The notes under the pieces were generated by a model. The model ran no database searches, was not told where the DNA came from, and was given only the letters and a program-made list of their open reading frames with translations. Shown one piece after another: positions 1 to 64,000 of a stretch of DNA of 64,000 nt. The stretch spans positions 1 to 64,000 of the forward strand of contig JAUIGE010000033.1 in the NCBI GenBank assembly GCA_030430205.1, given 5' to 3'. Numbering within the stretch: position 1 is the stretch's first letter; every line of letters begins with the position of its first letter. This DNA is from Bacteroidia bacterium (lineage in GTDB: Bacteria; Bacteroidota; Bacteroidia; J057). A program made the position numbers and the translations under genes.

Positions 1-143
1 AACGGGCAGAAAAACCAAAGCAGAAGAAATTGATTCAAACAAAATTGATTTTCACAAAGATCTGCCCAAATTGTCATACAGAATTGCCGCATAATTTTAA
101 TGATTTATTTTGACGGCGTTCCTTAAGCTCAATCGCCTTATTC

Positions 144-1223
144 TTGTTGGTAACAACAATCTGTTCGGCACAAACTGGCGGAGGAACATCCACCCCTGCT
201 ACAGGAACGGCCTCTTGTATTTCAAGCTTTCCCTATTTGAATGACTTTGAAGTTGGGATGGGATGGAGCCAATCATCTGGTGATGACTTTGATTGGTCCC
301 GCCAAAGTGGGGGAACACCTTCTTCAGGCGCTACCGGAACCGGAAACCATCACGGTACGATAACCCCCAACGATAGCATCCCTCCCGACTATCCGGCCGG
401 AGCCACAGGAGGTGGAAACCCTAACGGCAATTACACCCCTAACGATAGCACGCCCCCTGACTATCCAGCCGGAGCCACAGGAGGTGGAAATCCTAACGGC
501 AATTACACCCCCAACGATAGTACGCCCCCCGACTATCCAGCCGGAGCCACAGGAGGTGGAAATCCTAACGGCAATTACACCCCTAACGATAGCACGCCCC
601 CCACCCCCCAATCTGCAATCCTCATCTCTCCTTGTTTCGATATCAGCAGGCTGAGCGGAGCGCAGTTTTCCTTTCAATACCGGGTTTGGGGCCCGGGTGC
701 AAATCTGCAACTGGAAATCAGTACCGATGGCACGAGTTGGACCCAGCTTTGGAGCACTTCTGGCAATCAGAATACCAGTTGGAATACAGCCACGATCTCT
801 CTAAAAGTATATCAGCGGGCCACCTCCCTGAAACTTCGTTTCAATGGCACAGTACAGAGCCATAGCACAGGTGGGACCGCCTGGCAGGGAGAGGTGTCTG
901 TGGACGATCTTTCTGTATCTTCTGCTTTTGCAAGCAGCGGCACCGCCGGAAGGCGTAACGCACTGGGCGCCGCAGAGAGCCTGGAAATCAAAGCCTTTCC
1001 CAATCCTTTCCAGGATCAGCTTTCGGTAGCGATTCCTTATCTGGAAAACCAAACAGCAACGGTTGCTTTATATGACCTGAAAGGCAGCCTGGTATTTGTC
1101 CAGTCTCAGATCCAGTCAGGCGAAAATTTCCGCTTCCAGCCTCCCGTGAATCCTGGTGTCTATCTGCTTAAGATTCAGCTAGGTGACATCCAGTATCCTG
1201 TAAAAGTGATAAAATCAAAGTAA
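144..1223 (+). CDS. T9SS type A sorted surface protein with MAM-like domain and 24-aa tandem repeats
   Basis: Secreted, probably cell-surface protein of unknown role. The C-terminal ~80 residues (AFPNPFQDQL ... GVYLLKI ... VKVIK) are a type A T9SS sorting domain. The N-terminal half (DFEVGMGWSQ, DDFDWSRQSGGTPSSG, then AILISPCFDIS and VDDLSV) is a MAM-like beta-sandwich, interrupted between two strands by three full copies and one partial copy of a 24-residue repeat rich in Pro, Gly, Asn and Asp. The start is problematic. The only start codons are TTG at 144 and 147, yet the frame stays open back to 114 and encodes a good hydrophobic signal peptide (SSIALFLLVTTICSAQ) with no ATG before the TGA at 111. 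An upstream ATG at 100 is in another frame, so a small indel near 105-113 is suspected. Family assignment is confident; the start is not. Confidence 0.8.
   Translation: MLVTTICSAQTGGGTSTPATGTASCISSFPYLNDFEVGMGWSQSSGDDFDWSRQSGGTPSSGATGTGNHHGTITPNDSIPPDYPAGATGGGNPNGNYTPNDSTPPDYPAGATGGGNPNGNYTPNDSTPPDYPAGATGGGNPNGNYTPNDSTPPTPQSAILISPCFDISRLSGAQFSFQYRVWGPGANLQLEISTDGTSWTQLWSTSGNQNTSWNTATISLKVYQRATSLKLRFNGTVQSHSTGGTAWQGEVSVDDLSVSSAFASSGTAGRRNALGAAESLEIKAFPNPFQDQLSVAIPYLENQTATVALYDLKGSLVFVQSQIQSGENFRFQPPVNPGVYLLKIQLGDIQYPVKVIKSK
366..605 (+). repeat. 72-bp in-frame tandem repeat
   Basis: Three complete 72-bp units (366-437, 438-509, 510-581) and a partial fourth to about 605. They encode PNDSTPPDYPAGATGGG followed by NPNGNYT. 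Units differ by only a few bases. The array lies inside the MAM-like domain of the surrounding gene. Because 72 is divisible by 3, all frames stay open, which creates spurious shadow ORFs on both strands. Confidence 0.9.
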
Positions 1224-1240
1224 GGTTTTCAGCATAAGAA

Positions 1241-1275
1241 AAAAGGCTGCTTCTCTATCGAAGCAGCCTTTTCTT
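1241..1275. terminator. Bidirectional rho-independent terminator
   Basis: Nine-base-pair stem GGCTGCTTC (1245-1253) / GAAGCAGCC (1260-1268), six-base loop TCTATC, flanked by A-rich sequence on the left and a T-run on the right. It lies between two convergent genes and can terminate transcription in both directions. Confidence 0.85.
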
Positions 1276-1319
1276 TGTTAAAAATGCAGCAGGTCAGAAA
1301 CCCTCATATACTCACCCTC

Positions 1320-3362
1320 TTATTTCTTGATTACTTTTGCACTGCCCAGCAAAACGCCTTCGCTTTTCATTTTGACAAAATAGGTTCCGGCTGGCAGGGA
1401 GTTGACTTCAAGCTCGATCTTGTTTTTTCCGGCAGGAACTCTGACAGATTTGCGTAGAACCCTGGAGCCTGTGATGGTAAAAAGCTCCAACTGGATATCC
1501 TGGGTTTTATCCGAGCTAAAATCAACATACAATTGGTCTTGCGCAGGGATAGGGTATACCCTAAGCGGTTTGAAAAAAGGATCTTTTTCTATCGCTGTGG
1601 GTATCAGCACCATCGGCTGGTTGTAGATCACTTTTTTGCCACCGGCTTTTCCGGCCCCAGACCAGGGGGTCTGTACGTAGGGGAAGGCAGACCTGAAGGT
1701 GGTATCATTCGCTTCTATACCCGTGGAGTAGGTCAGCACATCCAGCAAATCCTGTGTGACAGGGCTCATGCCCGTGCTGAAATCATCATACCAAAGGCCG
1801 ATAGCGGCCAATACGACCCCACTTACAGCCTGTAGCTCGATACGGGTCACATCGTCTTCCAGCCTGCGGCCATTTGGAAAACCGTCCATATTGGGAATGG
1901 TATCCAAGCCGGCATTGCCGTTGAAGCGGGGATCGGTCAGGCCCAGAACAGCGGCCTGGATCAGGCCCAGGGTGCTGAAGTCCGCAGAATTGCGGTCTGT
2001 GACGGGCGTCGCCATATTGAGGCGGAGCATGTCGCCGCCATTGGGCAGGAAGTTGTTGACAAAAGGCTTGCCTGCGGCGAGCGGGTCACCGTTTTTGCCG
2101 GTGGCAAGCTGGTAGGGGCGGACATTGGGCACGCCTGTATGAAAGGCTGGCCAGAGGTCTACCGAGCGAGGTTTACCTGCTCCGGGCAATAAGAGCGTTC
2201 CAAAAACGGCATCATCCAGAGCCGTTCCGGCCAGGGCAGCATTGCCCTTTAAACCGAAGAGGCCATCCTGGCCATTGCCAAAGTCAAAAGCGCCAAGCGC
2301 ATTGCGCTGTATGCGCAGCGGAGCAAAGGAAGGCACAGCGCCTCCAAATAGGCTGTCATCCATATACAAACCCAATTCAGGGTTGTAAAAATGTTCGTAG
2401 TGCGCGGGATTTTCATTATAAGGTGTTCTGGAATTCCAATCGTCTTTTGCGCCGATAGGGATCACAGCCTCATTGGTCAAAGGCATGCCCAAACGAGATA
2501 CCTGCACCCAATTGCCGGAATAAGTCATCGAGCCATTGCTATTGAGGGTCCGCATAGCCTGACGGCTGGCCGAAGCCCATACGCCAATCACAAAATCTCC
2601 ATCCAGCATGTCAGTTGCCTGCCCTATCGTTTTGCCATCTTTCTGAAGGACAGAGATAGGAATTTGAATCGCAATGGTGCTGATATTGGTGTAGGCCACC
2701 CCATCCTGATTTTTGCCATTCTGGCGGGGAGAATCTCCCAGATCGAAGATACCGCCCAGGTCTACAAAAAACGGATCATCTGCTGGACCACAGTAAACCA
2801 CTTCCTGATTGGTGCTGGCTGTTGTGATGGCACCCATCATCAGGGATTCGTAGCTCATCGCATTGAGGCCTGCGCCTCCCTGGATAGATCGGGGACCGAT
2901 ATTGGGCGGAGGAACGATACCGTTGGTGATGATAGCGGAAAAATTTACGCCTCCATCCATGCTGCGCTCCAGGGTATAGGTAGTCTTCAGATTTTGCTGA
3001 CCCAGACGGATATTGAAAAAGGTTGAAGAGTCTTCTATGACGCGCTTAAAAGTAAAGCGATAGATGATGTCATCGCCAGGTGTACTCACATCATTGTCGA
3101 TGTGAATTTCATAGCGGACGTTTTCCCCAAACTGATAATAATTGGGTCCCGCATGAGGAAGCTGGAGTGGCACATAGTTCGCAATGATCGTGATCGTATT
3201 GGGATCATCGGGGCTGCGAAAAGCGTAGAGGTCTGTATTGTCTGCCAGGGGATCGTTGGCGATCAGGGGGGCCTCCCGGTGGCTGGAAGCAAAAAGGCTG
3301 TTGGCCGCGAGTGTCAGAAATAAGACACTCATTATCAGGCACGTATTCAATATTTTTTTCAT
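1320..3362 (-). CDS. DUF4331 family protein with T9SS type A sorting domain
   Basis: 680-aa secreted protein. A signal peptide (about residues 1-25, ending LFA) precedes the DUF4331 signature SSHREAP, then NDPLADNTDLYAF and most of the family domain to about residue 590. Residues ~600-680 (YPIPAQDQLYVDFSS ... GTYFVKM ... KVIKK) are a type A sorting domain, so the protein should be exported across the outer membrane and anchored or released. The function of DUF4331 is not established. The gene starts 22 bp after the stop of its paralogue (3385-5133) and is probably cotranscribed with it. Central stretches of the two proteins are nearly identical, which points to tandem duplication with continued homogenisation. 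Confidence 0.9.
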   Translation of the reverse strand: MKKILNTCLIMSVLFLTLAANSLFASSHREAPLIANDPLADNTDLYAFRSPDDPNTITIIANYVPLQLPHAGPNYYQFGENVRYEIHIDNDVSTPGDDIIYRFTFKRVIEDSSTFFNIRLGQQNLKTTYTLERSMDGGVNFSAIITNGIVPPPNIGPRSIQGGAGLNAMSYESLMMGAITTASTNQEVVYCGPADDPFFVDLGGIFDLGDSPRQNGKNQDGVAYTNISTIAIQIPISVLQKDGKTIGQATDMLDGDFVIGVWASASRQAMRTLNSNGSMTYSGNWVQVSRLGMPLTNEAVIPIGAKDDWNSRTPYNENPAHYEHFYNPELGLYMDDSLFGGAVPSFAPLRIQRNALGAFDFGNGQDGLFGLKGNAALAGTALDDAVFGTLLLPGAGKPRSVDLWPAFHTGVPNVRPYQLATGKNGDPLAAGKPFVNNFLPNGGDMLRLNMATPVTDRNSADFSTLGLIQAAVLGLTDPRFNGNAGLDTIPNMDGFPNGRRLEDDVTRIELQAVSGVVLAAIGLWYDDFSTGMSPVTQDLLDVLTYSTGIEANDTTFRSAFPYVQTPWSGAGKAGGKKVIYNQPMVLIPTAIEKDPFFKPLRVYPIPAQDQLYVDFSSDKTQDIQLELFTITGSRVLRKSVRVPAGKNKIELEVNSLPAGTYFVKMKSEGVLLGSAKVIKK

Positions 3363-3384
3363 GTTAATTCTTTAGAGGGTTGTT

Positions 3385-5133
3385 TTATTTCGTAACATCT
3401 GTACCTCTCCATGGCGCTTGTACAAAAGGAAAGGAGGTTCTGAATGTGGTGTCATTTTGCTCCACACCCGTAGAGTACTGCAATACATTGAGAAGCATAT
3501 TGCTGACAGGAGAAGCATTGGGGTCGCTGGGCTTGTAGTCATCGTACCAAAGACCGATGGCTGCAAGTACAGCCCCACTGACTGCCTGCAATTCGATGCG
3601 GGTCACGTCATCCTCCAGACGTCTGCCGTTTGGAAAGCCATCCATATTGGGGATAAATTCCAGGTTGCTATTGCCTGCATACATAGGATCGGTAAGTCCC
3701 AATACAGCGGCCTGTATCAGTCCCATGCTGCTGAAGGCAGCAGAGGTCCTGTCAGTCACTGGCGTCGCCATATTGAGGCGGAGCATGTCGCCGCCATTGG
3801 GCAGGAAGTTGTTGACAAAAGGTTTGCCTGCGGCGAGAGGGTCTCCATTTTTGCCTGTGGCAAGCTGATAAGGCCGCATATTGGGCACGCCTGTATGAAA
3901 AGCGGGCCAAAGGTCCACAGAACGTGGTTTGCCAGCCCCTGGCAACAATAGCGTTCCAAATACAGCATCATCCAGGGCCGTTCCGGCTAAAGCAGGATTT
4001 CCTTTCAGTCCATAAAGACCGTCCTGTGTATTGCCAAAGTCAAAAGAACCGAGCGCATTGCGCTGTATGCGAAGCGCGTTGAATGCAGGCACTGCACCAC
4101 CAAACAAATCATCATCCATATAGAGCGCCAGCTCCGGATTGTAGAAAAACTCGAAATGCGCAGGATTTTCGTTGTAAGGCGTGCGGAAATTCCATTCGTC
4201 CTTATATCCCACCGGAATAACCGCTTCATTCGTCAAGGGCATGCCGAGGCGTGAAACCTGCACCCAGTTTCCACTATTGGAAAGCGTGCCATTGCCATTC
4301 AATGTCTGCAATTGCTGACGGCTGGCAGAAGCCCAGACACCGATTACAAAATCGCCATCGAGGATGTCGGCGGCCTGTGAAACGGCTTTGCCGTTTTTTT
4401 GCAGCGTAGCGATGGGAATTTGCAGCACGATAGCATGTGTATTGGTACGCGCCAGGCCATCTCTCATGATGTTGGTACCCTGACGGGGAGAATTGCCCAG
4501 GTCAAAGATACCGCCCAGGTCTACGAAAAAAGGGTCATCTACTGGCCCACAAAAGACTTTCTCGCCAGTCATGGCGGTGGTAATAGCCGCCGTCATCAGG
4601 GACTCATAGCTTGTAGCTCCCAGGCCTACGCCTGACTCGATCGAGCGGGGGCCGATATTGGGCGGAGGCACAACGCCATTGCTCACAATAGTTGTAAAAC
4701 TCATCCCCCCATCTATACTCCTTTCGAGGGTATAAGTCGTCTTCTGGTTTTGTTGGCCCAGGCGAATGTTGAAGAATGTCGTAGGGTCTTCATTGGTCTT
4801 TTGGAAAGTCACACGGTAGATGATGTCATCCCCAGGTGTTGCCACATCATTGTCAATATGTACTTCATATCGGATCCCTTCTCCAAAAGAATGGTAGTTG
4901 GGCCCTCCAAAAGGCAACTCCGCCGGGATATAATTGGCGATGATGGTGACCGTATTGGGGTCATCCGGGCTCCTGAAAGCGTAGAGATCCGTGTTATCCG
5001 CCAGGGGATCATTGGCGACAAGGGGTGCTTCCCGGTGACTGGAAGCAAAAAGCGATGGGCAGCATATACTCCATGCGAGCCCTAGCATAAGGGCAGCACG
5101 AATCTGCCACAGAGATTTGAATAGATTTGACAT
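3385..5133 (-). CDS. DUF4331 family protein without sorting domain
   Basis: 582-aa paralogue of the downstream DUF4331 gene. It has a signal peptide (hydrophobic segment around residues 12-28, LFA|SSHREAP) and the whole DUF4331 domain (NDPLADNTDLYAFRSPDDPN; GTALDDAVFGTLLLPGAGKP; NNFLPNGGDMLRLNMATPVT). It stops after APWRGTDVTK, where the paralogue continues into linker and T9SS sorting domain. It is therefore predicted to reach only the periplasm, while its neighbour reaches the surface. The ATG at 5131-5133 gives a full signal peptide. It is the first gene of a two-gene operon with a 22-bp gap. Confidence 0.88.
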   Translation of the reverse strand: MSNLFKSLWQIRAALMLGLAWSICCPSLFASSHREAPLVANDPLADNTDLYAFRSPDDPNTVTIIANYIPAELPFGGPNYHSFGEGIRYEVHIDNDVATPGDDIIYRVTFQKTNEDPTTFFNIRLGQQNQKTTYTLERSIDGGMSFTTIVSNGVVPPPNIGPRSIESGVGLGATSYESLMTAAITTAMTGEKVFCGPVDDPFFVDLGGIFDLGNSPRQGTNIMRDGLARTNTHAIVLQIPIATLQKNGKAVSQAADILDGDFVIGVWASASRQQLQTLNGNGTLSNSGNWVQVSRLGMPLTNEAVIPVGYKDEWNFRTPYNENPAHFEFFYNPELALYMDDDLFGGAVPAFNALRIQRNALGSFDFGNTQDGLYGLKGNPALAGTALDDAVFGTLLLPGAGKPRSVDLWPAFHTGVPNMRPYQLATGKNGDPLAAGKPFVNNFLPNGGDMLRLNMATPVTDRTSAAFSSMGLIQAAVLGLTDPMYAGNSNLEFIPNMDGFPNGRRLEDDVTRIELQAVSGAVLAAIGLWYDDYKPSDPNASPVSNMLLNVLQYSTGVEQNDTTFRTSFPFVQAPWRGTDVTK

Positions 5134-5183
5134 AAAAAGCGTTTTATTTTAAATTTCCCTACCTACGCAGTGATGTCATGTTT

Positions 5184-5213
5184 TGGATCATGGGGGAAGG
5201 AAAATAAAATTGT
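5184..5213 (+). promoter_or_regulatory. Candidate Bacteroidota promoter
   Basis: TTG at 5184-5186, 19-nt spacer, then TAAAATTG at 5206-5213, one mismatch from the TAnnTTTG -7 element. The position is suitable for the gene starting at 5241. Pattern match only. Confidence 0.35.
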
Positions 5214-5240
5214 ATTTTAACCTCACTACCAACAAAACCC

Positions 5241-5867
5241 ATGAAAAAAAACCATACCATTCTACTCCTGCTCGGATGTATTTGCCTCTCCGCCAAATCC
5301 CAAAAACAGCCCGCCTATATATTCTTTGAATCCAATTTACTCTGCTCAGTTTATATAAATGGAGAGGACAGGGGGCTTTTGAATGCACATGAGGCAGTCC
5401 GCTTTGAAATTCCTATAGGAAAAAATAGCTGTGTTTGGAAATCACTTGCTGGTGACAGAGATTCCATAACAGAAGTTATTCCGATGGAAGCAGGCCAGCA
5501 ACGCTATTGGCAAATTAATTTTCCACAGGGTAATTCTTTTGATCAAATTGAGGAAAAAATTTCTTTGCCCAATAATACGGACGAACGATATTCTTTCCTT
5601 TGGGGGGAAGAAGACAGTATACGTAACCCTCTTTATGCTCCTTATCCCGTCTATAATACTTCAGATGAAGGCGTTATCACCCTTGTTTTTACCATCAGCC
5701 CAGATGGTACCATCAATAAGGTTGTGACTGAACCCACTAGTCAACTCGTACTGAGAAAAAATGCAATGACTGCTGTTAGTCAATGGAAATTCAGCCCACT
5801 CCCGGCAGATGCCCCACAGGAAGACCAAATTGTCAAAATGGATATCACTTTTATCCTGAAAGATTAG
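5241..5867 (+). CDS. Secreted protein with PEGA-like and TonB C-terminal domains
   Basis: 208-aa protein with an N-terminal signal peptide (MKKNHTILLLLGCICLSAKS). Residues ~30-85 (FESNLLCSVYINGEDRGLL ... FEIPIGKNS) resemble a PEGA-like beta module. Residues ~140-207 (GVITLVFTISPDGTINKVV ... AMTAVSQWKFSPL) fit the TonB C-terminal domain family. Free-standing periplasmic TonB-C proteins are common in Bacteroidota and need not energise transport. There is no membrane anchor beyond the signal peptide, so it is unlikely to be a classical TonB. Codon use is AT-richer than in the neighbours. Confidence 0.7.
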   Translation: MKKNHTILLLLGCICLSAKSQKQPAYIFFESNLLCSVYINGEDRGLLNAHEAVRFEIPIGKNSCVWKSLAGDRDSITEVIPMEAGQQRYWQINFPQGNSFDQIEEKISLPNNTDERYSFLWGEEDSIRNPLYAPYPVYNTSDEGVITLVFTISPDGTINKVVTEPTSQLVLRKNAMTAVSQWKFSPLPADAPQEDQIVKMDITFILKD

Positions 5868-5933
5868 CCCCCTCAGGACATATTTGCTTTATCTGCGAAA
5901 ATCCACGAAATCTGCGGGAGCAAAATATATCAG

Positions 5934-6536
5934 ATGGCAAGAATATTAGGAAAACAAGGGCGGCTCCAACGCGAAGCCTGGCAGTACTTCTGCGATGAAG
6001 TAGGTGCCGAATACATCGTATCACAGAAACGAAGCAAGTATGACAGCGTCCATGCGATGTATAAAAGTTGGGATTTTGTCTTTGACACCTTCGCCCGCAG
6101 CACAGGCAAGACCACCATCCTCTATACGCGGGTGGTGGCTCACTACATCAATTCGGATAGCTTCCGGTTTCGCATCAACCGGGCAGGAATATTGTCCGGT
6201 CTGGGCAAAAAGCTGGGCATGCAGGATGTCGTGGTTGGGCATCCTCCTTTCGATAAGGATTTTATTATTCAGGGAAATGATGAACTCAAGCTCAAGATGT
6301 TTTTTGAGCATGATCGCATCCGCGAGCTACTCCATGGGCTTCCTCCCTTTATTTTGGAAATAAAGCCGGATGAAAACTGGGCGATCCATGATTTCCGGGA
6401 AGGAAAAAGCGAATTGTATTTTGAAGCCACAGGCATTCACTACAAGGATGGCATCATGTTTCGGCTATATGACCTCTTTGCAGAGGTCCTGGACCAGTTA
6501 CATCATCTGGGCTCAGCCCATGAAAATCATCTGTAG
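5934..6536 (+). CDS. Conserved-looking hypothetical cytoplasmic protein
   Basis: 200 aa, no signal peptide and no membrane segment. I do not recognise the family. Notable stretches are GLGKKLGMQDVVVGHPPFD (residues ~96-114), FFEHDRIRELLHGLPPF and a charged N-terminus MARILGKQGRLQREAW. The composition is balanced and globular, with mixed alpha/beta periodicity. It starts at ATG 5934; the codon-like composition and clean ends support a real gene. It lies alone between a TonB-like gene and two convergent outer-membrane protein genes. No function is assigned. Confidence 0.6.
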   Translation: MARILGKQGRLQREAWQYFCDEVGAEYIVSQKRSKYDSVHAMYKSWDFVFDTFARSTGKTTILYTRVVAHYINSDSFRFRINRAGILSGLGKKLGMQDVVVGHPPFDKDFIIQGNDELKLKMFFEHDRIRELLHGLPPFILEIKPDENWAIHDFREGKSELYFEATGIHYKDGIMFRLYDLFAEVLDQLHHLGSAHENHL

Positions 6537-6547
6537 AAACGACGGGC

Positions 6548-7354
6548 TTAAAATCCCATCGAAAGCTGAAGCACAATGCGCCTGTAGGTCCGGTATCCCG
6601 TGACTTCACCCTGAAAACGCCAGTCCTGGCGGCTTTGCCAGGTCTTTTGTGATTTGTAGCCCGCTGTCAGCGTCCAGTCGAGTTTGCCTCGGGTGTTGAT
6701 TTTATAGCCCGCGCCCCACTGGTAGTAGAGGCCGCCATTCAGCTCGTTGACCTGCCAGCCTGGCGCTGCGGCCAGACCATAGCCGACTTGGCCAAAATAG
6801 TGAGGCATGATTTTTTTCATTTTCCCTACATCCCCATGAAAATCGAGGTAAAAAGGAATCAGCAAACCCTCTGAATAAGGGTCAAGGGAAACCCCTGCGC
6901 CAACATTGATATATTGGTTGTAGCGATAGCCAATGCGATAGGCCGGAATGGTCGGAGTCACGGCTACGCCTCCCCAATTGCTTTCGCCAAAACCCAGCCC
7001 AAAGGAGATCATATTGTATATGCTTCGGTCTTCGCGGTAGCTGATCGGCAAAGCACGGCGATATACCCGGCGCGAGGGTTGAGCGGTATAGGTATTTGTT
7101 GGGAAAACGGAAAAATTGGAGCCGGATTCTTTCAGGCGCACCAAAAGCTCCACTTCACTTTCTGCGAAAGTATGGCGCTCGCCATTTGAGGTTTGGATGC
7201 TGATGCTTTCTCCAAATTTTTGCTCCAAAATGATGCCTTCCACGATGTTGCCATCTTTGAGGTAAAGCTTATGTACTGCCTGATTTTGGGCAAATGAAAA
7301 GCTCATAAGCCCCAGGAACAAGAAAATGAGCAATGGATTTTTGTATGTACGCAT
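6548..7354 (-). CDS. Outer-membrane beta-barrel-like protein, tandem copy 2
   Basis: 268 aa from the ATG at 7352-7354, chosen because it begins a clear signal peptide (MRTYKNPLLIFLFLGLMSF, cut after SFAQ). The longer frame from 7459 would read back through the end of the upstream paralogue. An N-terminal module (VHKLYLKDGNIVEGIILEQ, residues ~25-65) precedes a Tyr/Gly-rich region with alternating hydrophobicity and a terminal Phe (QLSMGF), as in outer-membrane beta-barrels. It is a diverged duplicate of the gene at 7392-8243, 37 bp upstream. Substrate and role are unknown. Confidence 0.7.
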   Translation of the reverse strand: MRTYKNPLLIFLFLGLMSFSFAQNQAVHKLYLKDGNIVEGIILEQKFGESISIQTSNGERHTFAESEVELLVRLKESGSNFSVFPTNTYTAQPSRRVYRRALPISYREDRSIYNMISFGLGFGESNWGGVAVTPTIPAYRIGYRYNQYINVGAGVSLDPYSEGLLIPFYLDFHGDVGKMKKIMPHYFGQVGYGLAAAPGWQVNELNGGLYYQWGAGYKINTRGKLDWTLTAGYKSQKTWQSRQDWRFQGEVTGYRTYRRIVLQLSMGF

Positions 7355-7391
7355 AAGATTGTCTGGTTGAAAAAAGGAATAAAGCGAAAAA

Positions 7392-8243
7392 TCAAAAGCC
7401 AAATACGGCCTCCATGGTGACGGCACTGTAAAGCCGGCTTTGCACCACACCCGACTCAACCGGCTCTCCTGTCCAGGGATCCCATCCCAGATCTTCCTGA
7501 AATGAAGCTGCCTGCATTTTGAATCCCAGGTTAAACATCCACTCGGTGCTGTTGCGGGTATTCACTTTCAGCCCCATGCCCAAATGCCCCATCGGGCCTC
7601 CTTCAAAATTCTGAAAGCGCCAGTTGGTCCAACCGGTAAAGCCATAGCCTGCCTGCGTAAAAAAATGCGGCATCACAGCTCTTTCCTGCCCCAAATCTCC
7701 ATGGAAATCCAGGTAGATAGGAAAAGTACCTCCGGCAGCGTAGGGGTCGAGCCCCACGCCCAGGCCCACATTGATTTTGGGGGAAAAGGAATAACCCGTG
7801 CGATATTGGAGGGTAGGCCATGGTACAACGGTGCCCCAACCATCCTGGGCAAACTGAAAGCCATAAGAAAAAAGATTATAGATGCCTTGTGGGCGGGTCG
7901 TGATGGGGCGGGCTTTGCGGTTTAAGCGGTGCTGATTGGGGGAGTAGTAGGGATTGTCCCGCGTAGCGGGGCCGAAGTCTCCGACAGCAGGTGCTCCCAG
8001 CATCTTTTTGGGCTCGCGGGCGATTTTTTCAATTTCGCTTTCCTGAAAAACGAATATGCTCCCTCCTACGATCTCGATTTTCAGCTGGTCGCCGATCACC
8101 CGCTCGGTGATTTCACCACGGATGACAGATCCGTTTTTGAGGTAAACGACATCTTCTTCTATTACCTGAGCCTGGAGGTCATTTGTCATAAGGATGAGCA
8201 AAGTCAGGCTAAGAAGAAGGCTTGATATGTGCTTTATTATCAT
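7392..8243 (-). CDS. Outer-membrane beta-barrel-like protein, tandem copy 1
   Basis: 283 aa from ATG 8241-8243 (MIIKHISSLLLSLTLLILMT signal peptide ending LQAQ). An ATG 30 bp further upstream is possible but only adds a polar tail. The N-terminal module VVYLKNGSVIRGEITERVIG (residues ~30-70) resembles small Sm/SH3-like modules that precede Bacteroidota barrel proteins. The rest alternates aromatic and glycine residues (GYSFSPKINVGLGVGLDPYA, QAGYGFTGW) and ends MEAVFGF with a terminal Phe. It leads a two-gene operon with the paralogue at 6548-7354. Function unknown. Confidence 0.7.
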   Translation of the reverse strand: MIIKHISSLLLSLTLLILMTNDLQAQVIEEDVVYLKNGSVIRGEITERVIGDQLKIEIVGGSIFVFQESEIEKIAREPKKMLGAPAVGDFGPATRDNPYYSPNQHRLNRKARPITTRPQGIYNLFSYGFQFAQDGWGTVVPWPTLQYRTGYSFSPKINVGLGVGLDPYAAGGTFPIYLDFHGDLGQERAVMPHFFTQAGYGFTGWTNWRFQNFEGGPMGHLGMGLKVNTRNSTEWMFNLGFKMQAASFQEDLGWDPWTGEPVESGVVQSRLYSAVTMEAVFGF

Positions 8244-8404
8244 AATAAAATGTATTTTAGGTTCTTTGATCATTGGGACAATCTATTCTCAATATTCCCT
8301 TATGAAGCGTGAGAAAAAAAATATTATGGAAATATTTTCACCCCCGATAAGGGAAAGCATATAGCTAAATTGTCTCAGGTTCAAATTTACCATTCTAAAC
8401 TGTA

Positions 8405-9730
8405 ATGACTATGAATTCATTTCACAAGCTCTCCCGTTTATTGCTTGCCACCCTTGTGCTGGCAGCTATGGCGCTGCAAGGCTGCGTGCGCGACAAGTGC
8501 GACATGAACATCTCCTATATGGAGTACACTCCTGTCTACATGGACTCTGACGAGTTCAAAAACGCCGCTACCGTAGAAGCTCCACGGGAGCTCAAGAACC
8601 CAGGCAAAATCTATGTAAAGGACGATGTCCTTTTCATCAATGAGGTCGCCAAAGGCGTCCATGTCTTTGACAACAGCGATCCCGCCAACCCGATGCCTTT
8701 GGCATTTTTGAATGCCCCAGGCAACTATGACATCGCAGCCAACTGCGATAAACTCTACCTCGACAGCTCTACAGACCTGCTCGTCTATGACATCAGCAAC
8801 CCTGCGGCTCCTCGTTTTGAGCAGCGCGTAGAAAATGCCCTGCCGCATATTATCTACTACCAGGGCTATCAGGCTGATCCAGAGAAAGGCATTGTCATTG
8901 AGTGGACACCCGATCTCAAGACCGTTCCTTATGCTTGTGATGGCAATATGTCTGATGTCATCATGATGAACCAATTCAGCATCCAGCCTGCTATCGATCC
9001 TGCACCGACTTTGGATCAAACCAACTTTGCAGGACGCTCTGCTGTGAATCCAGCGACTCCTGGTCAGGCAGGCTCTATGTCCCGCTTTGCAGTTCAAAAC
9101 GATCGCCTGTATGTAGTGACTTCTGAGGACCTGCGTGTCTATGATGTGACAGCTTGTGCTGTTCCTTCTTTTGTACAGACCGTAGCTATTGAGAGCTGGG
9201 GCGGAGAAGCAGAGACTATCTTTGCTTTGGATAATCTGCTGCTCATCGGTTCTACCAGCGGTATGTTTATCTATGATACACAAGATCCCAACGATCCCTC
9301 TTTCCTTTCTGTTTTCCAGCATGTTACCTCATGCGACCCTGTAGTTTCCGACGGCCAATTTGCCTATGTAACGCTACGCTCAGAAGGCAACGCCAGCCGT
9401 TGCCAGGGCTGGACCAACCAGCTTGATGTCCTCGACATCAGCAATCCCCGCAATCCGATGCTGGTACGTACGTACCAGATGACCAAGCCCGCAGGGCTGG
9501 GGATAGATGGCGACAAGCTTTTCGTCTGTGACGGAGATGCCGGCCTCAAAGTCTATGACGCCAACAACCCACAGAACCTGGCTCAAATCCAGCATTTCAG
9601 TGATGTACATGCCATGGATGTCATTCCTAATAACGGCCTGCTCATTATGGTAGGCGATGACGGCATCGTACAATACAATTATGACGCTTCCAATGAGTTG
9701 ACCAAACTCAGCACGATCAAGGTACAATAA
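8405..9730 (+). CDS. LVIVD-repeat lipoprotein
   Basis: 441-aa predicted lipoprotein. The signal peptide ends in the lipobox LQGC (Cys about residue 27). The mature part is built of beta-propeller-like repeats of the LVIVD type: KIYVKDDVLFINEVAKGVHV, DKLYLDSSTDLLVYDISNPA, RLYVVTSEDLRVYDV, LLLIGSTSGMFIYDTQDPN, QLDVLDISNPRNPMLVRTY, KLFVCDGDAGLKVYDANNPQ. Known LVIVD proteins are surface or periplasmic, with unassigned ligands. It is a single-gene unit closed by a strong terminator at 9759. An alternative start at 8411 would shorten it by two residues. Confidence 0.85.
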   Translation: MTMNSFHKLSRLLLATLVLAAMALQGCVRDKCDMNISYMEYTPVYMDSDEFKNAATVEAPRELKNPGKIYVKDDVLFINEVAKGVHVFDNSDPANPMPLAFLNAPGNYDIAANCDKLYLDSSTDLLVYDISNPAAPRFEQRVENALPHIIYYQGYQADPEKGIVIEWTPDLKTVPYACDGNMSDVIMMNQFSIQPAIDPAPTLDQTNFAGRSAVNPATPGQAGSMSRFAVQNDRLYVVTSEDLRVYDVTACAVPSFVQTVAIESWGGEAETIFALDNLLLIGSTSGMFIYDTQDPNDPSFLSVFQHVTSCDPVVSDGQFAYVTLRSEGNASRCQGWTNQLDVLDISNPRNPMLVRTYQMTKPAGLGIDGDKLFVCDGDAGLKVYDANNPQNLAQIQHFSDVHAMDVIPNNGLLIMVGDDGIVQYNYDASNELTKLSTIKVQ

Positions 9731-9758
9731 GAACCCTTTTCAATCTATTTTCTTTTCT

Positions 9759-9789
9759 GGGCAACTGTATAGGCAGTTGCCCTTTTTTT
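9759..9789 (+). terminator. Rho-independent terminator
   Basis: Nine-bp stem GGGCAACTG (9759-9767) / CAGTTGCCC (9774-9782) followed by seven T residues. It terminates the LVIVD gene just before the permease gene. Confidence 0.9.
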
Positions 9790-9827
9790 GTACCTTCATT
9801 TTTCATCCCAAAAACTCAACCTGGACT

Positions 9828-11150
9828 TTGACTACTCCCGACCACATCAAACGCCGCCCCTGGAGCTGGATACCCTCCCTTTATTATGTAGAAGGATTGC
9901 CCTATCTGATGGTAGTGGTGATCACATCTACGATGTACATAAGGCTCGGCATCTCCAATGCGGAGATGGCGCTCTACACCGGCAGCCTGTATTTACCCTG
10001 GGTTCTCAAACCCTTTTGGAGTCCGGTAGTGGATCTTTTGCGCAGCAAGCGGGAGTGGGTGGTCGCCACCCAACTGGCGATGGCGCTGGGTCTGGCTGGG
10101 GTTGCCTTTTTTTTGCCGGGCGAAAATTTCTTTTACTTCACGATTGCCTGTTTTTGGGTGGTGGCTTTCAGCTCAGCCACCCATGACATCGCAGCCGATG
10201 GCTACTATATGCTGGCGCTTCGCCAGGATCAGCAGTCTTTTTTTGTCGGCATACGCACGACCTTTTATCGCTTCGCGATGCTGACCGAGGGCATCCTGCT
10301 CGGCATAGCCGGTTGGCTGGAATATCGCATGGAAAGGCCTATGGCCTGGAGTGTCGTCCTGGCCGGTGTGGCCGGCTTTATCGCGCTGGGCGCTATTTAC
10401 CATGCCTTTATTTTGCCCCAAGTCGAAAACCCTCAAAAGCAGACCTTCCAATCCGTTTTTAAGGGATATGGGAAAATCATGAGCAGTTTTTTTACCCGAA
10501 AAAAAATGATTCCCATCCTCGGCTTTCTCCTACTCTACCGACTCGGAGAAGCACAATTGTCAAAAATGGCTTCGCCCTTTTTCCTGGCTGATGTCGCCGA
10601 TGGAGGCCTGAGCCTCGCGACCGAAGAAGTCGGCTTCGTCAAAGGCATTATAGGTATCATTACCCTCATCATAGGGGGGCTCCTGGGGGGCATACTCGTT
10701 TCCAGGCACGGCCTGAAACGCTGGCTCTGGTGGATGATGCTCGCCATCAATCTCCCCAACATTTTGTACATCATGCTTGCCATCACCCAACCCGATAATC
10801 TGTGGTACATAGCAGCAGCTGTAGGGATAGAACAATTCGGCTATGGCTTTGGCTTCACCGCCTATGTCATGTACCTGATCTACCTGGCAGATGGCCCGCA
10901 TAAGACCGCCCACTACGCCATAGGAACAGGTTTCATGGCTGCCGGCATGATGCTGCCGGGCATGGTCAGCGGCTATATGCAGGAATGGTTGGGCTACACC
11001 CACTTCTTTATCTGGGTGGTGATCGCTACCATTCCGGCCTTTTTATTTGCAGCCTATATTCCTTTAGAAAAAGATTTTGGCAAAAATAAAACAGGGCCCG
11101 AAGATCCTTTAGCAGAAAAAATAAAAGACATTGGAAAAGACAAGGATTGA
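9828..11150 (+). CDS. AmpG-like MFS muropeptide permease
   Basis: Inner-membrane major facilitator with about 12 hydrophobic segments and the AmpG/PAT-type start (SLYYVEGLPYLMVVVITSTM; LYTGSLYLPWVLKPFWSPVVD; SSATHDIAADGYYM). It probably imports anhydro-muropeptides, because it overlaps a NagZ-like gene by 20 bp. The start is uncertain: no ATG precedes the first membrane segment. TTG at 9828 gives LTTPDHIKRRPWSWIPS; the longer TTG at 9777 would lie inside the upstream terminator. The C-terminus is a charged cytoplasmic tail (KKTGPEDPLAEKIKDIG-like). Other PAT-family solutes remain possible. Confidence 0.8.
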   Translation: MTTPDHIKRRPWSWIPSLYYVEGLPYLMVVVITSTMYIRLGISNAEMALYTGSLYLPWVLKPFWSPVVDLLRSKREWVVATQLAMALGLAGVAFFLPGENFFYFTIACFWVVAFSSATHDIAADGYYMLALRQDQQSFFVGIRTTFYRFAMLTEGILLGIAGWLEYRMERPMAWSVVLAGVAGFIALGAIYHAFILPQVENPQKQTFQSVFKGYGKIMSSFFTRKKMIPILGFLLLYRLGEAQLSKMASPFFLADVADGGLSLATEEVGFVKGIIGIITLIIGGLLGGILVSRHGLKRWLWWMMLAINLPNILYIMLAITQPDNLWYIAAAVGIEQFGYGFGFTAYVMYLIYLADGPHKTAHYAIGTGFMAAGMMLPGMVSGYMQEWLGYTHFFIWVVIATIPAFLFAAYIPLEKDFGKNKTGPEDPLAEKIKDIGKDKD

Positions 11151-12726
11151 CAAAAAGGCTGAAGAAGCCTGGATAGACGATATGATGGCGCAGCTGCGCC
11201 CCGAGCAGCGCATCGCACAGCTTCTGCACGTCCCCGCCTGGTCCAACCGTGGACCGGAGCATGAAGCAGAACTGCTTCGGCTTGTCGAAGCCTATGCCAT
11301 AGGCGGCATCATCTTCTTCCAGGGAACGGCCCGCAGGCAGGCCGGGATGTGCAACCGCCTGCAGGCAGCGGCTCAGGTGCCGCTATTCATCTCCATAGAT
11401 GGAGAATGGGGCCTCGCCATGCGGCTCGAAGATACCCTGGCATTTCCCTATGCCGTGACGCTCGGCGCTATCCAGGATGAGGCGCTCATCTACGCCTGCG
11501 GCCAGGCGATCGGCCGCCAATGCCGCCGTCTCGGCATTCATATCAACCACGCCCCCGTCGTGGACATCAATACCGAAGCCGCCAATCCTGTGATTGGCTT
11601 CCGTGCTTTTGGCTCGGAGCCGGAGCGCATCGCCCGGCAGGCTGTGGCTTTCCTGAAAGGCCAGCAGGACGCTGGCGTCATGGCTGTCGCCAAGCATTTC
11701 CCCGGCCACGGGGATACAGCGGTGGATTCGCACCTGGCTCTGCCGCTGCTCAGGCATGACCTCAGGCGCTTTCGCGAGTGGGAATGGTATCCTTTTCAGC
11801 AAACATTTGAAGCGGGCGTAGGCGGGGTCATGGTGGCACATCTGGCTGTGCCTGCACTCGAAGCAGACGAATCTTTGCCCGCATCCCTTTCGCCCACTGT
11901 AATCGGGCAGTATCTGCGAGAGGAGTTGGGCTTTGAAGGTCTCGTTTTTTCAGATGCTTTGAATATGAAAGGCGCTACCGGCCGATACGAGCAGGGCGAA
12001 GGCGATGTGCTGGCTGTGAAAGCAGGCCATGATGTGCTGGTCTATGTGGAAGATGTCCCTGCGGCGGTAGCCAGTATTCGGGCCGCTATAGACAGAGGAG
12101 AGATAAGTCAGGAGGAAATTGACCGGCGCGTGCGCAGGCAGCTTGCGGCAAAATATGCCGCAGGGATGGCCCTGCGGGCACCCATCCAACTGGATCAGTT
12201 GGAGGAGGACTTGCACAGTGGCGCGGATCAGGAACTGATCCGACTGCTTTTCCAGCAGGCAGCTACGCTGCTGGGGGAGGATAACTCTATGCTTCCGCTT
12301 CAGGAAGCGGAGAAGTTCAGTTTTGTGGTTTTTTCCAAAGAAAAAAACACCTTCTGGCAGACAGCCTTTCCACAAGCCCATCACTTTGTGATTGAGCAGG
12401 CTGATCAACATGTTTTGAAAAAGCTAAGGCAAGAGTTGAAGGGAACAGAGAAACTGATCATTTCCTTACATGGGCTTCTCCCAAAAGCGGGCCTTAACTT
12501 TGGATTGGATAAAAAAATTGTGGAAAATGTAGAGGAATTGCTTGCGGAATTTCCCACGGTCTTATTGTTGCCCTGCAATCCTTATGTATTAGGTAAAATA
12601 GGGATTGAAAACGCAAAATCAGTCCTTTTGCTATACGAAGATCGCCTGGAAGCCTGGGAGGCAGGAGCGAATATTTTACAAGGAAATATGCCTGCTTATG
12701 GCCGCTTATCCATCAAGCCCTCATAA
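11131..12726 (+). CDS. nagZ: Glycoside hydrolase family 3, beta-N-acetylhexosaminidase (NagZ-like)
   Basis: 531-aa cytoplasmic-looking GH3 enzyme with no signal peptide. The (beta/alpha)8 domain spans about residues 20-330, with IDGEWGLAMR, the NagZ signature KHFPGHGDT (K188-T196, including the catalytic-loop His) and the nucleophile region SDALNMKGA (Asp275). Residues ~360-531 are a reduced GH3 C-terminal-like domain. It should cleave GlcNAc from anhydro-muropeptides. It starts at TTG 11131, 20 bp inside the AmpG-like gene, so translation is probably coupled; together they suggest peptidoglycan recycling. It lacks the beta-lactamase fusion found in some larger Bacteroidota GH3 proteins. Confidence 0.85.
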   Translation: MEKTRIDKKAEEAWIDDMMAQLRPEQRIAQLLHVPAWSNRGPEHEAELLRLVEAYAIGGIIFFQGTARRQAGMCNRLQAAAQVPLFISIDGEWGLAMRLEDTLAFPYAVTLGAIQDEALIYACGQAIGRQCRRLGIHINHAPVVDINTEAANPVIGFRAFGSEPERIARQAVAFLKGQQDAGVMAVAKHFPGHGDTAVDSHLALPLLRHDLRRFREWEWYPFQQTFEAGVGGVMVAHLAVPALEADESLPASLSPTVIGQYLREELGFEGLVFSDALNMKGATGRYEQGEGDVLAVKAGHDVLVYVEDVPAAVASIRAAIDRGEISQEEIDRRVRRQLAAKYAAGMALRAPIQLDQLEEDLHSGADQELIRLLFQQAATLLGEDNSMLPLQEAEKFSFVVFSKEKNTFWQTAFPQAHHFVIEQADQHVLKKLRQELKGTEKLIISLHGLLPKAGLNFGLDKKIVENVEELLAEFPTVLLLPCNPYVLGKIGIENAKSVLLLYEDRLEAWEAGANILQGNMPAYGRLSIKPS

Positions 12727-12788
12727 AAAAAGCGCCATCCCTGTATAGGCAGAAATGACGCAAATAGAAAATAGGTGTGTTGTTACCC

Positions 12789-12815
12789 CGAGGGAAATTC
12801 AGACCCTCGTTATTT
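12789..12815 (+). other. Weak hairpin in the 215-bp leader before the giant protein
   Basis: CGAGGG (12789-12794) pairs with CCCTCG (12804-12809), followed only by TTATTTAA. It could be a weak terminator for the nagZ-like gene. Otherwise the stretch 12727-12941 shows no gene. TACATTTA at 12894 resembles a -7 element but lacks a well-spaced TTG. Confidence 0.3.
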
Positions 12816-12941
12816 AATGAAGTAGTATTAGTTGGCTAACGTAGCTCGCCCAAAATTGGTGGCGTGCCTCTCCTTTTGTCACTGATAATTATCTACATTT
12901 ATGATCCTTTTTTAACAACTCTCTATTTAATCTATTTTACA

Positions 12942-15900
12942 ATGAAGAAAACGCTACTACTACCATGGATCATGGTATGTCTCTCTCTCGGGCTCTTTAG
13001 TCTGGGACAAGCTCAGGTAAGTCTGCCTTTCTGGGAAGACTTTGAAGGAGGAAGCCCTGCGACTACCTTTACCACCAATCAGGTAGTTATAAACGGCCTG
13101 GCAGGCACGGGATATGCCTGGTCTTACAACAAAACACTGGAAGGAAGATTGCGCATGCGCGCATGGCAGGATTGGGGAGTGACCACCCCTTTCACCACAA
13201 GTGGCAACCATGCCATCACCCTGGATGATACCGTCGGCAATACAATAGTATCTGTCAACGACCTCATCCTGACGATCAATATGAGCAACTATACAGGCAG
13301 CCAGGTCATAGAAATGGATTTCAATTTCGCTCATCATGGCGAAGAACCCCATGCCAACGACCGCGTCTTCATCCGGGGAAGTATCACCAGTGCCTGGATT
13401 ACCTTATACAACCTCAATGCTAACCAGCCTGCCGTAGGTGTTTGGGCAAATGTAAAAGGCCTCGATCTGGACTCCGTGCTCTCGGCTAATAGCCAGAGTT
13501 TCAGCGCCACAACCCAAATTCGTTTTGGACAGCAGGATGATTTTGGGGCCGACGATGCCACTTTCTCAGATGGATATAGCTTTGATGATGTCAAAATCTA
13601 CCAATTGTCGGATGCTTCTGCGGCAGCTTTTGCTGTAACCAGCCCTATGTCTGGATGTGGGATGGGTCTAGATACCATTTGCTTCAATTATCAGAATGTA
13701 GGTGCCATGGCCTTTGACTCTGCTATGGTTTTCTATAGCATCAATGGCGGTACGCCCATCGCTGAGCTGGATACCAGCAACCTGAACCCTGGGGATCAGG
13801 CGACCTATTGTTTTGCGGCTCTGGGAAATTTTTCTGTAGTGGGTAATTATACCCTGCGCGTATGGGTGCAGGCTCCCGGTGATACTTTGCCAGCAGATGA
13901 CACGACCACTATTGTCATAAGCAATATTCCCCTTATCAACACCTTTCCTCATTTTGAGAATTTTGAAAGCGGTGCCAATGGCTGGATAGCTGGCGGTATG
14001 AACTCCAGCTGGGCGCTGACGACGCCAGCCAATGCCACCATACAAGGTGCTGCATCAGGCATCAATTCCTGGGTGACAAATGCCACAGGCTTTTACAATT
14101 CTGACGAAAATTCTTTTGTACAAAGCCCTTGTCTGGACTTTAGTACCATATTTAACCCCCGCATCTGCTTCAGTATATGGTGGAATGCAGAATTCAGCTG
14201 GGATGGAGCTGCTTTGCAAAGCTCCATAGATGGCGGATTGACCTGGCAATTGGTGGGCACATTCAATGGTGCTAATGGAGACCCTGCGAACTGGTATACA
14301 GATAATGGGATTGCGGGTAATCCGGGTGGCCAGCAAATGGGGTGGTCCGGGCGCGCATCCTCTGGCGATGGCAGCAATGGATATGTACTCGCTCAGCATG
14401 ATTTGCTGAATCTGGGCGGGCAGTCTTCTGTCATCCTTCGGGTCGCCTTTGGCTCAGATGGCATCATCGAAGATGATGGTTTTGCATTTGATGATGTGCT
14501 CATTTTTGAAAAACCTGCATCTGATGCTTCTGCGGTTGCTGTACTTTCTCCTGGGAGTGCATGTAACCTGGGCTTGGATACCGTTCGTTTTGCCTACAAT
14601 AATACCGGCATAGCCGCCTTTGACTCCGCTATGCTTAGCTTTCAGGTAGATGGTGGTACCATTACGACAGAAATAGATACGACCACCCTGATGCCAGGAG
14701 ATACCGCTGTATATACTTTCACCGGACTGGCCAACCTCGCTGGCGTAGGCGCCCATACGATAAAAGCCTGGGTTTCTGCCCCCAACGATCAGCTTCCTTT
14801 TAAGGATACCCTCAACATCACGGTCAACAATATCCCTGAGATCAGCAGCTTTCCCTACCTGGAAGATTTCGAATCCGGTCCGGGAGGATGGACTACGGGA
14901 GGCCTTGCCTCCTCCTGGCAATTGGGTTTGCCGCGCGCTACGGTCATTGATACAGCAGCTTCAGGCGTAAAGGCATGGATGACCGACACCGCTTCTTTCT
15001 ACAATCTCAATGAAAACTCTTTTGTCGAAAGTCCATGTTTTGACCTGACAAGCCTGACCCTGCCGGTGATGGCCATGAATATTTGGTGGGACAGCGATAT
15101 TTTTGACGGTGCCAATATTGATTATTCACTGGATGGCGGCATGAGCTGGTCCATTTTGGGAGCTTTTGGCAATCCCAATAATTGGTACAACAAAAACAAC
15201 CTCTTTGGTTTCCCGGGCGGATCTCTTGAAGGTTGGGGAGGGCCTCCCGGCAGCGGCGGCTGGGTGCGTGCCGAGCGTCAATTGCCTAGCCTTGCAGGCG
15301 AGCCCAATGTCCGATTCCGAATAAACTTTGGTGAAGATGGTTTTGACAATACCCCTAACGGTTTTGCTTTTGACGATTTTGAACTCTATCAGCAACCCCC
15401 GATAGATGGCCAAATCATCGCAGTGACAGACCCTCTCTCCAACTGCTCCATTGGCATGGATACCGTTTGTATTTCTTACTTCAACAATGGTTCTGTTGCT
15501 TTTGATTCAGCTTATGTTTCTTACCGCATCAATGGCGGAACCATCGTCACAGAACGTGATACGCTGAGGCTTCAGCCTGGCGATACCGTTCAGTATTGCT
15601 TCTCTACATTGGGCAACTTCACTGCTGTAGGTAGTTATCAGGTACGTGCCTGGATTACGGTTCCCGGAGATATCCAGGGATCAAATGACACCACTGTTAC
15701 GACCATTCAAAATGTTGTTTCCATCTCCTCATTTCCCCATGATCAGGATTTTGAGAACGGCCCTGCGGGCTGGACAAGTGGTGGAGTTGCCAACAGCTGG
15801 CAGCTGGGTCGCCCGGTGGGTCCCACCATTAACTCTGCTGCCTCAGGCGTTTACGCCTGGGTGACAGATACATCTGGTTTTTATAACAACAATGAAAACT

Positions 15901-18900
15901 CTTATGTCATTAGCCCTTGCTTTGACTTCTCGGGCCTTTTCTTGCCGATATTGGAAGTGAACATCTGGTGGGAATCTGAAACATCCTGGGATGGCACAGT
16001 CCTCCAGTCCTCCATAGACGGTGGCCAGACCTGGGCCAATGTAGGGAAAATAGGCGACCTCAACTGGTATACAGATACCACGATTGATGGCAACCCTGGC
16101 GGACAGCAACATGGCTGGACAAATACTGTTGGGGGCATCAGCAGCGGTGGCTGGGTAAGAGGGATGCAGGTAGTGAGATCGCTCAGCGGTCAGCCCCGGG
16201 TGCGTTTCCGCTTTGCTTTCGGCTCAGACGGTTCTGTCAATACCCATGATGGGTTTGCTTTCGATGATTTCAGCATACGGGAGTCTCCTGCCATAGATGC
16301 GCAGACCCTCAATGTGCTTGCACCAGTCTCTGGCTGTGGCCTGGGTACAGAGCAAGTCGGCTTCCGCTACACCAATGGCGGTATCACCGCTTTTGACTCA
16401 GCAGAGGTTTCCTACTCTGTCAATGGTGGCATGACGGTCACGGAAATTGACCCACGGGTCATCAATCCCGGCGATACGGTTATTTATCCATTTACTGCGC
16501 TTTACAATTTCTCTACGCCAGGCAATTACAATATTCTCATTGTTGTAAAAGTGGTTGGGGATTCGGTAAATTTTAACGATACCCTGAGGTATGTGGTGAG
16601 CAGCGTTCCCAATATCTCTACCTTTCCACACCTCGAGGACTTCGAGTCCGGTCCTGGCGGCTGGACAGCCGGAGGCAATGGCAAATGGCAATGGGGCTTG
16701 CCGCGAGGATCTGTAATAGGCTCGGCAGCTTCAGGTATAAAAGCCTGGATGACAGACACGCTTTCAAATTACAAAAACAGCGAATGCTCCTTTGTCCTGA
16801 GTCCCTGCTTCGATTTTAGCGCCCTTTCCTTACCGCTTGTTCGGGCAAATATATGGGTGCATTCTGAGGATAGTTGGGATGGCACCGTCCTTCAGGCAAC
16901 TACAGACAGTGGGTTGACCTGGACTACCATTGGCGCATTTGGAGATCCTTTCAACTGGTATAATGACCCCAGCATTACAGGCCTCTCTGGCTGTCTGGGC
17001 AATGGCCCGGGTTGGACAGACGCTATCATGACAGGCTATGTCTCTGCACAGCATGAGCTGGCTTTCCTTGCCGGAGAGCCCGATGTGCGTTTTCGCTTTT
17101 TCTTTGGCTCGGATGCTTCTGTCAATACCTATGATGGCTTTGCTTTCGATGATTTCGAAATTGAAGATGTTCCCCCCAACAATGTGGGCGTAGTTCAAAT
17201 CCTTTCTCCTAAAACAGGCCAGTGTGGAGATAGCTCAACTGTGGTTTCTGTAGTTATAAGGAATTATGGCTCTTCGGACCAACATACTTTCCCCATCCGA
17301 TTTGATGCAGATACAGGCAATACTTCCTATGCTACCATCAATTATACCTACAGTGATACCCTGGATCCCGGCACACTTGACACAGTGATTCTCGGCACCC
17401 TAAATACCTTTGCAGGTGGCACATTTAACTTTACGGCTTATTCCTTATTGGCCAATGATTCTGATAGAAGCAATGACAGCACGAGCCGTTTGAATGTCAT
17501 CATTCAACCTCTACCTCTAGCTCCTATAGCTTCAGATACCACCATCTGTGGAGCAGCTACGGTGAGCCTGTCGGTTCTTGTGGATACCCAATACAATTAT
17601 ACCTGGTATGATGCAGCTACCGGAGGAAATATCCTCGCAGACTCGACACATCTCGTTGCCAATATAAGCGGAGACACGACTTTCTTCGTAGAGGCTCGCG
17701 CCGGGACAGGGGGTTCTTGTATCCGCATTACAGAAGCAGAATTGGGAGCCACTGATTTTGTAGAAATTCAAAACCTGAGCAGCCAACCCATAGACGCCAC
17801 AGGCTATGTCGTCGCCGTGAGTAATTCCTATTCGGATATTGGTCTGGTCAACACCATTTTGTGGAACCTCGGCAACATGAATGGCGGGCAGATCCTGTTT
17901 AGGGATGACGATCCTGGCAGCGCCCAGTATTGGGGAAATAACCTCTTCTTCAATCCGGGAGCTTTCCCGGGATTTGCGGGTTGGGTCATGATCCTTGACA
18001 ATGCAGGTACTGTGGTAGATGCTGTATTTTGGGGATGGGAAGCCAGTGATATTGCTTCCATCAATACGACCATCAATGGCTATAGCGTCACAGGGGCTGA
18101 TATTCCCTGGACAGGTGATGGCGTTGACGTCTCAGCCATGCCAGGGAGCCATATTGAACTTCAGGGCAATGCCGAGTCAAATGATCTCACAGACTGGAAC
18201 AATCTGCAGGTCAATAGTACACCAGGTACACAAAGCAGCAACCTTTCCCTCCCTTATAGCTGCGGAGGCGGATGCCCCAGCTTGCGTACACCTCTGCGGG
18301 TGCTGATTCGTCCATTCCTGGTCAATCTTGGACAGGACCGCGCCGTATGTGAAGGTGCCAACATCAATGGTACGACAGCCGGAGCTGCTTCCTATCTGTG
18401 GAGTACTTCAGACACCACATCTTCCATCAATGCAAATGTATCTGGCCAGTATGTATTGGCAGTTACCAGTATAGACGGTTGTGTGGGAACAGATACGATC
18501 AACCTGCTGGTGCAGCCCTTGCCTATAGTCAATATTGGCCCGGCAGATACGGCAGGTTGTGGATCCGTCCTGCTGGATGCCGGCAATCCTGGTGCTCAGT
18601 ATGCCTGGTCCAATGGAGGACAAGCTCAAACCCAGCTTTTCACTGCCAATGGCACCTATTCCGTCAATGTGACCAACCCTTCTGGCTGTACGGCCTCTGA
18701 TACCATCAATGTGAATATTCTGCCGGAGCCGCTGGTCAACCTTGGACCCGATGTGACCGGTTGTGATGAGGCAACACTGGATGCAGGGGCTTTCCCGGCG
18801 GGTTATACCTTCCTGTGGAATACAAATGCCACGACACAGACTATCAGGGTCACACAGACAAACCAATATTCAGTTACTGTAACTGATACTGCCGGTTGCC

Positions 18901-19649
18901 AGGGGACTGATGACATCATCGTCAGTGTCCTGCCAGGGCCTGTGGTCAACTTAGGCGGGGACAGAACGGGCTGTGATTCCCTGGTCCTCGATGCCGGCAA
19001 TTTCAACTCCTACACATGGAGTACCCAGGCTACATCCAGAAGGATCACCGTCAAAACGGCTGGCACCTACTCCGTCAGTGTACTTGACAACAATGGCTGC
19101 CCCGGGGCCGATACCGTGGCAATCACGATAGAAGAAAATCCCCGGGCATCCTGGTCTGCAAACTGGACCTCTGCTACCGATGTTCAATTCACCAATACTT
19201 CCACCCCTTCCGGCGCAGGGGTAAGTTACCTCTGGGACTTTGGTGATGGTGGCAGCACCTCTACGCTGGCCAATCCTTCCCACAGCTACGCCACAGCAGG
19301 CAACTACATCGTCAGCCTGACCGTCACCACAACCAGCTGTGGCAGTGATGATGCAGAAAGATTGATCGGTACAGCGCTCGAAGATGAGCTCTTCGGTAGG
19401 TCTATCACGCTTTTCCCCAATCCGAGCAACGGAATATTTGCCCTGGGAATCAGCGGCTTGAAGGCGCAAGAGCTTCATATCACTGTCTCAGATGTGACTG
19501 GCAAAACCATCATGGAGTTCCATGAAGCGCAGCGCATCAATGGCAATTTTGAGCAGGTCATAGACCTGAGCGGTCATGCCGAAGGCGTGTATATGGTGAC
19601 CGTCTTTGACGGCCAGCGATATGCCCGCAAGAAGATGATCGTGCGATAG
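12942..19649 (+). CDS. Giant modular surface protein (MAM-like, CARDB, lamin-tail, Ig, PKD, T9SS type A)
   Basis: 2235 aa from ATG 12942, chosen for the signal peptide MKKTLLLPWIMVCLSLGLFS (cut near GQAQ). Order: a MAM-like module (~27-220); four tandem ~298-aa modules whose MAM halves start near residues 335, 637, 932 and 1229 (FPHFENFESG, FPYLEDFESG, FPHDQDFENG, FPHLEDFESG), with CARDB-like halves between; a CARDB-like domain (~1417-1523); a lamin-tail-like domain (~1594-1767, ITEAELGATDFVEIQNLSSQ); about four CHU-type Ig repeats (~1794-2067, each with NLG.D...C and LDAG); one PKD (YLWDFGDGG); and a type A sorting domain (ITLFPNPSNGIF to the end). Probably an adhesin or matrix protein on the outer surface; no catalytic motif seen. 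Confidence 0.9.
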   Translation: MKKTLLLPWIMVCLSLGLFSLGQAQVSLPFWEDFEGGSPATTFTTNQVVINGLAGTGYAWSYNKTLEGRLRMRAWQDWGVTTPFTTSGNHAITLDDTVGNTIVSVNDLILTINMSNYTGSQVIEMDFNFAHHGEEPHANDRVFIRGSITSAWITLYNLNANQPAVGVWANVKGLDLDSVLSANSQSFSATTQIRFGQQDDFGADDATFSDGYSFDDVKIYQLSDASAAAFAVTSPMSGCGMGLDTICFNYQNVGAMAFDSAMVFYSINGGTPIAELDTSNLNPGDQATYCFAALGNFSVVGNYTLRVWVQAPGDTLPADDTTTIVISNIPLINTFPHFENFESGANGWIAGGMNSSWALTTPANATIQGAASGINSWVTNATGFYNSDENSFVQSPCLDFSTIFNPRICFSIWWNAEFSWDGAALQSSIDGGLTWQLVGTFNGANGDPANWYTDNGIAGNPGGQQMGWSGRASSGDGSNGYVLAQHDLLNLGGQSSVILRVAFGSDGIIEDDGFAFDDVLIFEKPASDASAVAVLSPGSACNLGLDTVRFAYNNTGIAAFDSAMLSFQVDGGTITTEIDTTTLMPGDTAVYTFTGLANLAGVGAHTIKAWVSAPNDQLPFKDTLNITVNNIPEISSFPYLEDFESGPGGWTTGGLASSWQLGLPRATVIDTAASGVKAWMTDTASFYNLNENSFVESPCFDLTSLTLPVMAMNIWWDSDIFDGANIDYSLDGGMSWSILGAFGNPNNWYNKNNLFGFPGGSLEGWGGPPGSGGWVRAERQLPSLAGEPNVRFRINFGEDGFDNTPNGFAFDDFELYQQPPIDGQIIAVTDPLSNCSIGMDTVCISYFNNGSVAFDSAYVSYRINGGTIVTERDTLRLQPGDTVQYCFSTLGNFTAVGSYQVRAWITVPGDIQGSNDTTVTTIQNVVSISSFPHDQDFENGPAGWTSGGVANSWQLGRPVGPTINSAASGVYAWVTDTSGFYNNNENSYVISPCFDFSGLFLPILEVNIWWESETSWDGTVLQSSIDGGQTWANVGKIGDLNWYTDTTIDGNPGGQQHGWTNTVGGISSGGWVRGMQVVRSLSGQPRVRFRFAFGSDGSVNTHDGFAFDDFSIRESPAIDAQTLNVLAPVSGCGLGTEQVGFRYTNGGITAFDSAEVSYSVNGGMTVTEIDPRVINPGDTVIYPFTALYNFSTPGNYNILIVVKVVGDSVNFNDTLRYVVSSVPNISTFPHLEDFESGPGGWTAGGNGKWQWGLPRGSVIGSAASGIKAWMTDTLSNYKNSECSFVLSPCFDFSALSLPLVRANIWVHSEDSWDGTVLQATTDSGLTWTTIGAFGDPFNWYNDPSITGLSGCLGNGPGWTDAIMTGYVSAQHELAFLAGEPDVRFRFFFGSDASVNTYDGFAFDDFEIEDVPPNNVGVVQILSPKTGQCGDSSTVVSVVIRNYGSSDQHTFPIRFDADTGNTSYATINYTYSDTLDPGTLDTVILGTLNTFAGGTFNFTAYSLLANDSDRSNDSTSRLNVIIQPLPLAPIASDTTICGAATVSLSVLVDTQYNYTWYDAATGGNILADSTHLVANISGDTTFFVEARAGTGGSCIRITEAELGATDFVEIQNLSSQPIDATGYVVAVSNSYSDIGLVNTILWNLGNMNGGQILFRDDDPGSAQYWGNNLFFNPGAFPGFAGWVMILDNAGTVVDAVFWGWEASDIASINTTINGYSVTGADIPWTGDGVDVSAMPGSHIELQGNAESNDLTDWNNLQVNSTPGTQSSNLSLPYSCGGGCPSLRTPLRVLIRPFLVNLGQDRAVCEGANINGTTAGAASYLWSTSDTTSSINANVSGQYVLAVTSIDGCVGTDTINLLVQPLPIVNIGPADTAGCGSVLLDAGNPGAQYAWSNGGQAQTQLFTANGTYSVNVTNPSGCTASDTINVNILPEPLVNLGPDVTGCDEATLDAGAFPAGYTFLWNTNATTQTIRVTQTNQYSVTVTDTAGCQGTDDIIVSVLPGPVVNLGGDRTGCDSLVLDAGNFNSYTWSTQATSRRITVKTAGTYSVSVLDNNGCPGADTVAITIEENPRASWSANWTSATDVQFTNTSTPSGAGVSYLWDFGDGGSTSTLANPSHSYATAGNYIVSLTVTTTSCGSDDAERLIGTALEDELFGRSITLFPNPSNGIFALGISGLKAQELHITVSDVTGKTIMEFHEAQRINGNFEQVIDLSGHAEGVYMVTVFDGQRYARKKMIVR

Positions 19650-19660
19650 GATAGTGGCGG

Positions 19661-19688
19661 TATGCAGTTGGCAGTTTTTAGTCGGCAG
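19661..19688 (+). repeat. Degenerate heptamer array (nnnGCAG type)
   Basis: Four seven-base units in register: TATGCAG, TTGGCAG, TTTTTAG, TCGGCAG. Unit ends match those of the 40.2-kb heptamer locus. The 16-mer TATGCAGTTGGCAGTT recurs inside the giant PKD gene at 39138-39153. Confidence 0.5.
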
Positions 19689-19714
19689 CATGCTGTTTTA
19701 CTGGAATAGAAAAA

Positions 19715-19741
19715 GGGGATGGCTACGGCCGTCCCTTTTTT
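19715..19741 (+). terminator. Rho-independent terminator with TACG tetraloop
   Basis: Eight-bp stem GGGATGGC / GCCGTCCC (one G-U pair) closed by TACG, a UNCG-class tetraloop on a C-G pair, followed by TTTTTT. It ends the giant surface-protein transcript. Confidence 0.9.
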
Positions 19742-19787
19742 GTTTGTTATTCTCTCTATATTCGCAGCTTAATCAGAAGAAAATCAA

Positions 19788-20921
19788 ATGACCGCAGGCG
19801 ATAATAAATACATAGCCAAAACTTTCTTCGGTCTCGAAGATATACTGGCAGAGGAACTAAGACAGATCGGTGCCGAAGATATCCGCACCGTGAAAAGGGC
19901 GGTTCTCTTCAGCGGAGACCAGTTCACTATGTACCGCGCAAACTATGAGTTACGGACGGCGCTGCGCATCCTGAAGCCCATCGGTGAGTTTGAAGCGCAT
20001 AATGCAGACCAACTCTACAAGCGCGCCAAGCGCTTCAATTGGGGCAATTATATGGACGTAGACGGTACCTTTTCTATAGATGCGGTCGCCAATTCGCAAA
20101 TATTTCACCACGCTCAGTTTGCTGGCCTGCGCGTCAAAGACGCCATCGTGGATCACTTTCGTGAGCGCTATGATCGCCGCCCCAATGTCAAACTTGACCA
20201 CCAGGACATGCTCCTGAATGTGCATATCAATGACCGCAAAGTGCGGCTTTCGCTCGATAGCTCTGGCGACTCGCTGCATAAGCGAGGCTACCGCCTCGCC
20301 GCCGCGGAAGCTCCCCTCAACGAGGTCCTGGCAGCAGGCATCCTGCTGATGAGCGGCTGGACGGGCGATCGACCTTTGGTCGATCCTATGTGTGGATCAG
20401 GAACGATCCTGATAGAGGCTGCTATGCTGGCAGCCCGGCAGGCTCCGCAAAAATACAGGGAGTGGTTTGGCTTCATGAGCTGGAAAGATTTTGACGAGCA
20501 ACTCTGGCGAAAAGTGAAGCGCGAAAGCAAAGAGCGCGAGCAGGAAATCGCCATTTCGATCGAAGGCAGCGACATTTCGAATAACAACCTGCGCGCAGCG
20601 CAGGAGAATATCCGCCGCGCCAAAATGGATCGATATATCCGCTTACGCCTGAAAAACTTTTTTTCATACAAAAGACCTCCCTCACCTCCGGCGACCCTCA
20701 TCAGCAATCCTCCCTATGGCGAGCGCCTAAAAGAAGATGACATCTTCGGTTTCTATAAACAGATCGGCGACACCCTGAAGCAAAATTTCACCGAATACGA
20801 CGCCTGGATTTTCTCTGCCAAAAGAGAGGCGCTCAAACATGTGGGCCTCAAAACATCTAAGCGCATTCCCTTGTTTAATGGCCCCATAGAGTGCCGCCTT
20901 CATAAATATGAATTGTACTGA
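19788..20921 (+). CDS. THUMP-domain class I SAM-dependent RNA methyltransferase (RlmL/YpsC-like)
   Basis: 377-aa cytoplasmic enzyme. The N-terminal ferredoxin-like/THUMP part (residues ~1-165) starts with IAKTFFGLEDILAEELRQIG. The Rossmann methyltransferase part shows the SAM motif DPMCGSGTILIEAA (about residues 203-216) and the catalytic NPPYGERL (about 308), typical of N2-guanine rRNA methyltransferases. It matches the RlmL half of E. coli RlmKL and Bacillus YpsC in length and order. It probably methylates 23S rRNA; the exact site cannot be read. It stands 13 bp before the NRDE gene, likely in one transcript. Confidence 0.9.
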   Translation: MTAGDNKYIAKTFFGLEDILAEELRQIGAEDIRTVKRAVLFSGDQFTMYRANYELRTALRILKPIGEFEAHNADQLYKRAKRFNWGNYMDVDGTFSIDAVANSQIFHHAQFAGLRVKDAIVDHFRERYDRRPNVKLDHQDMLLNVHINDRKVRLSLDSSGDSLHKRGYRLAAAEAPLNEVLAAGILLMSGWTGDRPLVDPMCGSGTILIEAAMLAARQAPQKYREWFGFMSWKDFDEQLWRKVKRESKEREQEIAISIEGSDISNNNLRAAQENIRRAKMDRYIRLRLKNFFSYKRPPSPPATLISNPPYGERLKEDDIFGFYKQIGDTLKQNFTEYDAWIFSAKREALKHVGLKTSKRIPLFNGPIECRLHKYELY

Positions 20922-20934
20922 TTAGCAACTCATC

Positions 20935-21714
20935 ATGTGTTTAATCGCTTTTGCCTACCAGCAACATCCCCGCTATCCCCTCATTGTCATCGCGAACCGC
21001 GATGAGTTTTATGAACGCCCCACCGAACAGGCCCGGTGGTGGGAAGAAGCGCCAGATTTGCTGGCGGGTAAAGACGTACAGGCAGGAGGCAGTTGGATGG
21101 CCGTGGGCAGAAATGGCCGCTTTGCGGCGCTGACTAATTTTCGGGATCCGAAAAACCTGAAGCCTCAGGCGCCTACGCGCGGACTTTTGGTGACTGATTT
21201 TATTTCCAGCAAAAAATCCCCCCAGGAATACCTTTCCCCTATACACGAAAACGGCCAGGCCTATAATGGCTTTAACCTGCTCGTGGGCGGGCCCGAGGAG
21301 TTGTGGTGGTATTCGAATTATGGCGAAAAGCCCATCAGGCTTGAGCCTGGCACCTATGGCCTCAGCAATGCTTTGCTGGACAGTCCATGGCCCAAATTGA
21401 CCCATTTGAAAGGGAAACTGGAAGGCCTCATCCAGGCCGATACTTTTGACCATGAAAAAGCGCTTGCGGCGCTGGTTGATAAAAATATCGCTCCGGACGA
21501 AGACTTACCTGAAACGGGTGTGCCCCTGGAATGGGAACGCCGGCTCTCAGCCATGTATATCGAAATGGAAAAATATGGGACGCGCTGCTCGACTGTCTTA
21601 TCTTTTGAAAAAAAGGGGCAAGTCCGTTTTACAGAGCATTCCTATGTGCCCGATAGGGGGCGCTTTGAGGAAAAATTTTTTCCTATTCATAGCGAAGCGC
21701 TTTCACCGGATTAG
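20935..21714 (+). CDS. NRDE (TANGO2-like) family protein
   Basis: 259 aa. The family signature is present from the first residue: MCLIAFAY, then VIANRDEFYERPTEQARWW (giving NRDE its name), then GGSWMAVGRNGRFAALTNFR. The Cys at position 2 fits the N-terminal-nucleophile fold proposed for the family; eukaryotic TANGO2 is linked to haem and lipid handling, but the bacterial role is not established. It follows the methyltransferase gene by 13 bp. Its 3' end overlaps the convergent permease gene by 32 bp, so the two transcripts must overlap. Confidence 0.88.
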   Translation: MCLIAFAYQQHPRYPLIVIANRDEFYERPTEQARWWEEAPDLLAGKDVQAGGSWMAVGRNGRFAALTNFRDPKNLKPQAPTRGLLVTDFISSKKSPQEYLSPIHENGQAYNGFNLLVGGPEELWWYSNYGEKPIRLEPGTYGLSNALLDSPWPKLTHLKGKLEGLIQADTFDHEKALAALVDKNIAPDEDLPETGVPLEWERRLSAMYIEMEKYGTRCSTVLSFEKKGQVRFTEHSYVPDRGRFEEKFFPIHSEALSPD

Positions 21715-24124
21715 AACGCGCCGCGCGTATCGCCAGGTAGCTCATCGTCAGCAAGCCTATCATCAGGCTGAGCAGGCCCGCCATCACAAAACTCAGCCAG
21801 CCTATCTGGATGCGGTAGGCAAAATCCGTCAGCCAATCGCTCATAAAATACCAGGCCAGGGGAAAGGCGAATACCATCGCTACGACGATCATCAGCGCAA
21901 AATTTTTGCTCAATAGCAAAAGGATGTCCGCTACACTGGCTCCCAGTATTTTGCGTACCCCAATTTCTTTGGTGCGCTTTGCCACGCTGATGGCAACTAT
22001 GCCAAAGAGGCCGAGGCAGGCTATCGCAATAGCCAAAATCGCCGCAATAGACATGATTTGGCCCATGCGCGCTTCTTCTTCATACTGCTCCGCGAGTACC
22101 TGATCTATGAAAGAATAATCAAAGGGTTGATGGGGAAGGGTTTCTCTCCAGCTTTTTTCCATCGCTTTCAGCCCCTCTGTAACCTTCGCTCCGTCAAGCA
22201 TGACGGTCAGGTAGGGGATGGGATTGCGGTTCCAATTCACATCGTTTGCTTCTCTGAGCATCGGCATCGGATCAACCACCAGCACCAGCGGTTCGATTTC
22301 CGTATGAAGCGAGGCAAAATGATAATCTTCCACGACGCCTACCACCAGGATGTTTTGCCAGGGTTTGGGCAGCGATTGCCCGATGGGATTTTCCATGCCG
22401 TAGGTTTTGACAAAAGCCTCATTCACCACGGCAGCGACCGTTTTGTCTGATCCGTTTTCCTCCGAAAAAAACCTGCCCGCCTTCAGCTTGATGCCCATAG
22501 TCTCCAGAAAATTGTAGTCAACGGGGTTGACGTTGAGGCGGCGGAACTGTCCCGCCTCCGTCACATGCCCGAGTTGCATGCGGCCCTGCTCGGCCAGGGT
22601 ATAGCCCGAGTGGGTAGCGCTTTTGACTTCCGGCAAGGCAGCAAGTGCTTCCTGCGCCCGTTTTACTTCATTTTCCGCTGCATAATATACTTCACCAAAG
22701 CCCTGGCCCGCGCCTCTGTTGGCATTGTAAGGAATGACTACGGCATGTTCTTTTTGGTAGCCCAGGTTTTTATTTTGTAAAAATCCCAATTGCTTTTGCA
22801 TGATTAAAGTACTGCTAATCAAAAAGATAGATAGCACAAACTGAAAAGCAACCATGCTTCGCAACAGCCAGTTGCGGTTTCTGCCGGAGGATAGTTTATG
22901 GGTCTTGACCGGCGGCATTCCGGAGAGTATCAGCGCAGGATATGCGCCCGAAAGCAGGCCGATCAGCAGGGCGATGCCCAGCCAGAAGCCGATAGCTCCG
23001 GCATCAAAAGAGAGCTCCAGCTCTCTCTGGGCAAAGTCATTGAAAACGGGCAGCGCCAGGTCTGCCAGAAATACGCCCAACACCAGCGCGATCATCGCGA
23101 TCAGGATGGCCTCCGTCCAAAATTGAGCCATCAGCTGGATGCGTGCCGCGCCGACGACTTTGCGCACGCTCACTTCCATCGATCGGCTCAGCGAACGGCT
23201 TACCGCCAGGGTAGTAAAATTGATCGAGGCGATCACGAGGATCAAAATGGCCACAGCCAGCAGGATGTAGGCATATTGCGGATCGCTGACAGGCAGGTTG
23301 CCAGGGGGCATGTCGGGATTGAGGTGGATGTCGGTAAAAGGCTGAAGATGAACGGTATATGCGCCTTCTTCATATTCTTCCCCTAAAGCCTTTTGAATCA
23401 TCCCTGGAAATTTAGCTACCAGCTCGGCGGTATCCGTCTGAGGCGGCAGCATCACAAAAGTCTCGACCATGATATTGAACCAACTCATGCGCATGCGTTC
23501 GCGGAAGAGGCGTTTATCATTGTCGAAAGGAATGATGAGATCAAATTGAAAACTGGAATTTTGGGGTTGTGCTGCCAGCACGCCGCTGACCAGGAAGTTT
23601 TCTTCCTGATCACCCAACTGAATGGTCAGGTTTTTTCCCAAAGGATTTTCCTCCCCAAAATACTTTCTGGCTGAAGCTTCGCTGAGCACAACTTCGCTCA
23701 GAGACTTGCCAAATTGGGCAGGATCTCCCTTTTGCCATGGCATATCAAACATGCGAAAAAAGGCAGGATCAAGCAGGTTGATCGTTTCATCATCTGAAAA
23801 ATCTGCCCGCTTTACCACATCCTGAAAAAAGACATAACGGCTCATCTCCTGGACTTCAGGTATGTCTGCGGCCAGGCTTGGCCCCAGGATAAAAGGCGTC
23901 ACGGTATTAATAAAGGTTTCGCCTTCATACTTTTCCTTCACCCAGGCGCGGTAGATTCTATCGCCCTTTTCATGGTATTGATCAAAGGAAAACTCATCCT
24001 TTACAAACAGCATAATCATGATGCAGGCAGCAATGCCGATCGCCAGACCTGTCAGGTTGATGAAGGTATAGAGGCGGTACTTGAGCAGATTTCGCAGGGC
24101 GATTTTGAGATAGTTTTTTAACAT
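21683..24124 (-). CDS. ABC transporter permease of the MacB/FtsX type
   Basis: 813 aa from ATG 24122-24124 (MLKNYLKIALRNLLKYRLYT), preferred over an ATG nine codons upstream because this family begins with that motif. Layout: first membrane helix (~20-42), large periplasmic MacB-like domain, three helices in the middle (~280-420), a second FtsX half and three C-terminal helices ending ARSNPVKALRYE. It would work with an ATPase encoded elsewhere, in mechanotransmission or extrusion of peptides or lipids. Two 16-bp TGT-N10-ACA boxes lie upstream at 24257-24294. The 3' end overlaps the NRDE gene by 32 bp. Confidence 0.9.
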   Translation of the reverse strand: MLKNYLKIALRNLLKYRLYTFINLTGLAIGIAACIMIMLFVKDEFSFDQYHEKGDRIYRAWVKEKYEGETFINTVTPFILGPSLAADIPEVQEMSRYVFFQDVVKRADFSDDETINLLDPAFFRMFDMPWQKGDPAQFGKSLSEVVLSEASARKYFGEENPLGKNLTIQLGDQEENFLVSGVLAAQPQNSSFQFDLIIPFDNDKRLFRERMRMSWFNIMVETFVMLPPQTDTAELVAKFPGMIQKALGEEYEEGAYTVHLQPFTDIHLNPDMPPGNLPVSDPQYAYILLAVAILILVIASINFTTLAVSRSLSRSMEVSVRKVVGAARIQLMAQFWTEAILIAMIALVLGVFLADLALPVFNDFAQRELELSFDAGAIGFWLGIALLIGLLSGAYPALILSGMPPVKTHKLSSGRNRNWLLRSMVAFQFVLSIFLISSTLIMQKQLGFLQNKNLGYQKEHAVVIPYNANRGAGQGFGEVYYAAENEVKRAQEALAALPEVKSATHSGYTLAEQGRMQLGHVTEAGQFRRLNVNPVDYNFLETMGIKLKAGRFFSEENGSDKTVAAVVNEAFVKTYGMENPIGQSLPKPWQNILVVGVVEDYHFASLHTEIEPLVLVVDPMPMLREANDVNWNRNPIPYLTVMLDGAKVTEGLKAMEKSWRETLPHQPFDYSFIDQVLAEQYEEEARMGQIMSIAAILAIAIACLGLFGIVAISVAKRTKEIGVRKILGASVADILLLLSKNFALMIVVAMVFAFPLAWYFMSDWLTDFAYRIQIGWLSFVMAGLLSLMIGLLTMSYLAIRAARSNPVKALRYE

Positions 24125-24256
24125 GGATTTGTGATTAGCTTTTTTGTTCAAAAGCTTGTCAGTGGCATTTCAGCTTATGCCAAAGTCGTTCCTTTTTGCG
24201 TAAAAAATTGAATGCCAGCAATTTATACAAAATTTCATTTGACATGGATTTCCCCC

Positions 24257-24294
24257 TGTGCGAAAAGGAACAGCGAAGTGTGCGAAAATGGACA
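24257..24294. promoter_or_regulatory. Two tandem 16-bp operator-like palindromes
   Basis: TGTGCGAAAAGGAACA (24257-24272) and TGTGCGAAAATGGACA (24279-24294). Both are TGT-N10-ACA boxes with the shared core GTGCGAAAA, repeating every 22 bp (about two helical turns). They lie between the divergent FtsX-like permease and MFS genes, where a regulator of either could bind. Confidence 0.5.
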
Positions 24295-24335
24295 CATGCA
24301 CAGAACAAATTTTTAATCTTTTCCTACATTTAGGT

Positions 24336-25502
24336 ATGTCTACAAAACCCTCCCGCAACCTTTGGCTGCTTGGCTGGATTTCCCTCTTCAATGAAATTGC
24401 CAGTCAGATGGTCTATCCGTTGATTCCCAAATTTTTGGTGAGTCTGGGGGCTGCCCCCTCAGCCATCGGGCTGATCGAAGGCATAGCCGAGGCTACGGCT
24501 GCACTGTTCAAAAGCGTCTCCGGACGCCTTTCGGATCGCTGGGGCAAACGCAAAGCCTTTGTTTTTGCGGGCTATCTGTTGGCGGGCATCGCCAAGCCTT
24601 TCCTCTTCTTCGCCACAAGCTGGGGCCATGTGCTGGGGCTTCGTTTCTCGGATCGGATGGGAAAAGCGATACGCGGGCCCGCGAGAGATGCGCTGCTGGC
24701 GGAGTCGGTCAGGGCAGAGAGCCAGGGAAAATCCTTTGGCATACAGCGCGCGATGGATCGCGCCGGAGCCATCCTCGGGCCCTTGCTGGCCCTGGGCATA
24801 CTGGCCTTGCCGCAAGGCAATCTGCGGCTGGTCTTTTTGTTGTCCGCCATACCGGCGGCACTCACCCTGCTGTTTTTCCCTTTTCTAAAAGAATACAAAA
24901 GCCTGCCCCAAGCGGATTCTGCACCCATAGAGGGAGAATCACCCCTCCGTTCGCGCCCTTTTCGCATCTTTTTCTTTGCGAATGTGCTCTTTGCCCTCGG
25001 CAATTCTTCCAACGCTTTCCTCATCCTCAAAGCGGATGAAGTCGGTTTGGGCGATGCCCCCTCCCTTGTCCTGCTTTGGATGCTTTACAATTTTGTCTGC
25101 GTCGTAGCCGCTCCCATTTTTGGGAGTTTATCGGATCGTATCGGCCGCAAAGCCATCATCGGCATGTCTTTTCTTTTTTATGCGGCCTTGTATGCCGCCT
25201 TTGCTTTCGCGACTGCCCATTGGGCGATGTGGCTGCTGTTTGCAGCTTATGGGGTCTATTATGGGCTCAGTTCGGGCGTTTTTAAAGCCTATATCGCAGA
25301 TTTGGTTCCTGCAGCGCAGCGGGCCTCAGCCTATGGCTATTTTCAGACAGGCGTAGGCCTGGCGTTGCTTCCGGCATCTTTGATCACAGGCTTTGCCTGG
25401 GAGGCTGCGGGCAGCGTAGCTGCCTTGTTGGTGTCAGCAGGCTTTGCCCTGCTGGGGTATGGGCTTTGGGTTTGGGGGAATTTTGACGCAGGTTTTCGCT
25501 GA
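24336..25502 (+). CDS. MFS transporter
   Basis: 388 aa from ATG 24336 (MSTKPSRNLWLLGWISLF). The longer frame from 24258 would run through the operator boxes. About 12 membrane helices, with the MFS loop motif GRLSDRWGKRKAFVFAG (~58-74) and its repeat GSLSDRIGRKAIIGMSF in the second half, plus SDRMGKAIRGPARDALLAES. The closest general pattern is the drug/unknown-solute MFS group that includes this RGPARDAL motif. The substrate cannot be inferred. It is divergent from the FtsX-like permease and may share its operator region. Confidence 0.85.
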   Translation: MSTKPSRNLWLLGWISLFNEIASQMVYPLIPKFLVSLGAAPSAIGLIEGIAEATAALFKSVSGRLSDRWGKRKAFVFAGYLLAGIAKPFLFFATSWGHVLGLRFSDRMGKAIRGPARDALLAESVRAESQGKSFGIQRAMDRAGAILGPLLALGILALPQGNLRLVFLLSAIPAALTLLFFPFLKEYKSLPQADSAPIEGESPLRSRPFRIFFFANVLFALGNSSNAFLILKADEVGLGDAPSLVLLWMLYNFVCVVAAPIFGSLSDRIGRKAIIGMSFLFYAALYAAFAFATAHWAMWLLFAAYGVYYGLSSGVFKAYIADLVPAAQRASAYGYFQTGVGLALLPASLITGFAWEAAGSVAALLVSAGFALLGYGLWVWGNFDAGFR

Positions 25503-25521
25503 TTATTATGGTTTTTATGTT

Positions 25522-26004
25522 TTAAGAACTTATCCCCCTCTCCTCTTGAATCCAATTCAAAAAACCAGCCGTAGAGCGGTTCAGCATTTCATACACCTCA
25601 TCAAAGCCTTTTCCTCCGCCATAATAAGGATCAGGCACTGCCTCGCCTTTTCCCAATTCATCAAAATCGCGCATCAGGATGATTTGGGCTTTGCCGCCAT
25701 GCTGTTTTTTTAGCTTCTCGATGTCCCTCTTGTTGCTGTGATCCATGACGATCATATAGTCAAAAGCTTCAAAATCCTTGGGTTTTACCTGCCTCGCACG
25801 TGAGGGGAGGTGGATCTTGTTCTTCGCTGCTGTCTCCAGCATGCGGGGATCGGCGCGCTCTCCGGCATGCCAGCCGCCGGTACCGGCGGAGTCGATTTCA
25901 AATTGATCCAGAAGCCCCGCTTCTTTCACATGATGGATGAAGAGGCCCTCCGCCATGGGAGAGCGGCAGATGTTTCCTAAACAGATGAAGAGCGTGCTGA
26001 TCAT
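25522..26004 (-). CDS. Low-molecular-weight protein-tyrosine phosphatase
   Basis: 160-aa cytoplasmic phosphatase. The P-loop CX5R is C8-LGNIC-R14 followed by S15, and the general-acid loop DPYY is at D125-Y128. Length matches the family (about 150-160). It would remove phosphate from tyrosine, or act on arginine phosphate as in some bacterial homologues; there is no kinase or exopolysaccharide neighbour to decide. The ATG at 26004 is immediately before the P-loop strand. The upstream leader contains the heptamer hairpin at 26014-26099. Confidence 0.92.
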   Translation of the reverse strand: MISTLFICLGNICRSPMAEGLFIHHVKEAGLLDQFEIDSAGTGGWHAGERADPRMLETAAKNKIHLPSRARQVKPKDFEAFDYMIVMDHSNKRDIEKLKKQHGGKAQIILMRDFDELGKGEAVPDPYYGGGKGFDEVYEMLNRSTAGFLNWIQEERGISS

Positions 26005-26013
26005 TGTGGGTTT

Positions 26014-26099
26014 TTGTTTCGGGTTTCGGGTTTCGAGTTTCGGGTTTCGGGTTTCGGGTTGTTGGAATCCACGGAACTCGAAACCCCAAACCCGAAACC
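26014..26099. repeat. Heptamer array GGGTTTC with inverted heptamer arm
   Basis: Five consecutive seven-base units at 26021-26055 (four GGGTTTC and one GAGTTTC), with degenerate units at each end. After a short spacer, 26075-26099 carries the inverted heptamers (GAAACCC/CGAAACC register). The two arms can pair into an imperfect long hairpin. It fills the 99-bp gap between two minus-strand genes. Confidence 0.8.
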
Positions 26100-26103
26100 A
26101 TTC

Positions 26104-28827
26104 TTATTCTTTAATCACTTTTCCGCTTATCTCAAAGTCCCCGCTTCTCAAGCGGTAAAAGTACAACCCAGGATCAACTTCTGAAATATTGATTGCCCGG
26201 CGGCTGGGGCCCAGTAGGTGCCATGTCTTGCTGAAGATCACCCGGCCAAAGAGATCGAGCAATTCCAGGCTCGTCTCTCCTGCAACAGATTCGTCATTAT
26301 CCACAAACAATACCCCTTGCGAGGGATTGGGAAAAACGCGCATGGAACCGGGGATAAACAAAAGCGGTTTCGCTTCGGAATAATAGCTTTGCCCTGCCTG
26401 GTTGACCATTTTGAGGCGAAAGCTATTTAAGCCTGCATGAAGGGGAATATTGCGCTCTTCGTAGTCCGCACCATCTCCCAGAGCCTGCACCTGCAGGATG
26501 GTTTGGAAGGCTACGCCATCCGGCGCCTGCTGGATCTCATAAAAGGCGATGTCGCCTTCGGTCTGGTTGGTCCAGCTGATTTCTCCGAAAGCATTATTTC
26601 GCTTCAATGTCATTTCCAAATCCTCCACAAAGGGCTGCACACAATCCGGAAACACATATTGCTCAACGACAGTTGCAAGCCCTACTTCGTCTGTCACTGT
26701 CAGTTTTATCCGATAAAAATATATTTCACTCTCACATCCGATCCCTGAAATGACAGCATGGCTTTCCCTGAGGCCGTCTTCATGCTCCGGATGAAAGTGG
26801 TTGTTATGGTGGAGAAAAGTTTCCCATAGAAAGCTAAGCTGATCTGCGCTATGCTCCTTGTCGGTCGCTTCAGCCTGAAGCGGCAGCCAGGTGGGGCCTC
26901 CCAATGGGTAGAAATCCCCATCTTGAAAACTGGTAATCCGGGCCACAGGAGGCGTATTGTTAAGGAAAATGGACACTTGCTCCCGTGTCTCATCGCCCAG
27001 GCTATCGGTCAAGGTCAGGATGACTTCGAATGCCTGCGGGGCATCGCTATCCGCATAGAAGGTATGCGTGAGCTGGGATTCGGTGGAGGTTTGGCCATCG
27101 CCAAAATCCCAGTGAAAGCTGATCTCAGCACCCTGAGGCAGGGGGTCGTAAGAACCGCTTGCATCAAAATGTACCTCCAGCGGGCTAGGTCCATAGGTCT
27201 TGTCGACCTTCAAATCCGCTATGGGCGCCAAATTTCCGCCATAGGAAATCTTCATGATTTCATAGTTGTAGCGCACATAGTATAGGCAGCCATCTGCCGG
27301 ATTCACGGCTACATCTACAATTTTGAAGGTATCTGTCAGGATCGGATATGCCTGGGTCAGGCTGTCGTTCAGGTCAAATTGAAAAGCCTGTATCCAGCCG
27401 CTATGATCTGCTACGAAGTAGGCTCCCCGGTATTTTTCAGGAAAAGCATCCTCCATATACCAATCTCCTCCTACTACAGCGATGCCATGCCAGTTGGCTC
27501 CTTCCATGCCCAGGGCACTCGTTTTTGTAACTGTCGGATTGCCCAGCTCATCATAGGTAGACACAACGAGCTGTGGCTCTGTAAGCTGCGCATTGCGGTA
27601 TTTGTGATACCAGGCTACGGCAGGGCGGGTATTGGTATAGATCGGATAATCTGAAGGAATCTGCACATTCGAATCACAGGGATTGGGGAAAGTGGCTGGA
27701 GAGCGAAAATCATTTTTGACCAAATCCTGAAAGGTGAAAAATTCCTGATTGCAGCCGTTTATTCCAAAAAGTGGATTGGGCGCGTAGAAGTTTTCCCTGG
27801 GCAGGAACGTGAACCGATCATGCGGCTCATGCAGGTCAAAAAGCGGCCAGCCGTAGTTTTTGCCAGGGGTGCGCAGCACATTGATTTCTTCCCAAAATCC
27901 GCCTGAAACATCTCCCACATAGATCGATCCCGGCCTGCCTTCGGCAGGGTCAGTAGCGCCCGTACCGGGCCTGTGGGTGAGGCGAAAGGGATTGCGAAAT
28001 CCCATGGCCCAGACGCGGCTCTCAGCCGCGCGCGGCGCGGCGGGATTGTAAAAGGGATTGCTGGGCAAGCCATCACCGGTCTCCGGATCTATCCGGGCGA
28101 CCTTGCCGCCCAAAGCTTCCCGCTGCATGGCGCGGTAAGAACCCACATCCTGCTCCGGCGGATAAAATCCGCCGGGGACGCCCTGATCCTCCTTGCTCTC
28201 ATAATAAGGCGGCCCGCCGCCTATGTAAGGGCCTTTCCAGGCCGATCCATCGCCAAAGCCCAGCAGCATGCTGCCATCTGCGGCAAAGGCGATATCGCCT
28301 GTACCATGTGAGGAGTCCATGATGGGCGCGCCATCGCTTTTGTCTTTTCCCAAAAGCACCTTCCGGCTCCCTTCCAGGGTGCTGTGAAAGTCGTCGTTGA
28401 CGTCTGCGGTGTAGCGGGTGAGGCGGCCTATGGCCGCGCCTGTCCAATCCGTGAAATTGGGGTCGTAGGCCCCCGTCCCGAAAAGATCCAGGTGGTGCGG
28501 ATCTACCTGATACATGCAATAGAAATAACCATTGTGCAGGAAGTCGGGATGCAGGCAAAATCCTGTCAGGCCGTGGTCGCCCCCCGCGCGGATTTCGTCC
28601 GAGATATCGAGGAGGGGAGGTTCTATTTTGATGCCATTTTCCACGACATAAACCACCCCTCTTTTTTCCCAAAAAAACATGCGCCCCGTCGAGTCAAAGG
28701 TGATGCCAATGGCGCGATTGACATCGGCAACGACGACCTGCTGGTTGAAATGGGGAGGGATCAGCTGGGCTGAGGTTATGTACAATCCTCCAAAAAGGAG
28801 GGCAAGTAGCAGAAGGATTTTCTTCAT
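26104..28827 (-). CDS. Secreted PQQ-dependent sugar dehydrogenase-like protein with PKD and T9SS sorting domain
   Basis: 907 aa. Signal peptide MKKILLLLALLFGGLYITSA. Residues ~25-510 form the glucose/sorbosone dehydrogenase (soluble GDH/HHIP-like) six-bladed propeller: NRAIGITFDSTGRMFFWEKR, GLTGFCLHPDF, GDIAFAADGSMLLGFGDGS, GGKVARIDP, WAMGFRNPFRL, NYGWPLFD. A PKD domain follows (~535-615, SFHWDFGDGQTSTESQ), then a linker and a type A sorting domain (MRVFPNPSQGVLFVDND to VIKE). Probably a surface-exposed oxidoreductase or sugar-binding propeller; cofactor residues were not individually verified. It is transcribed towards the phosphatase gene. Confidence 0.88.
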   Translation of the reverse strand: MKKILLLLALLFGGLYITSAQLIPPHFNQQVVVADVNRAIGITFDSTGRMFFWEKRGVVYVVENGIKIEPPLLDISDEIRAGGDHGLTGFCLHPDFLHNGYFYCMYQVDPHHLDLFGTGAYDPNFTDWTGAAIGRLTRYTADVNDDFHSTLEGSRKVLLGKDKSDGAPIMDSSHGTGDIAFAADGSMLLGFGDGSAWKGPYIGGGPPYYESKEDQGVPGGFYPPEQDVGSYRAMQREALGGKVARIDPETGDGLPSNPFYNPAAPRAAESRVWAMGFRNPFRLTHRPGTGATDPAEGRPGSIYVGDVSGGFWEEINVLRTPGKNYGWPLFDLHEPHDRFTFLPRENFYAPNPLFGINGCNQEFFTFQDLVKNDFRSPATFPNPCDSNVQIPSDYPIYTNTRPAVAWYHKYRNAQLTEPQLVVSTYDELGNPTVTKTSALGMEGANWHGIAVVGGDWYMEDAFPEKYRGAYFVADHSGWIQAFQFDLNDSLTQAYPILTDTFKIVDVAVNPADGCLYYVRYNYEIMKISYGGNLAPIADLKVDKTYGPSPLEVHFDASGSYDPLPQGAEISFHWDFGDGQTSTESQLTHTFYADSDAPQAFEVILTLTDSLGDETREQVSIFLNNTPPVARITSFQDGDFYPLGGPTWLPLQAEATDKEHSADQLSFLWETFLHHNNHFHPEHEDGLRESHAVISGIGCESEIYFYRIKLTVTDEVGLATVVEQYVFPDCVQPFVEDLEMTLKRNNAFGEISWTNQTEGDIAFYEIQQAPDGVAFQTILQVQALGDGADYEERNIPLHAGLNSFRLKMVNQAGQSYYSEAKPLLFIPGSMRVFPNPSQGVLFVDNDESVAGETSLELLDLFGRVIFSKTWHLLGPSRRAINISEVDPGLYFYRLRSGDFEISGKVIKE

Positions 28828-28959
28828 GTTGATCGTTTTCTAAAGCGCTAACGTAAGGGCCACAGCAAAAGTAGGGAGAAATGGGGGTTTTGGAAATGGG
28901 ATTCACAGGATAATCTTTTACTTTTATATCCTCCAACCATCAACTCAATCCGCTTCTTT

Positions 28960-31620
28960 ATGCTTTCATTTATCAAAAACCAACTCGCCCTTATTGAATC
29001 CAACTCTCAGGTTTCCTCTTTGGTTTTTCGCCAGGGGCAGGCCCTCTATATCAATGGACTTGTGACCATCCTCAGTCAGGCCGCGAATCGCTTTGAAATG
29101 TCCGTAGATGATGCGTTTAAAGACTTTGTTGTCACTTTACTGATAGATCAGGCCAATGAACAGGTTACATTGAAATGCAATTGCGGAGCGAAAGAGATGT
29201 GCTCACATCGCATCGCTGCGCTGACGCAACTGGCGGAGGAATTGAGCCGAAACGAGCCGGTAGACCATACTATCGGCAAAGCCTATACAAGAGAAGGCAT
29301 GATCAAGCGTGTGCTGGAGGAAAGGCAAGCCAAGGCGAATAACGCAGAATACAAAGTAGAATTTTCGGATAATATTCATGGAGAACATTTGCTCATCACC
29401 GAAAAAGCCACAAAGTATCAGCTAACGCTACGGGACCTGAAAGAGAAAACCGGCTACTGCTCCTGCCCGGATTATGCCAGCAATAAGTTGGGGACATGCA
29501 AGCATCTGATGTACGCTTATCTACAGTTGGAAAAAAGCAATATCGCTGCGAAAAGTGCCGATAGCTACCCTTTTGTAGAGGTCTATCTGGACCCTCTGAA
29601 TGATTACCAAATCAGTTGGTACTATCCTGATGAGGATGATTTGGTCGAGGAGCTTCGCGCGATGATTGATTATTATTTTGAGGGAGAAAGCCATCTGCCG
29701 GAATCAAAATACGATGAGTTTTTGACTTTTTTGGAACAAGCCCGCGGATACAAGCAAATCCTTGTGCGGCCCGAGGTGGAAGCAAAAGTGGAAAAGTATT
29801 ACAATCAAAAGATGCTGATAAGCATCCAGGAACAGGAAGAATTGGACTTTTCTCCTATAAAAGCGACTCTTTATCCGTACCAGAAACGCGGCGTAGAATT
29901 CGCGACTTTTCGCGAGGGGGTCATCATTGCGGATGAGATGGGCCTGGGAAAAACCCTGCAGGCGCTGAGCGCCGCGATCATGAAAAAGAAGATTTTTGGC
30001 TTTACCAAAACCCTGATCATCTGTCCAGCCTCTCTCAAGGATCAGTGGAAAAAAGAGATCGAAAAATTTTCGGATGAAAAGGCCGTGGTCGTGCAAGGCA
30101 AACCTGAGGAGAGGGAGGAAATTTATGCAAATTCAGATGCCTTTTTTGTCATCATCAATTATGAGACGACCCTGCGGGACCAGCAAGCGATCAATCGCAT
30201 GGATCCCGACTTCATCATCCTGGATGAAGCGCAGCGCATCAAGAACTACACCACCCGCACCGCCTCGGCGGTGAAGGCACTCAGGCGCAAACATGCGCTG
30301 GTCATCACGGGCACCCCCATCGAAAACCGTCTGATAGACCTTTTCTCCATCATGGACTTTGTGGAGCCGGAATTCCTCACGCCGCTTTGGGAGTTTTCCT
30401 ACCAGCACTGTTATTTCGATGAGCAAAAGAAAAACCGAATCTCGGGTTATTATAACCTTCAAAACCTCAAAGAACGCATCAAGCCCTTTTTGCTCCGGCG
30501 GCAAAAGCGCGACGTGATCAAAGAACTGCCCACGGTGCAGGAGTTTGATGTGCCGGTCGGCATGCACCGGCAGCAGGCAGAGTACCACGCCAGCTATGCC
30601 CAGGGCGTAGCCAAGATCATCCGCAAAAAAGTGCTGACGCCCTACGATTTGCAGCGTTTGCAACTGCTGCTTGCCAATATGCGCATGGTCTGCGACTCCA
30701 CTTTCCTGATCGATAAGGAAACCCATTTTTCCCCAAAACTGGAAGAACTCAAGCATATCCTGACAGAAAAGTTGGATGTCAAAAACAGCAAACGAAAGGT
30801 CATTATCTTTTCAGAATGGGTGAAAATGCTGGGCCTCATCGGGAAAATGTTGCGCGAAATCGGCATCGGCTATACCGAGTTGACTGGCAAGGTGCCGATC
30901 AAAAAGCGGCAGGCTTTGGTGGAGAAATTTTTCGAAGATGAGGATTGCCAGGTATTCCTGTCGACAGAGTCCGGCGGCTCCGGCCTCAACCTGCAGGTAG
31001 CCGATACGGTCATCAATTTTGAATTGCCCTGGAATCCCGCCAAGAAAAACCAGCGAATTGGCCGTATAGACCGCCTGGGACAGCGCAATGAGAAACTCAC
31101 TGTCATCAACCTCGTCACCCAAAACTCTATCGAAACGCGCATCGCGACGGGCATCATCCTCAAACAAAGTTTGTTTGATGGAGTGCTGGACGAAAGAAGC
31201 CGCCTCGATGTCGTAGACTTTTCGTCCAAAGGACGCTCGCAGTTTCTGCAACAGATCGAAGCGATGATGGAAGAGATGTCGGAGCCGGGACCAGCCCCTG
31301 CTTTTGAGGAGGAGGAGATTGTGGAGGAAAGGGCCGATGAGGTTTTGGCTGAACTGGCTCAGGAGGAGGAAGAAGAGAGTTTGAGTTTGAGTACGAGTAA
31401 AAGTACGAGTGGGGAGGAACCGCAGCCTGCTGCGCAGGTTCAGGCTGCGGCGCAGCCGCAGCCGCAACAGATGCAACAAGTCATGGCCCATGGCCTCAAT
31501 TTTCTTTCATCTTTGATGAAGATGACGACCGGGCAGGAGCTTGGCACAGATGGCAGTTCGGTGGAGATAGATGAGAAGACTGGTGAGGTGGTGATGCGGT
31601 TTAAGATGCCGGGGATGTGA
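28960..31620 (+). CDS. SWIM zinc-finger SNF2-family DNA-dependent ATPase
   Basis: 886 aa. Two CxC...CxH zinc motifs lie N-terminally: C73-x-C75-x5-C81-x-H83 (short) and the canonical SWIM C167-x-C169-x10-C180-x-H182. SNF2 ATPase motifs: DEMGLGKT (D325-T332) and DEAQ (D422-Q425), then FLLRRQKRDVIKELP and the helicase motif VI region QRIGRIDRLGQ. The C-terminal ~120 residues are acidic and low-complexity (EEEEESLSLSTSKSTS, Gln/Ala/Pro runs). It probably remodels or translocates on DNA-protein complexes. Its stop overlaps the start of a small membrane-protein gene (TGATG). There is no defence-island neighbour that would define its role. Confidence 0.92.
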   Translation: MLSFIKNQLALIESNSQVSSLVFRQGQALYINGLVTILSQAANRFEMSVDDAFKDFVVTLLIDQANEQVTLKCNCGAKEMCSHRIAALTQLAEELSRNEPVDHTIGKAYTREGMIKRVLEERQAKANNAEYKVEFSDNIHGEHLLITEKATKYQLTLRDLKEKTGYCSCPDYASNKLGTCKHLMYAYLQLEKSNIAAKSADSYPFVEVYLDPLNDYQISWYYPDEDDLVEELRAMIDYYFEGESHLPESKYDEFLTFLEQARGYKQILVRPEVEAKVEKYYNQKMLISIQEQEELDFSPIKATLYPYQKRGVEFATFREGVIIADEMGLGKTLQALSAAIMKKKIFGFTKTLIICPASLKDQWKKEIEKFSDEKAVVVQGKPEEREEIYANSDAFFVIINYETTLRDQQAINRMDPDFIILDEAQRIKNYTTRTASAVKALRRKHALVITGTPIENRLIDLFSIMDFVEPEFLTPLWEFSYQHCYFDEQKKNRISGYYNLQNLKERIKPFLLRRQKRDVIKELPTVQEFDVPVGMHRQQAEYHASYAQGVAKIIRKKVLTPYDLQRLQLLLANMRMVCDSTFLIDKETHFSPKLEELKHILTEKLDVKNSKRKVIIFSEWVKMLGLIGKMLREIGIGYTELTGKVPIKKRQALVEKFFEDEDCQVFLSTESGGSGLNLQVADTVINFELPWNPAKKNQRIGRIDRLGQRNEKLTVINLVTQNSIETRIATGIILKQSLFDGVLDERSRLDVVDFSSKGRSQFLQQIEAMMEEMSEPGPAPAFEEEEIVEERADEVLAELAQEEEEESLSLSTSKSTSGEEPQPAAQVQAAAQPQPQQMQQVMAHGLNFLSSLMKMTTGQELGTDGSSVEIDEKTGEVVMRFKMPGM

Positions 31621-32081
31621 TGGGAGTTGACCATTTTCCCTCCGCCCAAAAAGGCAAGCGAATCATATTCTTTTTGATTGCCATCATAGGACTTCCGCTA
31701 ATTCCTATGGCTATCGGAACCTTCCTTTTGATGATTTTGGATGATAAAGAGTATTCTATTTTTCCAGAAATGTTAACATCGACCTTTTTTACGGTACCAG
31801 CATTCAGTTTAGGAATCTGGGGATTTATCGATCTGCTTAAAGAGAATCCAAGAGCTCGTCAAATTTGGATTGGGGTTTGTATTCTGATGGCTCTTTACTT
31901 TTTGGCGATGGGCTTTTACTTTATCTATTGGCAAGATGATTTAGTCTTTCCATTTTTCATCGCCTTGATATATTTAGGTTTTGTTTTTGCCATGTATCGC
32001 AACCGCCATATCACCGCTTTTTTCCAAATAAAACAACAAAAGGAGTTGATAGGTAAAATCGAAAAACTGGGAGATGACTAA
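31620..32081 (+). CDS. Small four-helix membrane protein, tandem copy 1
   Basis: 153 aa from ATG 31620, which shares one base with the TGA of the helicase gene (TGATG), indicating translational coupling; a GTG one codon earlier is possible. About four hydrophobic helices and a charged C-terminus (IKQQKELIGKIEKLGDD). The N-terminal HFPSAQKGKR is shared with the next gene, even at nucleotide level (ACCATTTTCCCTCCGCCCAA). Family not recognised. The coupling to a SNF2 ATPase is unusual for a membrane protein. Confidence 0.75.
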   Translation: MGVDHFPSAQKGKRIIFFLIAIIGLPLIPMAIGTFLLMILDDKEYSIFPEMLTSTFFTVPAFSLGIWGFIDLLKENPRARQIWIGVCILMALYFLAMGFYFIYWQDDLVFPFFIALIYLGFVFAMYRNRHITAFFQIKQQKELIGKIEKLGDD

Positions 32082-32127
32082 CTCATAAGTCCAGGATCAT
32101 CTCTACACAAAGCATGACTATCTCAAC

Positions 32128-32607
32128 ATGACAGACCATTTTCCCTCCGCCCAAAAAGGCAGAAATCGACTTATCGGGATTCTACTCATCACGGGGCTAC
32201 CCGTCCTCGCTTGTCTGGGAGTCATGTTATTTTATGGAATAGTCCTTTTTGAAGTGTATGTTTTGCTTCCTTTTGTGATTTTGGGCTTCCTTATCTGGAC
32301 CACAGTCCGCTTGTTTCAGGGCAATCGCTGGGCTCGTGGAGCCTGGTTTTTAGGCTGTTTACTTATCGCGCTTCTGTTTTTGGTTTCGAGCATTGGGGTA
32401 GCAACCTCTTTGAAAACGACAAACTTTTGGATTGCCATTATTCTTTTTTCCGTGGTAACACTATATGCAGTTTTGGGCTTTAGTTTGTACCAAAACTATC
32501 ACATTGATGCTTACTTCCATAGCAAGCAGGAGGAGGGGTTGATGGATAAAATCGAAAATATAGGAAAAAACGAGCCACCACACCTTCCACCCGATTCAAG
32601 CGTATAA
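32128..32607 (+). CDS. Small four-helix membrane protein, tandem copy 2
   Basis: 159 aa. Paralogue of the preceding gene: the same start (MTDHFPSAQKGR), the same four-helix layout, the same tail (QEEGLMDKIENIGKN). The helices have diverged strongly while the first ~10 codons are nearly identical at DNA level, as expected from a recent partial conversion or selection on the N-terminus. It lies 46 bp after copy 1 and 34 bp before the TPR gene, so a single operon is likely. Function unknown. Confidence 0.75.
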   Translation: MTDHFPSAQKGRNRLIGILLITGLPVLACLGVMLFYGIVLFEVYVLLPFVILGFLIWTTVRLFQGNRWARGAWFLGCLLIALLFLVSSIGVATSLKTTNFWIAIILFSVVTLYAVLGFSLYQNYHIDAYFHSKQEEGLMDKIENIGKNEPPHLPPDSSV

Positions 32608-32641
32608 ACGGTGAAGCAAAAATTTCCATTCTCCCACTTTC

Positions 32642-34153
32642 ATGAAACAGTTTTCCTTCCTTTTCATCCTGTTGCTTTTTTGTCTGCCTGCGCAAGCACA
32701 GCGGAAAGCGCCTGACAGCCCCCTCGCCGTGGCGCCGCACTGGCAGGAAGGAGACCAAAAATTGCTCGAAATCGTGCAGGGAAAACTGCGCTACCATGAG
32801 GGGAAGATGGTTCCTTCGGACTACGCCCGGGTCATGGTCGTGGAGATCGAAGTGCTCGAAGAGCGGCTCTTGAGCTACCGCATGCAGTGGACTTTTCGGG
32901 AGGTAAAAAATATGGGCCTAAGCCAGCAGGCTGACATTTCGCAGATTTTGGCCAATGAGGCTGGCAGCCGCCTGGAATTTGTCACAGACAAATTGGGCGG
33001 ATTTCTGCAACTCAGCAATTGGCCCGAAATTCAGCAAAGGCTGACTCAAAAGCTGGAAGCGGCGCTTCCTTCTCTGACCCAAAATCTCTCTGAGCCTGAG
33101 GCTCAGCAACTCAGCCAACGGCTGAAAGCCATCGTCGCGGATCGCGCCGAGGCCGAGCCCCTCCTCCTCAAGGAGGTTCAGCTTTTTCATCGCCCTTATG
33201 GCTATTGGCTTTATCCTAACCAGACCTATACGTCCGAAAGCAGCCTCAGCAATCCCCGGGGCAGGTCTCTGCCTACCACGCTCTCTGTGCGCTGGCAGGA
33301 GCCCGAGCATAAGCATACCGAAGCTTTTGTGCAGTTGGTGGAAAAGACTGTCCAACTGATGGATTCCAGCAATTATGTCTACAACCTGAAGTCCGGCTGG
33401 TTGGAGTCTTCTGCCTACCGCCGCTTTGAAGAAGGCGGGAACGAGCTTTTTGTCAGCTTCTGCGATATGCAGCTCACAGCTTTTGATGCGCAGATCCATG
33501 TGGAAAAACTATGGGCAGGAAGCATCGAAAAATACCGGCAAATGGACCTCAAGGGTGCGCTGGTGGACCTGGACCTGGCGATCGCCATCGCTCCCAATTC
33601 TGCGGCTTATAACCTGCGGGCGCTGATATTGTCAGCGATGGGCTCTCTGGATGCCGCCATCAGCGATTTTGACGCTTCTCTGGCCTTGCGGCCCCTGGCC
33701 TGGACCTACGCCCACCGGGCAGAGGTGCGCAGCAAAAAGCGGGACTACACAGCCGCCGAGGCGGATTTCCGAAAAGCTTTGGCCATGGACTCGCTAGACG
33801 AGGACACCTGGTTTTTGCGCGCGCGCATGTGGGAGGATCGTCTCCAATATGCCAAAGGCATGGATGATATGAACAGCCTCATTAGGCTGGCTCCACGCAA
33901 TGCCCATGCCTATGCCTATCGGGCATTTCTCAAGCGGGAGCAGGGCATGCTGGGCGCAGCCCTCAAAGATGCCGAGCGAGCCGCACGACTCGCACCCTTT
34001 GACCCGCTGGTCTTTCGCCACAAAGGCCTGATTCATCTTTCGTTGGACGAAGAAGAGCAAGCCTGTCAGGCCTTCGAACGAGCCCTTTGGCTCGGCTTCA
34101 CAGAACTGTACGACGACGAAGTTGAGCGGATCATGAAGGCATTTTGTAAGTAG
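32642..34153 (+). CDS. Secreted TPR-repeat protein
   Basis: 503 aa with a signal peptide (MKQFSFLFILLLFCLPAQAQ). Residues ~30-290 form a domain I do not recognise (HWQEGDQKLLEIVQGKLRY, VEIEVLEERLLSYRMQWTF). Residues ~300-500 contain about five TPR units: KYRQMDLKGALVDLDLAIAI, NLRALILSAMGSLDAAISDF, AHRAEVRSKKRDYTAAEADF, LRARMWEDRLQYAKGMDDMN, AYRAFLKREQGMLGAALKDA. Probably a periplasmic interaction scaffold. It is the last gene of the run that starts with the SNF2 ATPase. Confidence 0.8.
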   Translation: MKQFSFLFILLLFCLPAQAQRKAPDSPLAVAPHWQEGDQKLLEIVQGKLRYHEGKMVPSDYARVMVVEIEVLEERLLSYRMQWTFREVKNMGLSQQADISQILANEAGSRLEFVTDKLGGFLQLSNWPEIQQRLTQKLEAALPSLTQNLSEPEAQQLSQRLKAIVADRAEAEPLLLKEVQLFHRPYGYWLYPNQTYTSESSLSNPRGRSLPTTLSVRWQEPEHKHTEAFVQLVEKTVQLMDSSNYVYNLKSGWLESSAYRRFEEGGNELFVSFCDMQLTAFDAQIHVEKLWAGSIEKYRQMDLKGALVDLDLAIAIAPNSAAYNLRALILSAMGSLDAAISDFDASLALRPLAWTYAHRAEVRSKKRDYTAAEADFRKALAMDSLDEDTWFLRARMWEDRLQYAKGMDDMNSLIRLAPRNAHAYAYRAFLKREQGMLGAALKDAERAARLAPFDPLVFRHKGLIHLSLDEEEQACQAFERALWLGFTELYDDEVERIMKAFCK

Positions 34154-34202
34154 GCGCTGCGAAGCCACGTTTTTTGTTTTTTTCTGCTTAGAATGGGGTG
34201 CG

Positions 34203-34338
<136 letters not shown>

Positions 34339-34353
34339 CCAAAAGTGTTGCTC

Positions 34354-37300
34354 ATGAAAAAATTTTTCCTTTGGATTCTTTGCCTTGGTGTCCATCTTTC
34401 CTACTCCCAGGTAGATTTTACTGCCGATACGACCAAAGGCTGCGCGCCTTTTGCGGTTAATTTTCAGGCGGTAGCCCCCAATGCGGTCAGCTGGCTGTGG
34501 AACCTGGGTGGTGGGACAAGCTCTACCCTGATAAATCCCAGCAAGCTGTATAATACGCCGGGCCAGTACACCATCACCTTGACGGTGACGGATGCCAATG
34601 GGCAGACTTTCAGCATTTCCAAAAGCAATTATATCACCTCTTTTGCGCCTCCTCAAGCGGCCCTTTCAGCGAGTCGCTTGTCGGTATGTGTAGGCGAAAA
34701 CGTTGTGTTTACCGACCAAAGCATTTTGGGAAATGGCAATATCAAGCGCTGGCTATGGGATTTTGGAGATGGCAATGCCTCTACCCAAAGCAACCCTTCG
34801 CATACCTATGCCCATGCAGGCACTTTCGGTGTTTCGCTTACTGTCACCGACACCAATGGCTGTCAGGATATAGAGTTGGCTCCGCGCTATATTACCGTAA
34901 AACAGCCCGATGCTTCTTTCAGCGTCATGCCTGCTTTTGGCTGTTTTCCTCCATTCAATACACAGTTTTCTCCCCAAACTACCACAGGCACCCATAGCTG
35001 GTTTTTTGGGGATGGCAATACTTCCACGGCCAGCAGCCCATCACATACCTACAACAGTGTTGGCAGTTTTGATGTGATGCATATCGTGCAGGATGCACAA
35101 GGATGTAAGGATACAGTCCTGATTCGCAATGCTGTAGATGTCGGACAAAGTGCCGGGAATATCCTTGTCAGCCAAAATCCTCTTTGTCCGGGAGAAAGCG
35201 TTAGCTTTTCAGTGAATGGTGCGACCATCAGCAACCTAAGCTGGGATTTTGGAGATGGCTCCTCGGCGGGCAGCGGAAATAACATTTCGCATGCTTTTTT
35301 TACACCGGGAAATTATTGGGTTAAAGCTACTTTTTCTCTGCCAAATGGCTGCCAGCTTCGCGATTCTGTCCTGGTAGATGTCCGCTCCTTGCCACAAGTG
35401 GCCTTTTATTCTCCCGATACAGTGAGCTGCAAAAACCCGCACCATGTGCAGTTTTTTTCCCAAAGCCCTACCGCTGTGACCTGGGACTGGCAGTTTGGAA
35501 ATGGCTTGGGATCAAAGTTGGAAAATCCGACCTCTTTTTATCTGTGGACAGATAGCTTTGATGTACAGCTTATCATCACGGATTCTTTGGGCTGTGAAAA
35601 CGAGGTCACCTACAAGGACTATGTAAAAGTCGGCAACATCATAGCCGACTTCGTCGCCAATCCACGTTCGGGCTGTGCGCCGCTTTCGGTACAATTTTAC
35701 TTTCAGGAGCCGAGCTCCCGGCAGATTCCCCAACAGAGAAATGTGCCGGGCGTTTCCAGTTATAGCTGGAATTTTGGAGATGGTTTTTCAAGCACCCTCC
35801 GCAATCCTGCGCATACCTACCAGAATCCCGGCCTTTATACGATAAGACTCATTGTGACCAACCTGGGCGGCTGCTCCGATACCTTGGTACAACCCTATTT
35901 TGTAAGGGTCGGAGACAGGCCCACGGCAGATTTTATTGCCTTTCCTGATACAGGCTGTTCCAGTGACATTTTTTCTTTCTCCAACCAATCCACTGGGGTT
36001 GCTACGAGTTATAGCTGGTTTTTTGGAGATGGAGATAGCACCCGTTCACTGGATGCAGCCCATATTTATAAGGACACGGGAACTTTTGTGGTAAAGCTGA
36101 TTGCTGAGGATCGGGGCTGTAAGGACACTATGGAAAAAGTGGTTTATGTGCTGGGCCCTGTGGCCGCTTTTTATCAAACGCCCTCCTCGGCCTGTGACAC
36201 CCCTGCCCTGACTACCTTTGTGGATTACTCCAACAGCGCCGATAGCTGGCACTGGACTTTTGGCGATGGCAGCCCCCCCTCCTTTCTCCAAAACCCTCCC
36301 CATACTTATTTTTGGGCAGATACTTTTGCGGTACGGCTGATTGCGGGCAATTCGCTGACGGGTTGCTATGACACGGCTTATGGGACCTTTTTGGTATCAG
36401 ATGTCAGCGCTAAATTTTCGCTGGATACGGCTGCAGGCTGCGCTCCTTTGCGCATACAGTTTTCGGATAGCTCCGTAAGCGCCACCAGCTTTCGCTGGTT
36501 TTTCGGGGATGGCACCAATCCCTCCAGGCAGCGAAATCCCGCGCATATTTATAAAAAACCTGGCATCTATACCGTCATTTTGGAGGTCCAAAATAATTCC
36601 AATTGTACAAACAGTACAACCTATTACCCTGTGGTCATCGGCGGCCCCAGCGCGGATTTTATGTATAGCGACTCGGCTGGTTGTGCGCCACATGAGGTGC
36701 AGTTTGCAGATCAAAGCAGCTCGCCAGCCCCCATCGCCTCCTGGCTATGGGACCTCGACAATGGCATCTCTACCCAGCGTAACGCTGCCTCCACCTACAA
36801 CGCAGGCGTATATGATATCAGCCTGATCGTGACCGATACCCTCGGCTGCCGGGACACGCTGAGCATACCGCAATTGGTGCATGTGACAGAACCCGTTCCG
36901 GATTTTATCGTGGACTACCCCCACAATTGCCCCAACAATCCTATTTCATTTACCAATACTTCCCTGGGGCAGGGCTTGTCTTATCTCTGGCAGTTTGGAG
37001 ATGGAAATTCTTCTACTTTAGAAAACCCCACCCATAGCTATAGCCTGCCCGGCACTTACAGTGTGACTTTGACTATAAAAGATCAAAATGATTGTGATAC
37101 AAGCCTTACTTTGCCCAATCATATTTTCATTGAAACCCCTGCCATCGGCTATACCGCTGACAGCACTTTTGCGAGCTGCCCGCCTTTGCCCGTAAACTTT
37201 GCGGGTTTTCCTATTTCCACACACAACTTCACTACCTGGCGCTGGAATTTTGGTAATGTAAATACGGGTTTTCAGCAAAATGTTACTACGGTCTATACCC

Positions 37301-40161
37301 AACCGGGCATCTACAGTGTTTACCTTTCTGCCACAGCTCCGTCTGGCTGTAAGGCGAGTGAATTTAAACTCGATCTCATCCATCTTGATGGGCCCTCTGC
37401 TGCTTTTAGTTTTACGCCACGAAGTGGTTGCCCGGGCACGGAGGTCCGATTTGTGGCCAATGGCACCCGCGTCTCCAGTTGGCAATATGATATGGATGAC
37501 GGGACTTTGCTGAGCGGACAGTTTGTCTCGCATATTTACCATAATCCCGGCGTCTATTGGCCGCGCCTGAGTGTTTTTGACAGTTTGAACTGTCAGGTGG
37601 TATTTTTGAGTCCGGACAGTGTCCGGATTTTCACGCCGCCTGTGGCGGCCTTTAGCCAAAACAGCCCTTACGTCTGCGACTCAGGCTTTGTCAATTTTAC
37701 CGACCTGAGCCAGGCCACAGGCAACCTGACCGCCTGGCAATGGGACTTTGGAGATGGAAATATGGGCACAGGACCCCTTGCAACACATTATTACAATACC
37801 CCTCAAACCTATCCAGTCACACTCATCGTAACGGACAATAACAGCTGTCAGGATACGATCGTCAAAAGCAGCAGCGTGCGTGTGGTGCCTTCGCCGGAAG
37901 CGAAAATATTTCCCCTGGACAGCATTGCCTGTCCACCTTTCAAATTGACATTTAGCGATATTTCTCCCCCCACCAATTCGCCCATCATCAGCAGGCTCTG
38001 GAATTTTGGTTTTGGGGGGCAAATGTCAACTCAGATTCAGGATAGTGCGACCTATCCCAATCCCGGCACATACCATGTGCAATTTACGCTCACGGACAGT
38101 TTTGGCTGTAGCAAAACGACGGCAACGACAGTCACTGTCCGGCAGCCGCCGCAGCCAGACTTCACAGTGGATCGCACCGTGGGCTGTGCGCCTTTGCGCA
38201 TCCAGTTCACTGACCTGACGACAGGTCCCATCGTGTCATGGTTTTGGGATTTTGGGGACGGAAAGACTTCCACAGTCAAAAATCCTACCCACATCTATGC
38301 CCGCGACAGCAGCTATAGCATTCGTTTGGTGGTCACAGATGTATATGGCTGTGTGGGCGAAATAGTCAAAAACAGCTATTTGAACCTGATCCAACAGCCG
38401 ACGCCCATCGTGGACGCGGGGCCACCCTTTCTGGAGATCTGCGAAGGAGATTCTATCACCCTGCCCGGCAGGGCACAAAATACAGGTGCCAACCTGGTGC
38501 TGGAATGGACGCCCGCCATCGGGCTAAACAACTACAACTTGCTTCAGCCGAAAGCCTCTCCCGGCTTCACAACGACATACTTCTTCGTCGCTTACAGCGA
38601 GGGATGTCCGACCAGCAATGCGGATTCTATCCGCCTGATCGTGCGTCCTCGCCCGACGATCTCGCCGGGCAATGACTATGAAATATGTGAGGGCGACAGC
38701 GCCACCCTCGACGGCACCGCAGGCGGTGTGATCAATCCACAGGACGGCTACCACTTTTCCTGGACGCCGACCAGCGGCCTGGATGATCCCTCAAGTGAAG
38801 CGCCCAGGGCTTCTCCCGCTGTCAATACGACCTACACCCTTCAGGTGACTTCCTCGCTGGGCTGTGTGAGTGATCCGCATGAGGCAAAAGTGATTTTGCG
38901 CGCGCGGCCAAAGGCCGAAGCAGGGCCCGATTTTGAGATTTGTTATGGCGATACCGCCATTTTGCAAGGCGCTCATAGCTTTACCAACACCCCCGCTGGC
39001 GGCGAAACCGTCTTCTACAACTGGCAACCCAAAGATGGGCTGGCAGGTAGTTTTAGTCCGAAAGCACAGGCCTCTCCGGGCCTTTCCACGAAGTATACCC
39101 TCACTGTCAGCTACCTCGGCTGCACCAGTATGGACAGTATGCAGTTGGCAGTTCAGGCAGTCGCACAGGCTCAGGCCAGTTCGGCGGAGGCGATTATCTG
39201 TGAAGGCGAAAGCCTTCAGCTCATAGCTGCCGATAGCATCTCGCCTACGGCGAGTTATCTATGGCTGCCGCCATGGGGACTGGATGATGCGCGAAGTCCC
39301 AAACCGCTGGCGTCGCCAGACAGCAGTATCAGCTATGCGCTGGAAGTGAAGGAAGGGAATTGTGTGACGCGGGATACGATCTCGCTGCGCGTTTATCCGG
39401 TGCCTAAAGGCAGTTTTGAGCTTGTTCCGATGGAAAATTGCGAAGAATATGAGGTGGAATTTTTCAGTGAAATGAAAGATGCCCTGAGCTGGATCTGGGA
39501 CTTTGGCGATGGCTCGCCACCGATGAATGGCGAATATGTTTCGCATATCTATGCGGAGGAGGGGAGCTATGATATTTCGCTCACAGCTGTGGGAGTTTTT
39601 GGCTGCGAAAGCAGGGTGACGAAGGCGGCTGCGGTGGTGGTACCACCGAGAGGCGAGGCGGATTTTGTCTATGACATTTTCTCCACAGATAGCCTGCTTC
39701 CGCTTGAAGTGCAGTTTTGGGATCGCTCCCGGCATGCTGTGAATCACTATTGGGATTTTGGGGATGGCTTTATTTCCAATGAAAAAGATCCGCTTTATAC
39801 TTTCCGGCAGACGGGTGACTTTTACCCACTTCTCAAAATATTGGATCAATGGGGCTGCTGGCGGGAATTGCAACAAGGGCCGATAGCGGTCAGGGAAAAA
39901 ACTTTCCCTTTTATCCCCAATATCATCACGCCTAATAACGATGGCGTCAACGACTTTTTTCCCAATTGGGAAATCCGTGAAAGCGTTCATCTGGAAATAT
40001 TTGACCGCTGGGGGCGGCAGTTTTTCCTGCATGATGGCGTATTGGAAAAAGGCTGGAATGGGACGGACCTGGCGGGAAATCCTGCCGTGGAAGGGGTGTA
40101 TTTTTATGTGATGGAAATAGAAGGGAAAGTCTTGAAAGGCAATGTGACACTCTTGCGCTAG
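34354..40161 (+). CDS. Giant PKD-repeat protein with T9SS type B (gliding-associated) sorting domain
   Basis: 1935 aa from ATG 34354 (MKKFFLWILCLGVHLSYSQ signal peptide); the GTG at 34345 adds only three residues. About sixteen PKD-like repeats fill residues ~23-1340 (typical W.FGDG...NP.H.Y...G.Y.V.L.V.D), several degenerate (WLWNLGGG, WLWDLDNG, YDMDDG). Four Ig-like repeats follow (~1353-1683, each ICEGDS or close), then two more PKD repeats and a C-terminal domain NIITPNNDGVNDFFPNWEI ... FDRWGRQFF ... WNGTDLAGN ... GVYFYVMEI, the CHU_C/type B sorting signal. Likely an extended surface or adhesive protein, as in other gliding or biofilm-forming Bacteroidota. The heptamer hairpin lies in its leader. 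Confidence 0.93.
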   Translation: MKKFFLWILCLGVHLSYSQVDFTADTTKGCAPFAVNFQAVAPNAVSWLWNLGGGTSSTLINPSKLYNTPGQYTITLTVTDANGQTFSISKSNYITSFAPPQAALSASRLSVCVGENVVFTDQSILGNGNIKRWLWDFGDGNASTQSNPSHTYAHAGTFGVSLTVTDTNGCQDIELAPRYITVKQPDASFSVMPAFGCFPPFNTQFSPQTTTGTHSWFFGDGNTSTASSPSHTYNSVGSFDVMHIVQDAQGCKDTVLIRNAVDVGQSAGNILVSQNPLCPGESVSFSVNGATISNLSWDFGDGSSAGSGNNISHAFFTPGNYWVKATFSLPNGCQLRDSVLVDVRSLPQVAFYSPDTVSCKNPHHVQFFSQSPTAVTWDWQFGNGLGSKLENPTSFYLWTDSFDVQLIITDSLGCENEVTYKDYVKVGNIIADFVANPRSGCAPLSVQFYFQEPSSRQIPQQRNVPGVSSYSWNFGDGFSSTLRNPAHTYQNPGLYTIRLIVTNLGGCSDTLVQPYFVRVGDRPTADFIAFPDTGCSSDIFSFSNQSTGVATSYSWFFGDGDSTRSLDAAHIYKDTGTFVVKLIAEDRGCKDTMEKVVYVLGPVAAFYQTPSSACDTPALTTFVDYSNSADSWHWTFGDGSPPSFLQNPPHTYFWADTFAVRLIAGNSLTGCYDTAYGTFLVSDVSAKFSLDTAAGCAPLRIQFSDSSVSATSFRWFFGDGTNPSRQRNPAHIYKKPGIYTVILEVQNNSNCTNSTTYYPVVIGGPSADFMYSDSAGCAPHEVQFADQSSSPAPIASWLWDLDNGISTQRNAASTYNAGVYDISLIVTDTLGCRDTLSIPQLVHVTEPVPDFIVDYPHNCPNNPISFTNTSLGQGLSYLWQFGDGNSSTLENPTHSYSLPGTYSVTLTIKDQNDCDTSLTLPNHIFIETPAIGYTADSTFASCPPLPVNFAGFPISTHNFTTWRWNFGNVNTGFQQNVTTVYTQPGIYSVYLSATAPSGCKASEFKLDLIHLDGPSAAFSFTPRSGCPGTEVRFVANGTRVSSWQYDMDDGTLLSGQFVSHIYHNPGVYWPRLSVFDSLNCQVVFLSPDSVRIFTPPVAAFSQNSPYVCDSGFVNFTDLSQATGNLTAWQWDFGDGNMGTGPLATHYYNTPQTYPVTLIVTDNNSCQDTIVKSSSVRVVPSPEAKIFPLDSIACPPFKLTFSDISPPTNSPIISRLWNFGFGGQMSTQIQDSATYPNPGTYHVQFTLTDSFGCSKTTATTVTVRQPPQPDFTVDRTVGCAPLRIQFTDLTTGPIVSWFWDFGDGKTSTVKNPTHIYARDSSYSIRLVVTDVYGCVGEIVKNSYLNLIQQPTPIVDAGPPFLEICEGDSITLPGRAQNTGANLVLEWTPAIGLNNYNLLQPKASPGFTTTYFFVAYSEGCPTSNADSIRLIVRPRPTISPGNDYEICEGDSATLDGTAGGVINPQDGYHFSWTPTSGLDDPSSEAPRASPAVNTTYTLQVTSSLGCVSDPHEAKVILRARPKAEAGPDFEICYGDTAILQGAHSFTNTPAGGETVFYNWQPKDGLAGSFSPKAQASPGLSTKYTLTVSYLGCTSMDSMQLAVQAVAQAQASSAEAIICEGESLQLIAADSISPTASYLWLPPWGLDDARSPKPLASPDSSISYALEVKEGNCVTRDTISLRVYPVPKGSFELVPMENCEEYEVEFFSEMKDALSWIWDFGDGSPPMNGEYVSHIYAEEGSYDISLTAVGVFGCESRVTKAAAVVVPPRGEADFVYDIFSTDSLLPLEVQFWDRSRHAVNHYWDFGDGFISNEKDPLYTFRQTGDFYPLLKILDQWGCWRELQQGPIAVREKTFPFIPNIITPNNDGVNDFFPNWEIRESVHLEIFDRWGRQFFLHDGVLEKGWNGTDLAGNPAVEGVYFYVMEIEGKVLKGNVTLLR

Positions 40162-40169
40162 CGTAGAAG

Positions 40170-40258
40170 TTTGCATTGGGCAGTGGGCAGTTTGCAGTGA
40201 GTTCATCATACTGATGGTCACCATTGCGGCCTGCCAACTGCCAACTCACGACTGCCAA
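40170..40258. repeat. Heptamer array TGGGCAG with inverted heptamer arm
   Basis: Units TTTGCAT, TGGGCAG, TGGGCAG, TTTGCAG at 40170-40197. After a 33-bp spacer come inverted units CTGCCAA, CTGCCAA, CTCACGA, CTGCCAA at 40231-40258. The period is exactly seven in both arms. It lies in the 102-bp gap between the convergent giant PKD gene and a lipoprotein gene and could act as a terminator-like hairpin. Confidence 0.8.
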
Positions 40259-40263
40259 CTAAC

Positions 40264-40728
40264 CTAGCGTGTGAGTTTCCATTGTACCACAATGATGGCC
40301 AGCCCGGAGTCCTGGGTGAAGGGATTGTAAACGGTCCGCTGGCTTTCAGCCCGCCAGAGCTGAGCGTCAGCTTTGCTTTCCAGCACCTTGAAGGCAAGGC
40401 CTTCCTGACGGACGCTGCCGCTGCTGAGCGGCGCTTCGAAGATCCAATCCTCCACGCGGACTTCGTCCGCCTTTTTGTCAAAAGCCCAGCGAAAGTCTCG
40501 CTGGACCGTGTCCAAATCCGTCCATTGCAGGACGCCCTCCTCCAGGAAGCGCATGCTTCCGAGATTGCTGCTGTCCATATCGTAGATCAGGCCGCCGTCT
40601 ACGCTCATCTCTTCCGTCCAACGGGAGAATTGCCAGCCGGCCTCGAATTTGGGGAGAAGGGTGGCGGGAGTATTGCAGGCGCTAATCAAGGCCAGAAAAA
40701 AACTAAAAAAGAATATGCGATATTTCAT
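40264..40728 (-). CDS. Small predicted lipoprotein
   Basis: 154 aa from ATG 40726-40728, chosen because MKYRIFFFSFFLALISAC gives a signal peptide with lipobox ISAC; the longer frame starts upstream inside the neighbouring gene's end. The mature part is Trp-rich and beta-like (FEAGWQFSRWTEEMSVDGG, EEGVLQWTDLDTVQRDF, DEVRVEDWIFEAPLSSGS). This pattern resembles small lipocalin-like domains in Bacteroidota, but I cannot confirm it. It is 19 bp downstream of the gene at 40748-41371. Confidence 0.65.
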   Translation of the reverse strand: MKYRIFFFSFFLALISACNTPATLLPKFEAGWQFSRWTEEMSVDGGLIYDMDSSNLGSMRFLEEGVLQWTDLDTVQRDFRWAFDKKADEVRVEDWIFEAPLSSGSVRQEGLAFKVLESKADAQLWRAESQRTVYNPFTQDSGLAIIVVQWKLTR

Positions 40729-40747
40729 ATGATACGTTTTTGACGAA

Positions 40748-41371
40748 TCAATCCTGACCATTTTTTTTTCTGAGCAGGCTGACAAATCCCCAAAAATGAA
40801 AGCCCTTTTCCTTTAAAAAATCCCGAATATCTTTCTCTTCCTTGAAAAAACGTTTCAGTTTGCGCTTTTCGGCATGAAATAAAAAGGCAAAACGACGAGG
40901 CTTAAATATTAGGTTTTTATTATCGGGTCCGATAAAGAGGACTCGTCGGGGTTTGCGTAGATTGTTAAAGGAATATTCGTAAGCCAACATATCGTATTTA
41001 CCCTCAGCCAATGCTTTGACAAAAATATATGTACCGCTTTCTTTTTGGGATGGAATAAGCACTTTGTTGGGAGTAGGTATTTCAGGGATAAAAAAAGATG
41101 TATATATGTCCCCTCCACAGCTGAAACGGAGGATATCTCCTGAAGTAAAAGTAGTTTTTCTCCCTGTCTCCCCATCTTTGAAATAGATGATTTCCTGATA
41201 ATAAAGCCGATTGCGTTTGACAAAACCTGACAAAGTATCTTCGCTTTTGGTGATTACATAGCCTTCTTCCCAGTCGTTAAATTCGCTTAGCGTTAAGCCA
41301 AAACCTTTCTGGGTTGGGAAAAAGCCAAGAATGATACATCCAAGTAGAGCTATTATCAGTTTGGGGTTCAT
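40748..41371 (-). CDS. Secreted hypothetical protein
   Basis: 207 aa with a hydrophobic N-terminus (LIIALLGCIILGFFP) that looks like a signal peptide. The body (GYVITKSEDTLSGFVKRNRL, YQEIIYFKDGETGRKTTFTS) resembles the small modules found in Bacteroidota proteins that read a property string and apply it, but I do not recognise a named family. The C-terminus is very basic (KRKLKRFFKEEKDIRDFLKE). It is AT-richer than its neighbours. It is followed by the small lipoprotein gene, probably in one operon. Confidence 0.6.
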   Translation of the reverse strand: MNPKLIIALLGCIILGFFPTQKGFGLTLSEFNDWEEGYVITKSEDTLSGFVKRNRLYYQEIIYFKDGETGRKTTFTSGDILRFSCGGDIYTSFFIPEIPTPNKVLIPSQKESGTYIFVKALAEGKYDMLAYEYSFNNLRKPRRVLFIGPDNKNLIFKPRRFAFLFHAEKRKLKRFFKEEKDIRDFLKEKGFHFWGFVSLLRKKNGQD

Positions 41372-41542
41372 AGTCAGTCTGATTTTGTAAACATCATAAA
41401 TTTCAATCTTTTATTTCTCTAATCACAAATCAAGCTAAGGAAAGTCGATAAAATAACTCATCTGCTTATAAAAATCCTCCGCGCCTCGCCCTTATACTTT
41501 CGTCTGCTTGCCTTTACGATGGGGAATAATCATCTCCCTAAT

Positions 41543-41989
41543 TTAAAGTGCAAGCTTCTCCGTCAAGCACCACTCAAAATACTTCCCAATATCCGGCGCT
41601 ACCCACATACGGCTATCATTTTCATGATTCCATACAAAAATGTCATGATCAGGGATCGTCCCATTCTTTTTAATCGCATAGGCAAATTGATCACCATTTC
41701 CCGCATCCGCGAAGAAAAGCAAGTGGTCGAATGGCATGTATAGATCCGAAAAATCAGGATGGGTTTTAAAAAACAAATTATCTGAAATGATTTTTTCTAT
41801 GGGCCAAAGTAAACCCAAACCGTACTTGCCTGTTACGCCATTAGATTCAAAAAGCGCCTTTTTTAATCCCGCCGGAAATGTCACCGCCAATTTTTCCTCT
41901 GTTTCCTGAATTTGGACCCATGCTGCTGGCTCCGAGAATTGCATGGCTTTGGAGTCTGGGGTGTGTTGATTGATCAGGTCGATATACAT
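41543..41989 (-). CDS. SMI1/KNR4 (SUKH) family protein
   Basis: 148-aa cytoplasmic protein. SUKH features: QIQETEEKLAVTFPAGLKKA followed by LFESNGVTGKYGLGLLWPI at the N-terminal half, and LLFFADAGNGDQFAYAIKKN then DIFVWNHENDSRMWVAPDIG in the C-terminal half. SUKH proteins are commonly immunity proteins against polymorphic nuclease toxins. No toxin gene is adjacent here, so it is an orphan, possibly protecting against neighbours' toxins or serving a non-immunity role. Confidence 0.85.
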   Translation of the reverse strand: MYIDLINQHTPDSKAMQFSEPAAWVQIQETEEKLAVTFPAGLKKALFESNGVTGKYGLGLLWPIEKIISDNLFFKTHPDFSDLYMPFDHLLFFADAGNGDQFAYAIKKNGTIPDHDIFVWNHENDSRMWVAPDIGKYFEWCLTEKLAL

Positions 41990-42075
41990 CGGGGAGAAGG
42001 AGGTTTGAGTTTAAGTTTGAGTACGGAGTACGAGCAACTGTGTCCCTGAAGGGCAAGGCCCTTCTTTTAGCATTT

Positions 42076-42684
42076 TTACAAAATCCCCAGGGATCTCAAC
42101 TCCCCCTCCATCTGCTCCGCAGATCGAAAGTGAATCCCGTGGATTCCGACTTCCCGCGCCGCGATCACATTGCGCTCCGAGTCATCGATAAAAACGCTTT
42201 TATCGGCCTCGATGCCAAATCGCGATAAGCAAAGCTCATAGATGCGGTGCTCTGGCTTCGCCATTTTTTCCTCGCCGGAGACCAGCACGCCTTCAAAGTC
42301 ATGCAGGAAAGGAAAGATCTCCAGCGCCCACACCCAGGTCTCCGCCGACCAGTTGGTCAGGGCGACTACGCGATAGCGTGGGTCGCGGATGAGCTGCTGC
42401 TGTATCTCGATGCTGCGGGCCACTGTGCCATTGAGCATCTCCCGCCAGCGGCCGTAGTAGGCGCGGATCTCTTTTTCGTATTTTGGAAATTGGGGGAGCA
42501 GCAGATTCGTGGCCTCTTCGAGGCTGCGTCCGGCATCCTGCTCGTGATTCCAAGCATGGGTGCATACTTCGGAGAGGAAATGCTCCATTTCCTGCTCGTC
42601 GTCAAACATTTTTCGGTAGAGATTGCGGGGATCCCAGTTGATCATGACGCCGCCGAGGTCGAAGATAATGGTATTGATTTGCAT
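42076..42684 (-). CDS. HAD superfamily (subfamily IA) phosphatase
   Basis: 202 aa from ATG 42682-42684. The upstream in-frame ATG at 42834 would overlap the divergent MoxR gene and adds a non-conserved tail. HAD motif I is FDLGGV (nucleophile Asp9; Gly11 in place of the usual second Asp, as in YihX-like enzymes). Motif II is VVALTNWSAE, the motif III lysine is in GEEKMAKPE, and motif IV is FIDDSERN. The cap is helical (C1 type). It probably dephosphorylates a small sugar phosphate or nucleotide. It is divergent from the MoxR operon. Confidence 0.88.
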   Translation of the reverse strand: MQINTIIFDLGGVMINWDPRNLYRKMFDDEQEMEHFLSEVCTHAWNHEQDAGRSLEEATNLLLPQFPKYEKEIRAYYGRWREMLNGTVARSIEIQQQLIRDPRYRVVALTNWSAETWVWALEIFPFLHDFEGVLVSGEEKMAKPEHRIYELCLSRFGIEADKSVFIDDSERNVIAAREVGIHGIHFRSAEQMEGELRSLGIL

Positions 42685-42767
42685 GTTTTTTTTTGATTGA
42701 ACGGAGAGACGGAGTGTCGGAGAGAGGTTTTTGTGAAGGATAAGAGGCTGGAAACATACTACCTTTT

Positions 42768-42799
42768 TTGAGCATTTTGGGCTATCTTCCCTACCTTTA
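42768..42799 (+). promoter_or_regulatory. Candidate Bacteroidota promoter for the MoxR/VWA operon
   Basis: TTG at 42768-42770, a 21-nt spacer, and TACCTTTA at 42792-42799, one base off TAnnTTTG. It sits 24 bp before the MoxR start codon. Pattern match only. Confidence 0.45.
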
Positions 42800-42823
42800 A
42801 CAAAAATTTCACATCTCCCAAAA

Positions 42824-43711
42824 ATGTCACTCACCCAAATCTGGACCGGCTCCGACCACTACCTCTGCGACGCAGAGCTCGCACAGGCATTTCACATGGC
42901 ACGCGTGCTGGGCATGCCGCTATTGATAGAAGGTGAACCCGGTACGGGTAAAACCGAACTGCCGATCCAATTTGCGGAAAGCAATGGGCTTCCGCTTTTC
43001 ATCTATCCTGTGGGCTCAAAGAGCACGGTCGAGCAGTTTGTGGCCAAATTTGACCACGTCAAATACCTGCGCGACTCGCAGGTCGAAGTGCTCAACGCGC
43101 AGCGCAGCGAAAAGGGGCTGGAGCCCCTCAAGACGGGCGGGCGAAGCACCGAGCAGCTCGACGACTACGTCAATATGGCCCCTGGCGCCCAGGCTTTCAG
43201 CCACCCCAACTCCGTGCTGCTGATCGATGAGATCGACAAAGCCCCCCGGGAATTCCCGAACGACCTGCTCTTTGCGCTCTCGCATCGCAAATTTATCCTG
43301 CCGGAGTCCGGCAGGGTGGTCGAGGTCTCCGAGGCGGAGATGCCCGCCATCGTCATCACCTCCAACCGCGAGCAGGAACTGCCGACGGCATTTAAAGGCC
43401 GCTGCATTTACCATTATATCAGCTTTCCCGAGCCGGAGATGATGCGGCAGATTTTGGCCAAACATTTTCCACAAACCGATAAAGAGCTTGTGGATAAGTG
43501 TATATCTCTTTTCTATCAATTGCGGAAATTGGGCCTCGAACGCGCTCCCAGCACCCGGGAGCTACTTAATTGGCTAAAATATCTTCGCCATTATCCACAG
43601 GCCGAAGCGCTCTTGAAGGTGGAAGAAAGGGAAGGCATGGGCGTTTTGGTGAAGACGCAGGCGGATATGCGGAAGGTGGAGAAGGCTTTGAAAGGAAACT
43701 CCTATGTTTAA
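42824..43711 (+). CDS. MoxR-family AAA+ ATPase
   Basis: 295 aa. Walker A GEPGTGKT (G37-T44), Walker B VLLIDEID (D135-E136), sensor 1 IVITSNRE, and an arginine-finger region around FKGRCIYHYISFP. MoxR ATPases act with VWA-domain partners as chaperones for assembly of enzyme complexes or for cofactor insertion. The next gene is such a partner and overlaps by 8 bp. A well-spaced promoter motif is present upstream. The client is not evident from the neighbourhood. Confidence 0.92.
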   Translation: MSLTQIWTGSDHYLCDAELAQAFHMARVLGMPLLIEGEPGTGKTELPIQFAESNGLPLFIYPVGSKSTVEQFVAKFDHVKYLRDSQVEVLNAQRSEKGLEPLKTGGRSTEQLDDYVNMAPGAQAFSHPNSVLLIDEIDKAPREFPNDLLFALSHRKFILPESGRVVEVSEAEMPAIVITSNREQELPTAFKGRCIYHYISFPEPEMMRQILAKHFPQTDKELVDKCISLFYQLRKLGLERAPSTRELLNWLKYLRHYPQAEALLKVEEREGMGVLVKTQADMRKVEKALKGNSYV

Positions 43712-45035
43712 CTCCCTCCCCCAACACTTCCGCGATTACGGCCTCCAGGCCGACATCCGCACCCTTATGCTGCTGCGCAGGAGCATCGAGCGGGGGCTCG
43801 TCAATACGTTGGGAGATTTGTATCTCGTGCTGAAAGGCATCATCACCCATGATCCGAAGGACTACGGCCCGTATACGGTTGCGTTTTACAAATATTTTCT
43901 GAATATCGATATCAAGGAAGGGGAAATGCTGGAAAGTGCGATAGCGCGGTCGGAGGCTTTTAAGGAATGGGGAGAGCAGAGAGCAGAGAATAGAGAGGAG
44001 AGAGAAGAGGAGGATCTTAAGGAGTTGATTGAGGCATATTTGAATGAAATTCATCTGACGACTTACGATATCCAGGAGATTCTTTCGGGCGGTGATATAT
44101 TGAGGAATGACGATCCCTCCCGGGCCGATGGCCCGGCAGATCAGCCCGACCAGATGCCGGGTCAGATTGACCGGATGGCTGACTACCAGGATATTCCTTT
44201 GGAGGAATTGCTGGAACGCATGAAGGAGGTCATGCGGCAGCAGCAGCGCGCCCATAAGGGCGGCAATCACTGGGTGGGGCAAGGCGGCGTGTCGCCTTAT
44301 GGCAACCAGGGCGCCGCCAAAGGCGGCGTGAGGGTCGGCGGCGGTGGCGGCGGGAAGATGGCCCGCAAGGTCATTGGCGATAAAAACTTTTATCCCGTAG
44401 ACCTCAACGAAAGCCTCAAAGACGACAACATAGATGTTGCGCTGGCTTACCTCAAAGGCATCGAAGATGAAAGCGCACAGCAGTTCCTGGATATTCAGCT
44501 GACGATCAAAGAAGGGGCGAAAGAAGGCGGCTTGTTTTTGCCTTATGAGACAGAAAAAATCGAGCAAAAGGTCCAGGTGATCCTCATGATCGACAATGGC
44601 GGCTGGTCCATGAGTCCCTATACCCGCCTGGTGACCAAGCTCTTTTCGAAGATGAAAAGGCGCTTTGCGCATGAGCTGGAGACCTATTATTACCACAATA
44701 CGATCTATGGTGGGCTCTTTACGGACGTGCGGCGCACGCAGTATGTCTCCCTCGACAAAGTCCTCAAGGAGGACAAAAACTACAGTGTCTTCATCATCGG
44801 CGATGCCGATATGGCGCCTTATGAGCTGACGCGCGAAAGCGAGGCAGACTGGCAGCGGATCAAGGATCGCTTCAAGCGAGCCGTATGGCTCAATCCCATG
44901 ACGATGCGCTATTGGGCGGCATCGGATACGGTGAATCGCATCCGGCAGATCCTGCCGATGTTTCCGCTGACGCCAGCGGGGATCGAGAAGGCAGTGGAGT
45001 TGATGAACAAAAAGCGGCGCTTTGCGAAGCGCTGA
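43704..45035 (+). CDS. CoxE-like VWA-domain protein, partner of MoxR
   Basis: 443 aa. The N-terminal helical region (~1-200) contains an acidic segment encoded by heptamer repeats (EWGEQRAENREEREEED). Then come a Gly-rich linker (GVRVGGGGGGKMARKVIGDK) and a VWA-like domain from ~290 with VILMIDNGGWSM. The metal site is DNGGWSM (D297, S302) instead of the classical DxSxS, so metal binding may be altered. Start ATG 43704 overlaps the MoxR gene by 8 bp, supporting a MoxR-VWA pair. Change in heptamer number at 43972-44006 would shift the frame early in the protein. Confidence 0.85.
   Translation: MFNSLPQHFRDYGLQADIRTLMLLRRSIERGLVNTLGDLYLVLKGIITHDPKDYGPYTVAFYKYFLNIDIKEGEMLESAIARSEAFKEWGEQRAENREEREEEDLKELIEAYLNEIHLTTYDIQEILSGGDILRNDDPSRADGPADQPDQMPGQIDRMADYQDIPLEELLERMKEVMRQQQRAHKGGNHWVGQGGVSPYGNQGAAKGGVRVGGGGGGKMARKVIGDKNFYPVDLNESLKDDNIDVALAYLKGIEDESAQQFLDIQLTIKEGAKEGGLFLPYETEKIEQKVQVILMIDNGGWSMSPYTRLVTKLFSKMKRRFAHELETYYYHNTIYGGLFTDVRRTQYVSLDKVLKEDKNYSVFIIGDADMAPYELTRESEADWQRIKDRFKRAVWLNPMTMRYWAASDTVNRIRQILPMFPLTPAGIEKAVELMNKKRRFAKR
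43972..44006 (+). repeat. In-gene heptamer array related to the 34.2-kb locus
   Basis: Five in-register units: GAGAGCA, GAGAGCA, GAGAATA, GAGAGGA, GAGAGAA. Thirty-five bases is not a multiple of three, so unit gain or loss would frameshift the VWA gene. Units GAGAATA and GAGAGCA are identical to those at 34203-34279. Confidence 0.85.
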
Positions 45036-45103
45036 GCAGCCTCAAAAAGAAGTGCTTTTTCCTTATCTTCGCTTCATTATTCTGGTGTAAATCTCATTAT
45101 CCT

Positions 45104-48100
45104 ATGACTTCCTTTAAGCATCTGCAGACTATCGCTTTCCCGCTGTTTCTGTCTTTTTTGTTATTACAAGCTGTTCTTCTGAAGATAAAACGGATACTGC
45201 CGGGCCAGAGAAAACGGCGCTTCCTGCCAGCAATTCGGATGCTCGTTTCAAACTTTTGCCAGCCTCCCAAACGGGTATCCAATTTTCCAATCCCATCACC
45301 GAAACGGATCAATTCAATTATTTCACCTATTCCTATATCTACAATGGTGCGGGCGTGGCTTCGGGTGATTTGGACAATGATGGTTTGCCTGAAATTTTCT
45401 TTACTGCCAATTTCCAGAAAGATGTTTTGTATAAAAATGATGGGAAACTTCATTTTACAGACATCAGCCAACAGGCGGGGATTAGGCATCAGGGCGGATT
45501 TTCGACTGGTGTTTCTTTCGTAGACATCAACCAGGATGGCCTGCCCGACATCTATATTTGCCGCTCAGGGCCTTTTCGGGACGAGGGAAGAAGCAACCTG
45601 CTTTACATCAACAAAGGCAATCTTCAGTTTGAAGAAGCGGCCGCCCAATATGGTCTGAATGATCAGGGCTATTCTATCCAGGCCTATTTTTTTGATTATG
45701 ACAAAGACGATGACCTGGACATGTACCTCATCAATCATCGCATTGATTTTCCCAATGCAGTGGGTGCTCAGAAAAAGAGTAGCCAGCCCAATGAGGCGGC
45801 GGATTCGGATCATTTCTACCGAAATAATGGCGACGGCACCTTCACCAATATCTCCCAACAAGCAGGTATTTCCAATTTTGCGTGGGGCCTGAGCGCAGTT
45901 GTGGGTGATTTTAATGAGGATGGCTGGGAAGATATTTATGTGAGCAATGACTTTCTGGAAGCAGATTTTCTCTATATCAACCAGAAAAACGGCAGTTTCA
46001 AAGATGAAATATTATCCTACCTGAATCACATCCCCATGTTCAGCATGGGTTCCGATTTTGCCGACATCAACAATGACGGCCGCGAAGACCTCTACGTCAT
46101 GGACATGATGCCGGAGGACCATGTACGTTCCAAAATGCTGATGGCACCGATGAGTACGAGCGATTTTTGGGCCCTGGTCAATAACGGCTTTCACCGTCAA
46201 TACATGAGCAACTGCCTGCAACTGAATCACGGCCAGGGTCGCTTCAGCGAAATCGGCCAACTGGCTGGCGTCTCCAAAACCGACTGGAGCTGGTCTGCGA
46301 CCTTTGCCGACTTCGATAACGACAGTTATTAGGACCTCTTTGTGACTAATGGCATCAAAAAGGACATCACCGACAATGATTACAAAGCGAAAGCCCGCGA
46401 GGAAGTTCAGCAAAAAGGCCGTCGCCTTAGCCTGACAGAACTTCAGCAAATCATGCCGGGCACCAAGTTGAAAAACTATATGTTTCACAACCAGGGCAAC
46501 CTTCACTTTGAAAAAGTGCAGGATGACTGGGGCCTGGGGCAATCCTTCAACTCCAATGGCGCCTCTCTTGCCGATCTCGACGGCGATGGCGATCTCGAAA
46601 TTATTCTCAACAATATAGATGAGCCTGCTGCTATTTATGAAAACATTTCTTCCGACAAAAAACATTTTCTGCGGGTAAAACTGGAAGGAAGTAAACCCAA
46701 TGTGGAGGCGATCGGTGCACGCGTAAGCTTGTTGTATCAGGGAAAAAGGCAGGACCGCGTCTTGCGTAGTGCAAGGGGCTATCTATCTGGCTCTGAGCCC
46801 ATTTTGCATTTCGGTCTTGGAGAAATAAATCAGGTAGACAGCCTGCTGGTACAGTGGCCTGACGGCAAGCAAAGCTTGCTCACAAATGTCAAAAGCGACC
46901 AGCTCCTCGCCATCAGCAAAAACCAAAATCCGGTTCAGATTACGCTCCGTAAGGCTGCTTCTGCGGTTCAGTTTCAGGATGTTTCAGACAAGCTGAAGTT
47001 GAATATTCAGCATACAGAAAACGTCTACGACGACTTCGCAAAAGAAATTTTGCTGCCGCACAAGCAGTCCGAAAACGGTCCCCAAATCGCCGCAGGCGAC
47101 GCCAATGGTGATGGCCTGGAGGACATCTATATCGGCGGCGCAGCCGGACAGGCAGGCAGGCTCCTGCTGCAACATGCCAATGGCTATTTCTACGATAGCC
47201 GCAGCCAGCCCTGGAACCAGGACAAAGCCAGCGAAGACCTCGGCGCGCTCTTTTTTGACGCCGATGGCGATGGAGATCAGGACCTCTATGTGGTCAGTGG
47301 CGGAAATGAATTCGCAGAAAATGCACCCGAACTTCAGGATCGTTTTTACAGAAATGAGGGAAAAGGTATTTTCAAAAAAGACGCAAGCGCTTTACCGGCC
47401 ATGCTGAGCAGCGGCCAGCAGGTAATCGCCGCAGACATCGACGCTGATGGTGATCTGGATTTGTTTGTAGGTGGAAGGATCGTTCCGGGAAAATATCCTT
47501 TTAATCCCCGCTCTTTTCTCCTTCAAAATGATGGCGGAAAATTTACTGACATCACCGAAAGTCAGGCCCGAGGCCTGATGGAGCCCGGCCTGATCACAGG
47601 CGCTGTTTTCAGCGATTATGATGGCGATGGCGACAAGGACCTGATCCTGGTCGGTGAATGGACGGAAGTCCTCTTTTTCAACAACAACCAAGGCTCATTT
47701 GCCAAACAGACCGATACCGGCCTCGGTCAATATACCGGCTGGTGGTACAGCATTGCTGAAGGGGATTTTGATGGAGATGGAGACATGGACTATGCCGTAG
47801 GCAACCTTGGAGAAAACAACAAATTCAAAGGAAGCCTGGAGCATCCTTTTCATGTCTATTGCGATGATTTTGACGAAAACGGCAGCTACGACATCGTCCT
47901 CGCCAAGGACAAAGGCAACATCCAGCTCCCGCTTCGCGGCCGCCAATGCTCTTCCGAGCAGATGCCTTTTATCAAAGAGAAATTCCCTACCTACCAGAGC
48001 TTCGCTACTGCCAATCTCACCGAGATTTATTCTGAAGAAAGACTCTCCAAAGCTTTGCACAAGCAAGCCACGATTTTCGCCAGCGTCATTCTCCTGAATG

Positions 48101-48444
48101 AAGGCAAAGGGCAATTTTCTCTCCACCAGCTTCCCAACGAAGCCCAGATGGCTCCGATCAACGGTATCCTCGTTCAGGACCTGAACAGCGACGGCAAAGC
48201 AGACCTGGTCTGCGCAGGCAATCACTTCGGTGCCGAAGTGGAGACGGTTTGCTATGATGCCGGCAAAGGCATTTGCCTTTTGGGTGATGGCAAAGGCGGC
48301 TTCCAGCCGCTGAGTGTAGCCGCCAGCGGCTTCTATGCCCCAGGCAATGTGAAGAGCCTGAGCTGGCTGCATATCGGCGGCCTGCCGCATGTGGTGGTGG
48401 GAAATAATGGGGGGGCAATGCAGGCGTATCGGCTGGGGAATTAG
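45104..48444 (+). pseudogene. CRTAC/UnbV VCBS-repeat lipoprotein gene broken by a frameshift and a nonsense codon
   Basis: The intact product would be an ~1100-aa lipoprotein with FG-GAP/VCBS repeats (GDLDNDGLPEIFFTANF, FVDINQDGLPDIYI, GDFNEDGWEDIYVSND and others) and an ASPIC/UnbV domain (IGARVSLLYQGKRQDRVLRS). Two lesions are visible. First, ATG 45104 begins a signal peptide (MTSFKHLQTIAFPLFLSF), but adding one T to the T6 run at 45154-45159 is needed to reach VITSCSSEDKT, a perfect lipobox, in the frame of the rest. Second, TAG at 46330-46332 interrupts DFDNDSY*DLFVTNGI; both halves share one frame. Either the gene is decaying or the T-run is a sequence error or phase-variable tract; the TAG is not explained that way. 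The remaining reading frame is clean, so inactivation is recent. Confidence 0.8.
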
Positions 48445-48468
48445 GTTATTATGTAACATGCGCAAAGC

Positions 48469-48536
48469 TATATCCAGCTCAAACATGGCTTTTTCGCAGG
48501 CTTTGAGCTGGATATAATTTTTATATTCAGCTCAAA
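48469..48536 (+). promoter_or_regulatory. Leader with two mutually exclusive hairpins
   Basis: Copy a TATATCCAGCTCAAA (48469-48483), inverted copy b TTTGAGCTGGATATA (48502-48516), and direct copy c TATATTCAGCTCAAA (48522-48536). b is perfectly complementary to a, and to c with one G-U pair and a 5-nt loop, so only one hairpin can form at a time. It ends 34 bp before the ATPase gene. Confidence 0.6.
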
Positions 48537-48570
48537 AACTGTATTTTTATACTGTTTAAGCTGTGTTTAT

Positions 48571-50022
48571 ATGAAAAATGATTTCGTCGGTCGTTCAATT
48601 GAAAAACAAATCCTACTGGATGCGCTTCAATCAAATGAAGCCGAATTGGTCGCTGTCGTTGGAAGAAGAAGAGTAGGTAAAACTTTTCTTGTGCGATCAG
48701 TCTATGCTGATGCCATACAATTTGAAATGATTGGTATCCAAAAGGGAACGCTTCAGGAACAACTTGAACACTTCTCAAATCAGTTTAATATTTACTTCAA
48801 ACCCAGTGTTCCCTATCCGGTTCCCAAAAACTGGCTGCATGCATTTCAAATGCTGATTTTGCATTTTTTAGACAAAAAAACAGATCACAAAATTGTTCTT
48901 TTCTTTGATGAATTTCCCTGGATCGCGACTCGAAGGTCGGGATTTCTCAAAGCTTTTGGTGTTTTTTGGAATACCTGGGCCTCTCAAAATAATGTAGTTG
49001 TCGTGATCTGCGGGTCTGCTGCATCCTGGATGATCCAAAAAGTTGTGCGAGACAGAGGCGGCTTACACAATCGAATCACGAGAAGGATTCAACTTGAACC
49101 ATTTAACCTGGCAGAAACACAAGCTTATTTTGAAAACAGATCAATCAACCTTGATTTATATCAAATCATTCAGATTTACATGGCTTTAGGGGGAATTCCC
49201 CACTATCTTAAAGAGGTCAAGGCAGGACAGAGTGCTGTTCAGAATATTGATCGAATTTTTTTCTCAAGCAGTAGTATCATGAAGGAAGAATTTGATCTTT
49301 TATACCCATCACTGTTTGAAAATCCTGAAAATCATATTGAAATCATTAGAACGCTGGCAGAAAAGTGGCAAGGTCTTACTCGATCTGAATTGACCCATGC
49401 AACAACTATTTCAAATGGAGGAACTTTGAGCAAAACCCTTGAAGAGTTAGTTCACTCAGGTTTTTTGATGCCTTTTTACACCTTTGGAAAAAATAAAAGA
49501 GGCATTCGGTATCGCCTTATGGATGAATACTCCATCTTTTACCTGAAATTTATTGAAGACAAGCGGATAGAGGGAAAAGGGACATGGGAAAGATTGAGCC
49601 AAACACAAACCTACAAGACCTGGTCAGGTTATGCTTTTGAAAACATTTGCCTTAGGCATATTTCACAAATAAAAAAGGCATTGGGTATCGCTGGGGTCTA
49701 TTCCGAAACATCTACCTATCGCAAAAAAGGAGATGATGAAAATGCTGGCGTTCAAATTGACATGTTGATAGACCGAAAGGATCATGTGATCAATTTGTGT
49801 GAACTTAAATTTTACAATACTGAGTTCTCTGTTTCAAAGGCATATGCCCAGGAATTAAGAAAAAGAATGCAGCGCTTCAAAGAACATACACAAACCAAAA
49901 AACAATTGTTTTGGACACTGGTAACGACGTATGGTCTGGAAAAAAATCAGCATAGTATTGGGTTGGTAGATCGGGTTATAACCATGGATGCTTTGTTTCA
50001 TGAGGAAGATAATTGGTGGTGA
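48571..50022 (+). CDS. Archaeal-type AAA+ ATPase (ATPase_2/DUF234) with C-terminal nuclease-like domain
   Basis: 483 aa. Walker A VVGRRRVGKT (K37, T38), Walker B IVLFFDEFPW (D113-E114), sensor ICGSAASWM. A winged-helix region lies around 270-330 (GLTRSELTHATTISNGGTL). The C-terminal domain has the PD-(D/E)xK pattern: IDMLIDR with D397 and CELKFY with E411 and K413. This family is widespread and often mobile; its role is unsettled. Codon use is AT-richer than the upstream genes. The leader carries a three-copy motif able to form alternative hairpins. Confidence 0.85.
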   Translation: MKNDFVGRSIEKQILLDALQSNEAELVAVVGRRRVGKTFLVRSVYADAIQFEMIGIQKGTLQEQLEHFSNQFNIYFKPSVPYPVPKNWLHAFQMLILHFLDKKTDHKIVLFFDEFPWIATRRSGFLKAFGVFWNTWASQNNVVVVICGSAASWMIQKVVRDRGGLHNRITRRIQLEPFNLAETQAYFENRSINLDLYQIIQIYMALGGIPHYLKEVKAGQSAVQNIDRIFFSSSSIMKEEFDLLYPSLFENPENHIEIIRTLAEKWQGLTRSELTHATTISNGGTLSKTLEELVHSGFLMPFYTFGKNKRGIRYRLMDEYSIFYLKFIEDKRIEGKGTWERLSQTQTYKTWSGYAFENICLRHISQIKKALGIAGVYSETSTYRKKGDDENAGVQIDMLIDRKDHVINLCELKFYNTEFSVSKAYAQELRKRMQRFKEHTQTKKQLFWTLVTTYGLEKNQHSIGLVDRVITMDALFHEEDNWW

Positions 50023-50115
50023 TTTCCCCCAACCGCTCATCCATTTCCCCCAAAGGATCAATACGGGTAGCATAAAGCTAGAGAATCTCCCACCTTAGCT
50101 TAAAATAAAATCCGT

Positions 50116-51057
50116 ATGAAAATCCAATCATTCTCCATCACCGCATTAATTCTTTCTCTGATTCTCTTATTGGGAATTATGTCTTGTACGCCTGATGTCG
50201 TTGAGCCTTGCGAGGTTCCGGGTTGCGAAGGCATAGAAGAGCCGGTACAAGAAGTAGAGTCAGAAGCCTGCAAAGCACGAAGAGGAGATATAACCGTTCC
50301 CGCTCAAGGATTTCGTTTTTCAGATCCCGCCATGATTGGACCAGATGGGCCTTTCGCAATACTCCCTAATATTAGCCGTACGGGGGTTCCTACCGATATA
50401 GGTGCCCAATGGCCTGAACCAGATTCACTGATTCCTTATTATGAATTTGATGAAAATTCTTTTCGCTGGCAGGTAGATGGCGTTGAGGTGTCAGATCAAA
50501 TGTATTATGCACATATCTTTGACCAACCCGGCACCTATGAAATCGCTTATGCCTGCAAAGTCGAAAAATATTATACAGATGGAGACACCTGTACAGAAGA
50601 AATTCAGTTTGAAGACACGAAGGGCCAGCTTGAAGTTTTGCCAAGTCAAAATCTGGTCCTGACAGATATTACCTATATCTGGAAAAAACAAGGAGAGTGC
50701 AATGAGGACTTTCGACCGCTGAATCTTTGGGAAAGATGTCCTGATATCTATGTGGTATCCAAGGATCAGCATATTCGCACGCATACTGTTTGGGACAAAC
50801 GCTGGCAGGATGATGAGGACCATAGTTGGACCAGAAACGATACCCTTCAATTAATTGCAGACTTTACCTGGATAACATTCAAGGTGTATGATGAAGATTC
50901 TGGTTCAGGAACCGTAAATGATGATTTACATCATGAATATATTTTCACACCAGAAAACACCCAAAACTGGAGCCCGGGCACGCATGAACTGCGTGTAACC
51001 AGTGTTAGGAATGGCATAGAAGCCGCAACTTTGAGGATTACGTTGGAGGCGATTTAG
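50116..51057 (+). CDS. Predicted lipoprotein, unknown family
   Basis: 313 aa with a signal peptide and lipobox GIMSC (Cys about residue 24). A short acidic, Cys-containing segment follows (VEPCEVPGCEGIEEP). The body contains a PKD/Ig-like stretch (ENSFRWQVDGVEVSDQMYYA, FDQPGTYEIAYACKV) and a second beta-rich half (DFTWITFKVYDEDSGSGTVN). No named family recognised. A single-gene unit, ended by the long palindrome at 51078. Confidence 0.7.
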   Translation: MKIQSFSITALILSLILLLGIMSCTPDVVEPCEVPGCEGIEEPVQEVESEACKARRGDITVPAQGFRFSDPAMIGPDGPFAILPNISRTGVPTDIGAQWPEPDSLIPYYEFDENSFRWQVDGVEVSDQMYYAHIFDQPGTYEIAYACKVEKYYTDGDTCTEEIQFEDTKGQLEVLPSQNLVLTDITYIWKKQGECNEDFRPLNLWERCPDIYVVSKDQHIRTHTVWDKRWQDDEDHSWTRNDTLQLIADFTWITFKVYDEDSGSGTVNDDLHHEYIFTPENTQNWSPGTHELRVTSVRNGIEAATLRITLEAI

Positions 51058-51077
51058 GGAGAGGAAGTATAAATTAA

Positions 51078-51120
51078 AATAGGTTTACTAAACTTCGAAG
51101 TTTAGTAAACCTATTTGGTT
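51078..51120. terminator. Perfect 38-bp palindrome acting as bidirectional terminator
   Basis: AATAGGTTTACTAAACTTC (51078-51096) is followed directly by its exact reverse complement (51097-51115). It lies between the end of the lipoprotein gene (+) and the 3' end of tRNA-Ser (-) and can serve both. Confidence 0.75.
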
Positions 51121-51123
51121 TTG

Positions 51124-51211
51124 CAGAGAGTGAGGGATTCGAACCCTCGGTACCCTTTTGGGGTACACCCGCTTTCCAGGCGAGCCCGTTCGACCGCTCC
51201 GGCAACTCTCT
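51124..51211 (-). tRNA. tRNA-Ser(GGA)
   Basis: 88-nt class II tRNA read on the minus strand. The acceptor stem AGAGAGT pairs with ACTCTCT, with discriminator G and no encoded CCA. The D region is CCGGAGCGGTCGAACGG. The anticodon loop is CTGGAAA with anticodon GGA. The variable arm is GTACCCCAAAAGGGTAC, and the T arm is GAGGG-TTCGAAT-CCCTC. All class II serine features are present. A consensus Bacteroidota promoter lies immediately upstream. Confidence 0.97.
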
Positions 51212-51237
51212 GTATAAGGCAGTAAATGATCGGACGG

Positions 51238-51266
51238 CAAAGGTAAAAAAAATCGTGAAATAGCAA
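51238..51266 (-). promoter_or_regulatory. Promoter of tRNA-Ser
   Basis: On the minus strand: TTG (51266-51264), an 18-nt spacer, then TACCTTTG (51245-51238), an exact TAnnTTTG -7 element. The tRNA 5' end is 27 nt downstream. Confidence 0.75.
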
Positions 51267-51282
51267 GCATTTTTTGGCAATA

Positions 51283-51314
51283 TTGTGTTTGTCTGAAGCT
51301 ATTTTTTACCTTTT
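51283..51314 (+). promoter_or_regulatory. Candidate promoter of rhaT
   Basis: TTG at 51283-51285, a 21-nt spacer, TACCTTTT at 51307-51314 (one base off consensus), 27 bp before the start codon. It is divergent from the tRNA promoter. Confidence 0.4.
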
Positions 51315-51341
51315 TGCTTTAATTCGAAAAAAAACATCCAG

Positions 51342-52397
51342 ATGGGAGCATTCATTGGGGTCATCTTTCACTTTATCGGTGGCTTTGCCTCCGGCAGTTT
51401 TTATGTCCCTTTTCGCAAGGTAAAGGCCTGGGCCTGGGAAAGTGCCTGGATCATGGGCGGTCTTTTCTCCTGGCTGATTGTGCCTTTTCTGGCTGCGGCC
51501 CTGACCGTGCCTGACTTTATGGGCATTATCCGGCAAGCGGATGGAACGACCTTGTTTTGGACGTATTTTTTTGGCTTGCTCTGGGGCGTAGGAGGATTGA
51601 CCTTTGGGCTGGCGATGCGCTACCTGGGCATGAGTCTGGGTATGAGTGTGGCGCTGGGCTTTTGCTCGGCTTTTGGAGCGCTGGTTCCTTCGATCTATTA
51701 TGAGATCAGCCCTCAGGCTGGAAAACTGGGCATCGGGGATCTGTTTGGCAGTACAGGAGGACAATTGATCCTGCTCGGCGTAGCCGTTTGCCTCGCGGGT
51801 ATCGCTATCTGTGGACGGGCGGGTATGCGCAAAGAAAAAGAGCTGGATGACGCAACCAAAAAAGAAGGCGTAGCCGAATTCAACCTCGTCCTCGGGCTGA
51901 TCGTCGCGACGATCTCAGGCATCCTGTCTGCCTGCTTCAATTTCGGTATTGAGGCGGGAAAAGACATGGCAGGCACCGCCGTGTCTCTGGGCACCCATCC
52001 GCTTTTTCAAAACAACGTAACCTTCGTTGTCCTTCTCTGGGGAGGTCTCACCACCAATTTCATCTGGTGCATGATCCTGAATGCAAAAAACAAATCCTTC
52101 GGCAATTATACCGATCGCAAAACCCCTTTGCTCCAAAACTACGGCTGGGTAGCGCTGGCCGGCACGACCTGGTTTTTGCAGTTTTTCTTCTACGGCATGG
52201 GTGAGTCCAAACTCGGCAATGGCGCCTCCTCCTGGATTCTCCACATGGCATTTATCATCCTCGTCTCCAACGCCTGGGGCCTTTTACTCAAAGAGTGGAA
52301 AGGCGTCAGCCGCCGCACGATGGCGACCATTCTCACGGGAATTGCCGTGATACTGCTTTCTGTGGTGTTGGTAGGGTGGGGCAATTCGATGAATTAA
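51342..52397 (+). CDS. rhaT: L-rhamnose/H+ symporter RhaT
   Basis: 351-aa inner-membrane protein with about ten helices. RhaT family signatures: GVIFHFIGGFASGSFYVPFR, KVKAWAWESAWIMGGLFSW, GLTFGLAMRYLGMSLGMSVA, GFCSAFGALVP, and SGILSACFNFGIEAGKDM in the second half. It would import L-rhamnose with protons. No rhamnose catabolic genes (rhaA, rhaB, rhaD) are visible in this window, so the rest of the pathway must be elsewhere. Confidence 0.92.
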   Translation: MGAFIGVIFHFIGGFASGSFYVPFRKVKAWAWESAWIMGGLFSWLIVPFLAAALTVPDFMGIIRQADGTTLFWTYFFGLLWGVGGLTFGLAMRYLGMSLGMSVALGFCSAFGALVPSIYYEISPQAGKLGIGDLFGSTGGQLILLGVAVCLAGIAICGRAGMRKEKELDDATKKEGVAEFNLVLGLIVATISGILSACFNFGIEAGKDMAGTAVSLGTHPLFQNNVTFVVLLWGGLTTNFIWCMILNAKNKSFGNYTDRKTPLLQNYGWVALAGTTWFLQFFFYGMGESKLGNGASSWILHMAFIILVSNAWGLLLKEWKGVSRRTMATILTGIAVILLSVVLVGWGNSMN

Positions 52398-52408
52398 GCA
52401 TTCTCTCC

Positions 52409-53176
52409 ATGATCCTTTTTGCGCACGCCAACGGCTTTCCGGCAAAAGCCTATTCACATTTTTTCGATTGCCTTCAGCCCCACGAAGTCCGCTACCTCAA
52501 CTGCCTGGGCATGGGGAAATTTCCCTCCTCCCAGAACTGGAAGTTGCTGGCAGATGAGTTGATCGATTTTATCGAATCGGAGAAACTGGGCAAGGTCACA
52601 GGGCTGGGACATTCTCTCGGTGGCGTAGCCACCGTCTTTGCGGCGCGCAAGCGCCCGGATTTATTTGAAAGGATCATCATCCTTGATCCGCCTTTTTTTC
52701 ATCCTTCGAGAAGCCTGTTTGTCCCTGTGCTGACGGCACTGGGGCAAGGGCATCGGATCCCGATTGCGGGCAAGGCGCTGAGGCGGAAAGAACATTTTGC
52801 TGACAGGGAAGAAGCAAGGCTTTATTTTTCTACCAAAAGACTTTTTCAGCCCTTTCACCCCAAATGCTTCGAGGATTATATCCAGTTTGGCCTGACAGAA
52901 AACAAAACCCAACCAGGCCTCAGCCTGCAAATTCCGGCAAAGATCGAAGCCGCTTTTTTCATGAATACCCCCGGCATTGGCAGAAAAACGAGCTTTCCTT
53001 TTCCCAGCTTTTTGCTGCACTCCGAGTCTGAACAGGTTTTGCGAAAAAAAGATATTCGCTGGCTGAAAAAGCGAATGCCCGAAACGGTGTTTCTGGCGGT
53101 GGCGGGCGGCCACATGTTTCCGCTGGAGCGGCCGGCGGAGACGGCGGGGGTGATCTGTGCGATTCTGGAAGGCTAA
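52409..53176 (+). CDS. Alpha/beta-hydrolase
   Basis: 255 aa from ATG 52409 (MILFAHANGFPAKAYSHFFD); the frame also opens 114 bp earlier, inside rhaT. Oxyanion-hole strand LFAHANGFPA, nucleophile elbow GLGHSLGGVAT (Ser near residue 66), an acid around LHSESEQVL, and a C-terminal His in VAGGHMFPLERP. It may hydrolyse an ester or act as a haloperoxidase-like enzyme; substrate unknown. It follows rhaT by 11 bp and is probably cotranscribed. Confidence 0.85.
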   Translation: MILFAHANGFPAKAYSHFFDCLQPHEVRYLNCLGMGKFPSSQNWKLLADELIDFIESEKLGKVTGLGHSLGGVATVFAARKRPDLFERIIILDPPFFHPSRSLFVPVLTALGQGHRIPIAGKALRRKEHFADREEARLYFSTKRLFQPFHPKCFEDYIQFGLTENKTQPGLSLQIPAKIEAAFFMNTPGIGRKTSFPFPSFLLHSESEQVLRKKDIRWLKKRMPETVFLAVAGGHMFPLERPAETAGVICAILEG

Positions 53177-53223
53177 GGGCCTAATGAAAAACATCATTCT
53201 CCTATCCCATTTGTTGAAAATAG
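53173..53223 (+). repeat. 51-bp direct repeat, left copy
   Basis: Starts at the stop codon of the hydrolase gene (CTAAGGGCCTAATGAAAAAC...). An aligned copy at 61091-61141 matches at about 40 of 51 positions. Together they bracket 7.9 kb of accessory DNA. Confidence 0.5.
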
Positions 53224-53502
53224 CGCTGCTATCCTATTGTGGGTTAGCGGTGGAATGCGCGTTTTTGGAGCCTGCGGACTAAAAGTATTAAGGGTTACAC
53301 GCTATATTGCGGATAGACTCATGTTAGAGCCAATAGGGGGTTCAGGTCAATGTTATTTCTCTCAAAATGAAAGATTCAATCTCTAAGGACAATAAGCTAT
53401 CCCTTATGAAATAATAAAGATTTTGCTGAATTTTAAGAATTAGCAGATTGACCTACAAAACGAGCATTCCATTATAAAGATAAATTCAAATTCTGGTCCA
53501 AT
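53224..53502. other. Intergenic stretch without recognisable gene
   Basis: About 280 bp, AT-rich towards the right end. I see no convincing ORF, RNA gene or terminator. It contains the presumed promoter of the TIR-like gene, but no clear TTG/TAnnTTTG pair. Confidence 0.4.
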
Positions 53503-54594
53503 ATGAGCAAGTTTCCAGTTGATATTTTTTGTTTAAATGAACTTTACAAAAATGAAATCGAAAAAGCTGTGGAGATTTCGAACTCTTTACAAGACGAATT
53601 TGCTTTTAGTATGGCGAGCGCCACATTTGTAAATAAGTTTAGACTGTTAAATTTTGATAAGATCGATGGTGAAGAATTTCTAAATAGAAGTGAAAAAATT
53701 AGGAAAGATCTAAACGGGTACTTTCCCCATATTATTTTCATTACAGATTCACCAATTAGCGGAGGCAATTGGTCAAACCTATTTTCTTACAATTTTTGGG
53801 AGGATGGATTGACCATTATGACCTCTGACAGAGTAGAGGAATTAATTATCCCAAAAGGAAAAATGATACCGTATTTCCTTTATTACTTTGCTCAGACTGC
53901 TTTAAAATTTATGATCAAAAGAGAGGGACTAAGTAATCATTTAGGGGAATCAGAAAAGGGGTGTGTCTTTGATTTCATGAAAAACAAAACTGACATTTTA
54001 AAAAGTATGCGCCCAAATTCGATTTGCGATAAATGTAAGAGAGATTTGTTGAGTCTTTCCCCAAGTCCATCTGAGAATATGCTTGCGGCAATTGATCTTT
54101 TATTAGCAGAATCAGGAAGGACTTTGAATAGTCAGCCCAATAGTATTACAAAACCCAAGAAAAGAATTTTTATCGGTTCTTCAGTAGAGGGGCTAGATAT
54201 CGCTCGCAAAATCAAGTCGGGCCTTAAATATGACGCGCACGTTGATACATGGGCGGATGGGATTTTCGATGAACCAGGAAAAGCCTACATCGAAGTTTTG
54301 GAAGGAATTCTGTCTGATTATGAGTATTCCATTTTTGTTTTCAACCCTGATGATAAGGTTTATTCTCGAGGTAAAATGCAAGATATTCCAAGAGACAATG
54401 TAATCTTTGAATACGGATTATTTATGGGAAAACATTCCCGGAAGAACACTTTTTTTATCATTCCCCGTGGAGGAGACGTAAAAATTATGTCAGATTTGTT
54501 AGGAATTACTTGCCTGGATTATGATCCAACGAATCCTAATTTACAATCAGCCGTTAGTGATGCTTGCGATCAAATAAGGAACTTACTCAATTAA
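53503..54594 (+). CDS. TIR-like (CAP12/PF10137-type) effector with unrecognised N-terminal domain
   Basis: 363 aa. Residues 221-363 fit the TIR-like nucleotide-binding family used by CBASS Cap12 and Pycsar PycTIR effectors: RIFIGSSVEGLDIARKI, HVDTWADGIFDEPGKAYIEV, FVFNPDDKVYSRGKMQDIPR, DNVIFEYGLFMG (putative catalytic Glu303). Residues 1-210 are a separate domain I do not recognise, with C154, C175 and C178 (EKGCVFDF, SICDKCKRDLL) suggesting a metal site. No cyclase, SAVED or other sensor gene is adjacent. It would deplete NAD+ on activation if the family analogy holds. AT-rich, likely acquired; directly followed by an attC-like hairpin. Confidence 0.8.
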   Translation: MSKFPVDIFCLNELYKNEIEKAVEISNSLQDEFAFSMASATFVNKFRLLNFDKIDGEEFLNRSEKIRKDLNGYFPHIIFITDSPISGGNWSNLFSYNFWEDGLTIMTSDRVEELIIPKGKMIPYFLYYFAQTALKFMIKREGLSNHLGESEKGCVFDFMKNKTDILKSMRPNSICDKCKRDLLSLSPSPSENMLAAIDLLLAESGRTLNSQPNSITKPKKRIFIGSSVEGLDIARKIKSGLKYDAHVDTWADGIFDEPGKAYIEVLEGILSDYEYSIFVFNPDDKVYSRGKMQDIPRDNVIFEYGLFMGKHSRKNTFFIIPRGGDVKIMSDLLGITCLDYDPTNPNLQSAVSDACDQIRNLLN

Positions 54595-54597
54595 AAA

Positions 54598-54680
54598 AGC
54601 TCTAACACAGGGCTATGGGCGAGAGGGACCGGCCTTCGGCCATGGCCCCTCCCTCCCATAGCCGTGCCGTTATGTCGCTT
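54598..54680 (+). other. attC-like (integron cassette) or other imperfect palindrome
   Basis: CTCTAAC (54600-54606) and GTTATGT (54670-54676) resemble the R'' and R' core sites, each with one mismatch to RYYYAAC and GTTRRRY. Between them GGCTATGGG pairs exactly with CCCATAGCC, and the interior (GACCGGCC TTC GGCCATGG) folds further. It follows the TIR-like stop by a few bases and abuts a toxin-antitoxin gene, as in cassette arrays. No integrase is visible. Confidence 0.4.
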
Positions 54681-54734
54681 CTAAAAAATAAACACATCTC
54701 AGCTAGAATTCGTAATTTGTCAATAAAAAAAAAG

Positions 54735-54932
54735 ATGGTAAATGTAGTATTTTCAGGTGAGTCAGAATCAGACATTAAGTTGCTGATTCAGTTTGCTCAA
54801 AAAATAGGAATTAAGACCAAAGTCTTAAACTCTGAGGAGTTGGAAGATTTGGGTCTGGGATTGGCCATGGAACAAGGAAAGTCAGGCGAATTAATCGACA
54901 CACAAGCCTTTTTAAAGAAAATGAAAAAATGA
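54735..54932 (+). CDS. Antitoxin of a RelE/ParE-type module
   Basis: 65 aa from ATG 54735 (MVNVVFSGESESDIKLLIQF); ATG 54672 in the same frame is possible but falls in the attC-like site. The short beta start, central helix and tail LEDLGLGLAMEQGKSGELID match the small antitoxins preceding RelE/ParE toxins in Bacteroidota. Its stop overlaps the toxin start as ATGA (54929-54932), the usual coupling. The toxin is broken, so the antitoxin is now probably unpaired. Confidence 0.7.
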   Translation: MVNVVFSGESESDIKLLIQFAQKIGIKTKVLNSEELEDLGLGLAMEQGKSGELIDTQAFLKKMKK

Positions 54933-55237
54933 TCGTTCAAATTGACAAGTCCTTTGATAAAGATGTTTCTAAAGTAAAAAATGCCTCCATTCGTAAGAAA
55001 ATAGCTGCTGTAATAGAACAAGTAATGGCAGCAAAAAATAAGGAAGAAATCCTTCAGCTCAAGAAAATTCAAGGTTATGAAACCTATTACAGGATACGTG
55101 TTGGGGATTAAAGGATAGGACTTGAAATTATTGAAAAAGAAGAAGAGTCAAATGAAAAGGAAGACGCTCAAGATCCTGATGGAGATATAGCCTATTTTAT
55201 CAGATTTCTGCATAGAAAAGATATTTATAAATACTTC
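54929..55237 (+). pseudogene. RelE/ParE-type toxin inactivated by a nonsense codon
   Basis: Begins MIVQIDKSFDKDVSKVKNAS and reaches YETYYRIRVGD, where TAA (55109-55111) stands at the place of the family's tyrosine (GDYRIG). The same frame continues RIGLEIIEKEEESNEKED and ends FIRFLHRKDIYKYF, the typical toxin C-terminus with the catalytic-face basic residues. The only lesion is one base in one codon, so the loss is recent. The frame stays open to 55354 beyond the expected end, suggesting the original stop has also been replaced. Confidence 0.75.
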
Positions 55238-55668
55238 TACCCGCCCAACTGCCCACCAGGAGGCGTTAGAATAGGCAGGCGTCTCGCCGGCCGTTACTAT
55301 TCCTACCTCACCAAATCGTCGCATCCCTACTCCCCCTCCACCGAAATCCTATAAACATCCCTCAACATCTCATAAGACAACTATTGTTAGTGTAAGTACC
55401 CCTGCACGCTCCCATCTTCATCAATTTCCGGCATGTGCAGGCATCCTGTTTTCAGAGATGCGGATTGGGGAATTTTCCTTTTTCCGTAGGGGAAAAATTG
55501 GGATATTGGGGGTTCAGGCTTTGAACCGGGCCTGTGAATTTTGGAATGTGTATTGGGCGATGGGTTGGTTGCTATGATGTCAGCTTTCATTGCCAAAAGA
55601 GGTCAATTCAATAAAAAGCATCCTGGCAGAAATCTATTTCGAAAAACCAAACTTTGACTGAGTCATTT
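55238..55668. other. Degraded stretch between toxin remnant and VOC gene
   Basis: About 430 bp with no intact gene. Short minus-strand open pieces read like ends of proteins (for example KTGCLHMPEIDEDGSVQGYL at about 55390-55450), but I cannot match them to a family. Confidence 0.35.
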
Positions 55669-55944
55669 ATGGATTTTAACAGATTAGTTCCTAATGTCTA
55701 CTATCAAAATATTAATGACGGTCTCAGGCTTTTTGTCGATTGTCTTGGATTTAGAATTGGACATGAGGAATTGACTTCAAAAGAACCATTTTGTGTAATC
55801 GAAAGTAAGGCGTTCCATCTCATGCTTTTCGAACACGAAGAATTGGCCAAGGAACATCAACCCGAGTTTAGGCTTCGGACAATGCGAGCCCGGGGCTACT
55901 TTCGACTCACAACAAATTTGGCTATTTTTAACACCTATCTTTAA
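55669..55944 (+). pseudogene. Truncated VOC (glyoxalase-like) gene
   Basis: From ATG 55669: MDFNRLVPNVYYQNINDGLR, FVDCLGFRIGHEEL, CVIESKAFHLMLFEHEE. This is the first beta-alpha-beta-beta half of a vicinal-oxygen-chelate protein. After HQPEFRLRT the sequence turns to MRARGYFRLTTNLAIFNTYL, unlike the family, and ends at 91 aa where members have about 125-140. A deletion or recombination probably replaced the second half. The position is just before the AraC/HMA regulator. Confidence 0.6.
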
Positions 55945-55990
55945 CCTGTCTGTATTACAGTCCGATTAATAGGGGGCCAGACCCGTGACA

Positions 55991-56551
55991 ATGAAAATTT
56001 ACATCAAAAATATGGTTTGCAGTCGTTGCAAAATGGTAGTGAAATCCGAATTGGAAAAATTGGGACTTCAGCCTGTTTCGGTAGAATTGGGCGAAGTAGA
56101 AATAAAGGAAAACAACATTGACCATATAAAAGCGGACTTGTTATACAATCTTCAATCGTTGGGTTTTGACCTCATTGATGACAAAAAGAGCAAGACCATT
56201 GAAAAAATAAAGAATTTTATCATTGATTTGGTGCAAAACAAAAACAATCAAATCAACATCAATTTATCCGACTATCTGGCTCAACAACTAACGCAGGATT
56301 ACAGCACCCTGAGCAACCTTTTTTCCGAAGTGGAAGGCATTACCATTGAAAAATATTTCATCAATCAGAAAATAGAAAAAGTAAAAGAACTTTTAATGTA
56401 TGATGAAATGACTTTAAGCGAAATTGCCTTTTTGCTGAATTACAGCAGTGTAGCACATTTGAGCAATCAATTCAAAAAAGTAACAGGTTTTTCGCCAAGC
56501 TACTTCAAACAACTGAAAGACAAAAAACGCAAGCAAATTGAAGATTTATAA
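55991..56551 (+). CDS. AraC-family regulator with N-terminal HMA-like domain
   Basis: 186 aa from ATG 55991 (MKIYIKNMVCSRCKMVVKSE); GTG 55985 is less likely. The N-terminal ~65 residues form a heavy-metal-associated-like domain with C10-x-x-C13. The C-terminal AraC HTH has EVEGITIEKYFINQKIEKVK, the helix MTLSEIAFLLNYSSVAHLSN and FKKVTGFSPSYFKQLK. It is probably metal-responsive. In Bacteroidota this combination usually stands beside an HMA-containing metal transporter; here the neighbour is an HMA-oxidoreductase fusion. Confidence 0.85.
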   Translation: MKIYIKNMVCSRCKMVVKSELEKLGLQPVSVELGEVEIKENNIDHIKADLLYNLQSLGFDLIDDKKSKTIEKIKNFIIDLVQNKNNQININLSDYLAQQLTQDYSTLSNLFSEVEGITIEKYFINQKIEKVKELLMYDEMTLSEIAFLLNYSSVAHLSNQFKKVTGFSPSYFKQLKDKKRKQIEDL

Positions 56552-56575
56552 ATCTTGCAACTCTTTTCCAAAATA

Positions 56576-56611
56576 TTGTAAGAAGCGCGCAAACATTCCT
56601 GCTGACCTTTG
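56576..56611 (+). promoter_or_regulatory. Candidate promoter for the HMA-oxidoreductase gene
   Basis: TTG at 56576-56578 and GACCTTTG at 56604-56611 (one mismatch to TAnnTTTG) with a long 25-nt spacer, 22 bp before the start codon. Weak. Confidence 0.25.
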
Positions 56612-56632
56612 TACCATAAAAATTTATTAAAA

Positions 56633-57817
56633 ATGGTACACAAATATCAGATAACAGGCATGACCTGTACAAGTTGCGAAGCAATAGTAAAATCAGCTTT
56701 GCTGATGGTTAATAACGTCACGGCAGTTGACGTTTCAAAGGCGGACAATTCGGCAACGATTACGATGGAAAAACACATTGCATTGTCCGCGCTTCAAAAG
56801 GCATTGAACAGCAAATACCAAATTTCTGCCATTTATCACAGCGAGACGTTTGAACAAACCAAATCGTGGTTTACAACCGAAAAAACAACTAAAATGAAAG
56901 CAGTTACCTACACCCAATACGGCCCACCAGGTGTTTTGAATGTGGTGGATATTGAAAAACCAACGCCTAAAAGCAACGAAGTACTGGTGAAAATTCATGC
57001 AACTACTGTTACTTCGGGTGATACCCGCTTGCGCAGCTCAGATTTCCCTCCTGTTGCCTGGCTTTTTGTCCGACTGATGTACGGTCTCTTCAAACCCAAA
57101 AAGGAAATACTAGGACATGAATTTTCAGGAATTGTGGAAGCCGTTGGCAAAGATGTTACCAGCTATAAAGTGGGCGATGAGGTTGTTGGTACGCCAACCA
57201 CGCTCACCTCTGGGTCCTATACCGAGTATCTATGTATTCCCGAAAACAGAAAGAAAGGGGTATTGGCGTTAAAACCTAAAACGCTAAGCATGAATGAGGC
57301 CGCAGCCCTGCCCGTTGGAGGAATGACAGCTTTATTCCTGCTGCAAAAGGCAAAACTAAATACAGGTCAAAATGTATTGATCTATGGCGCCTCAGGAAGC
57401 GTTGGAAGCTCTGCTATTCAACTTGCTAAAGCGAAGGGAGCCTCGGTAACAGCGGTATGTAGCAGTTCCAATTTCGACATGGTAAAATCTCTGGGAGCAG
57501 ATGCTACTATAGACTATAAGCGTCAGGATTATTCTTTGCTCGATCAAAAATTTGATATCGTTTTTGATGCGGTTGGGAAAACCTCAAAATCAAAAGCCAA
57601 AAAAATTCTAAAAAAAGAAGGTCGCTTTGCCTCGGTCGCGGCTCTCACCAGCCCAGGTCAGGAGCACCTGGAGGAATTATGCAAACTTGCGGACGAAGGA
57701 AAACTCAAACCATTTATCAACAAAACCTTTCCCCTGTCAGGCATAGTTGAAGCTCATGAATATGTTGACAAAGGACGAAAAAGAGGGAATGTGGTGATCG
57801 AAATAGTCAAACAATGA
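56633..57817 (+). CDS. Fusion of an HMA domain to a medium-chain zinc-free oxidoreductase
   Basis: 394 aa from ATG 56633. Residues 1-75 are an HMA domain (MVHKYQITGMTCTSCEAIVK, C12-x-x-C15), followed by a short linker HSETFEQTKSWFTTEKTTK. From M88 (ATG 56894) the chain is a complete quinone-oxidoreductase-like MDR protein: MKAVTYTQYGPPGVLNVVDI, GHEFSGIVEAVGKDVTSYKV, NAD(P)H site IYGASGSVGSSAIQLAKAKG, DATIDYKRQD, to VVIEIVKQ. The usual partner of this HMA domain in Bacteroidota is a membrane transporter, so recombination may have replaced the transporter half with an oxidoreductase. A real two-domain protein or a separate start at 56894 are both possible. Confidence 0.8.
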   Translation: MVHKYQITGMTCTSCEAIVKSALLMVNNVTAVDVSKADNSATITMEKHIALSALQKALNSKYQISAIYHSETFEQTKSWFTTEKTTKMKAVTYTQYGPPGVLNVVDIEKPTPKSNEVLVKIHATTVTSGDTRLRSSDFPPVAWLFVRLMYGLFKPKKEILGHEFSGIVEAVGKDVTSYKVGDEVVGTPTTLTSGSYTEYLCIPENRKKGVLALKPKTLSMNEAAALPVGGMTALFLLQKAKLNTGQNVLIYGASGSVGSSAIQLAKAKGASVTAVCSSSNFDMVKSLGADATIDYKRQDYSLLDQKFDIVFDAVGKTSKSKAKKILKKEGRFASVAALTSPGQEHLEELCKLADEGKLKPFINKTFPLSGIVEAHEYVDKGRKRGNVVIEIVKQ

Positions 57818-57853
57818 CCCTTGACTTCATCAAAACCAGACAAAAAAGAAATC

Positions 57854-58582
57854 ATGGAAATAGTAATATACATATACAATGGAATGACAATGCTTGATGC
57901 AATCGGGCCCTATGAAATTCTGAGAAACTTAAGAGATGTAAACATCAGGTTTGTTGCCAGGAAAAAAGGAGAAATAACAGCTGATAGCCATTTTGTCCAT
58001 CTGAATGCCAAATATGAAATCGATGAAATCCAAAAAGCAGATATTTTATTAATTCCAGGTTCTACCGTTGGATTTATCCGGGAAGTGAAAGACAAAAAAG
58101 TTTTAAATTGGATAAAGAAAATAAACGAGACCACTCATAAAACGGTAGCTGTTTGCACAGGCTCAATCATTTTAAGTGCAACAGGACTTTTAGAAGGTAA
58201 GAAAGCAACCTCACATTGGAAACCAATAGAAATGTTATCAAAATTTGGAGCAATTCCGACGAGAGAACGAATCGTTGAAGAAGGAAAGTTTATTACTTCG
58301 GCAGGAGTTTCTGCCGGAATTGACATGGCTTTATACCTCGCCAACACATTGAAAGGTGAAAAAGAAGCAAAAGCTGCTCAATTGGTAATAGAATATGACC
58401 CAAATCCTATGTTTCAATCGGGGAACTTTTCAACCGCAGAATCTGAAATAATTAAATTTGCAGAAAAGATGTTGATGAAAGACGCAAAAAAAGACTTATC
58501 ACTTTGGGAAATGATTAAAAACTATTTCAGTACAGGACAATTTTTCAGGAAAGTCCCCCAAAGTCCCGAAGGGACGCTTTAA
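57854..58582 (+). CDS. DJ-1/PfpI family protein
   Basis: 242 aa from ATG 57854 (MEIVIYIYNGMTMLDAIGPY). Nucleophile elbow VAVCTGS with C101, the conserved acidic residue in LDAIGPYE near the start, and SAGVSAGIDMALYLA in the later part; this resembles isonitrile-hydratase-like or intracellular-protease-like subgroups. The last ~18 codons (TGQFFRKVPQSPEGTL) lie inside the palindromic element at 58529, so the native C-terminus was probably replaced. It follows the oxidoreductase gene by 36 bp. Confidence 0.82.
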   Translation: MEIVIYIYNGMTMLDAIGPYEILRNLRDVNIRFVARKKGEITADSHFVHLNAKYEIDEIQKADILLIPGSTVGFIREVKDKKVLNWIKKINETTHKTVAVCTGSIILSATGLLEGKKATSHWKPIEMLSKFGAIPTRERIVEEGKFITSAGVSAGIDMALYLANTLKGEKEAKAAQLVIEYDPNPMFQSGNFSTAESEIIKFAEKMLMKDAKKDLSLWEMIKNYFSTGQFFRKVPQSPEGTL

Positions 58583-58788
58583 TATAGCATGGGGCGAAGC
58601 CCCATGAAGGTAAATGCCCCCAATAGAAGTCCTGAAAGGACGCCATACCTAATATATCGCCCTTCCAGGGCTTTAAGGCCTGGTGTGAATGCCCGAATGA
58701 TCGGGCTTTTCCCGATCATAGCATATGGCGTCCCTTCGGGACTTTGGGGATGTTCATCATTCATGCGTTTCATTTTTTGTCCTGTACT
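58529..58788. mobile_element. 260-bp palindromic MITE-like element
   Basis: Outer inverted repeats AGTACAGGACAA (58529-58540) and TTGTCCTGTACT (58777-58788). Inner perfect 21-bp inverted repeats lie at 58556-58576 and 58729-58749 (CCCCAAAGTCCCGAAGGG... / ...CCCTTCGGGACTTTGGGG). Between them are further hairpins such as ATGGGGCGAAGCCCCAT. There is no transposase ORF. It enters the 3' end of the DJ-1 gene. Confidence 0.7.
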
Positions 58789-58816
58789 AAGAAAAACTAT
58801 AACACATTGAAGTGAT

Positions 58817-59031
58817 TTAACGTTTTTTGGCATTTAAAAGGAACTGCGGTATCCTTGTAGAAAACACTACTAATCAACAAGTTACCGCAGTTATGATCGA
58901 AATCTTATGTAAAGATATGATTCAACGTCATATTGTCCAATATTTGAGTCAAGGGAGTTGTGGCCCAGAGTGCCAGGCCGAAATATGGGAGATAGTTAAT
59001 TCTACTTTGTCAAGTTAGAAAAAAACGTTAA
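58817..59031. mobile_element. 215-bp unit with 12-bp terminal inverted repeats
   Basis: TTAACGTTTTTT (58817-58828) and AAAAAACGTTAA (59020-59031) are exact inverted repeats. A second internal pair is AACTGCGGTA (58842-58851) / TACCGCAGTT (58883-58892). A 41-codon ORF (ATG 58893 to stop 59018, MIEILCKDMIQRHIVQYLSQ...) lies inside; its product is not recognised. It lies next to the IS701-like remnant, so it may be its end or an independent MITE. Confidence 0.5.
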
Positions 59032-59036
59032 TTTTT

Positions 59037-59570
59037 GTGTATGTCTTAGCTGAACACCTTGGTGGTGATCTCTTCTCTCATGTTGAGAGCTACTGCCATT
59101 TGCTACGTAGTAAAACCCGTTTCTATACAGAACAGAGCTACCATTATCTTTGTGGTTTATTTCAGAGTGAGAAGCGAAATATTGAGAAAATGAGTGAAGA
59201 GGTAGCAGAAAGCGACTTACAACGGATGCATCACTTCATAAGTGAATCTCCGTGGGAGTGGCAACCTCTATTTAGCCAAATATCCCAAGAAGCGTATATC
59301 GATTTAAGTACGCCCCAAGGCCCTTTAGGCCTAATTATTGACGAAAGTGGTTGGGCCAAGCAGGGCCGCCATTCTGTTGGGGTAGCTCGTCAATACTTAG
59401 GTCGTCTTGCCAATAATCCTCAATCCGCCCCGCAAACCAAGCATCCTCTTAGAATTGACAGGCCTTCTGCCTCAGCAAGAATTAAGTTGTATGCCCAATT
59501 CAGAATCTTCGGAGAGAATAATTTAGAGGCTCTAAAGAGGGTTAGGAACATCAGCCAAACGACGTTTTAA
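59037..59570 (+). pseudogene. IS701-like transposase, N-terminal remnant
   Basis: 177 codons. QSYHYLCGLFQSEKRNIEKM, LQRMHHFISESPWEW, and GLIIDESGWAKQGRHSVGVA RQYLGRLAN match the N-terminal half of IS701/IS4-type DDE transposases and include the first catalytic Asp (IIDESG). After LGRLANN the sequence is unlike the family and ends without the second Asp and Glu. No ATG is present; the first usable codon is GTG 59037. An inactive, 3'-truncated element. Confidence 0.7.
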
Positions 59571-59723
59571 GTGAGTTCTTGAATTGTTAAGTCGAATTAA
59601 AACGGGGTTTCATTCTTCTATTTTTAAGTTTTGTATAAAACCAATATCTAAATTGTACACCTACAATTGCCTATACAGTCATTGTAACGAGGCACCGAAA
59701 CCATAATAAAAATCGAACAAAAG

Positions 59724-60131
59724 ATGAAACACAAACAAAGCGATACAGACACATTACTTCTTAAAGCAGGGGAAGGTAGGGTTTATAATTGCGGTGCAAT
59801 GACAGCAGTTTTCAAAGCAGATGAAAATGAGACTGCCGACAAATACAGCATTTCGGAATGGTGGCTTGAACCAAACTCTGACGGGCCTGGTCCACATCAA
59901 CACGCGGAGAATGACGAAGTGTTTTACGGTATTGAAGGAACTGCCTCAATACTTGTTGGGAGCAACTGGATCGATGTTGAAAAAGGAACTTTTTTAAGAA
60001 TCCCCGCAAAAACCATTCACGACTTTGCAAACAGGACAAATGAAAAATGCGGACTCCTTAACTTCTTTATTCCGGGTGGATTTGAGAGAAATATGCCTTC
60101 TATTGTAAAATGGTTTGAAGACAACAAATAA
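59724..60131 (+). CDS. Cupin-domain protein
   Basis: 135 aa. Cupin motif 1 GPGPHQHAENDEVFYGIEGT (two His and Glu as metal ligands) and motif 2 IPAKTIHDFANRTNEKC (His). It is a single small barrel; the natural substrate cannot be inferred. Start ATG 59724. It stands alone between transposon remnants and an unknown gene; codon use is AT-rich. Confidence 0.85.
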   Translation: MKHKQSDTDTLLLKAGEGRVYNCGAMTAVFKADENETADKYSISEWWLEPNSDGPGPHQHAENDEVFYGIEGTASILVGSNWIDVEKGTFLRIPAKTIHDFANRTNEKCGLLNFFIPGGFERNMPSIVKWFEDNK

Positions 60132-60258
60132 TAACAGAAAAACTTTGCTGACAATATTGGGTCGATTGGAACACAAGTCAGGAAGGAATAAAAACGAAGC
60201 ACCAATGAGGAGCCAAGGGAAGAGGACCCGCACACCCCACAATAGCAGCAAGTAAAAT

Positions 60259-60942
60259 ATGCCAGATGTAATTCAAATATTGAAATCGGTCGAGAGAATA
60301 AAGAAACCCGACTACTCGACAGAGGCCCGACAACTTCCTGGCCCATGGGGAGACAGTTTCGTTTCCAGGACAGGTTTCCTGGAAGACCATACTTTGTTTC
60401 TGCCGACTGACACGAAACATGAGCCTGACCTAAAAACTGCTGACCTGGTAATCATTCAAGACATTAACGGTTTTGACCCCTTCCTTGTAGAAAAGTCCTG
60501 GGACAAGACAACTCTCCCCGAATGGTTTAAAGACAGCAGAAAAAGCTATGTGCTTTCTACAAATCGGCAACTTATCTGCTTCAACCGTCCTTCAAAACCC
60601 AGGGCTTTCGAAATCTTCAAAATAGAAAAAAACAAATCCGGCACCTTTGACCTTCATTTAAACTATACAGCTAACGAATTTCATATCGGTATTCCAAAGC
60701 GAGATGACCACAAAATAGCTGAGCTCAAACTACACAAGCCCATTAGGTACAAAGTGAATGGAAAATCAGACTTTACCATGACGGGGAGAAAACAACGGAC
60801 TTTTGTAGAATACGACTACATAATTGAATACCTGGGGCAGGCTGACAAAATAGAATTCAGAGACTTGAATAAAATCGAGAAAACGAAGACTATACCAATT
60901 GACAACTACAAACTCGTTGACGAGAGAAAAATATTAAAATGA
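60259..60942 (+). CDS. Hypothetical protein
   Basis: 227 aa, no signal peptide, no membrane segment. N-terminal half: MPDVIQILKSVERIKKPDYS, RQLPGPWGDSFVSRTGFLED, VIIQDINGFDPFLVEKSW. C-terminal half is beta-rich (KSGTFDLHLNYTANEFHIGI, KPIRYKVNGKSDFTMTGRKQ). I do not recognise the family. The ATG at 60259 is preceded by an A-rich stretch that could hold a weak ribosome site. Likely part of the acquired region. Confidence 0.5.
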   Translation: MPDVIQILKSVERIKKPDYSTEARQLPGPWGDSFVSRTGFLEDHTLFLPTDTKHEPDLKTADLVIIQDINGFDPFLVEKSWDKTTLPEWFKDSRKSYVLSTNRQLICFNRPSKPRAFEIFKIEKNKSGTFDLHLNYTANEFHIGIPKRDDHKIAELKLHKPIRYKVNGKSDFTMTGRKQRTFVEYDYIIEYLGQADKIEFRDLNKIEKTKTIPIDNYKLVDERKILK

Positions 60943-61249
60943 AAAAACGACCTTCCTTTTTCCCAGCCTGTGTCGATTATTTAACGGAAAAATGGCCGGT
61001 ATGACGCCACAAAAAAATGGCCGGCACTTCTCCCAAAGGCCAGCGAAAAACTTTGCCGTTTGTTGGATTTTGGGGATATTTAAGTTCAGACTAAAGGCCT
61101 AATGGAAAACATCCTTTCCCCATAAAATTTGTTACAAACAAAGCCATTGATGACGAAAATACGGAATGCTCATCTGATGAAGACCCAAATATGACATATA
61201 TTCATGCCTCACTTGTTGCGGCAATAAACAAGATAAGCCAGTTTGAATA
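60943..61249. other. Intergenic region with repeat copy and a coding remnant
   Basis: Contains two copies of AAAAATGGCCGG about 25 bp apart (60987-61025) and the right 51-bp repeat at 61091-61141. From 61131 a 39-codon open fragment (VTNKAIDDENTECSSDEDPN ... LVAAINKISQFE) ends at TAA 61248-61250, whose last base starts the next gene (TAATG). The fragment looks like the end of a lost upstream cistron. Confidence 0.4.
61091..61141 (+). repeat. 51-bp direct repeat, right copy
   Basis: CTAAAGGCCTAATGGAAAAC..., aligned to 53173-53223 with about 40 of 51 identical positions and in the same orientation. Confidence 0.5.
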
Positions 61250-61732
61250 ATGTATAAATTCAATGCTATATTAGAAATAATAGTTGGAAATCCATTTGTC
61301 TTTATTCCTTCCGAAATACTCGATGAGGTATTTCGGAAGGCAAATAAACGAAAAGGATATATTCCAGTCAAAGGAACAATCAACGGTAAATCTTATCAGC
61401 AAACCTTGGTGAAATACAGCGGCGATTGGAGGTTATACGTCAACATGGAAATGCTTAAAAATTCACCAAAGAGAATCGGAGAAGAAATTGAAGTAGGAAT
61501 CGAATTTGACCCGAGCGATAGAACAATTGAACCTCATCCAAAATTGACTAAAGCATTATCTGAAAATAAAGAAGCAAAAGAGGTCTTCGATGAACTATCA
61601 CCATCAAGGCAAAAGGAAATTGTCCGTTACATTTCACATTTAAAATCAGAAAAGAGCATTGATAAAAATGTAACAAGGGCGATTCATTTTCTACTTGGCA
61701 AAGAAAGATTTGTAGGTAGAGACAAACCATAA
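61250..61732 (+). CDS. DUF1905/YdeI-like protein
   Basis: 160 aa. N-terminal DUF1905 domain (YKFNAILEIIVGNPFVFIPS, GYIPVKGTINGKSYQQTLVK, RLYVNMEMLKNSPKRIGEEI) and C-terminal YdeI/OmpD-associated helical part (FDELSPSRQKEIVRYISHLK ... NVTRAIHFLLGKERFVG). Family members have been linked to tolerance of stress or bacteriocins, without a fixed mechanism. ATG 61250 overlaps the preceding TAA as TAATG, so it was once the second gene of an operon. Confidence 0.8.
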   Translation: MYKFNAILEIIVGNPFVFIPSEILDEVFRKANKRKGYIPVKGTINGKSYQQTLVKYSGDWRLYVNMEMLKNSPKRIGEEIEVGIEFDPSDRTIEPHPKLTKALSENKEAKEVFDELSPSRQKEIVRYISHLKSEKSIDKNVTRAIHFLLGKERFVGRDKP

Positions 61733-61940
61733 AAAAAAGAAAACTGTGCCCAATAAAACACACAACGGTCATGTCGGCTAAACGCGGGGTTTTTATAGAA
61801 TCCAGCCAAAATCCAACGCTAAGGAATTCAGTCGAGTGATTTATCTGCCGGTGCCTTTCCCTTTTTCATCGTTTTCAAGGGGTTATTAACTCATTAGTGA
61901 GTTAGAAAAAACGGAGATTTTTTCTACCCAGGAATATGCC

Positions 61941-63260
61941 TTGTATGGTTCAGAGCGATTGGGTATCTTTAAACAAACAGATAGCCTCCGTATTATCGCC
62001 TTTAGCAGTACAGGCTTTGATACAGACGGCACGTTCCTTGGCAAAACCAGCATCGACACCCTGACTCAGTCAGCACCACCAGATACTTGTGGCATAGATT
62101 TCTATCGAGGCGATAAGCGCTTTGAGCTATCCAATCACCTGGGCAATGTACTGGCCGTAATCAGTGATCGAAAGCTGCAAACGTTGGATGCAGGGATGAG
62201 TTTGGGGCATTACTTCTCGGCGGATATTTGGTCTACTTCGGATTACTACCCCTTTGGTATGATCATGGGGGGGCGGTCCTGGAGCCAAAACAGTGATTAT
62301 AGATACGGCTTCCAAGGACAAGAACAAGATCAGGAATTATACGATGGGGCTGTCTCATACAAGTATCGAGTACATGACCCACGCATAGGGCGTTTTCTTT
62401 CAATTGATCCGTTGAGTCCGAAATATCCTCATTACACTCCATATTCATTCTCAGGGAATAAAGTAATTCATGCGATAGAACTTGAAGGGCTTGAGGAATT
62501 TGAACTACATGAGACTTATGATAAGAAGGGCAAGTTAGCAAGTAGTGAATTAGTTTGGAATGAATCTGCAGAACCTCTAGAAGGTGATAATCTTTATCAT
62601 CTTGTGACCTATCAAATGGAATATCAGGATTTGCTTGTTAGTGCTCCTATGGGACCTCAAGTTATTAGTGCTTCTCAATATAATTATGAAGGCTCATACC
62701 TCGAACCAACTTCAGTTCCTTCATCAGTATTCGGAGAAATTAACTATTACACATGGAGAAACCAGGATTTCGTCATTCGACATTCTTTAATGAAGTCCGG
62801 TGAGTCGCCTCCTGAATATTATTTAGGATATGGCGATAAATATATTAGAAAATTTACAGAATCGACGAGGGATAAACTTTCTCACGAGGGACAAATGTGG
62901 TTAGATAACGCATTGTTAAATCTTCAAATAGAAATGGAAGATGGCCTTGTGGAAAACCCTTTGTTGGAAGAGGATAGCGACCTTCATAAAGCTTTTGCAT
63001 TTGATACTCATGTTCCAGCCTATGAAAATGCTGGTTTATTAAATCTATCATTTGGTGATTTATTAATTATTGGAACAACTCCTAGTTACTCAGATCTGTT
63101 AAGTGACGATGGCATACGCCAAGCTTTAATTGTAGCGGAAGATCTTGCAAAATATAAGGCATTAGAAGCAGGAGTAAAAACTGCAAATTGGGTATCTCAG
63201 CAAGTTATCGAGTCGCTAATTTCAACCATTAAAAAACAACTAAATCCAGATGGGTACTAA
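61941..63260 (+). CDS. 5'-truncated RHS-core protein with unknown C-terminal (toxin-like) domain
   Basis: 439 aa from TTG 61941; the frame is open back to 61890 (LISELEKTEIFSTQEYALYG), so the RHS part is cut at its 5' side by TAA 61887. The RHS core is clear: RFELSNHLGNVLAVISDRKL, DYYPFGMIMGGRSWS, YRYGFQGQEQD, HDPRIGRFLSIDPLSPKYPH, YSFSGNKVIHAIELEG. From about residue 180 to the end is a domain I cannot assign (EFELHETYDKKGKLASSEL to KKQLNPDGY), the place where polymorphic RHS toxins carry their effector. It overlaps the next gene by 11 bp. Probably an orphan RHS tip. Confidence 0.8.
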   Translation: MYGSERLGIFKQTDSLRIIAFSSTGFDTDGTFLGKTSIDTLTQSAPPDTCGIDFYRGDKRFELSNHLGNVLAVISDRKLQTLDAGMSLGHYFSADIWSTSDYYPFGMIMGGRSWSQNSDYRYGFQGQEQDQELYDGAVSYKYRVHDPRIGRFLSIDPLSPKYPHYTPYSFSGNKVIHAIELEGLEEFELHETYDKKGKLASSELVWNESAEPLEGDNLYHLVTYQMEYQDLLVSAPMGPQVISASQYNYEGSYLEPTSVPSSVFGEINYYTWRNQDFVIRHSLMKSGESPPEYYLGYGDKYIRKFTESTRDKLSHEGQMWLDNALLNLQIEMEDGLVENPLLEEDSDLHKAFAFDTHVPAYENAGLLNLSFGDLLIIGTTPSYSDLLSDDGIRQALIVAEDLAKYKALEAGVKTANWVSQQVIESLISTIKKQLNPDGY

Positions 63261-64000
63261 AGCTTTTGGGAGAGGTATCACAATTAAAGTGATTGTGATA
63301 CTAGCCTTGTATTGGTTGGTTTCGGGTTGTGCCTTAGTCAAACCTCATTCTACATGTGAGGTCCAATTTAATTCAATAACTCCTGATGATTCTTTGTATC
63401 CTCTGTTTCAAAAGTTTGATATCAAAGACATTGATTTTATCTCAGATTCTTTAATAGTTTTTAGCGGAATTAATAGAAAATCTAAGGAGAGTGAAATAGG
63501 AACATTTAACCTTCGCAAACAATCTTTTGAGATTAAGTATTCTGTGATAGATAAAAATGACAAAATCCATCAAATATCTACAACAAGTAATGGCAAAATT
63601 GCTGCAATTATTACCCAAAGAAAGAATAGAGTTTTCAGCAAAACGGACGTAGTTATTTCACATAATATAGGCCAGAATTGGGATACAATCAGATCGGGGA
63701 AAAGGGAGAAAGGGAATTGTTTTTTATATGGTAATAATATATTTCTTCTTGAAAAAGAAAATGAGAAGTACAATTTTTTGCAATCTCGTGATGGAGGAAG
63801 TTCTTTTTCTGAAATAAAAGGATTTGATCAGTATAAACTTGTTGATATCACAACTATATGTCAAAGGGGTAGTAAGGTTCTGGGATTTGCTAGAATATCT
63901 TTTGGAAAGAATAGTAACTGCTTGTTCATTTTTGATTTAGAAACTAATTCTTTAAAAAGTATCCCCTTTTTCAAAGAAGGTTTTAGGACTACTATAATTG
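63250..64000 (+). CDS. Lipoprotein overlapping the RHS gene (continues beyond window)
   Basis: ATG 63250 starts 11 bp inside the RHS gene; 250 codons stay open to the window edge. The signal peptide (IKVIVILALYWLVSGC, lipobox Cys27) predicts a lipoprotein. The mature part has beta-propeller-like Asp-box motifs (SHNIGQNWDTI, SRDGGSSFSEI). The overlap with an RHS toxin tip suggests it may be an immunity or accessory lipoprotein, but a housekeeping propeller cannot be excluded. Confidence 0.75.
   Translation, partial: MGTKAFGRGITIKVIVILALYWLVSGCALVKPHSTCEVQFNSITPDDSLYPLFQKFDIKDIDFISDSLIVFSGINRKSKESEIGTFNLRKQSFEIKYSVIDKNDKIHQISTTSNGKIAAIITQRKNRVFSKTDVVISHNIGQNWDTIRSGKREKGNCFLYGNNIFLLEKENEKYNFLQSRDGGSSFSEIKGFDQYKLVDITTICQRGSKVLGFARISFGKNSNCLFIFDLETNSLKSIPFFKEGFRTTII

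Follow-up and report, generated by a model that had tools for sequence, protein, structure and literature searches.

Heptamer arrays inside coding DNA can be remnants of a repeat that has spread into a gene, phase-variable switches, or ordinary codons for a protein segment under selection. This question is raised by positions 43972-44006 of the window, the 64,000-nucleotide stretch of a Bacteroidia bacterium contig (JAUIGE010000033.1) that we analysed, for which a reading of the sequence alone had proposed the first two alternatives. Of these, spread into the gene is upheld by a codon-aware test, by a repeat vocabulary shared across the genome, by the absence of the repeat from 17 orthologues and by a second and clearer in-gene case, a 24-residue net insertion in a glycosyltransferase of the same genome; the switch does not fare well. 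With a probability of about 0.78, we consider the array to be a stray fragment of a family of GAGARNA repeats that is chromosome-wide and specific to the lineage and that overwrote a loosely constrained charged linker in a MoxR-associated VWA-like protein, where it is a passive passenger.

The array and its host gene

The units of the array, read directly from the sequence, are GAGAGCA, GAGAGCA, GAGAATA, GAGAGGA and GAGAGAA, and a period-7 array is also called here by Tandem Repeats Finder. The five in-register heptamers that the sequence-only reading had placed in a reading frame are indeed found there, inside the 443-residue ORF of the host gene, and the two unit types that it had matched to an intergenic array, GAGAGCA and GAGAATA, do recur in the forward arm of that array; a further type, GAGAGGA, is common to the in-gene array and the reverse arm (Table 1). 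All differences between the units are at positions 5 and 6, which are the variable positions of the repeat genome-wide. The five units are of four types, interruptions fall at units 3, 4 and 5, no more than two neighbouring units are identical and the longest perfect tract is 18 bp.

Table 1. Coordinates of the host gene, its partner and the GAGARNA arrays (window positions unless a contig is named)
Feature	Position	Strand	Remarks
MoxR-type AAA ATPase (AAA_5)	42824..43711	+	Upstream partner; 8-bp overlap with host gene
Host gene, MoxR-associated protein	43704..45035	+	443 aa; probable VWA-like C-terminal domain (NorD/CoxE type)
Five in-register GAGARNA heptamers	43972..44006	+	Followed by partial sixth unit GAG; encodes approximately residues 90-102 (EQRAENREEREEE)
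Intergenic 11-unit GAGARNA array	34203..34279	+	Forward arm
Intergenic 4-unit GAGARNA array	34309..34336	-	Inverted arm, opposite strand
GT4-type glycosyltransferase	contig 6, 103010-104194		Nine GAGARNA units

The label "VWA" given to the host protein by the sequence-only reading is weakly supported: the Pfam VWA_CoxE score of 18.8 bits is below the 26.4-bit cut-off, and the best PDB match of the structure model is the VWA domain of NorQ-NorD (E 8e-4, probability 0.99, TM ~0.3 on the target). The metal-site motif appears altered (DNGGxSM). In the structure model, which is mediocre (mean pLDDT 66), the array segment spans a low-confidence loop (residues 96-100) between helices 84-94 and 105-119. 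A promoter and terminator scan at the host gene gave nothing above chance. In a relative from a related genus (L012), moxR and the VWA-like gene are separated by a spacer built from a different heptamer dialect, GCCAACA/GCCAAAA, which also has an inverted arm; heptamer arrays, though with other units, thus accompany the gene pair in that relative too.

A genome-wide heptamer family

The three-unit GAGARNA pattern has 613 overlapping matches in the 7.24-Mb genome, versus 65 for the reversed pattern, and near-matches to a 28-mer number 157 versus 4 for the control. The same three-unit pattern is matched three times in the congener and not at all in 11 other genomes of the family. Among 296 genomes of the phylum the four-unit pattern is present in eight; this genome has 484 matches and the other seven have only 1-8 overlapping matches each, which makes the abundance of GAGARNA peculiar to this lineage.

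We located the arrays in a 2.06-Mb sample from 13 contigs, 84% of it coding as judged by genes called with a home-made codon-score method. The sample holds 39 GAGARNA loci, of which 27 are fully intergenic, 10 overlap a gene end and two, those of the window gene and the glycosyltransferase on contig 6, lie wholly within genes. Median distances are 5.5 bp to flanking stop codons versus 62 bp to flanking starts. Of the 30 arrays that lie no more than 60 bp from a stop, 23 share the strand of the gene concerned, and an inverted partner is present at seven of the 39 loci. With many copies genome-wide, mostly intergenic and beside stops (37 of 39 not wholly in genes), GAGARNA has the properties of a dispersed heptameric SSR. 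It falls outside the G-quadruplex subtype, having no GGG tract; GGGTTTC, a different heptamer of this genome, has one.

Periods of 7, 14 and 21 greatly outnumber all others among the tandem repeats of the sample (81, 57 and 53 arrays, respectively). Other heptamer families, GGGTTTC foremost, are represented among these arrays, and 100-kb samples from four relatives contain few or no such arrays. No pure heptamer is commoner in the genome sample than GGGTTTC (canonical AAACCCG); its G tracts could form quadruplexes, and an inverted pair of arrays of this type occupies window positions 26014-26099. A third dialect, GGGCAGT/ACTGCCA, forms an inverted pair at 40173-40260, directly downstream of a large PKD-repeat gene. 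On contig 2 (5541-5620), GAGAGCA, GAGACTG, CCAACTG and AAAACTG succeed one another in a single 7-nt register, as if the register, rather than the sequence, were preserved. The window also carries a longer repeat at 363-602, with a 72-bp unit in 3.3 copies (92% matches).

Heptamers in other genes

Predicted ORFs contain 14 of the 189 heptamer-like arrays in the sample, some of them at doubtful starts. The clear cases are in loops or at the ends of an ABC-F ATPase, PBP1C, an MFS transporter, a PP2C-type protein, an ABC ATPase and a pyridine nucleotide-disulphide oxidoreductase, and their occurrence in such housekeeping-type genes argues for tolerated spread and against designed switching. In the ABC-F protein the heptamer-bearing linker has a length within the normal range, whereas the glycosyltransferase array, which has a 21-bp higher-order period and encodes ESREQRV heptads, is a net insertion of ~24 residues relative to nine homologues. 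By these alignments, in-gene heptamers arise by both insertion and replacement. Loss of one unit would truncate the glycosyltransferase at residue 184 of 394, and this gene is a better candidate for phase variation than the window gene.

A more far-reaching proposal is that heptamer repeats in this lineage are copied into coding DNA by length-keeping templated replacement, so that heptads encoded by repeats are taking over the surface linkers of many proteins, and that the array in the glycosyltransferase might also be a contingency locus; we regard this as unlikely.

DNA repeat or protein constraint

The two possibilities can be distinguished by codon choice. When the synonymous codons of WGEQRAENREEREEEDLK were resampled according to the codon usage of the genome, five in-register units arose in 1 of 10^6 draws (P ~1e-6). 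Because codon usage alone yields five units only this rarely, the segment at 43972-44006 is a DNA repeat and not merely an acidic linker. Shuffling synonymous codons within 1401 genes, 30 times over, produced no array of at least four units, versus two observed. AGA accounts for just three of the 32 arginine codons of the host gene and all three are within the array. Since the five units vary only at the positions that are variable genome-wide, a likely source is the repeat pool of the genome, rather than local slippage followed by random mutation.

The host gene was compared with 17 orthologues that are 54-65% identical to it; a genome of the same family supplied one of them and public genome records the other 16. 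The linker, which runs from the conserved Trp 89 to the conserved helix that follows, is 20-23 residues long in the orthologues and 23 in the window gene, and in all 17 it is charged, equal or slightly shorter in length and aligned with no insertion. The GAGARNA repeat was not found in the linker DNA of any of the 17, where the best fit to the array is 18-24 of 35 positions versus 35 of 35 in the window gene. Given that the orthologues align with no insertion at the linker, repeat DNA appears to have replaced an existing charged linker, or to have been inserted with an offsetting deletion, leaving no net insertion. The closest orthologue is 65% identical, a distance at which the time and the steps of the replacement are not visible; the congener lacks an orthologue of the host gene and has only a 33% paralogue.

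Whether the acidic segment is absent in relatives, as the sequence-only reading had asked, thus has a divided answer: the charged linker is kept and the heptamer repeat is missing in every orthologue. That reading had also held that other codons for the same segment in orthologues would point to selection on the protein. The orthologue linkers do use other codons, but the DNA-repeat reading survives because the codon choice in the window gene is far from what the protein alone needs. Selection at the protein level only, on an acidic, arginine-containing helix-loop that happens to use GA-rich codons, would fit the near-constant length and charge of the linker across the orthologues as well as the purine fraction of their linker DNA (0.52-0.71). 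It is difficult to reconcile with a P of ~1e-6 given the amino-acid sequence, with the restriction of AGA to the array and with the poor match of the orthologues to five GAGARNA units, and although a purely protein-level origin with unusual codons is excluded only statistically, we consider it improbable.

A possible phase switch at the array

The prediction that gain or loss of one unit would shift the frame of the host gene is borne out by computation: removing one unit brings a stop after 105 residues and adding one brings a stop after 98, of 443, while removal or addition of three units preserves the frame. The array could therefore be a contingency locus, in which slippage of whole heptamers turns the gene off and on, and its 35 bp, not being a multiple of three, suit such a role. 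In-coding heptamer slippage can work in this way, as established for neuO of Escherichia coli K1, the alleles of which have 3-53 repeats, 20 being the commonest number (PMC13001214). The geometry is right, but of two features of SSR contingency of the neuO kind, a frame-shifting unit change and a long run of near-identical units, the host gene has the first and lacks the second. Against the 20 identical units of the commonest neuO allele stand two identical adjacent units and a perfect tract of 18 bp, on account of which frequent slippage would not be expected here, and the tract is broken at each of the last three units. Sister arrays in loops of housekeeping-type genes, those for ABC-F, PBP1C, PP2C and MFS proteins among them, likewise speak against a switch, and on this sequence evidence we judge a phase switch at 43972-44006 unlikely, at odds that are very low. 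The truncated-looking gene of L012 was considered as a phase-off example and rejected: it ends at the end of its contig, not at a broken array.

Least probable of all is a function of the in-gene heptamers as DNA or RNA sites, such as a sense-strand mRNA element, for the same regulator as would bind the intergenic arrays. The position of the arrays beside stops on the coding strand (23 of the 30 that lie within 60 bp) could reflect a role in RNA, but gene interiors are almost free of arrays, inverted partners occur at only 7 of 39 loci and there is no conservation across species.

Origin and implications

The favoured explanation remains that of a stray GAGARNA piece carried passively in the linker. 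Copying or a template switch at GA-rich microhomology may have brought it there, as may slippage that began from a seed, and its retention would be due to a linker in which nearly any charged and soluble sequence is tolerated and to a net length change that kept the frame.

The codon-aware test documents dispersed intergenic heptamers colonising protein linkers. As 21 bp of array encodes seven residues, proteins are altered in heptad steps, and the GAGARNA case is a testable model for the spread of a repeat family into genes and for its limits. A claim that 43972-44006 is a switch would mislead if accepted ahead of variation data.

Comparison with known heptamer systems

The STRR sequences of cyanobacteria are heptanucleotide tandem repeats and largely intergenic. 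GAGARNA shares both properties with them and differs in unit sequence and host phylum.

The heptamers GGGAATC of Xanthomonas and GGGGA(T/C)T of Nostoc are dispersed and degenerate, occur in arrays of 2-26 units (~180 arrays per Xanthomonas genome) with species-specific lengths, and are ~90% intergenic, near stops on the coding strand, with some inverted pairs and rare intragenic copies (PMC4692102). GAGARNA is likewise a degenerate 7-nt unit that is mainly intergenic, beside stops, sometimes inverted and in few cases intragenic, but it is without the quadruplex G tract and belongs to a different phylum. The TAACTGA direct repeats of Beggiatoaceae, Cyanobacteria and some Bacteroidetes lie between genes, with rare ORF copies mostly at protein ends, and in the BOGUAY genome they are mostly directly upstream of start codons (PMC4679880). 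GAGARNA arrays are similarly scattered between genes with rare copies in ORFs; their unit sequence differs and they are mostly directly after stops. In the host gene as in neuO, the heptamers are within coding DNA and a change by a multiple of three units leaves the frame intact, but neuO has many identical units near its 5' end and measured slippage (PMC13001214), whereas the five units of the host gene are imperfect and give no hint of slippage. GAGARNA thus behaves similarly to known dispersed heptamer repeats while its unit sequence is different, and the copy in the host gene is a modest, if instructive, case.
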